Below are positions 1 through 28,792 of a stretch of 28,792 nt of DNA, piece after piece. The first letter of the stretch is position 1, and the number at the start of each line of letters is the position of its first letter. Below the pieces are notes generated by a model. That model saw nothing but the letters and a program-made list of their open reading frames with translations, did not search any database and was not told where the DNA came from. Source of the stretch: a virus; the IMG/VR virus record IMGVR_UViG_3300027418_000039, positions 1 through 28,792 of that record; one strand, 5' to 3'. A program made the position numbers and the translations under genes.

Positions 1-543
1 ACCGTTGGTGATACCAACTTTATATCCATTGGTGCTGACAGCAATGACGTTGGTGTGTATTTTGTGGCAACTGCCGCTGGAACTGGAACTGGAACAGCTC
101 GACCAGCACTTGGTTACATTCCATTTGCCGAAACTGGCAAGGACACCATCGACACGTTCCTGCGGGTCCATCGCCAGCAACCATACGTTGTGGCATCCGT
201 GCAGGAGTACGACATGATGATCACCGCTACTGGTGCTACCATCATCACTGGTAACCTTAACCCAGCTACGGCTTTTGTAACATACAAGGCACAGCTTAAC
301 GACACCTACGGAGATAGTGCTGGTGAGACATCTGCCATTCCAGCCGAGTGGTTCCAGTACCTAGCTCACGGAACATACGCCGACTACCTCCGGGCTGAAG
401 GTCAGCAAGAGAAGGCGGCAATTGCCGACCAAGAGGCTGACAGTCTCCTGCAGGACGAGTTGATCCGCATTGACGAGCAACACACACTACAGATTGTTGC
501 TAATAGAGTATTCACTAACGCTAACATGCAAACACGCTGGTAA
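1..543 (+). CDS. Virion structural protein, 5' end cut by window edge
   Basis: The reading frame is open from base 1 and ends at TAA 541-543, so only the last 180 residues are visible. The visible part begins with a Gly/Thr/Ala-rich beta-type stretch (TAAGTGTGTARP) of a kind often seen in phage structural proteins, and ends in a charged helical region rich in Glu, Gln and Ala. There is no catalytic motif. It sits directly before a tail protein with an esterase domain and the lysis genes, which fits a tail or tail-connecting structural protein. The specific role is inferred from position only. The true start lies outside the window. Confidence 0.6.
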   Translation, partial: TVGDTNFISIGADSNDVGVYFVATAAGTGTGTARPALGYIPFAETGKDTIDTFLRVHRQQPYVVASVQEYDMMITATGATIITGNLNPATAFVTYKAQLNDTYGDSAGETSAIPAEWFQYLAHGTYADYLRAEGQQEKAAIADQEADSLLQDELIRIDEQHTLQIVANRVFTNANMQTRW

Positions 544-544
544 T

Positions 545-1960
545 ATGCAATACTCGCTTTCGAATCGACTTGGAAAATTTTCTGGTGGACTTGATCCAGC
601 GGCAAGTGCATATATTTCATTAGTACAAGCTGCTGACGGTATTCCGCTTGAATCGTCAATTAAAAAAGCAATCAATAATTTCGTTAAGGGTTGCAAGTCG
701 GACTCAAGCCCAAACGCCGGAGTAAGCAACTGGGATGCAATAAAATCATGCTGTTTACTTTCCGGGCCTAGAAGCCTTAATGGTGCGCTTGTACCACTCA
801 AAGGCACTGCTCCGACAAATGTTGGGTTTATTGGGGCTGGTACTGACTACGCAAGAGCAACAGGAGCAGTTGGAAACGGTACTACCAAATATCTAAATTC
901 AAATAGGCCTAACAATGCTGACCCACAAAACAACAACCATAATTCTGTTTATATTACAAATGCTGTAACTGGTGTTATATCTGCATATATTGGGGCTGGT
1001 GCTACTGGAAGTGGAGCAAACACCATAAGCCAGAACGCAATAAACGCCACACTTAGATCTAGATTTGCGACATCATTAATTCTTGGTCAACCACATCAAT
1101 CTGGGTTTGTTGGACACTCAAGAAATGTAGGTACTTCTTATTCGTATAGATTTAGATCTTCAAGTGGGACGCAAAATGATGCTTCTCAAACACCAAACGA
1201 CAATAGGGTATTTGTATTTGCTAGAAGCAATGGTGCGACCGCTGAAATCCCAACGGCATCTTCCATCGGGTTTTACTCAATCGGGGAAGCAGTTGATTTA
1301 GTTAAACTTGAAAGCAGAGTAAACTCGTATTTTTCAGAAATTAACGCCGTTCTATCTCCGCCGCAGCCGTCAACTCCATCTGCGTATATACTTGGATCGA
1401 GCACTGCTGTCGGAGTTGGAGCCACATCTGGAAATTCATGGGCATCTAAGTTTTCCACATATTACGCCAGCACTGGTACAACTACCAATATTGCTGTTAG
1501 TGGCACAACGGTAGCTAACGCTTCTCCGACTGGTTACACAATTCCAACTGGCTGGAATGATCAGCCAGACCCATTGAAGAACATCACATTCGCCGCAAAT
1601 GCTGGAGCCGACCTTGTTCTAATCAACTTCCCCAGCAATTTCATCAACCAAACAAACGGAACCACGGCAAATTACATGACGGTGCTGTCGTCTATTGTAA
1701 ATTTGTGTGTAAATTTGGGAATTGACTACAGAGTTTTCACCACACAACCACGAAATACTGATTCTACAAAAAGACAAATTCTAAAGGATACTGCAGATGC
1801 TATTATATCGACCTATGGAGCCAAAGTAGTCAATACTTTCGCTGAACTGGCAGACCCTGCGACACTTGAGATCAAGCCAACATATAACGCTGGTGATGGA
1901 GTACACATTAACAACGCTGGTCATCTTTATCTGTACAATCAACTAATCGCAACACTATAA
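545..1960 (+). CDS. Tail fibre/spike-like protein with C-terminal SGNH (GDSL-type) esterase domain
   Basis: 471 residues if started at ATG 545, two bases after the previous stop; an in-frame start inside the preceding gene is less likely. The first ~270 residues are Gly/Ser/Asn-rich and beta-like, typical of phage tail appendages. The C-terminal ~190 residues look like an SGNH hydrolase: the block I strand is YILGSSTAVG with the likely nucleophile at Ser286 (GSS in place of GDS), and block V is DGVHINNAGH with Asp451 and His454. SGNH enzymes deacylate or de-esterify, and in phage tails they often trim O-acetyl groups from capsule or lipopolysaccharide. The role in receptor processing is inferred. 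The lysis genes follow, the usual order in many phages. Confidence 0.72.
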   Translation: MQYSLSNRLGKFSGGLDPAASAYISLVQAADGIPLESSIKKAINNFVKGCKSDSSPNAGVSNWDAIKSCCLLSGPRSLNGALVPLKGTAPTNVGFIGAGTDYARATGAVGNGTTKYLNSNRPNNADPQNNNHNSVYITNAVTGVISAYIGAGATGSGANTISQNAINATLRSRFATSLILGQPHQSGFVGHSRNVGTSYSYRFRSSSGTQNDASQTPNDNRVFVFARSNGATAEIPTASSIGFYSIGEAVDLVKLESRVNSYFSEINAVLSPPQPSTPSAYILGSSTAVGVGATSGNSWASKFSTYYASTGTTTNIAVSGTTVANASPTGYTIPTGWNDQPDPLKNITFAANAGADLVLINFPSNFINQTNGTTANYMTVLSSIVNLCVNLGIDYRVFTTQPRNTDSTKRQILKDTADAIISTYGAKVVNTFAELADPATLEIKPTYNAGDGVHINNAGHLYLYNQLIATL

Positions 1961-1966
1961 TATATT

Positions 1967-2119
1967 ATGAAAACTACCGCACTTGGAATTCTTACTATCG
2001 TCGCAACGCTTTCTAACGTTGGCATTCAAATCCTTAAAGGTGGCGCACCAGATTTCGTTGGCGCATTCGCCGCTGTAACCGCAGGCATTGGCCTCATCAA
2101 GGCGAGGGACAACAAATGA
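1967..2119 (+). CDS. Small two-helix membrane protein, holin-like
   Basis: 50 residues, MKTTALGILTIVATL... to ...KARDNK. Two hydrophobic stretches (about residues 5-22 and 28-44) flank a short Lys/Gly/Pro turn (KGGAPD), and the C-terminus is charged. It lies 6 bases after the tail gene and its stop overlaps the next start (ATGA at 2116-2119), so the two are probably translationally coupled. Placed just before a second tiny membrane protein and an endolysin, it is a good candidate for a holin or antiholin. Holins are too diverse in sequence to confirm by eye. Confidence 0.6.
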   Translation: MKTTALGILTIVATLSNVGIQILKGGAPDFVGAFAAVTAGIGLIKARDNK

Positions 2120-2292
2120 TCACGGATCATGCGCGTGACGCAGCACACGGGATTGTGGGCAGCGTAGCACCAGTTCTGGGGTTGATCACCTCCATGCAGG
2201 ATCAAGTCGAGTGGGGGTTGAGAATCACCTCCCTCGTCATAGGTATTATCGTGGGCTTGCTTTCCCTGCGGAAGTTGCTTAAAAAGCGTTGA
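2116..2292 (+). CDS. Putative small holin
   Basis: 58 residues starting at the ATG that overlaps the preceding stop. It has an N-terminal charged segment, a moderately hydrophobic stretch (GIVGSVAPVLGLI), a short acidic turn with MQDQVEW, a strongly hydrophobic helix (LVIGIIVGLLSL) and a basic tail RKLLKKR. A short protein with one or two membrane segments, a basic C-terminus and a location directly before the endolysin is the classic holin pattern. Whether this or the preceding 50-residue protein forms the lethal pore, or whether the two are a holin/antiholin pair, cannot be told from sequence. Confidence 0.6.
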   Translation: MITDHARDAAHGIVGSVAPVLGLITSMQDQVEWGLRITSLVIGIIVGLLSLRKLLKKR

Positions 2293-2294
2293 GT

Positions 2295-2315
2295 AGGTCA
2301 AGGTGAGCTTGACCT
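2295..2315 (+). promoter_or_regulatory. Perfect 8-bp inverted repeat between holin-like and endolysin genes
   Basis: AGGTCAAG, a 5-base loop GTGAG, then CTTGACCT, with no mismatch. It starts three bases after the holin-like stop and ends 17 bases before the endolysin ATG. No T-run follows, so it is not a standard terminator. It could be an RNA hairpin tuning endolysin translation or mRNA stability, or a protein-binding palindrome. A further AGGTCA overlaps the endolysin start region (2327-2332). Confidence 0.5.
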
Positions 2316-2331
2316 GTGATACACATAGGTC

Positions 2332-2898
2332 ATGAATCACAACCAAATTATTGAGCTTCAGAAACGCATAGGAGCCACTCCAGACGGGTTCTGGGGGCCA
2401 AAGTCCATATCAAGGTGCAAAGCCCACCTGAGGGCATTTATGCCCCTAGAACGCAACCCTTGGCCTAACTCTGACCAAGCGTCATTGACTGCCTTTTACG
2501 GCAAGGCTGGAGACGAGTCCCAGCTAGTTAGCCTTGTCGTGAGCGACCTAGGTGTCCGCTATGACGGCAAGGATGTGCGAACCATTAGATGTCACCACAA
2601 GGTCGCACCAAGCCTCCACAGGGTGCTGGAGCGCATTAGCAAGACACCGCATGCGTGGGTGCTGAAGGAGTACGCAGGATGCTTTAACAATAGGCCAATG
2701 CGAGGCGGTTCCCTGCCATCCCTGCACGCCCGTGGTGCAGCCATTGACCTAGCTCCAAGCACCAATCAATTCCGTGAATCGTGGCCGAAGTCCGCAAATA
2801 TGCCAATTGAAATAATGGAGGCGTTCGCTAAAGAGGGATGGTTGCCAGCGGGTGCTTTTTGGAGTTACGATGCCCAGCACTTTCAGGCTACTCGGTAG
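2332..2898 (+). CDS. Endolysin, M15-family peptidoglycan peptidase
   Basis: 188 residues. The N-terminus (IIELQKRIGATPDGFWGP, about residues 6-24) resembles the start of a peptidoglycan-binding repeat. The C-terminal half has the zinc-peptidase pattern of the M15/VanY and peptidase_M15_3 group: SLHARGAAIDL gives His132 and Asp139, and WSYDAQHFQ near the C-terminus gives Asp180 and His183. Such enzymes cut stem peptides or cross-links in the cell wall at the end of infection. It has no signal peptide, so release by the preceding holin candidates is expected. Its last bases overlap tail-to-tail with the minus-strand HNH gene. Confidence 0.8.
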   Translation: MNHNQIIELQKRIGATPDGFWGPKSISRCKAHLRAFMPLERNPWPNSDQASLTAFYGKAGDESQLVSLVVSDLGVRYDGKDVRTIRCHHKVAPSLHRVLERISKTPHAWVLKEYAGCFNNRPMRGGSLPSLHARGAAIDLAPSTNQFRESWPKSANMPIEIMEAFAKEGWLPAGAFWSYDAQHFQATR

Positions 2899-3355
2899 CC
2901 ATATCAAGTAAGTTGTGGCACTCGATACACACAGGAATTACATTGTATCGGTTTTCCCAATCGTACCCCATGTGGTGATGATAGTGTTTTGCTTGAGTAC
3001 CGCAATTTGAGCATTGTAAATCAGACGCTCTTGGAATCCTTTTGAATCTCACCCTTTGATTTACCAATGCCCTAGCCCTAACCTTATCTGGACTTTGCTG
3101 TATGGCTTTTTTGTTGCGCTTTTTGGCTATAATAGCTCTTTTTTCTGGATTTTTTTTCACCCATTCCATTGCCATGTTTATCTTTTTTGATCGGTACTCT
3201 GCATCCGAACACCATTTTTTCATGTGATATTCGTGGTTGTATTTGTTGATGCAACACTTGCATTTGGATCTCCTTCCACAAAGACCCCTTTTTTGTTGAC
3301 CGAATTGCTCTAGCGATTTAATCTCTTTACATGAAACACATTGTTTGGTATCCAT
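2888..3355 (-). CDS. HNH endonuclease, free-standing
   Basis: 155 residues from ATG 3355; an in-frame TTG at 3373 is an alternative start. The N-terminus has a zinc-knuckle (Cys6/Cys9 with a CKCC cluster at 32-35). The middle is very Lys/Arg-rich, suited to DNA binding. The C-terminal HNH core has Cys115/Cys118, HHH at 126-128, and NVIPVCIECHN with Cys143/Cys146/His147. It is the only protein gene called on the minus strand, is more AT-rich than its neighbours, and sits between endolysin and zincin genes; this fits a mobile homing-type endonuclease insertion. Phage HNH proteins can also nick DNA during packaging, but those usually lie beside terminase genes. Confidence 0.8.
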   Translation of the reverse strand: MDTKQCVSCKEIKSLEQFGQQKRGLCGRRSKCKCCINKYNHEYHMKKWCSDAEYRSKKINMAMEWVKKNPEKRAIIAKKRNKKAIQQSPDKVRARALVNQRVRFKRIPRASDLQCSNCGTQAKHYHHHMGYDWENRYNVIPVCIECHNLLDMATE

Positions 3356-3361
3356 GCGTAG

Positions 3362-3389
3362 ATGGTAGCACAATCATGCAACAAGTCAA
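3362..3389 (-). promoter_or_regulatory. Sigma70-like promoter for the HNH gene, predicted leaderless transcript
   Basis: Read on the minus strand: -35 TTGACT (plus 3384-3389), 16-bp spacer, -10 TACCAT (plus 3362-3367), then six bases to ATG 3355. The start of transcription would fall on or next to the start codon. No SD sequence is present. Minus-strand transcription would need its own promoter here because all neighbouring protein genes point the other way. Confidence 0.45.
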
Positions 3390-3407
3390 CACCAAACAAG
3401 CCACACG

Positions 3408-3707
3408 ATGAACTTTCCCAAGCACATTCAAATCGGCGGACTGCGTGTGAAGCTTGTCATTGTCGAGAATCTTGAGGATTTCGGTAGTTTTTCGCTTGAC
3501 GATCTCACTATCTCCATTAGGAAAGGGAATATCAAGGACATGACCGATACCCTGCGCCACGAAATGATGCACGCCGCCTTCGCTATTGGGGGCATCGCGC
3601 ATTGTAAGCCTTTTGAGGAAGTGGAGGAGGGGGTTGTCCGTTGCCTTGATCACATCTTCTTCCCCGCGTGGGGAAGACTACAACAAACCAAACCAACAAA
3701 ACAATGA
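3408..3707 (+). CDS. Small zincin-like protein (HEMMH motif)
   Basis: 99 residues starting after a CA-rich, SD-free leader. Residues 48-56 read DTLRHEMMH, a canonical HExxH zinc site (His51, Glu52, His55), followed by a Gly/His region and FEEVEEGVVRCLDHIFFP, whose acidic residues could give the third ligand. Zincin-like proteins of about 100 residues with this layout occur in many phages with no known substrate. The stop overlaps the next start (ATGA). Protease activity is inferred from the motif; a purely structural metal site is possible. Confidence 0.6.
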   Translation: MNFPKHIQIGGLRVKLVIVENLEDFGSFSLDDLTISIRKGNIKDMTDTLRHEMMHAAFAIGGIAHCKPFEEVEEGVVRCLDHIFFPAWGRLQQTKPTKQ

Positions 3708-4435
3708 GCTACAAAAAGTTCCTCGTCGCTGCTGACAACCACGGCAGCCTAGTCTCGGAAGAGGCTAAAAAGAAGATACTAGACTTCGCTAAAACATGGA
3801 AGCCACACTACCGAATCCACCTTGGTGACTTCATCGACCTAGCCCCCCTTCGCCGGGGAGCTTCGTCTGAGGAGCGTGCAGATGGCATAGCGGACGATGT
3901 GATGATGGGCATGGATTTCCTACGGGAATTCAAGCCCAACTACCTAACTATTGGAAACCACGATGATCGCCTAGCCCTGCACTCCACAAGTTGCTCTGAC
4001 GGCATGATCCGTGAGAGGTGTGCTACTTTGTGGCGTGACATTGAGGACGAGTTTAAGAAGCTCAAGATCACCACCTGCCCTTACCATGTGAGCAAGTACC
4101 TAATGCTCCCAGAGGGTGGCCCAAAATTGATACACGGGTTTCGTGCCACCATGTACCCTGCTCGCTCTCACTACGAGAACTGGGGGCCATGCATCCACGG
4201 GCATGTCCACAAGCCCGATGTCTATGTCGGTCGCCATGTGGACGGGCAGGCAGCATTCAGCGTTGGGTGCCTTGCCGACATTGACCAGCTATCCTACGCC
4301 GATAGAACCCCAGCTAAACTAGCGTGGCGCAACGGCTTCCTGTACGGACTCATCAACGAGAAGACTGGATCGTGGCAGGCTTGGAATGTAATCAAGGAGG
4401 GTGATGCTTGGATCTCCCCGATGGGCATCCTGTAG
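3704..4435 (+). CDS. Calcineurin-like metallophosphoesterase
   Basis: 243 residues from ATG 3704, chosen over an upstream in-frame GTG (3668) because it overlaps the previous stop and has the CA-rich leader seen elsewhere here. All metal-binding blocks are visible: DNH (Asp11, His13), GD (Asp42), GNHD (Asn85, His86, Asp87), His144 and GHVH (His167, His169). The family cleaves phosphoester bonds in nucleic acids, nucleotides or proteins using two metals. Phage relatives often lie in early operons near recombination genes. The substrate cannot be read from sequence. Confidence 0.85.
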   Translation: MSYKKFLVAADNHGSLVSEEAKKKILDFAKTWKPHYRIHLGDFIDLAPLRRGASSEERADGIADDVMMGMDFLREFKPNYLTIGNHDDRLALHSTSCSDGMIRERCATLWRDIEDEFKKLKITTCPYHVSKYLMLPEGGPKLIHGFRATMYPARSHYENWGPCIHGHVHKPDVYVGRHVDGQAAFSVGCLADIDQLSYADRTPAKLAWRNGFLYGLINEKTGSWQAWNVIKEGDAWISPMGIL

Positions 4436-4466
4436 CCGCACGGCAACATCAAACCAATGTAGGCGA

Positions 4467-4544
4467 ATGGCTACAATAGCATTTTTAACCTTTTTATTTT
4501 TCGCAGTGATATTTGTCGGAGCATATATAACGCTGTCGGATTAA
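4467..4544 (+). CDS. 25-residue single-pass membrane microprotein
   Basis: ATG 4467 to TAA 4542-4544 encodes a 25-residue peptide that is almost entirely one transmembrane helix (AFLTFLFFAVIFVGAYI). It fills the otherwise empty gap between the phosphoesterase and the next gene. Ten bases upstream lies an ATG directly followed by a stop codon (ATGTAG, 4457-4462) after a CA-rich leader. There is no SD. Translation is unproven; the regular hydrophobic composition and the similar tiny membrane genes elsewhere in this region support it. Confidence 0.4.
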   Translation: MATIAFLTFLFFAVIFVGAYITLSD

Positions 4545-4565
4545 CATCACCAACAAAACAAACCA

Positions 4566-4793
4566 ATGAAAACAAAAACAAAACAACTGAACTCGATAGA
4601 AGCATTAGAACAAGCCCTCCTGCTCACGGGAGGCAGCGACAAGCGTCAAGCTGGAGAGTTTACTCTCCAAGAGTACGCCGATAGAATTAACATGGGTGTC
4701 CACGCATCCCGCCGCAGGCTCAACGCAGCCGTTAAGGAGGGCAAGCTGACAGTACGCAAGACGAGCAGGAACTTCTTTTACAGCATCGTTTGA
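4566..4793 (+). CDS. Small helix-turn-helix-like DNA-binding protein
   Basis: 75 residues, basic, starting after a CA-rich leader (CACCAACAAAACAAACCA). Residues ~30-70 (EFTLQEYADRIN, HASRRRLNAAV, LTVRKT...FFY) look like a winged-helix unit: a first helix, a recognition helix rich in Arg, and a beta wing. A regulatory role over the early operon is possible but not shown. Its stop overlaps the start of the next gene (TGATG). Confidence 0.5.
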   Translation: MKTKTKQLNSIEALEQALLLTGGSDKRQAGEFTLQEYADRINMGVHASRRRLNAAVKEGKLTVRKTSRNFFYSIV

Positions 4794-4948
4794 TGGCATT
4801 TGAGCAGGTCATCGTCCTAGCCGCGATGGTGCTATACACTGCGGCTGGGACAAGCTATGCGCTCAAGGGGGATGCCCCTTGGGCGTTAGTTTATCTATCT
4901 TACGCCGCAGCTAACGCAGGGTTGATATGGGCGGAACGAAGCAGATGA
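4793..4948 (+). CDS. 51-residue membrane protein
   Basis: ATG overlaps the preceding stop. Two hydrophobic helices (EQVIVLAAMVLYTAAG, then WALVYLSYAAANAGLIW) are joined by a short KGDAP turn; the C-terminus is basic (AERSR). Its stop overlaps the next start (ATGA 4945-4948). It resembles small phage membrane proteins of unknown function; a role in holin-like activity, superinfection exclusion or host takeover is speculation. Confidence 0.55.
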   Translation: MAFEQVIVLAAMVLYTAAGTSYALKGDAPWALVYLSYAAANAGLIWAERSR

Positions 4949-5172
4949 CCGACGAGGACTACGAGTTCGACGAGGCACGCCGCCTCATGCGCAAGTGTTC
5001 GTGCCACAAGAAATCTGAAGTCGAATTGCGATACGATCCGGGCGTGACATACATCACCTGCAAGACCTGTGCCGACACTCATCCACGCTCCATGCTCCCA
5101 GACTGGCAGCCAAAGCAGGTCGTAAGACATTGGAACGCAGAGGGTTATATCACGCGCAAAAAAAGATATTGA
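4945..5172 (+). CDS. Lar-like zinc-ribbon protein
   Basis: 75 residues from ATG 4945 in an ATGA overlap; an in-frame ATG at 4927 would add six residues inside the upstream gene. Cys18/Cys20 and Cys39/Cys42 flank a short beta segment, and the protein ends in VVRHWNAEGY with Trp63-Asn64. This two-knuckle layout with a terminal WN is typical of the Lar (restriction alleviation) family, though the first knuckle (CSCH) departs from the usual CPFC. Lar of the Rac prophage modulates host type I restriction-modification; most phage relatives are untested. The location just before the recombination genes matches the Rac arrangement. Confidence 0.5.
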   Translation: MTDEDYEFDEARRLMRKCSCHKKSEVELRYDPGVTYITCKTCADTHPRSMLPDWQPKQVVRHWNAEGYITRKKRY

Positions 5173-5229
5173 CCGGGTGTACACATGTGGCAACATTCAC
5201 GCAACGGGCTAAACCACCCGTCCAAAACA
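5173..5229 (+). promoter_or_regulatory. Short intergenic leader before the recombination genes
   Basis: One of the few gaps in the early region. It contains the palindrome CACATGTG (5182-5189), adjoining GTGTACAC, and a short ACGGG/CCCGT hairpin, then a CA-rich stretch ending at ATG 5230. A good sigma70 promoter is not evident. Confidence 0.3.
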
Positions 5230-5817
5230 ATGAACCTAGAACATACAACCGCAGGGCTACAGAAAGCCCTATCCAAAGCACAGAGTGAAGTCGAGAACGC
5301 AACCAAGGGTAGCGTGAATCCGCACTTCAAGAACCGCTACGCAGACCTCGCTGAAGTGTTGAACACGGTGAGACCTGTGTTTGCCGCCAATGGCTTGTCT
5401 ATCATCCAAAGCACTGCTTACGATGGATCGCTTGTCAGCGTCACCACAACCATCCTCCACGCCGAGGGTGGCCACATTAGCTCCACCGCATCGTGTGTCC
5501 CAGCTAAAGCAGACGCACAGGGCGTTGGAGCTAGCACCACCTACCTTCGCCGCTACGCCCTCGCAGCCATGACTGGCATCGCGCAGGAGGATGATGACGG
5601 GCAGGCAGCCTCACACAGCAAGCCTGCTGCTGCAGCGACCAAGGAGGACATCTCCAGCCTCAAGGAGCGCATGGAGGGGCTTGGCGTGGACGAGGAAGCC
5701 TTCCTCAAGTACCTCGCGGTCAAGTCCCTCAGCGAGCTGACCAAGCCCGTGCTGGTCAAGGCTAACGCAAGCTTGGATGCCAAGGCCAAGAAGATCCAGA
5801 AGGGAGGTGCGGCATGA
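5230..5817 (+). CDS. erf: Erf-family single-strand annealing recombinase
   Basis: 195 residues. Features typical of the ERF superfamily: an N-terminal helix with LQKALSKAQSEV, then VNPHFKNRYADLAEVLNTVRPVFAANGLSI, a beta segment with TTTILHAEGG, and the QGVGASTTYLRRYALAAMTGIA signature (about residues 95-117), followed by acidic DDDGQA and a helical Ala/Lys-rich tail. Erf proteins form rings on single-stranded DNA and anneal complementary strands, helping circularise phage DNA. ATG 5230 is preferred over 5185 because the helix begins there and a CA-rich leader precedes it. The gene ends with AAGGGAGGTG, an SD for the next gene. Partners: the RecE-like nuclease and the SSB-like protein downstream. 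Confidence 0.85.
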   Translation: MNLEHTTAGLQKALSKAQSEVENATKGSVNPHFKNRYADLAEVLNTVRPVFAANGLSIIQSTAYDGSLVSVTTTILHAEGGHISSTASCVPAKADAQGVGASTTYLRRYALAAMTGIAQEDDDGQAASHSKPAAAATKEDISSLKERMEGLGVDEEAFLKYLAVKSLSELTKPVLVKANASLDAKAKKIQKGGAA

Positions 5818-6620
5818 GCAAGATCATCCAAGGACTAGGCGAGGAATACTACACCCGCACAGCTACCCCCAGAGACCTATCAGGCCCGGTATCCAAGTCC
5901 CTGCTCTGGGACTTCAATCAGAGTCCCTACAGGTGGTACAATAAGAGCCGCGACAAGGAAAGCACCCCCGCCATGCGGACTGGCACGCTGTACCACACGG
6001 CATGCTTGGAGCCTCACAAGCTGGAGACCGAGTACATCGTCTCACCCTACTCTGACTTCCGCACCAAGGAGGCTAGGGAGTGGAGGGATTCGCTGACGGG
6101 CATTCAGGTCATAACCGCAGACGAGTACATCCGAGCCGAAAGTGCCGGGTATGCGTTTAGGAAAAATCCTGCAATTGAACACTTGCCAGACTACCAGACC
6201 GAGGTCGCGGTGTTTGCCGAGGTGTTTGGCACCCCCTGCAAGTGTATGATCGACCTAGTTCCATCCGAGGGTTCGTCGCTGATCGACCTGAAAACAACTC
6301 AGAGCATTGAAAGCTTGGATCAACTCACATCGCTAATCATCAATCGTGGCTACCACTGGCAAGCTTCATTGTATTGCGATTTGTGGGAGATCGCCACTGG
6401 CGAAAAACGCAACGAGTTCATCATCGTGTTCATGGCAGTTGACCGTCCTTTCGAGATGGCAACCGTCCTGCTCGACGAGGATTTTATCAAGCTTGGCCGC
6501 GAGGGTTACATGCAGGCACTAGCCAAGTGGAACCAGTGCGTGCAGACGAAAACATTCCCGCCAGCAATTGACGGGCTACAAACAATCTCCCCCCCAAAAT
6601 GGGCATTAAAACAAAAGTAA
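5814..6620 (+). CDS. RecE-like PD-(D/E)XK exonuclease
   Basis: 268 residues, start overlapping the previous stop (ATGA) with a strong SD GGAGGTG inside the upstream gene. Motifs match the RecE/DUF3799 exonuclease group: SKSLLWDFNQSPYRW near the N-terminus, GTLYHTACLEP with His61, MIDLV with Asp147, LIDLKTT with Asp158 and Lys160, and HWQASLY with Gln183 and Tyr187. These enzymes degrade one strand of double-stranded DNA so an annealing protein can act; pairing with Erf here mirrors RecE-RecT. Full length for the nuclease core. Confidence 0.85.
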   Translation: MSKIIQGLGEEYYTRTATPRDLSGPVSKSLLWDFNQSPYRWYNKSRDKESTPAMRTGTLYHTACLEPHKLETEYIVSPYSDFRTKEAREWRDSLTGIQVITADEYIRAESAGYAFRKNPAIEHLPDYQTEVAVFAEVFGTPCKCMIDLVPSEGSSLIDLKTTQSIESLDQLTSLIINRGYHWQASLYCDLWEIATGEKRNEFIIVFMAVDRPFEMATVLLDEDFIKLGREGYMQALAKWNQCVQTKTFPPAIDGLQTISPPKWALKQK

Positions 6621-6622
6621 CC

Positions 6623-6850
6623 ATGAGTAACTACGACAACACAAATACGGGCATTCTGTTCAAAAACGATGTGGGTGACAACCCTAAGCGTCCAGCCTAC
6701 AAGGGCAAGATCGACATTGACGGCAAGGAGTATCAACTGGCTGGCTGGCTCCGCGAGGGCAAGAGCGGCAAGTTCATCTCGCTCAAGATTGACGACAAGG
6801 CTGCGGCTAAACCTGCGTCAACAGAAGAGACCGACGAGATCCCCTTCTGA
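6623..6850 (+). CDS. Small SSB-like protein with acidic C-terminal tail
   Basis: 75 residues beginning MSNYDNTNTGILFKND, then a beta-rich core (YKGKIDIDGKEYQLAGWLREGKSGKF) and a low-complexity linker ending in DEIPF. The DDIPF-type tail is the hallmark of single-stranded DNA-binding proteins, where it recruits partner enzymes. The core resembles small phage proteins often found beside recombination genes. Its position two bases after the RecE-like stop supports a role in recombination. Direct ssDNA binding is inferred. Confidence 0.6.
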   Translation: MSNYDNTNTGILFKNDVGDNPKRPAYKGKIDIDGKEYQLAGWLREGKSGKFISLKIDDKAAAKPASTEETDEIPF

Positions 6851-6863
6851 TTCCCATGCATGA

Positions 6864-6925
6864 GTGGTGACATGCGCTTCATGCCCCTTGGCTCCGAGGG
6901 TTCACCACAGGGCAAACTACTTTCC
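6864..6925 (+). promoter_or_regulatory. Structured leader RNA, copy A (three-way junction plus possible pseudoknot)
   Basis: Paired segments: P1 GTGGTGA (6864-6870) with TCACCAC (6902-6908); P2 CATG (6871-6874) with CATG (6880-6883); P3 CCCTTG (6885-6890) with CGAGGG (6895-6900), loop GCTC (6891-6894). One T links P3 to P1. Then A and GGGCAA (6909-6915), whose GGGC can pair with the GCTC loop (one G-U). The ATG at 6926 follows ten bases later. Copy B at 7210-7265 shares the layout with different stem sequences. The segment is also open in frame with the next gene, so translation through it from ATG 6860 is the alternative. Confidence 0.6.
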
Positions 6926-7198
6926 ATGCAATTCATCAAACGAACACTAAATTTTGGCGCAAAAACCAAAGTCAAAAACCCTGATATCATCCGAGAAGAG
7001 AAGGATTTGAGGTACGGAACGCCTGTCTTTAATTCGACGCAAATCAAGGGTGACTTCTACCGGGTCATTCCCGCTAACGCTAGGGAGGTTTTTTACCTTC
7101 GAAACCTAGAGCATCGCGTTGACAAGTTCGCCCCGGCTAGGGGCAACGGAGTCATCGTCCGCTGCTCTGCCATTGACGCAGTAGCCAACCATGCCTGA
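6926..7198 (+). CDS. Hypothetical protein after leader RNA A
   Basis: 90 residues if started at ATG 6926; ATG 6860 in the same frame would add 22 residues (112 in total). ATG 6926 is preferred because the intervening bases form the structured element shared with copy B. The protein is basic (MQFIKRTLNFGAKTK), with a mixed alpha/beta appearance and no recognisable motif. No family recognised. It lies between the SSB-like gene and the DnaA-domain gene, which suggests replication or recombination, but nothing in the sequence proves this. Confidence 0.5.
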   Translation: MQFIKRTLNFGAKTKVKNPDIIREEKDLRYGTPVFNSTQIKGDFYRVIPANAREVFYLRNLEHRVDKFAPARGNGVIVRCSAIDAVANHA

Positions 7199-7209
7199 CC
7201 ATTCTACCA

Positions 7210-7265
7210 GCATGGAGGTAGGTTCTACCCGTTGCCCACGGGTTCCATGCAGGGCAACCCTTTTA
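7210..7265 (+). promoter_or_regulatory. Structured leader RNA, copy B (three-way junction plus possible pseudoknot)
   Basis: P1 GCATGGA (7210-7216) pairs with TCCATGC (7244-7250). Inside are P2, GGTAG/CTACC around GTT (7217-7229), and P3, CCCGT (7228-7232) with ACGGG (7238-7242), loop TGCCC (7233-7237); P2 and P3 compete for two C residues. One T links P3 to P1, then A and GGGCAA (7251-7257), which can pair perfectly with the TGCCC loop. GTTGCCC/GGGCAAC is the corresponding 7-bp alternative. ATG 7266 follows eight bases later. The order and linkers match copy A. Confidence 0.6.
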
Positions 7266-7616
7266 ATGACCGTAACACATGTAAATGACCTCACGACCGA
7301 CGAGCTGTGCGCCGAGCTAGATCGCCGCATGTCTCGCAACAAAGCCAGCAGGACTATCTCTGCTGTCGCAGAGGTGTTTGGCGTACACCCCAGCCAGATA
7401 TTCGCCTACGACAAGCAGCCGACACCCTCACAGGCTAGGACGCTTGCTATGGCACTGGTGAGCGAGCATCACACGCTGGCAGAGACCGCACGCATCTTCC
7501 AGAGGAAAAACCATACGACGATCATCTCCGCGAAGCAGAGGGCAGACGCGCTTACCCGGCAGGACGCATCGTTCCGCGAGAAGGCCAAGTTCGTCCTCAA
7601 CAGACTCAAGTCATGA
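7266..7616 (+). CDS. Orphan DnaA domain IV-like DNA-binding protein
   Basis: 116 residues from ATG 7266; ATG 7191 (overlapping the previous stop) would add 25 residues through the leader RNA. Residues ~31-96 match the C-terminal DNA-binding domain of DnaA: ISAVAEVFGVHPSQI, ARTLAMALVSEHHTLAETARIF, then RKNHTTIISAKQ, close to the DnaA signature R-[DK]-HTT-[VI]. There is no AAA+ ATPase part. It could bind DnaA boxes and act as a decoy, a regulator or an origin-binding factor. Its stop overlaps the next start. Confidence 0.75.
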   Translation: MTVTHVNDLTTDELCAELDRRMSRNKASRTISAVAEVFGVHPSQIFAYDKQPTPSQARTLAMALVSEHHTLAETARIFQRKNHTTIISAKQRADALTRQDASFREKAKFVLNRLKS

Positions 7617-7933
7617 AAACCTCCCCCACACAGCTAACCCTGAAGGAGCTACGCAAAGCCACAGACTGCGTGCAGGTCGTCGAGCATTGGTGTCAGTTCT
7701 CCCGCCGCCGCAAGGATCTCTTCGGCTTCGTGGATGTACTGGCATGCGCTGGCAGCGAGACCATTGCTGTCCAGACCACCAGCTGGAACAATGTGTCAGC
7801 TAGGGCAAAGAAGATGTCAGAGTCACCTTACCTTGACTGCCTCCGCCGGGCTGGGTGGAAGGTGCTGATCCACGGCTGGAAGAAGAACGAGAAGACCAAC
7901 CGCTACGAACTCAAAGTACTAGACCTATCATGA
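7613..7933 (+). CDS. PD-(D/E)XK-like protein with altered catalytic motif
   Basis: 106 residues, ATGA overlap with the DnaA-like gene. The core (SRRRKDLFGFVDVLACAGSETIAVQTT, about residues 30-56) looks like a restriction-endonuclease fold: Asp35/Asp41 in the first strand, then E/T-IAVQTT where a catalytic (D/E)xK would be expected, with Gln54 and Thr in place of Glu and Lys. It continues with NNVSARAKKMSESPYLDCLRRAGWKVLIHGWKK. Close-looking proteins recur in phages and some bacteria with the same QTT. It may be an inactive or divergent nuclease. Confidence 0.55.
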   Translation: MKTSPTQLTLKELRKATDCVQVVEHWCQFSRRRKDLFGFVDVLACAGSETIAVQTTSWNNVSARAKKMSESPYLDCLRRAGWKVLIHGWKKNEKTNRYELKVLDLS

Positions 7934-8142
7934 TAATCGACCAAATGACAGCGACCGACAGGATTGAATACTTGGAAAACCTACTCAAAGTTTCGCAAAC
8001 CACGCTTGAGTCCGTGATAGAGCAACGAGACCTCTGGAAGGCCGAGGCTGAACGCTGGAGAGAGCAGGCAGGTGAAAACTTCCAAGTGACGGCATGGAAA
8101 CAACTTATCGAGCAGGAAAGGAATAGAATGCGAGGACTATGA
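7930..8142 (+). CDS. Small coiled-coil protein
   Basis: 70 residues, start in an ATGA overlap. From about residue 8 it is one long helix rich in Glu, Arg, Leu and Trp (RIEYLENLLKVSQTTL ... WKAEAERWREQAG), with heptad-like hydrophobics. No catalytic motif. Its stop overlaps the next start. Function unknown; probably an oligomerising accessory protein. Confidence 0.55.
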   Translation: MIIDQMTATDRIEYLENLLKVSQTTLESVIEQRDLWKAEAERWREQAGENFQVTAWKQLIEQERNRMRGL

Positions 8143-8372
8143 AAACCATTGATCAACTTATCTACGACATTCAATACCAGTTCCCGCTTTGGCCAAGCAC
8201 CTACAGCACCTGCGAGCGTGACGGGTGCGAGAGGGCAGCGAGAGGTGGAAGGGTTTGCTTGGACTGCCTAGAGGATGATCTAGCAGCACTCACAAACAGG
8301 CAGGACGCAGGAGAGTTTGTTGACGCATGCGAACATATGTCCCGAATCAAACACCGACTGATCAATGCATAA
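8139..8372 (+). CDS. Small Cys-rich (zinc-knuckle-like) protein
   Basis: 77 residues, ATGA overlap with the coiled-coil gene. Cys25, Cys30, Cys40 and Cys43 (CERDGC, then CLDC) could bind zinc; a helical C-terminus with His and Asp follows. No family recognised. Its last bases overlap the next tiny gene. Confidence 0.55.
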   Translation: MKTIDQLIYDIQYQFPLWPSTYSTCERDGCERAARGGRVCLDCLEDDLAALTNRQDAGEFVDACEHMSRIKHRLINA

Positions 8373-8451
8373 CGACATCACATACTTTTTGGTGATTGCA
8401 ATGGTGGCTGCATTATGGTTAATGCCACCTAACGACAACACGCATGCCTAG
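8365..8451 (+). CDS. 28-residue single-pass membrane microprotein
   Basis: ATG 8365 to TAG 8449-8451, overlapping the preceding stop by eight bases and the next start by eight. After MHNDI it has one hydrophobic helix (TYFLVIAMVAALWLM) and a polar tail. Too short to test by family. It fits the pattern of very small membrane proteins packed into this region and exactly bridges the two neighbouring genes. Confidence 0.45.
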   Translation: MHNDITYFLVIAMVAALWLMPPNDNTHA

Positions 8452-8671
8452 GTTCGTCAGAAACCCAACACTAGCTCAAGATGGTCTCCCACGGGAGATG
8501 TTCTTGGATGTGCGCCGCGCATGTGAGCGGTGGCTGATGAAGAATGACCCTTTCTACGCCGACGAGAATAACTACAAAACATGGAACAAAAGATATGAAC
8601 AAAACAGCACTACTGAAAGTACACACAGAAACTTGCCGACAAGCGTTGGCAATAATGGATGTAAAGAATAA
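8444..8671 (+). CDS. Hypothetical protein overlapping the DUF1599 gene
   Basis: 75 residues starting inside the end of the microprotein gene. The first ~52 residues (MPRFVRNPTLAQDGLP...) cover sequence not otherwise used and look protein-like: charged, with an aromatic-rich YADENNYKTWNKRYEQ segment. The last ~25 residues overlap the next gene in another frame and are Ser/Thr/Asn-rich. Either the overlap is real or the gene has been extended by loss of its original stop. No family recognised. Confidence 0.4.
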   Translation: MPRFVRNPTLAQDGLPREMFLDVRRACERWLMKNDPFYADENNYKTWNKRYEQNSTTESTHRNLPTSVGNNGCKE

Positions 8672-8981
8672 CGACTACTCTGGAGGTGAGCATGCACACG
8701 ATGCGCTTGCTAACTTCAAAGCATCAGAGTCACTAGGCCTACACCCTATCACCGGGCTACTGCTACGCATGCAGGACAAGCTACAACGGCTGCGTTCGTT
8801 TGCGAATGACGGCAAGCTTTCGGTTCCTAACGAGTCTGCGGAAGATGCGTGCTTGGATCTGGTCAACTACGCCATCCTAGCCAAGGCACTGATCATCGAC
8901 GAGCGTGGTTTTGCCCACGAACCCGTCCCAGAACCATCGAAATTGCCCGATTACCCCGGTCTGGACGACGAGTTGGAGTAG
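8595..8981 (+). CDS. DUF1599/Nmad1-like nucleotide-modification-associated protein
   Basis: 128 residues from ATG 8595; in-frame upstream starts lie inside the previous gene. Conserved points: KNNDYSGG (26-31), NFKAS (40-44), RMQDKLQR (58-65) and ESAEDACLDLVNYAIL (80-95). This matches the all-helical DUF1599 family, also called nucleotide modification-associated domain 1, found in phages near DNA-modification or nucleotide genes. The fold recalls MazG-type pyrophosphohydrolases, but activity is not established. No hypermodification pathway is visible nearby except a distant PAPS-reductase-like gene. Confidence 0.7.
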   Translation: MNKTALLKVHTETCRQALAIMDVKNNDYSGGEHAHDALANFKASESLGLHPITGLLLRMQDKLQRLRSFANDGKLSVPNESAEDACLDLVNYAILAKALIIDERGFAHEPVPEPSKLPDYPGLDDELE

Positions 8982-9119
8982 AAAAAACCTAGTGTTTAAG
9001 CGGGTTGCAGAGGATTCTGGAATTATTTTCAGTAATTCTGCATTTTTCTGTTGAGTTTATTCCACATGTGTGGGAATGTCTTCTCGTCGCCGCGAGCGAC
9101 ACCCAACCAGAACCAACCA
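8982..9119 (+). promoter_or_regulatory. 138-bp intergenic region before the second small-gene cluster
   Basis: The longest gap within the early region. It holds GAATTA/TAATTC around seven bases, the palindrome CACATGTG (9063-9070) inside a larger imperfect hairpin, a GTCGC/GCGAC hairpin, and a CA-rich leader directly before ATG 9120. The first half is AT-rich, which would suit a promoter. TTGAGT spaced 17 bases from GAATGT is the best sigma70-like pair but is weak. A promoter or processed 5' untranslated region is likely; the exact start is not clear. Confidence 0.4.
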
Positions 9120-9120
9120 A
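9102..9120 (+). repeat. CA-rich start-codon leader, copy 1 of an exact 19-nt repeat
   Basis: CCCAACCAGAACCAACCAA ends on the A of ATG 9120. The identical 19 bases occur at 9461-9479, one base before ATG 9481. No SD sequence is present at either site. Similar ACCAACCA-type tracts precede several other starts in the window. Confidence 0.7.
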
Positions 9121-9458
9121 TGAACTCCATCGCTACCAAAATTAACAGAGAGGCACGCATCGTCTGCAATCGATACATCCAAGTGCTTGAGCGAGGCAAC
9201 GAACCAGCAACGCTCCGCTCGCAAATCGAGCATAGTAAATATGACATCCTGTCGTCCATCAACGATTCACGATTGAATATGGACAACACACTTGAGCGTG
9301 TTCGTTCACAAGCCCACTACAATATCAAATGCGAATTGCAGTTACGCCCAGAACTTGCTCAACGCTTGATTGATTTCCGCAAAGCAAGACAAGCAAGCGA
9401 TGAACAAGAAGCATCTAACGAACAACGCAAGTGGCTTCCTATCCCAGCTATTGCCTAA
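9120..9458 (+). CDS. Hypothetical helical protein
   Basis: 112 residues from the ATG after the CA-rich leader. Highly charged and helical throughout (MNSIATKINREARIVCNRYI, LERVRSQAHYNIKCELQLRPEL, RKARQASDEQEASNEQRK), ending in a short Pro/Ile tail. No recognisable motif or membrane segment. First gene after the intergenic region. Function unknown. Confidence 0.55.
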   Translation: MNSIATKINREARIVCNRYIQVLERGNEPATLRSQIEHSKYDILSSINDSRLNMDNTLERVRSQAHYNIKCELQLRPELAQRLIDFRKARQASDEQEASNEQRKWLPIPAIA

Positions 9459-9460
9459 CC

Positions 9461-9479
9461 CCCAACCAGAACCAACCAA
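9461..9479 (+). repeat. CA-rich start-codon leader, copy 2 of the 19-nt repeat
   Basis: Identical to 9102-9120 and located the same way, directly upstream of a start codon (ATG 9481) just after the stop of the preceding gene. The duplication is confined to the leader; the coding sequences that follow are unrelated. This points to a functional initiation signal rather than a gene duplication. Confidence 0.7.
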
Positions 9480-9480
9480 C

Positions 9481-9687
9481 ATGAACAAATACGAAAACAA
9501 AGTTGTTAACTTAACCCTCGCCGCATTTGATGGAATCGAAAGCAGCACAGATGTCGTGGTGTATGCGATTGTGTCATACATGAGCATGGCAGTACTCAGG
9601 CTGCATTCCACCAGCGTAAACCGCATGGCAATCGAGGATGCTGTATTGACCGCATTGGAGAAGAAAGGAGTTGAAGTCCACCACTAA
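9481..9687 (+). CDS. Hypothetical protein
   Basis: 68 residues (MNKYENKVVNLTLAAFDGIE...). Amphipathic helices with a hydrophobic middle (VVVYAIVSYMSMAVL) that could be buried or membrane-associated, and a polar C-terminus ending VEVHH. Its stop overlaps the next start (TAATG). No family recognised. Confidence 0.5.
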   Translation: MNKYENKVVNLTLAAFDGIESSTDVVVYAIVSYMSMAVLRLHSTSVNRMAIEDAVLTALEKKGVEVHH

Positions 9688-9791
9688 TGAAAGCACTAAT
9701 CCTCATCGCCCAAACCCTCGCCTGTGCAGCCCTAGGATGGGGCTTTGTGCAGGCCGCAATACTCCTCGCAGAATTCACACACAGCTACTAA
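9687..9791 (+). CDS. 34-residue membrane microprotein
   Basis: ATG 9687 shares a base with the previous stop; TAA at 9789-9791. Mostly hydrophobic (ALILIAQTLACAALGWGFVQAAILLA), enough for one transmembrane helix or a hairpin, then a short polar end EFTHSY. It lies two bases before the next membrane microprotein gene. Translation is inferred from the coupled layout. Confidence 0.45.
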   Translation: MKALILIAQTLACAALGWGFVQAAILLAEFTHSY

Positions 9792-9793
9792 CC

Positions 9794-9931
9794 ATGAAAT
9801 TACCACTACCAATTATCTGCCCACCCCGCCGCTATGTCCGCTGGGATCGCATCGCCATCATCGTACTCGCCATCGCATGGTGGGTTGGGCTCATCTGGTG
9901 CCACCTCCAGTACAAAGGAGGTGCAGCATGA
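9794..9931 (+). CDS. 45-residue membrane microprotein
   Basis: ATG 9794 after ACC. A Pro/Arg-rich N-terminus (LPLPIICPPRRYVRWDR) is followed by one transmembrane helix (IAIIVLAIAWWVGLIW) and a short tail ending KGGAA. The KGGAA codons contain AAAGGAGGTG, a strong SD for the next gene, and the stop overlaps its start (ATGA). The Erf gene ends in the same KGGAA with nearly the same bases. Confidence 0.5.
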   Translation: MKLPLPIICPPRRYVRWDRIAIIVLAIAWWVGLIWCHLQYKGGAA

Positions 9932-10053
9932 GCGCAGGAAAGGGTGACTCCCCGCGCCCGGTCAACGCCGAGGTGTACGGGCAGAACTACGAGGACATCT
10001 TCCGCAAGAACAAGCCACAACCAACACCAACATGCAATACGACCGAAAAATAA
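9928..10053 (+). CDS. 41-residue phage protein (MSAGKGDSPRPV type)
   Basis: Starts in an ATGA overlap behind a strong SD. The sequence MSAGKGDSPRPVNAEVYGQNYEDIF matches a small protein type found in many unrelated tailed phages, with a conserved KGDxPRPV and an N-Y/F-x2-IF ending. Function unknown. The last seven codons overlap the next gene in another frame. Confidence 0.6.
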   Translation: MSAGKGDSPRPVNAEVYGQNYEDIFRKNKPQPTPTCNTTEK

Positions 10054-10223
10054 AGATTGAGATCCTCAACGAAGGCTCACGAATGGAATTCGTATTCTCA
10101 CGGGACGCTCCCATTGACGAGATCGTCACCATCCTCCGCACGCTCATGACCTACATGTCGTGGCACCCGGACATTGTTGAGAGCCTGTTCAACCATGAGT
10201 TTTTAGAAGATCACGGCATATGA
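10032..10223 (+). CDS. Hypothetical protein
   Basis: 63 residues starting after a CA-rich leader (CACAACCAACACCAAC) that lies within the previous gene. Begins with a short beta-like segment (RKIKIEILNEGSRMEFVF), then helices (IDEIVTILRTLMTYM). No motif recognised. Stop overlaps the next start (ATGA). Confidence 0.5.
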   Translation: MQYDRKIKIEILNEGSRMEFVFSRDAPIDEIVTILRTLMTYMSWHPDIVESLFNHEFLEDHGI

Positions 10224-10537
10224 ACACAGAACACAACGAATGCCCAACCTGCCTTCAGGACTGGGTGACACCTACGGACTACGAGTGCGGGTGCTGCGGA
10301 CGACCAGCGTCAGAGCATATCCGAGTCACAAGCCTGTGCCGCATCCTGCGTGAGACACAGCAGAGGGAGAATGTGCTGATCGTCGAGAACATGAGCTTGC
10401 AGGCGCAACTTGATGAGATTGGAAAGTTGGTCAAACAGATGAAGTTCGATAGCTCGTACCGCATCTCCAATTGGCCTTTTGACCTTGAACCTTTCGAAAG
10501 CGCAGACCATGACAATGACTCACCAACATACCAATGA
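10220..10537 (+). CDS. Zinc-ribbon protein with coiled coil
   Basis: 105 residues. Cys8/Cys11 and Cys23/Cys25/Cys26 (CPTC, then CGCCG) form a probable zinc site; residues ~38-80 are a coiled coil (LCRILRETQQRENVLIVENMSLQAQLDEIGKL). C-terminus acidic. No named family. ATGA overlap upstream; the stop overlaps the next start. Confidence 0.5.
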   Translation: MNTEHNECPTCLQDWVTPTDYECGCCGRPASEHIRVTSLCRILRETQQRENVLIVENMSLQAQLDEIGKLVKQMKFDSSYRISNWPFDLEPFESADHDNDSPTYQ

Positions 10538-10752
10538 CCAAAATACACTGGCGCATATGCGCGACCTGCGGACTCCCGAAAGCACTTTCCGAATTCCGCT
10601 CGTCGCCCAGTTGCCACAAATGCCATGACCGACCAACCAATAACAGCTATAGGACTAATCCTAACCGCACTCAAGGAGGCATACATGCGCCGACTCAAGC
10701 GGGAGAAGCTGGGATCAACACCGAGACTCACGCAGGAACTAGACCTGCTTGA
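10534..10752 (+). CDS. Small zinc-knuckle protein with overlapping tail
   Basis: Start in an ATGA overlap. The first ~34 residues are convincing: Cys9/Cys12 and Cys27/Cys30 in a CATCGLPKALSEF ... CHKC pattern, the N-terminal knuckle often seen in phage HNH-type proteins. The remaining 38 residues are low in order (Thr/Asn/Gly/Ala) and overlap 10625-10804 in another frame. The product may have been shortened by a lost stop, or may be a real overlap. No nuclease core is present. Confidence 0.4.
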   Translation: MTKIHWRICATCGLPKALSEFRSSPSCHKCHDRPTNNSYRTNPNRTQGGIHAPTQAGEAGINTETHAGTRPA

Positions 10753-10804
10753 ACTAGCCATACAAGACATCAAGGAACAAATCAATGAGTCAGAACCAAA
10801 GTAA
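10625..10804 (+). CDS. 59-residue hypothetical protein
   Basis: ATG 10625 to TAA 10802-10804. Helical, with LTALKEAYMRRLKREKLG and an acidic-basic C-terminus LDLLELAIQDIKEQINESEPK. It is more protein-like than the overlapping tail of the preceding reading frame. Its 3' end overlaps the next gene by 20 bases. Function unknown. Confidence 0.45.
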   Translation: MTDQPITAIGLILTALKEAYMRRLKREKLGSTPRLTQELDLLELAIQDIKEQINESEPK

Positions 10805-10985
10805 GCGTGGTCGTAAGCCACTCCCAGAAGGCAAGCACCGCATCGCTCGCAGTATCACCATGTCACCAGAGGCGTGGGAAATACTCGCACACCTCCAGAG
10901 GCAGCACTTCCGAGGAGAGAAGTCACGCAGCCGGGCGATAGAACATTTCATCACATTTATCCAAGACAATTTCGAGCAGGAATGA
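10785..10985 (+). CDS. Small basic DNA-binding-like protein (possible ribbon-helix-helix)
   Basis: 66 residues. The N-terminus is very basic (KRGRKPLPEGKHR), followed by a short strand (IARSITMS), a helix (PEAWEILAHLQRQHF) and a second helix (SRSRAIEHFITFIQDNF). That order, with MSPEAWEIL, suits a CopG/Arc-like ribbon-helix-helix repressor. A regulator of the adjacent replication genes is possible. Its stop overlaps the initiator start. Confidence 0.5.
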   Translation: MSQNQSKRGRKPLPEGKHRIARSITMSPEAWEILAHLQRQHFRGEKSRSRAIEHFITFIQDNFEQE

Positions 10986-11590
10986 GCATCCACATGATTT
11001 CACAGGCATGGAAAACACCCGTGGCCGATTACAAGGCGAAACTGGTCTTGCTGAAGCTCGCAGACAACGCCAACGACGATGGCATTGCTTGGCCTCACAT
11101 CGACACAATCGCCTCAGAAACAGGGTTGTCTCGACGGGGTGTTTTTAGGGCATTGAACCAACTGGAGGAGGACAAGTTAATTGAGCGCAATCGTGGTCGC
11201 AACGAGGTCATTTACAAGATCCACAAGTGCCAAGCTGACACTTCTACAAGTGCCAAGCTGGCACCTCTGGAAGTTGAGAAGTGCCAATCTGACACCTCTA
11301 GAAGTGCCAAGTTGGCACTTGCCCTTACTAAAGAACCGTCAATAGAACATATAGGGACAACAAACAATCAGAAGCGATTCCAGAAACCATCCGTGGCGGA
11401 TGTCCTAGCCTACGGCTCAAGCCTCGCCCCAAAGTTTCTCAAGGCCCAACAATTTATTGACTACTACGAGTCTAAAGGTTGGGTTGTGGGCAAGGCTCCC
11501 ATGAAGTGCTGGAAGGCAGCAGTCAGGACATGGCAAGCCCGTGACAAGCAAACCACCAAACCACAAACCTCCGACCAGTTCGGAATCTGA
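10982..11590 (+). CDS. Replication initiator-like protein with winged helix
   Basis: 202 residues from ATG 10982, overlapping the previous stop. Residues ~10-80 form a winged helix of the HTH_36 type (KLVLLKLADNANDDGIAWPHIDTIA, then TGLSRRGVFRALNQLEED). Residues 81-117 are a linker encoded by four iterons. The C-terminal part (FIDYYESKGWVVGKAPMKCWKAAVRTW, about 148-174) resembles the end of lambda O/DnaT-like phage replication proteins. The DNA-binding domain probably recognises the iterons in its own gene, and the C-terminal part may load the helicase encoded next. Confidence 0.7.
   Translation: MSIHMISQAWKTPVADYKAKLVLLKLADNANDDGIAWPHIDTIASETGLSRRGVFRALNQLEEDKLIERNRGRNEVIYKIHKCQADTSTSAKLAPLEVEKCQSDTSRSAKLALALTKEPSIEHIGTTNNQKRFQKPSVADVLAYGSSLAPKFLKAQQFIDYYESKGWVVGKAPMKCWKAAVRTWQARDKQTTKPQTSDQFGI
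11225..11320 (+). repeat. Four 19-bp palindromic iterons: candidate replication origin
   Basis: Copies at 11225-11243, 11248-11266, 11279-11297 and 11302-11320. Consensus AAGTGCCAAGYTGRCACYT; the fourth (AAGTGCCAAGTTGGCACTT) has two perfect 9-bp arms around one base. Start spacings are 23, 31 and 23 bp, making two pairs offset by 54 bp (18 codons, KCQADTSTSAKL / KCQSDTSRSAKL). More AT-rich sequence follows (about 11329-11380). Lambda ori likewise has four palindromic iterons inside gene O with an AT-rich side. Confidence 0.75.
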
Positions 11591-11599
11591 ACCAGAACC

Positions 11600-12838
11600 A
11601 TGAACGAAGAACCAATCACAATCCCCTCCGCACACACTTCTGAGAAGGCAGTCATCTCATCCATCCTCAAGGACGCTACGCTTCTCAAGCGTGCAGCCGC
11701 AGATGGAATCACAAGCGATGCATTCCATCATCCAGACACCAAGACCCTCTGGACGGCATGCCGTGAGCTTCCAGCTTCCGACAATAACCAGTACGACCTC
11801 ATCGCGGTTGTCCAACACCTCACCGAGAGCGGCACACTGGACAGGATCGGTGGAGCCTCGCAGGTGGTCGAGTGCTACAATTATGCCCCGACTCCCGCGG
11901 GATGGACGCAGTGGGTCTCTACGCTCAAAGAATACCAAGCACGCAGGATGGCACAATCCGCGGCACGGGAGATCGCAACCGCGGATGATGCAGCAGGAGC
12001 CATTGCCTCGTTCCGTACCACGCTCCAAAGCCTCCAGCAGGTGGTGAGCGGGAAGCAGCGGTCAATCGACTCTGACAAGGCATCCAAGGCGTTCATCGAG
12101 AATATGCTGAGGGACTACAACTCAGGTGGGCTGCCGGGCATGTCCACGGGCATCGCAGAGTTGGATGAGATTTGCGGTGGCATGCGCCCCGGTGAGTTCT
12201 GGGTCATTGCAGGCAAGCCTAGCCGAGGGAAGAGCGTCCTCATGCTCCAGATCGCCAGCAAGTTCATCAGCGACCAAAGACCAGTCGCAATCCACAGCCT
12301 TGAAATGATGACGCATGAGGTGATCGGACGCTTGATTAGCACCATGACCCACACGGACTACGGGTCGATCACGCAACCGCGGTCAGCAGCCAAGCACGAG
12401 CTTCAGAAGATCCAGACGGGTGTGGCTCAGATATCCGCGGCTCCACTCTGGATCGACTCCAGCTCCAACCAGAGCATAGACAGCATCGCGGCAGAGGCTG
12501 AACGCATCCGTGACCTGCACGGCAGTCTGGATCTCGTCGTGGTCGACTACCTACAACTCATCCGTGGCTCACGCTCAAGCAGGGAATCACGCGAGGAAGA
12601 AGTTGCCAGAGTCTCTGGAGGGTTGAAGCAGCTAGCCAAGCACCTGCAATGCCCAGTCATCTCAGCCTCGCAGTTGAACGACAACAATCAAGTGCGCGAA
12701 TCCAGAGCTATCGAGCAGGACGCTGACGCTCTCCTGTTCATCGCCGAGGATGGATTGAAGGTGGGCAAGCTCAGAAATGGCAGGCGAGATGTGGTGCTGC
12801 CACTGCGACTGAATGGGCAGTATCAAGAGTTCGTCTAA
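11600..12838 (+). CDS. DnaB-like replicative helicase
   Basis: 412 residues, starting after ACCAGAACC. The N-terminal domain (~1-110) looks like DnaB-N (SEKAVISSILKD, FHHPDTKTLW). The RecA-type ATPase core follows: GMSTGIAELDEICGGM, Walker A GKPSRGKS (205-212), catalytic-type Glu235 in IHSLEMM, Walker B LDLVVVDYLQL with Asp316, motif H4 ISASQLN with Gln358, and EQDADALLFI. It unwinds DNA at the fork. At 412 residues it is a little shorter than cellular DnaB. Last gene of the early block; a terminator follows 50 bases later. Confidence 0.9.
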   Translation: MNEEPITIPSAHTSEKAVISSILKDATLLKRAAADGITSDAFHHPDTKTLWTACRELPASDNNQYDLIAVVQHLTESGTLDRIGGASQVVECYNYAPTPAGWTQWVSTLKEYQARRMAQSAAREIATADDAAGAIASFRTTLQSLQQVVSGKQRSIDSDKASKAFIENMLRDYNSGGLPGMSTGIAELDEICGGMRPGEFWVIAGKPSRGKSVLMLQIASKFISDQRPVAIHSLEMMTHEVIGRLISTMTHTDYGSITQPRSAAKHELQKIQTGVAQISAAPLWIDSSSNQSIDSIAAEAERIRDLHGSLDLVVVDYLQLIRGSRSSRESREEEVARVSGGLKQLAKHLQCPVISASQLNDNNQVRESRAIEQDADALLFIAEDGLKVGKLRNGRRDVVLPLRLNGQYQEFV

Positions 12839-12888
12839 CCCCTACAGCCAACATCTTCCACCAAACCGCGCCAGATACCCCCTAGATT

Positions 12889-12925
12889 GCCCCAGAATCG
12901 CTCACACAGCGTCTGGGGCTTTCTT
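12889..12925 (+). terminator. Rho-independent terminator after the early operon
   Basis: Stem GCCCCAGA (12889-12896) with TCTGGGGC (12912-12919), extended by CGCT/AGCG after a two-base bulge, loop CACAC, then TTTCTT. Strong GC-rich stem with a reasonable T-tract, 50 bases after the helicase stop. Confidence 0.8.
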
Positions 12926-12932
12926 GTGGGTG

Positions 12933-12955
12933 TTGACTCCATATGATAGGGTCAA
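12933..12955. promoter_or_regulatory. 23-bp inverted repeat, operator-like
   Basis: TTGAC (12933-12937) and GTCAA (12951-12955) form perfect 5-bp arms around 13 bases; the next bases inward agree only partly. It lies eight bases after the terminator T-tract and includes TATGAT, a -10-like hexamer, between the arms. Could be a repressor site over a promoter reading into the non-coding region. No matching copy was found. Confidence 0.3.
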
Positions 12956-13197
12956 GAGCGTACAGGGCATTCTGGTGCGAAGTTGCGTTGATGTTGGCGA
13001 TGACTGCTAGGGATGTCACCGAAATCTGCTTCGGGAACATGGGGAGAATCCTAGGAAAATGGCGGGATTTGCATGGGGAATCGTTCCCACTTTCTCGCAG
13101 AGAATCGCAAACACGCACGCGAGGCCGGGTCACCACCACCACATCTAGTGCCGCACCATTTACCCAAGGTCAGGAAGATGGTCACGACCCCACCAAA

Positions 13198-13239
13198 TCC
13201 CGTGGAACACCGATAGATGCTGACGATTCCCGTGGAACA
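13198..13239. repeat. Two 12-bp direct repeats, 30 bp apart
   Basis: TCCCGTGGAACA at 13198-13209 and 13228-13239, starts exactly 30 bp apart (about three helical turns), so proteins bound to each would face the same side of the DNA. A shorter CCCGTGG relative occurs near 13500. Not part of a gene. Function unknown; a protein-binding site is the simplest reading. Confidence 0.5.
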
Positions 13240-13302
13240 GGACTCCGCATTATACACATTGTTACAAGTAGTAGGGGGGAGGGGGTCGAAATTTCCGACG
13301 AC

Positions 13303-13331
13303 AAAAAAAAGCGGGGACGATTAACCCCCCC
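13303..13331 (-). terminator. Possible minus-strand terminator downstream of the tRNA
   Basis: On the minus strand: GGGG (within the run at 13325-13331), an eight-base loop TTAATCGT, CCCC (13313-13316), GC, then eight T (13303-13310). The stem is short, but the uninterrupted T-tract is the best on this strand, about 200 bases past the tRNA 3' end. It could end a tRNA transcript. The tract could also be a chance homopolymer in this run-rich region. Confidence 0.3.
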
Positions 13332-13533
13332 TTCAAAAATTGTACAAAGGGCCTATTCCCGCTCACGCACATTCCCCCTCCAATTCCATCCATTCCCACC
13401 AAATGTTACCGACTGGGAACTTGCCAAGTTGGACTTCCCCTCGCAATTTGCATTTACCACCCCGCGCCTCTGCAAGAGCAATTAGTCCTCGGCACGCGAA
13501 CCCGTGGGTGGCACTTTACTTACGCTGGACTTA

Positions 13534-13608
13534 TGGCTCCTGCGGTTGGGTTCGAACCAACGACCTAGCGATTAACAGTCGCTTGCTCTGCCGCTGAGCT
13601 ACACAGGA
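13534..13608 (-). tRNA. tRNA-Asn (anticodon GTT), CCA encoded
   Basis: Minus-strand cloverleaf: acceptor TCCTGTG / CGCAGGA (one G-U), D-arm GCTC / GAGC, anticodon stem AGCGA / TCGCT with loop CTGTTAA giving anticodon GTT, T-arm GTTGG / CCAAC with loop TTCGAAC, discriminator G and genomic CCA. 75 bases with CCA, no intron. All stems are complete, so it is probably functional. It is the only tRNA seen. Phage tRNAs may offset codon demand or host tRNA cleavage; it could also be a captured attachment-site tRNA, though no integrase is present here. Confidence 0.93.
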
Positions 13609-13610
13609 TA

Positions 13611-13655
13611 AAAAGAAACCTCCCTTGGTGCGCTTCGCAGAGAGGCGTGGGAGGT
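13611..13655 (-). terminator. Terminator-like hairpin directly before the tRNA 5' end
   Basis: On the minus strand: ACCTCCC (13655-13649) pairs with GGGAGGT (13624-13618), followed by TTTCTTTT (13617-13610) and the tRNA starting two bases further on. The arms are perfect (7 bp), with a 24-base loop that can fold further. Its place, ending at the first base of the tRNA, is odd because it would stop transcripts before the tRNA. Confidence 0.55.
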
Positions 13656-13840
13656 GTTGTTGGCCGGATGGTAGTGGCTCATGCCCGGCGTGTCAATTCC
13701 ACTTCGTCTCAATCTTCTCTATCACAATGTGGGGTGAATGGGGGGTCAATGACACCCACAAGTTCCCCCTTGACGCATGGTAATTCCCTCCGCATTTGGA
13801 GATATGCCTGCAAGGCGCAGGTTTTAACCTTATTTAATTC
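13656..13840. other. Non-coding leader of the late module
   Basis: 185 bases with no gene. Contains GCCGG/CCGGC (13663-13689), a G-rich to C-rich pair (about 13740-13770), CTCC/GGAG, and the hairpin listed at 13807-13825. It probably carries the late promoter for the structural genes, but no convincing sigma70 pair is visible; TTGACG (13770-13775) lacks a suitable -10. Confidence 0.35.
13807..13825 (+). promoter_or_regulatory. Hairpin with T-tract in the leader of the late module
   Basis: CCTGC (13807-13811), loop AAGGC, GCAGG (13817-13821), then TTTT, 15 bases before ATG 13841. Short for a terminator; more likely a leader hairpin or attenuator. GCCT/AGGC is an alternative inner pairing. Confidence 0.3.
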
Positions 13841-14101
13841 ATGTCCTCTCCTGTCGCATACGACCTCCAAGGCCAAGGTGGAAGCATTGTTCTTTCGACC
13901 GCTGCCACCACCTATACTGGCAACATCCGCTGGATTCAGGTTGTGAATGACGCTGTGCTAGCGACCGTGGCGAGTGCCTCTGGCAACGTCACTGGTGCGT
14001 CTAGGTTGCAGACGATCACCCTCCCTGCGGGTCTGGGTATCGGTGGCAACTTCAGCCAAGTCGTTCTCACCTCTGGCGTTGTTATTGTCTACTTTGCGTA
14101 A
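13841..14101 (+). CDS. Small virion structural protein
   Basis: 86 residues (MSSPVAYDLQGQGGSIVLST...), beta-rich with many Val, Thr and Gly, no charged helices. Similar short beta-rich proteins precede tail genes in many phages and are virion components. Its stop overlaps the start of the tail hub gene (TAATG), so the two are coupled. No enzyme motif. Confidence 0.55.
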   Translation: MSSPVAYDLQGQGGSIVLSTAATTYTGNIRWIQVVNDAVLATVASASGNVTGASRLQTITLPAGLGIGGNFSQVVLTSGVVIVYFA

Positions 14102-16815
14102 TGTCGCAATTTCGGTCTACTGGTGGGCTGGACGACTCGATTGCCGCCGATGGTGATCGTGGTTTCTTTGCCGTAAACCAGAGATTGCAGCTTAACCAGT
14201 TGGAGGCGGGCGAGGTAAGGGAAAGCCTTAACGGTCGCATGGAGGGCTTCTGGAGGCCGCGCAAGAGCGTGGTGTCTGTTAGCCCTGTGCTGACTACTGG
14301 AGGCACTCCGTTGAACCTTCCGTTCCATGTGCTTGTGGTTGAAAAGACCATCACCAGCGTTACTCGTTCTGGTACGACAATCACGGTTACGGCTAACTCT
14401 CACGGGTTTACCAATGGTGATTCCGTGTACATTTCTGGCGTTGGATACACTACTGGCTCCAATCCAAATGGGACATTCGTTATTGCCGGGGTAGCCACAA
14501 ACACATTCACATACACGCTTGCTGGTGCTGATGGAGCTTACACTACCACCGCTAGCACGACCGCTGGGAACATAACCCAGAATTTTAGAGCAATCACCGC
14601 TGTGTCGTATACCGCGAATGTGGTAACGATTACCGTGGCTGGACATGGGTTGGCTATTGGGGTGGCTGGCAACCTTACGGTTAGCGGCATTACCTTTACT
14701 GGCACGGATAACAATGGGGTTAAGGCTGTGACTGCGGCTACCATAAACACATTGACCTTTCCTGTTACTGGCGTGACTGCCGTGGCACTAGGGGCGACTC
14801 CAAGGATTACACAGATCGACATTAACGATGCAGCCGCCAGCGATGTGTTGGCATCCTGCATGTTCTCTGACCCTAACGAGTCCAACAAGGAATACATCAT
14901 TGTTGCGCTGGAGACTCTGGCGAAGAAGATCGACCTTTCCACTACGCCCTACACGGCAACAACTATCCCGTATCCCGTGGGTTCCACAGTTGGGAGCAAC
15001 TGCGATATGTTGCAGTGCTTTGACAAGGTGATGATCATGCGGGATGGGCAACAAGCTCTTGAGTGGTACCCCAATGGCAGGGCTATTCTTTCTGCGTCCT
15101 CCAACGCGACCGCTAGTCCAAATACCGTGGTGACAATGAGAGTTCGTGAACACGGACTTACGGCTGGGTCATCCGTGGTTATCGCTGGGCTTACTAGTGG
15201 CACTCCTCCTAATGGAACATTCACGGTGGCAACAATCGTCGACCAAGACTCATTTACCTTTGTGGCATCTGGGATCTCCACTAGCACCACATTTGTAACC
15301 ACGGTAGCCACCATGACTGATGGGTTTACCCTGTCCCCCGGTGGTGCTTACACCCAGCCACAAACATTTGTTTCTAGTGGAACCCATGTTACAGTATCAA
15401 GCGGTTTGGTTTCCTTGACGATTACAGGCAACTTAACGATTTTTGCTGGTGATGTAGTTGTGATTTACGAGACAACTATCCCAGAGTTTACCGCGATTGT
15501 TGGTAAACAATTCCAAGTAACATCAGCGAGCACAACCAACATCCAGTTCCTTGCGCCAGTCGCCAACATATCGGCTAGTGGCAGCACTGGTCAGGTTGAG
15601 TTTGGCGGCAGGTTCACAGAAGGAGGTGGGTTTATGCACCAGCCCGGTGCGCCTTGGGCCACCTACTTCCAGCGCAGGTTGTTCGTTCCGTTCTACTACT
15701 CCCAATCTGGCACTTTTAGCGCACCAGTCTACACCAGTAGGAAGATTTCCGACGAGATTGCGGTTTCTGACCTGCTGGACACTACGACCTTCGACCAGAT
15801 CGAGAATCAGTTCCGTATTACTGGAGGTACTGCCGACTATGTGGTAGCGATGCACGGGTTCTACGACGATTCCTTGGTGGTATTGAACCGCAATAGCATT
15901 CACCTTGTGGCCCAGACCCAAGGAAGCCTGTCTGATACCGTGGTTAAGGAGCTTACTGGCGAGGTTGGTTGCTTGGCTCGCAAGACGGTGGTCATGCAGG
16001 CTAACAATATGTTGTTTTTGGCCGACGAGGGCATTTACGGGCTGACCTTCCTCAACGATTACAACCTTCGTGGCACGGAGGAACCGCTTTCCAAGAACAT
16101 CCAGCCGTACATCGACCGCATCAACAAGAACCTTGCTGACAAATCGGTAGCAGTTTACTTCAACAACCGCTATTACATCGCAGTCCCGTTGGATTCTGTA
16201 GCTGGAGGTAATGATGCCCGTGGAAATAACGCGGTTCTGATCTACAACTTCTTGAACAAGGGGTGGGAATCGCTGGATACCTATGGAGATTCTAGGTTTC
16301 TAATTAAGAACTTCATCACGGCAAGTGCTGGGGTGCGGAATAACCTGTATGCCGTTAGCGCAAATGGTGGCTTGCACCAGATTGACGCTGCCGACTCCTC
16401 AGTAGACCGCTTGAGCGTAACGAATGAAAGCACAGATGTGGTCACCCCCACAATCAACTCGTATGTGACTAGCCGTGGGTACGACTTCAAAACCCTTGAG
16501 CGCAAGAGGTTCACGGACGCACAGGTTCAAATGCAGAACTTGTCTGGGGAAACTGGCGAGTATGACATTGCGTTTGCTACTGAAGACCCAGATTCCGCAG
16601 AAAGCATAGGAACCACCACCACATTCCTTGGTGGTCAGATTCTATCACCTAGCACATCTGGCGAGGCTGAAACCGCAAGCATCCGATGCAGACTTGGTGG
16701 TCAGCGTGGCTATACTGGGACTATCACATTGACAAGGACTATCGGTTCACCTAAGATCCACTCTATTCAAGTGGCGGGTTCCATCACTAACAGACAAATT
16801 CTATCACAAAAATAA
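14101..16815 (+). CDS. Large podovirus-type tail hub/tubular protein
   Basis: 904 residues. The N-terminus (FRSTGGLDDSI, LNQLEAGEVRESLNGRM, FWRPRK) matches the opening of podoviral tail tube/stabilisation proteins, where a GGL..D strand is followed by L..GE...N.R. Three related beta modules are inserted at roughly 83-142, 163-225 and 333-395, each with HG-[FL], then ISG or similar and, in two of them, NGTF. The C-terminal half has the propeller-like pattern of tail hubs (DDSLVVLNRNSIHLV, VVMQANNMLFLADEGIYGL, NNRYYIAVPLDS, YNFLNKGWESLDTY). It probably forms the nozzle of a short tail. Confidence 0.7.
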   Translation: MSQFRSTGGLDDSIAADGDRGFFAVNQRLQLNQLEAGEVRESLNGRMEGFWRPRKSVVSVSPVLTTGGTPLNLPFHVLVVEKTITSVTRSGTTITVTANSHGFTNGDSVYISGVGYTTGSNPNGTFVIAGVATNTFTYTLAGADGAYTTTASTTAGNITQNFRAITAVSYTANVVTITVAGHGLAIGVAGNLTVSGITFTGTDNNGVKAVTAATINTLTFPVTGVTAVALGATPRITQIDINDAAASDVLASCMFSDPNESNKEYIIVALETLAKKIDLSTTPYTATTIPYPVGSTVGSNCDMLQCFDKVMIMRDGQQALEWYPNGRAILSASSNATASPNTVVTMRVREHGLTAGSSVVIAGLTSGTPPNGTFTVATIVDQDSFTFVASGISTSTTFVTTVATMTDGFTLSPGGAYTQPQTFVSSGTHVTVSSGLVSLTITGNLTIFAGDVVVIYETTIPEFTAIVGKQFQVTSASTTNIQFLAPVANISASGSTGQVEFGGRFTEGGGFMHQPGAPWATYFQRRLFVPFYYSQSGTFSAPVYTSRKISDEIAVSDLLDTTTFDQIENQFRITGGTADYVVAMHGFYDDSLVVLNRNSIHLVAQTQGSLSDTVVKELTGEVGCLARKTVVMQANNMLFLADEGIYGLTFLNDYNLRGTEEPLSKNIQPYIDRINKNLADKSVAVYFNNRYYIAVPLDSVAGGNDARGNNAVLIYNFLNKGWESLDTYGDSRFLIKNFITASAGVRNNLYAVSANGGLHQIDAADSSVDRLSVTNESTDVVTPTINSYVTSRGYDFKTLERKRFTDAQVQMQNLSGETGEYDIAFATEDPDSAESIGTTTTFLGGQILSPSTSGEAETASIRCRLGGQRGYTGTITLTRTIGSPKIHSIQVAGSITNRQILSQK

Positions 16816-16816
16816 T

Positions 16817-17509
16817 ATGGGAGTTGTAAATACAACCTACACATTTACAAGCACTGACACAATTACCAGTGCTAAGATGAATAATATCATTGATGAAACG
16901 ACATTTACTGGTGACGCAATCCAAGGAACCACCTTGCAAGTGGTGTCTCCGGGAAAACTCGCCGTAAATGCTGGCGGGATTACCTCTAATGAACTTGCTT
17001 CTGGCGCTGTTACAACAAATGCGCTCGCAGATGGAGCAGTAACCCAAGCTAAAGCATCTAATATGCTTCTTCCTGCTGGTGCTATTATGGCATTTGCCAT
17101 GAATGGTGCGCCGACAGGATGGTTGGGTGCTAATGGGTCAGTTGTAAGCAGAACAACATATGCCAATCTTTTTACTGCAATTGGAACCACATATGGAGCC
17201 GGTGATGGCAGTACTACATTTCAACTGCCGGACTTGCGTGGCTATTTTGTTCGCGGTGTGGGTGTTGCTGGTCAAAATGGAGCCAATGGTGACGGAACTG
17301 TATCTGATACATTTGGTGTAAAACAAGCCGACGAGATCAAGAGCCATAATCACTCATACTTCTCAGCGTTTTATCCTTATTCTTCACTAGCCGTAGGTGG
17401 AGGTGCTAACCAATACTTCTTCGCTAACCAAGAAAATACTACTGGAGCAACAGGCGGTACGGAAACCCGCCCAAAAAACATTGCAATGCTTTACTGCATT
17501 AAGATTTAA
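16817..17509 (+). CDS. Tail fibre protein with phage tail collar domain
   Basis: 230 residues. After a short N-terminal part with ITSNELASGAVTTNALADGAV repeats lies a collar domain (about 86-148): LLPAGAIMAFAMNGAPTGWL, a YANLFTAIGTTYGAGDGSTTF core and LPDLRGYFVRG. It ends with the typical ETRPKNIAMLYCIKI. Such proteins form the distal receptor-contacting part of tail fibres. Start two bases after the hub gene; the stop shares a base with the next start. Confidence 0.88.
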   Translation: MGVVNTTYTFTSTDTITSAKMNNIIDETTFTGDAIQGTTLQVVSPGKLAVNAGGITSNELASGAVTTNALADGAVTQAKASNMLLPAGAIMAFAMNGAPTGWLGANGSVVSRTTYANLFTAIGTTYGAGDGSTTFQLPDLRGYFVRGVGVAGQNGANGDGTVSDTFGVKQADEIKSHNHSYFSAFYPYSSLAVGGGANQYFFANQENTTGATGGTETRPKNIAMLYCIKI

Positions 17510-17838
17510 TGACCCCACTAGAATCAACGATAGCACTTTATGAAGAAAATGATATTGATTTCCAACAACTTCTCACATGGCACTTGTGTCATGGCATTGT
17601 TGTTTGTGATCACGATTCTTTCTCCATGTGCTATTTCTCTGATTCTGAGTCACCAGAAACACCCTGCTTGTTTGAACACTCTGACACATTGTTTGTCACA
17701 ATCTGCACGGGAAACATGGAAAAGGCACTACGCAAGTTTGTGGACGACTTCCAATACATTGCATTTCAGCGGGACTTCAAGAACTCCCATAGGTTAAGGT
17801 GCTACGACATGCACGAATTTTACAACAAACTTAAATAA
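17509..17838 (+). CDS. Hypothetical protein after the tail fibre
   Basis: 109 residues, coupled to the fibre gene (TAATG). Mixed alpha/beta with several His and Cys (WHLCHGIVVCDHDSFSMCYF) and a middle FVTICTGNMEKALRKF; C-terminus basic. Proteins of this size and place occur after tail fibres in other phages, some as fibre chaperones, but no family is recognised here. Confidence 0.5.
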   Translation: MTPLESTIALYEENDIDFQQLLTWHLCHGIVVCDHDSFSMCYFSDSESPETPCLFEHSDTLFVTICTGNMEKALRKFVDDFQYIAFQRDFKNSHRLRCYDMHEFYNKLK

Positions 17839-17845
17839 CACGCAT

Positions 17846-18766
17846 ATGGGAAAGAAACCAAAAGCAGTAGCCCCACCAAAGGTTGATTACGATGCTGACA
17901 TTCGTGCTGGATTGACTGCCTATCAGCAATCGCTACCGAGCATTCTTGCGTTTGAACAGCAGTACCGTCCTCAGTTCACTCGCCTCAATCAAGAGCAGAT
18001 GGATCTCGCTCGCTCTCTTGAGTTTGCTGGCATGGGTCGCAATGTAGGAACAGTTCGTGGGCTGCTCCAATCGCTTTCTCCAGAACAATCCCGTGAGGTT
18101 CAGGCGGCGGGTGGACTTGCTGAGCAAGCTCGTCAAATGCAGGCTGGGTATCAAGATACTGCTACACCGATTGCCCAAAAAGCGATGGAGCAATATGGCG
18201 GCTTGTCTGCGCTTCAGACTCAAGCAGCGCAAGAGGCATATGGAAGGTCTGGTCGCCTTTCCCCAGAGCAACTCCGCTCATCACAGCAGGCAGCCAGAGA
18301 AGCCTCGGCAGCGTCTGGACGGATTGGTGGCAATGCAGCAATTTCCGCAGAGGTAATGAACAGGGAGCAAGCCCTTGCTCAACGCCGAGCCGAGGCCGCA
18401 CAATATGGTGGTATCGCGCAACAAGGTGCTATGGGTCTTGCAGGGCTATCACAAGACATCGAAAACCAACGCCTAGCCCGTCAGTCTGGGTTGCTTAGCC
18501 AAGCGTCCTCACTTGGCACTCAAGCATACAACCTTGGTCAGAATTTCTATAGCCCCGGACTTGGGTTGCTTGGTGGGGCTCCAGTATCCGCTCAACAAGT
18601 TGGGCCACAGCTATTCTCGCCAGATGCGTTCCTCAACCTTGGTGCGGCTAACAGGCAGAATATCCTTGGAGCGCAATCAGCTAACGCGCAGTCAAGTGCT
18701 ACTCGGAATGCCGCTATGATGGGGGCAGGTGGGGCTATTGCTGGTGCTTCTATTATTGCAATCTAA
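17846..18766 (+). CDS. Internal virion (ejection) protein, Ala/Gln-rich
   Basis: 306 residues. The N-terminus is basic (MGKKPKAVAPPK). The middle is long helices rich in Ala, Gln, Glu and Arg (SPEQSREVQAAGGLAEQAR; EQALAQRRAEAAQYGG), and the end is a hydrophobic Gly/Ala segment (AAMMGAGGAIAGASIIAI) that could insert into a membrane. This composition is typical of podoviral ejection proteins that form a channel in the cell envelope (compare T7 gp14). Its stop overlaps the next start. Confidence 0.55.
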   Translation: MGKKPKAVAPPKVDYDADIRAGLTAYQQSLPSILAFEQQYRPQFTRLNQEQMDLARSLEFAGMGRNVGTVRGLLQSLSPEQSREVQAAGGLAEQARQMQAGYQDTATPIAQKAMEQYGGLSALQTQAAQEAYGRSGRLSPEQLRSSQQAAREASAASGRIGGNAAISAEVMNREQALAQRRAEAAQYGGIAQQGAMGLAGLSQDIENQRLARQSGLLSQASSLGTQAYNLGQNFYSPGLGLLGGAPVSAQQVGPQLFSPDAFLNLGAANRQNILGAQSANAQSSATRNAAMMGAGGAIAGASIIAI

Positions 18767-19572
18767 TGTTTAACAAAGTACAATCAGCCATTAAGAATAT
18801 CGAGACATGCCTAAGTGTCTCCAAGAAACCGTGCCTTGCTTGGAGCGGTGGAAAGGATAGCATGGCACTTCTTGACCTTGTGTTCAAAAAAGTTGGGGTA
18901 AAGGTTCCAGTTGTATTCTACCGCGAACAATGGCAACCAAGCAAATACGCATTTCAGAATCGCATAATTGAGGAATGGGGTCTTGAGGTCTATACATGGC
19001 ATCCAACATTCTCTTCATTCCAGCAAACTGACGACGAGTTTGAGGTGCAGAACAAGTATATCTTTGACAACACTGACATGACTTGCCCTACTGGCATTAC
19101 GCCAATTGAGGAAGGCAAACCGTGGGTGTGCGCTATGGATATTTATAACCGCCCAAAGAACCCCGGCATTATCGCAGGATGGGATGGGATGCTGGTTGGC
19201 CACAAACTCTGCGACTCTGACCCAATCTACGGGGGGGATGCTGGAGTGCGCGTAGATGTGCGTATTAACCCCGGACAGTGCAATGCGTTCTACCCAATGA
19301 AAAACTGGACGCACGATGACGTGTTCAAATACTGCGAGGAAAACAATGTGCCAATTCAAACTAGCCGATATGAAAAGGTAAATGGCAAGTGGTCAGAGAA
19401 GGTTGACCGAACACATAATTGTGACTATGTTCATGCCTGTACTGCTTGTATTGACCGTAGGGAGTCGGCCCCTAAATTTGCGCATTGCCCAAAGCTGGAC
19501 TGCACAATTGAAAACATTTCACAACGAGTACTATGGTTTGACCAAAGTATTCCATCTTTCATGAAAGACTAA
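18766..19572 (+). CDS. PAPS reductase-family (PP-loop) protein
   Basis: 268 residues, ATG sharing a base with the previous stop. The PP-loop is canonical: AWSGGKDSMALLDL with SGGKDS at 27-32, which binds ATP or an adenylylated substrate. The C-terminal region is Cys-rich (Cys219, 225, 228, 241, 246), as in members with metal or iron-sulfur sites; the reductase CGLH motif is not seen. The family includes PAPS/APS reductases, DndC-like enzymes and many phage proteins of unknown substrate. Finding it among internal virion genes is unusual; sulfur metabolism, DNA thio-modification or tRNA thiolation are all possible. Confidence 0.75.
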   Translation: MFNKVQSAIKNIETCLSVSKKPCLAWSGGKDSMALLDLVFKKVGVKVPVVFYREQWQPSKYAFQNRIIEEWGLEVYTWHPTFSSFQQTDDEFEVQNKYIFDNTDMTCPTGITPIEEGKPWVCAMDIYNRPKNPGIIAGWDGMLVGHKLCDSDPIYGGDAGVRVDVRINPGQCNAFYPMKNWTHDDVFKYCEENNVPIQTSRYEKVNGKWSEKVDRTHNCDYVHACTACIDRRESAPKFAHCPKLDCTIENISQRVLWFDQSIPSFMKD

Positions 19573-19576
19573 CAAC

Positions 19577-20059
19577 ATGCAATTAGGACAACGACTTGGC
19601 GAGGGCATAGACCCACGGATGTTTGTGCAGGATTACTCTGGCTTCACAAAAGCTGCGGAGATCCAAGCACAGGGGATGCAGAACCTTGGGCAAGGGATTG
19701 CAAAAGGGATAACTCAAGTTGGAGATTACTACAAGCAACAAAAGGAAAAGGCTAAGTCTGTTGATACGGCAAGCCGTATCGCTGGATTGCTGGAAGCTAA
19801 AGCACCAGACCTCGTTCCGGGGATTGGACAACTTAAAGCTACCCTTGATGACCAAGAGATACCATTATCTCAACGAATTTCCGCAGCGGAGTCATTATTC
19901 AGTACGATGAAGACTGGTTTTGAGGTGCAAAGCCTAATCAACCAAAACGCAATGATGGGACTTCGCCAGCAGAAGTTCGCGGCATCTCAAGGTGGCGGCG
20001 GTGGTGGCGGAGCAAAACCTACCGCATCTAGCAACGGAGGATTTAACCCCCTTGAATAA
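19577..20059 (+). CDS. Probable internal virion protein
   Basis: 160 residues, Gln/Ala/Lys-rich helices (AEIQAQGMQNLGQGIAKGITQ, YYKQQKEKAKSV) and a Gly run (seven Gly) before a Pro/Ser/Asn tail. No catalytic motif. Flanked by the PAPS-reductase-like gene and another helical protein, it most likely belongs to the ejection set. Start after AACAAC, no SD. Confidence 0.5.
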   Translation: MQLGQRLGEGIDPRMFVQDYSGFTKAAEIQAQGMQNLGQGIAKGITQVGDYYKQQKEKAKSVDTASRIAGLLEAKAPDLVPGIGQLKATLDDQEIPLSQRISAAESLFSTMKTGFEVQSLINQNAMMGLRQQKFAASQGGGGGGGAKPTASSNGGFNPLE

Positions 20060-20061
20060 TT

Positions 20062-20967
20062 ATGAATCTTCTTGAAACATTCACACAGGTTGTCCCAAAG
20101 GCTGGGCCAAAAGCTAAAGAGAAAATTGGAAATGCCCAGCAACGCATCGCACTATTAAGGGCTAGAGGATTTAATGCGGAAGCAGATGTTTTCGAGCAGG
20201 GATTGATGGGCAAAATTCAAAACAAAGCCTTTGAAACAATGGGCAATGATTTTGAAGCAATTGCTGAATTTTACGGATCAAACATTAAGGGTGAAGGCGC
20301 AACCAGACCACAAGACACCACAGTATCAGACACAGCTAAAAAGGAAGCTACCACCGCTGCGACTATTGCGGAATTAAATCAACTTGCCAAAAAATCTGCT
20401 GAAAGTGGGAATCAATTTGATCCATCTCTGGTACAATCCATTACAGCACTTGCTCAAGTAGACCCAGATAAGGCTAGGGAAATTGCTAAATCATCGCTTC
20501 CTATTCTTGAGAAAAAGGAAGAAGACAAAACGCCAAAGAAAACCCAAGCTGATGTTACATTCGAGCAGAATGCATCTGCAGCATTGCGATTTACAGATCA
20601 ATTGACTAACGCAATCACACAGTATGGAACATTTGAAATTGCATCTTCAGAGGGGTCTGCCAAACTTGGGCAGCTTCCATATCAAATGGCAATTGCATAT
20701 GCAAAGACTGTTGACCCAAGCTCCGTGGCAAGAGAGGGTGAAGTTGCCGCAGCACAGAAGTATTTAATTCCACTTGGGGCTGGTACTCGAAATGATACCG
20801 CATTGGCTGCTGCAAAATCTTTTAGGGCTGATATTTTGGAAAGGGTGAATCAGTACAAAAAATCAACTGGTTCAGATATTCAAATTGACACTGAGCCAAA
20901 GAAACCTGAAGAAAAACAAGAAGAGACAGTTGGCGGAATCAATTCGTTCTTCAATAAATTCAAATAA
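20062..20967 (+). CDS. Probable internal virion (ejection) protein
   Basis: 301 residues, helical and charged, with Lys/Glu-rich linkers (LEKKEEDKTPKKTQ, EPKKPEEKQEE) and a C-terminus VGGINSFFNKFK. A central helical part (FEQNASAALRFTDQLTNAITQ; QMAIAYAKTVDPSSVAREGEVAAAQKYL) resembles segments of phage internal proteins annotated as structural. No enzyme signature. Immediately upstream of the 2202-residue gene. Confidence 0.5.
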   Translation: MNLLETFTQVVPKAGPKAKEKIGNAQQRIALLRARGFNAEADVFEQGLMGKIQNKAFETMGNDFEAIAEFYGSNIKGEGATRPQDTTVSDTAKKEATTAATIAELNQLAKKSAESGNQFDPSLVQSITALAQVDPDKAREIAKSSLPILEKKEEDKTPKKTQADVTFEQNASAALRFTDQLTNAITQYGTFEIASSEGSAKLGQLPYQMAIAYAKTVDPSSVAREGEVAAAQKYLIPLGAGTRNDTALAAAKSFRADILERVNQYKKSTGSDIQIDTEPKKPEEKQEETVGGINSFFNKFK

Positions 20968-20985
20968 CAAACCACCTTTAAGGTA

Positions 20986-23900
20986 ATGGCATTCAATGTA
21001 CCCGAAGAAGAAAAGCCAGAATTTAACAAAAAAGTCCAAAGCGGACTTAATTTGTTTGCAAAGGATGTCCAAAGAACTCTTGGGCAACTAGAAGTTCTGC
21101 AACCACAGACTTTGGTTGAGGCGTACAACCAACCTGTTCAAGCCCCAATCGCCCGTGACCTGACTCCACTGGAGCAGTATGTTTACGAGCCTCAGCCAGT
21201 CCCAGAGGTTGGTAGTCTCACCGAGATGCCAGCGAGGGATAGCATGGTTGTTCCGCAGGAGCAGCCTCAAGTTGTATCAAACTTCGCCAATCAAGCAGAC
21301 GCGCAATTTGACAGGGATATGGTGTCCATCACGCCATACGAGCAAGCCGTTACTGATGTAATCGGAGCGGAGGTTGATTCGCTACGAAACGATGCTGGCG
21401 AAATCGCAAAATCACCATTGGAAGTTTTCTCTAAACCGCTAAACGCAAATAGCGTGCGCGCATTAGGGTTGGTAGATCAAGATGGGAATCCAACCGAAAG
21501 AGGTCAGTTGTTTTACAATCTCCAGCAGTCTGGAATGTTCAACGATGATGGAACCATTAACGAAAAGGGTCAGGCGTATCTTACTCCAATTGGGGAGATG
21601 GAAAACCCAGAGTGGTTTCAGCAACCCGGAAGCAAAGAGAAATTTGACATTCTGTGGGAGGATGGAGTTATCCGATCCAGTTCAACACCGGGTGAAATTC
21701 TTAGCAATGTTACAAAGTTTGCTGGAGATGCCGTTTATGGTGGTGCGGAATTGGCTCAACAGCAAGCAATGGGTCTGGCATACAACTCCAGAACTTGGGG
21801 TGGATTGCTGGGCATGGAAGACTCCAGACCAGACTATCTCAAGGCTCGTGGAGAAGCTACGGAATTATCCATAGCTGAAAACATGTACAAAAATGTTATT
21901 CAGACATCAAATTTGATTGATGTTGGTCTCGCTTCCGACAGGCAGTTTATTGATGAGTCGATTATGTCGCCATTATATGGTGCATTAGAGAAAATAACTG
22001 GCATTCAAAGACCTCAACCACAGGAAATTGATCAAGCTAACGCTAACATCAAAAACTCGAAAGATGCTCTGGTCGCGGCTCGTTACCAGCAGTGGGTGAC
22101 CGACCAGCGTCTAGCCAACATGGAAGCTGGGGAGATTGGCGAAACTGTTTTGGGGATTGATAATGCAGTTCAAAAAGCAGAAGCGGCAAAACAAGAACTT
22201 GGCGACGAGGAATTCAACAAGGTGTATGGAAGGGTTGGTGCGTTTACGAATATCGCTGGTGATCCGACCAATGTCATTCCTGCTGCATTTGCCGTAAAGG
22301 CATCAAGAGCAGTGCCACTTGCCTCTAGGACAATGCTTAATGCCCAGAAGACAATGGGTAACATTGCCGCAATGGATATTGCAATCGCTCAAGGCAATAC
22401 CGCTGTTCAAGCAAGTCGAGCGGCATTGGCAAAGGTTGAGCCGACAGTCAATCTTGCGCAGCGTATGGCTGCTAATTTTGCTGAAGGAGCAAAAACTCAA
22501 CCAGCACTACTCGAAAGATCGGCAAAGGCATCACAGATCGCAAATAGGGTAACTGCTGAAGCTAATCAAATTAGATCAACGCTTCCAACTATTACATCCG
22601 AGCTTGATAACCTGATTACAAAACGCAATAGCCTAGCTACCAGAATTCCAGAAGCCTACTCACAGAAGGTTCTGCAAACGATGGAGCTTGGTAGGCAGAT
22701 GCGAGCTATGCCAGCAAAGGCGGTTGGGGCAACCTTGGAGCGTGTTGGTGACACTATTTCAAAGACCGACACGGCAGTCACAAACTTCCTGCAAGAGCGT
22801 GGTCTAGATCAAATGTACACCGCTGCCGTTGGCGCAGCCGGGGTTGTTGGTTTGGCTGGAAACCCCATTATTGGCGCACTTGGCGCAGGGGCGGCAGCAC
22901 TCAAGACAGGCAAGGTTCTGTCCAACTATGGAAAGCTATTTCGTTATGTCGGCAAGGAAATGGAGAATGTGCGTGGTCAGATTCCATTCTGGAAGCGTGT
23001 AGCGGCACATACCGCGCCCGGTTCATTGGGTCGTGGGTTTGCACACACATTCAACATGCTAGACTTGGGTGGTGTCACCTCCGACACGCTACGCAGGACT
23101 GGTCGTGGTATTGCCGCAGCCGCACCTACGGACTTGATGTTTGAATACCTGTCTGATGGTGCCGACATGCGTCCAGAGACCATGTACCAAGCCGCAGCAG
23201 AATCGCTTGTCATTGGAGGATCGTTTGCCGCAGCTGGCGGCGCATTCATGGGAACCAAGAAGCGCATGCGCGAGCTTTCCATTGGTGACGAACTCAACTT
23301 TAGGCGCAACTTGACCGACACCCGCCAGAAGGCGTTGTTTGAAGCAATTCCCGCTGGCACTCGCAGGGCCATTTCTACTTACGCCATTGCCAACCCAACA
23401 CTCAACTACACCTTTAAGGACTCTGGTGCTAGTAGGTACGACCCCAACACCAACACGGCAGTTATCAATGTGAAGTCAACCAACCCGATTCAGGCACTGG
23501 TTGCACATGAAACGCTCCACCACACGGTCATCAAGAACAACATGGAACCCGGCATCTCTGCCCTGTTCCTAGGTGACACCAAGAACAACACGGTTGGTGG
23601 TTTGTTCCGTTCTAGGGATGGAAAGCTAGACCCTAATTTTGAGGCATTCCGCGATGGTTACTACAAGCGTCTTGGTGTCGAGGGTATGTCCAACGCCGAA
23701 AGGGATGCCATTTACCCGCTCGACAAGATTGCGGTGGAGTACTTCATCGAGAAGCACGCTGACCAGTACGCTGCAATGGCTGAAAGTGGTGAGCTTGGCG
23801 CGGTTGCCTCTAGTGGTGCTGCTAGGCGCAAGCTTGGATCAATCCTTGAGACCGTCCTGCCGAGGATTCCAGTCCTCAAAGACCTCCACTTCAAGAGCGG

Positions 23901-26900
23901 CGGGATGATCGACAAGAATGGTGCGTGGGTGACTGGAAACGGCATCCTAGACGCAGAAGGTGTCAAGCGAGACCCGATCACCAACAAGATGTTCCGCGAC
24001 ATGAACAGGCGCAGTGCAGGGCTTGTTCCGGGGCAGTTTGACCCTCTCATGAGCGACAAGCCAGACTCTGGTGCGCCGATCCTGCTAAACCCATCTGACA
24101 GCATTGATGCCGAGCTTCTTCACCCGCTGGTGCAGGTGGACGATGCCAACAAGCCGATCATGAAGGACGGCAAGCCTGTGGCACTGGATAGGGCTACAGA
24201 GCTTTCGCGTGCGCTTGCAGGGCTTACTGCCAAGGAAATCTTGCAGAGGAAGAGGGCGGAGAACTATGCCCCAGAAAAGGGTGAGGCACATGTGGACGAC
24301 GAGGGGCAATTCCAGCCCGGATGGTTGTCCAACGATGTACTCACCGAGATGTTCGCTAAAAACAAGTACAACCAAGAGCAGAAGCGCATCATCCGAGAGA
24401 TGAACAAGCTGATCCGCAAGGGTGCTGGAGATCGCGTTGTCATGATCAACTTCCCTGCTACTACCCGCAACAAGGCTGGGAAGGTAGTTTACAAGCCGCA
24501 GGGTGCTACTCTCCGCGACACGGTTCCAGTAGCTGTCACCATCTCCAAGGACGGAAACCTGCTATTCGGACTCATGTCCGTCACAAAGCTGCATGAGAAC
24601 ATCCAGAAACGCTCACAGGACAGACGCGGCAAGAAGCTGTATGGTGGCAATGTGGATTTGATTTTGCGCGACACGCAGGCGATGATGGACTACCACAAGC
24701 AAGGCGTAGACAGCATTGAATTCTTCAAGCAGAAGTATGGTGCGGTCGAGGCAGACGAGCGTAAGAAGTTCATTAACACGATGTTCGGTCTACTCAACCA
24801 AAAGGAGCAGGCAGTTCTCAACCCAATCCTGCTGGAGGATGGAGTAAAAAGCCGTGACAATGTCTACCGCACCTACCGCGCAGATCGCGTCAGCAAGGCA
24901 GTTCCAATGTCGCCAGACGAGTATCCAGCAATGCCATTCAGCTACGAGGCAGTGAGTGCCGTGCGGATGCCAGAGCAACGCCAGATGCCAGAGGTTTCCC
25001 CAGAAGACATCAACCCCGTAGCCAACAAGCAGGAGGCACAAGGTCTGTGGGCAGACGGCAAACGGATGTTTGCTCTCAACGAGATGGATGAGAAGCTGAC
25101 CCCGATCACATCCAAGGCGATGCTGGACTCGTATTCAGCAGATGCTATCGGGTGGATGGAGCCAGAGGCGAAAACCCGCTTCATGCCAGAACCAGTACCA
25201 GTTGCCAAGACATCAGACGAGGCATTGCAAGAAAGTGAGTCTGGAGAGCTTCAATCAACTGGAGTTGATGTTCCTGAATCTGTTGACGAGCAATCGGTAA
25301 TTTCTAATGCAATCAAGGTTGCAAACTCACAATCGTGGAGAAAAGGGCGAGACTTTAAACTTGAGATTCAACGCAGAGTTCTTGATGCCGCAGAAAAAGC
25401 GGGTGTCAAGCTATCTGAGAGAAGCTTGGAATCAATTGAATATCTTGCAAGAGTTGGACTGAAAGATGCGCTAATTGCACTAGAACAGAACCCAAATGCC
25501 ATTGGTTGGTATGACGAGAAAACCAAGCAAGCCCTTGGTGTGATGTCGCTAATGTTCCCAGAAATCGCAACAGATCAAAACGCTCGCTTTGCATTTACTT
25601 GGGCATTGGCTGTAACATCAAACGGACTCAAGGTGGACAAGAACTTTGAGCTGGCAGAACGAGTGTATCGTGAATATCGCAATACAGGGAAAATGCCTAC
25701 CAACATTCAAGCTGGTCAGGCACAGAAAGCGATTAACAAAAGTCTCGATTTGTTCAATCAACTTATTGGTGAGTGGGGAATTGATAACACCCGTCAATTC
25801 ATGCAGACTGATTTTACTGTTGGTGAAATAGCGCGATTAGGAGTTGTATCAAAAACAGATAAAAAAGAAGTAAAACCGGGTGGAGAGCATTCAGACACTA
25901 TAGTTCGAGGATCAGCTATTCTTGGGCCAAAAATTGGCAACGGATTCTTCTCAAATTTATATGGTTTATTTGATGCTCTAACTATGGATCGTTGGTTGGT
26001 TCGTACTTGGGGAAGGTGGACTGGAACGCTCGTTGAGTTGAATCCAGAACTGACGCAAAACGCAAAAACAAGGCTTGAGGAAACCCAATCACAATTGACA
26101 GATTCCGAAAAATCTCTAATGGATAAAGTTATTGGGAAAGATATATCCCAAATGACTACGGAAGAGCTTGCTTTTGCCATTCAAAAAGCATCCATGAAAC
26201 CAAAATTGCGAGAAGCAATGAATGCAACCGCAATGGGTGAGGAGTTTCGAATGGCCGGAAATGGACTAGCTAAATACCTTGATGGGCAAAAAGAAGCCCC
26301 AGCAAACCCAGCAGAACGCAACTTTATCCGAGAAATCTTCGGTTTAATGCTTGACGAACTTAGGGCAGATCCAAAATATAAAGACCTGACGATGGCAGAC
26401 TTGCAGGCAGTCCTGTGGTATGCTGAAAAACGCCTTTATGAAACCGCTAAGGTTAAAGCAGATCAAGATGCAATTGACTCGTCAGATGCTGACGGATACG
26501 AAGATGACGAGGCCCCAGACTACGCAAACGCCGCAATTGGCGTTGCTCGTAAAAACGGAGTTCCATCAAAAAGAATAAACGAAGTATTAGAGAAAATAAA
26601 AAATGACGGCGCAACAATTACACAATCTTCAGATGAAGGACGGAGTAGAACTGAAGACCAGCAGCAGAAAAGTGCTGGAGGGTTTGCTGGCAAACAAAAG
26701 CAACAGTTCAAACAATATGTCTCAGTCTCAAGAGTTAGACGAAATCGGACGGGCAATGAAAAGGCACTCTGGTCTTACCAGACAAGAAGCGGAGTCGATA
26801 GTGGCGACACAGGGGTTCTAAAACCAAAGGCCAAAAAGAATCTAGGTGTAAAGTACATTTCTGAGTGGAAGCCGGGAAGGAAGCTTTCAAATACATTTAG

Positions 26901-27594
26901 AAATAATGGTCTTCCTGTTGTCAAGTTCTTGGAGCTTGATCCCTCTGACCAAGTATCAGCGAAAAAGTTCGCAGATACCATCCAACAAAGCAAAGACGAG
27001 TCACCTCACGGTGCTGCAGTTTATGTTTACCCGGTAGAGGATTACCAAGGAATGAAGTTGTTCCTTTCGGATTCGGGCAAGTCTGGATTTGCGGTCAAGC
27101 CTGATGGTGATATTGTTTCTGTATTCTCAATGGAAAAGGGAAGTGGGCGCAGCATTATGGAAGCGGCTATTTCCGCTGGTGGAAAAAAACTGGATGCATT
27201 TGATACCATTCTTCCAGAGTTTTACGGAACGCATGGTTTTGTGGAGGCGGCAAGAATTCCTTGGAATGACGAATTTGCCCCGGATGGCTGGGATAAAAAC
27301 GCCTTTAAGAAGTTCAACAATGGTGAACCAGATGTTGTTATGATGGTGCTTGATCCAAGCCTTGAGGGAGAGTATCAGCCAAGAACGGATATTTATACTA
27401 CTGATTATGATCAGGCTGTAGAAATGCAAAATGCCATGTTAAAAAAAGCCGCTAGAAGCAGGCCCAAAAAAGCCTCTGCGGACATTCAAAAACCAACCGC
27501 AACACCTAATCAATCTGCGCCTAAAAAACCAGCAAGGAAGTCACAAGCAAAAGGTAACGCTTCAGCTATTGCAAACGCCGCAAAGCTGAAGTAA
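20986..27594 (+). CDS. Giant polyvalent-type internal virion protein (2202 residues)
   Basis: The largest gene here. Visible parts: Pro/Gln-rich N-terminus; long helical region to ~600; hydrophobic Gly/Ala segment at 610-643, possibly membrane-active; helical Ala-rich segments; zinc-peptidase motif HETLHH (His841, Glu842, His845) with Glu-rich sequence downstream; a large helical domain about 1430-1680 (NPNAIGWYDEKTK ... RTWGRWTG) of a type shared by phage large polyvalent proteins; a C-terminal alpha/beta domain about 1955-2135 (SGFAVKPDGDIVSVF, DAFDTILPEFYGTHGF) that looks GNAT-like; and a Lys-rich tail. Multi-enzyme polyvalent proteins are thought to be injected with the DNA to protect it. 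Only the HExxH site is clear; the other domain names are inference. Confidence 0.65.
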   Translation: MAFNVPEEEKPEFNKKVQSGLNLFAKDVQRTLGQLEVLQPQTLVEAYNQPVQAPIARDLTPLEQYVYEPQPVPEVGSLTEMPARDSMVVPQEQPQVVSNFANQADAQFDRDMVSITPYEQAVTDVIGAEVDSLRNDAGEIAKSPLEVFSKPLNANSVRALGLVDQDGNPTERGQLFYNLQQSGMFNDDGTINEKGQAYLTPIGEMENPEWFQQPGSKEKFDILWEDGVIRSSSTPGEILSNVTKFAGDAVYGGAELAQQQAMGLAYNSRTWGGLLGMEDSRPDYLKARGEATELSIAENMYKNVIQTSNLIDVGLASDRQFIDESIMSPLYGALEKITGIQRPQPQEIDQANANIKNSKDALVAARYQQWVTDQRLANMEAGEIGETVLGIDNAVQKAEAAKQELGDEEFNKVYGRVGAFTNIAGDPTNVIPAAFAVKASRAVPLASRTMLNAQKTMGNIAAMDIAIAQGNTAVQASRAALAKVEPTVNLAQRMAANFAEGAKTQPALLERSAKASQIANRVTAEANQIRSTLPTITSELDNLITKRNSLATRIPEAYSQKVLQTMELGRQMRAMPAKAVGATLERVGDTISKTDTAVTNFLQERGLDQMYTAAVGAAGVVGLAGNPIIGALGAGAAALKTGKVLSNYGKLFRYVGKEMENVRGQIPFWKRVAAHTAPGSLGRGFAHTFNMLDLGGVTSDTLRRTGRGIAAAAPTDLMFEYLSDGADMRPETMYQAAAESLVIGGSFAAAGGAFMGTKKRMRELSIGDELNFRRNLTDTRQKALFEAIPAGTRRAISTYAIANPTLNYTFKDSGASRYDPNTNTAVINVKSTNPIQALVAHETLHHTVIKNNMEPGISALFLGDTKNNTVGGLFRSRDGKLDPNFEAFRDGYYKRLGVEGMSNAERDAIYPLDKIAVEYFIEKHADQYAAMAESGELGAVASSGAARRKLGSILETVLPRIPVLKDLHFKSGGMIDKNGAWVTGNGILDAEGVKRDPITNKMFRDMNRRSAGLVPGQFDPLMSDKPDSGAPILLNPSDSIDAELLHPLVQVDDANKPIMKDGKPVALDRATELSRALAGLTAKEILQRKRAENYAPEKGEAHVDDEGQFQPGWLSNDVLTEMFAKNKYNQEQKRIIREMNKLIRKGAGDRVVMINFPATTRNKAGKVVYKPQGATLRDTVPVAVTISKDGNLLFGLMSVTKLHENIQKRSQDRRGKKLYGGNVDLILRDTQAMMDYHKQGVDSIEFFKQKYGAVEADERKKFINTMFGLLNQKEQAVLNPILLEDGVKSRDNVYRTYRADRVSKAVPMSPDEYPAMPFSYEAVSAVRMPEQRQMPEVSPEDINPVANKQEAQGLWADGKRMFALNEMDEKLTPITSKAMLDSYSADAIGWMEPEAKTRFMPEPVPVAKTSDEALQESESGELQSTGVDVPESVDEQSVISNAIKVANSQSWRKGRDFKLEIQRRVLDAAEKAGVKLSERSLESIEYLARVGLKDALIALEQNPNAIGWYDEKTKQALGVMSLMFPEIATDQNARFAFTWALAVTSNGLKVDKNFELAERVYREYRNTGKMPTNIQAGQAQKAINKSLDLFNQLIGEWGIDNTRQFMQTDFTVGEIARLGVVSKTDKKEVKPGGEHSDTIVRGSAILGPKIGNGFFSNLYGLFDALTMDRWLVRTWGRWTGTLVELNPELTQNAKTRLEETQSQLTDSEKSLMDKVIGKDISQMTTEELAFAIQKASMKPKLREAMNATAMGEEFRMAGNGLAKYLDGQKEAPANPAERNFIREIFGLMLDELRADPKYKDLTMADLQAVLWYAEKRLYETAKVKADQDAIDSSDADGYEDDEAPDYANAAIGVARKNGVPSKRINEVLEKIKNDGATITQSSDEGRSRTEDQQQKSAGGFAGKQKQQFKQYVSVSRVRRNRTGNEKALWSYQTRSGVDSGDTGVLKPKAKKNLGVKYISEWKPGRKLSNTFRNNGLPVVKFLELDPSDQVSAKKFADTIQQSKDESPHGAAVYVYPVEDYQGMKLFLSDSGKSGFAVKPDGDIVSVFSMEKGSGRSIMEAAISAGGKKLDAFDTILPEFYGTHGFVEAARIPWNDEFAPDGWDKNAFKKFNNGEPDVVMMVLDPSLEGEYQPRTDIYTTDYDQAVEMQNAMLKKAARSRPKKASADIQKPTATPNQSAPKKPARKSQAKGNASAIANAAKLK

Positions 27595-27605
27595 AACTAA
27601 CCACC

Positions 27606-28145
27606 ATGAGCGAGAAACTAACCGCAGAACCAGATCAGGAATGGTTCGCAGAGGTCATGCGTCGAGCCGAGGAACACGGCAACAGGCAGCGTGTGGAGTT
27701 CTGGAACCCGCAGGCTGCGGCAAAGTGCCTCTGGCTGCTCGCACAGGGGAAGTCTATCAAGTCCACCTCCGAGATCACCGGGCTTGCCCGTGACACCGTG
27801 CGGTCGCTCATGTGGCGGCACAGCGACACTCTGGAGACGAAGCGTAAGGAGTTCAGCCAGAAGTACGCGATGGCGGCGGAGACCTACACCGACCTGCTAT
27901 TTGCAAAGGCAGACCAGTTGTCAGACGACCCCGACCAACTCAAGAACATCTCCCCAGACCGACTGGCGATCACCGTTGGAGTTTTAACGGACAAGTCTAT
28001 GCAGCTCTCTGGCATGGCTACTGCGGTCGTGGAACACAGGCAGGGTGCGAGTATCGACGATGCCGCCAAGATGATCGCAGAGGCTAAATCTCGCATCGCC
28101 AGCAAGGTGAAGGCGCAGGCAGTCGAGGCTGAAATTGTCGCATGA
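27606..28145 (+). CDS. Terminase small subunit-like protein
   Basis: 179 residues, leader AACTAACCACC. An N-terminal HTH (CLWLLAQGKSIKSTSEITGLARDTVRSLMWRH, about residues 42-73) is followed by helices likely to oligomerise (KYAMAAETYTDLLFAKADQL) and an Ala/Lys-rich C-terminus. Position one gene before the large terminase fits the DNA-recognition subunit that starts packaging. Sequence diversity in this family is high, so the call rests partly on context. Confidence 0.65.
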   Translation: MSEKLTAEPDQEWFAEVMRRAEEHGNRQRVEFWNPQAAAKCLWLLAQGKSIKSTSEITGLARDTVRSLMWRHSDTLETKRKEFSQKYAMAAETYTDLLFAKADQLSDDPDQLKNISPDRLAITVGVLTDKSMQLSGMATAVVEHRQGASIDDAAKMIAEAKSRIASKVKAQAVEAEIVA

Positions 28146-28498
28146 TCCCAGAACCAGAATCCAGACACGCAGACCACCTCAAGGATGGTGGGAATCCAGT
28201 TCGCCACTACATGGTCGAGCATGACGGCACGCAGCACAAGTGCCACACGCTATCCTACGCCTCGTACTTGGCCGAGAAGTTCAACGCTAAGGTTTGGAAT
28301 GTAGTGCTGGAGAAGTACATTGAGCCACACATAGGCATATGCAGGTACTGCCACAGGCATCGCGAGCTTCATTTTGTTGACGGGAATAGAGGGTCATTCC
28401 CAGCGGAAGAGGATACATTTGGATGCCCTGAATGCGGAAGTGTTTATCGGATAATCGACATCCTCATGGAAACGGACGCATACAAGACCAACCCATGA
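28142..28498 (+). CDS. Zinc-ribbon protein between the terminase genes
   Basis: 118 residues, ATGA overlap with the small terminase gene. Cys67/Cys70 (CRYC) and Cys95/Cys98 (CPEC) form a likely zinc ribbon; the rest is His-rich (RHYMVEHDGTQHKCHT). No nuclease motif. Its stop overlaps the large terminase start, so all three genes are translationally coupled. It may assist packaging or be a late regulator; unknown. Confidence 0.6.
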   Translation: MIPEPESRHADHLKDGGNPVRHYMVEHDGTQHKCHTLSYASYLAEKFNAKVWNVVLEKYIEPHIGICRYCHRHRELHFVDGNRGSFPAEEDTFGCPECGSVYRIIDILMETDAYKTNP

Positions 28499-28792
28499 AG
28501 TGGCGTACCCACCAGATCCTTTCCCCTCCGACCGATGAGGAAATCTCCCTCATGGAACCTACAGACCTTGTGGAGCTGCACAGGGTCTACCACGAAGCCG
28601 TAGACAACGCTGAACGCGATCCGTACCGCTTTGGCTTCCGACTCCCACACTGGGCGAAGGCAGAGGATCAGCTACAGGAGGTCAACGAGATTGTAGCACT
28701 TGGCGGCAACCGCAGCGGCAAGACGCAGTGGGGTGCATTCTCCGTGGTGCGTGCGGCTATTGAGAACCCTAATGCCGAGATCATGTGCTTTG
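28495..28792 (+). CDS. terL: Terminase large subunit, 3' end cut by window edge
   Basis: First 99 residues only. The N-terminal ATPase begins with WAKAEDQLQEVNEIVALGGN and a canonical Walker A GGNRSGKT (70-77), as in large terminases, which pump DNA into the capsid and cut it. The Walker B and nuclease domains lie outside the window. Start in an ATGA overlap with the preceding gene. Confidence 0.85.
   Translation, partial: MKWRTHQILSPPTDEEISLMEPTDLVELHRVYHEAVDNAERDPYRFGFRLPHWAKAEDQLQEVNEIVALGGNRSGKTQWGAFSVVRAAIENPNAEIMCF

Follow-up and report, generated by a model that had tools for sequence, protein, structure and literature searches.

Elements A (6864-6915, + strand) and B (7210-7257, + strand) of the phage DNA studied here belong to an RNA family missing from Rfam. 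The window, that is, the whole stretch that was analysed, is the 28,792-nt IMG/VR viral record IMGVR_UViG_3300027418_000039 (positions 1-28,792). Sequence comparison shows that a fold of the sense-strand RNA is under selection and that it occupies intergenic sites immediately ahead of gene starts; its action on translation, and the direction of that action, we infer. Our preferred reading, held tentatively at a probability of about 0.4, is that this small folded RNA acts in cis on the polycistronic early phage mRNA and gates translation of the next gene.

The early recombination/replication genes of the window are ordered Erf-type, RecE-type nuclease, ssb, element A, gene A, element B and DnaA domain-IV, with the following features:

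5185-5817, Erf-type annealing protein gene
5814-6620, RecE/exonuclease VIII-type nuclease gene
6599-6850 (+), phage ssDNA-binding protein gene (ssb) upstream of element A, with an acidic ..DEIPF tail; PHROG ssDNA-binding protein, E 1e-14
6863 (+), element A: invariant A immediately 5' of P1, an A in 45/45 aligned copies
6864-6870 (+), element A: P1 5' arm GTGGTGA, pairing with 6902-6908; covaries within the family
6871-6884 (+), element A: variable 14-nt linker without a conserved helix
6885-6900 (+), element A: P3 hairpin CCCTT-GGCTCC-GAGGG with a pseudoknot strand in its loop; covaries in three of five pairs
6901 (+), element A: one-base hinge U from P3 to the P1 3' arm; mostly U, C or A in divergent copies
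6902-6908 (+), element A: P1 3' arm TCACCAC; covariation
6909-6915 (+), element A: A followed by GGGCAA, the 3' pseudoknot strand plus conserved AA; pseudoknot pairs in 43/43 distinct copies
6916-6925 (+), leader of gene A with a conserved CUUUCC
6926-7198 (+), gene A, small protein downstream of element A, kept in relatives
7209 (+), element B: invariant A immediately 5' of P1, invariant family-wide
7210-7216 (+), element B: P1 5' arm GCATGGA; covariation
7217-7227 (+), element B: variable 11-nt linker without a conserved helix
7228-7242 (+), element B: P3 hairpin CCCGT-TGCCC-ACGGG; covariation
7243 (+), element B: hinge U, from the aligned copies
7244-7250 (+), element B: P1 3' arm TCCATGC; covariation
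7251-7257 (+), element B: A followed by GGGCAA, the 3' pseudoknot strand plus AA, from the family alignment
7258-7265 (+), leader of the DnaA-domain gene
7266-7616 (+), DnaA domain-IV protein gene downstream of element B; Pfam Bac_DnaA_C, E 1e-10

Both elements were found where the first-pass annotation had placed them, and its P1 arms, P3 stems, single U, GGGCAA box and start codons at 6926 and 7266 could be read in the sequence, as could the ability of the P3 loop (GCTC in A, TGCCC in B) to pair with GGGC. The Pfam match bears out its naming of the gene after element B as a DnaA-domain gene, while the gene A protein has no Pfam or PHROG match. GGGCAA by itself is frequent in the window (29 matches against 22 expected), and the octamer CAGGGCAA by itself is not above chance; it is the surrounding context, not GGGCAA itself, that sets the elements apart. 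CM searches of the window gave E-values of 2.9e-16 and 1e-13 for the two elements, with every other match at E of at least 0.47; these scores are inflated in part, since the models include close relatives or A and B themselves, and E-values of short-calibrated models are rough, so that the covariation counts weigh more as evidence.

A two-helix model was used to align 45 copies, and pair statistics were taken on the 43 distinct ones. Across P1, P3 and the pseudoknot, 97.7% of cells are standard pairs, whereas shuffles give 83.1% and slid pairings no more than 44.5%; the shuffles leave relatedness in, whereas the slid controls remove it and are decisive here. Two-sided compensatory changes number 105 cells against 21 in shuffles, and none of 500 shuffles reached the observed score. 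The annotation's proposal of a covarying RNA conserved in cis, as opposed to a peptide, is thereby strongly supported. Among the most divergent copies the majority of P1 pairs are changed with pairing retained, which is more than relatedness alone explains. G-U cells outnumber A-C cells by 52 to 5 (in an earlier 39-copy set), showing that the RNA is the gene-sense strand.

The conserved core of the element, about 50 nt in length, has three parts: P1 with 7 bp, the P3 hairpin with about 5 bp, and a pseudoknot of 4 bp between the P3 loop (GCCC or GCUC) and the GGGC that follows P1. P1 has 7 bp in almost all copies, with sequences such as GTAACGA/TCGTTAC, GCTAGGA/TCCTAGC and GTTGCGA/TCGCAAC, and P3 is shortened or mismatched in the most divergent ones (contigs L194, L243, L249 and L250). 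The pseudoknot strands are GCCC or GC(U)CC with GGGC, a single GGGU in L225 being the exception, and the pairs are near-constant with one G-U change. Because it varies too little, the pseudoknot is backed by perfect complementarity and context, not by covariation; many copies came from patterns that fix its letters, and the protein-found copies carry it too. The other fixed letters are the A before P1 (in all 45 copies), the A before GGGC, the AA after it and a UUU soon after. As only one base lies between P1 and GGGC, the knot would need a compact shape, with P3 folded back along P1.

The annotation had proposed a three-way junction with a second hairpin, P2. P1, P3 and the pseudoknot stand, but the supposed P2 is a linker of 9-17 nt without a conserved helix: RNAalifold predicts only P1 and P3, constrained folds give differing hairpins or none, and both self-pairing of the linker (mean z 0.5) and its pairing with the start region (mean z 0.36) are near or not above chance. 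Linker pairing is seen in single copies, for example L120, L137 and element A of L048, but over the family the linker is at chance, both as a hairpin and in pairing with the tail, the start codon or sequence as far as 100 nt downstream.

A lack of further homologues with preserved pairing would, by the annotation's own criterion, have refuted it; the search yielded 41 further IMG/VR phage contigs that keep the pairing, each with one or two copies; two of the 41 are identical to the window over the element stretch, and all carrier records are uncultured contigs, of phages from water. Searches with the proteins of gene A and the DnaA-domain gene led to viral contigs with both elements, a first pattern scan to two more distant phages (L043 and L048), each again with both, and a second pattern scan to 18 additional contigs with one element apiece. 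A nuclease profile search, independent of the RNA, added six more divergent carriers (L194, L225, L243, L245, L249 and L250). Whole-record searches gave one or two copies per record and no others elsewhere, many copies being the sole one in their record. Six extra viral loci from a looser pattern were rejected as chance matches without CM support. Two genome-contig scans of cellular genomes gave no true member (one was empty, the other returned four matches without P1 or P3), and the DNA of the two element regions had no match in isolate-phage records. Among phages with a related ssDNA-binding protein, a model search did not find the element in Venkman; Vibrio 1.074 was compared by gene layout only.

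The annotation could match the element to no named riboswitch or leader class, and comparison with Rfam 15 gave no family at gathering or relaxed thresholds (E up to 10), with snoRNA, lncRNA and COG3860 noise as the only low-scoring matches at the element regions. The c-di-GMP-I riboswitch was considered on account of the GGGCAA stretch and rejected, an Rfam match being absent. Elsewhere in the window (13534-13654, - strand), a tRNA-Asn gene is directly preceded by a match to Rfam abiF RNA (40.1 bits), whose hairpin may serve as a terminator because a T-rich run follows it. The phage contig L120 also has an abiF match, at 997-1033 (- strand).

On a tree of the nuclease from 64 relatives, the element needs seven changes, at least six of them forced by well-supported branches, compared to 21.6 in shuffles. 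Its distribution is clustered on the tree, yet the element has been repeatedly gained or lost. L019 and L194 are without element A, and the ssb stop there overlaps the gene A start. By eye, relatives without the element have one of three things at the junction: a TGATG in which stop and start overlap, a plain short leader, or sequence resembling a promoter. The last is seen in L196, L197, L201 and L246, where the ssb stop is followed by promoter-like sequence of the TTGACA type and a gene for a small Cys-rich protein (MK[KT]CF[KR]C...), an arrangement suggestive of a gene inserted together with its promoter.

All copies checked are intergenic and have an ATG a short way downstream, the element following the ssb stop codon either directly or one gene later. 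P1 is separated from the stop codon by 10-18 nt in most copies, the shortest spacer being 0 (L249) and the longest 53 (L194), and GGGCAA lies 8-10 nt from the ATG in most copies, 17-20 nt in a second group, 7 nt in L194 and 35 nt in element A of L043. In L043 (reverse strand), a 15-nt perfect hairpin, ATCACAAATTGTGAT, flanked by CTTTAAC direct repeats, is located between element A and the ATG; without this extra hairpin the gap is 20 nt, matching the second group. Just upstream of element B in L194 (3804-3863), CTGTCCTTAAATAAACAAAAC occurs in three perfect tandem copies. Modulo 3, every value of the distance from P1 to the ATG is represented among the relatives, in many of which in-frame stop codons fall within the element, so no conserved peptide runs across it, as the annotation had argued from the different reading frames of its two copies.

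Unrelated genes follow the element, among them gene A, the gene of the DnaA-domain protein, members of a 68-aa family and, in L120, a longer inserted gene. This L120 insert, a gene of about 270 aa, separates the element from the 68-aa gene, and both genes open with the same codons, ATGATTGAA, which suggests recombination at the start region.

The next start codon is 7-20 nt beyond the knot and the previous stop 0-53 nt (mostly 10-18) ahead of it, and gating of translation would work as follows. The closed knot would lie within or next to the ribosome landing site, and a ribosome ending the upstream gene would open it, or a bound factor would hold or release it, thereby altering initiation. The fixed loop letters, together with the A's and GGGCAA, point to recognition of specific sequence by a part of the ribosome, a protein or a small molecule. 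Of the annotation's suggestion that initiation is controlled by masking of the start, control of initiation would still be the likeliest function. The hiding of a Shine-Dalgarno site does not fit: only 4 of 27 starts in the window phage have such a site against a 12% background, with no enrichment, so the element is not hiding one. GGGCAA is itself not a Shine-Dalgarno motif, and the element is not a leader that sequesters one. In bacteria that do not rely on Shine-Dalgarno sites, mRNA structure tunes initiation (PMC6847099). Proximity to the ATG is weak evidence for gating, because a compact phage genome puts any intergenic element near an ATG, and the variable gap from element to ATG counts against it.

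A phage-coded partner was sought by comparing ten carriers and the window with ten non-carriers. No protein strictly tied to the element was found in this comparison, which misses short or diverged proteins and in which several records are fragments. The best candidate, a small Cys-rich protein at 8139-8372 of the window, CERDGCERAARGGRVCLDC, is common to many, not all, carriers; it was rejected, since 4 of the 11 carriers lack it and 3 of the 10 non-carriers have it. A role as nucleic-acid-binding partner is possible for this protein, although strict co-occurrence is lacking. The absence of a strictly co-occurring phage protein makes a host component a slightly better candidate than a phage-coded one.

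Among other explanations, the knot may block an exonuclease (5'-3' of the RNase J type, or 3'-5' arriving from downstream) and so set the ratio of upstream to downstream mRNA, in the manner of eukaryotic viral xrRNAs. Such a decay element would require no fixed distance to the ATG, and the topology of the knot is that of plant-virus xrRNA-D, which also occurs intergenically (PMC6299227). However, fixed and varying parts are reversed between the two, and the literature searched gave no phage exoribonuclease-resistant RNA of this kind; we regard this explanation as unlikely.

If the element worked on RNA polymerase as an antiterminator or a suppressor of pausing, as HK022 put RNA does, this would account for two copies of a sense-strand RNA in an early operon ahead of changing genes; put RNAs are likewise two similar structured early-operon sites and act directly on RNA polymerase (PMC9378689). 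But many records have one copy only, no terminator-like site (GC hairpin and U run) was found at the elements and no excess of them nearby, and the element is mid-operon with no excess of promoters at its site, whereas put RNAs are near early promoters. A transcriptional role is thus quite unlikely. That the knot is itself, in phages without use of Shine-Dalgarno sites, an internal initiation element, recruiting or holding ribosomes between genes through RNA shape and not through Shine-Dalgarno pairing, we consider about as unlikely.

Were the invariant loop, the A's and GGGCAA the pocket of a metabolite riboswitch controlling the next gene, the size, pseudoknot and highly conserved unpaired letters would be those of a small aptamer, and riboswitches are present in phages (PMC9004378). 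The downstream genes, however, share no common pathway, the element is absent from the cellular genomes scanned, where a metabolite sensor would be expected, and an Rfam match is lacking; the probability of this explanation is small. That the element is a small self-cleaving ribozyme of a new class, whose cut at the invariant A (position -1, 45/45) releases the downstream mRNA, would come as a considerable surprise: the 7-bp P1 and a hairpin loop pairing just 3' of it resemble P1/P3/P1.1 of HDV-like ribozymes, of which minimal forms without P4 exist in phages (PMC10879173), but the P2 helix is missing and no ribozyme in Rfam matches. Although inverted repeats can serve as protein-binding DNA sites, a signal at the level of DNA (cruciform or protein operator) or of a conserved coding sequence is scarcely credible, given that the tenfold excess of G-U over A-C fits sense-strand RNA only and reading frames are not maintained.

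Returning to the folded RNA itself, its compact, covariation-backed structure enlarges the small set of structured regulatory RNAs described from phages, and may be a portable control part, as it is kept while downstream genes are exchanged. The window phage, without Shine-Dalgarno use, makes a role of intergenic RNA structure in initiation, decay or transcription testable, and an element of about 50 nt with simple design rules and many natural variants is easily probed and placed in reporters.

Compared to known systems, the element resembles xrRNA-D in layout: a stem, an asymmetric internal loop and a hairpin whose loop pairs with the bases immediately 3' of that stem (PMC6299227). In xrRNA-D, a eukaryotic (plant) virus RNA, the internal loop (L1/L2B) is more than 97% conserved and the pseudoknot covaries (PMC6299227), whereas in the phage family the linker varies and the pseudoknot and tail are fixed, so that the topology is shared but membership is rejected on the conserved L1 and varying pseudoknot. 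It also resembles the P1/P3/P1.1 part of HDV-like ribozymes. HDV-like and theta ribozymes share with it a 7-bp P1 around P3 and a loop that pairs with the bases right after P1, and they too occur in phages (PMC10879173). The phage element differs in its longer P3 and loop pairing and its invariant A before P1, and it is not a member, as no P2 closes a double pseudoknot (the linker is no more complementary to downstream sequence than expected by chance, with mean z 0.1 for 20, 40 and 100 nt). Glutamine riboswitches of the glnA and downstream-peptide types, known in marine phages, are likewise compact pseudoknotted phage RNAs (PMC9004378), but the present element has no Rfam match and precedes unrelated genes. 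The autoregulatory pseudoknot of T4 gene 32 is also a phage pseudoknot near a start codon and tied to an ssDNA-binding-protein gene, but is located upstream of gene 32 itself (PMC535899), whereas the present element has another fold and follows the ssb stop codon instead of preceding ssb's own start, and an operator of the T4 type was rejected. HK022 put RNAs are also paired, similar, structured sites in phage early operons, but are of about 70 nt with two stem-loops (PMC9378689), and membership fails on both fold and place. Put RNA and the T4 gene 32 pseudoknot would therefore be, at most, functional analogues of the family described here.
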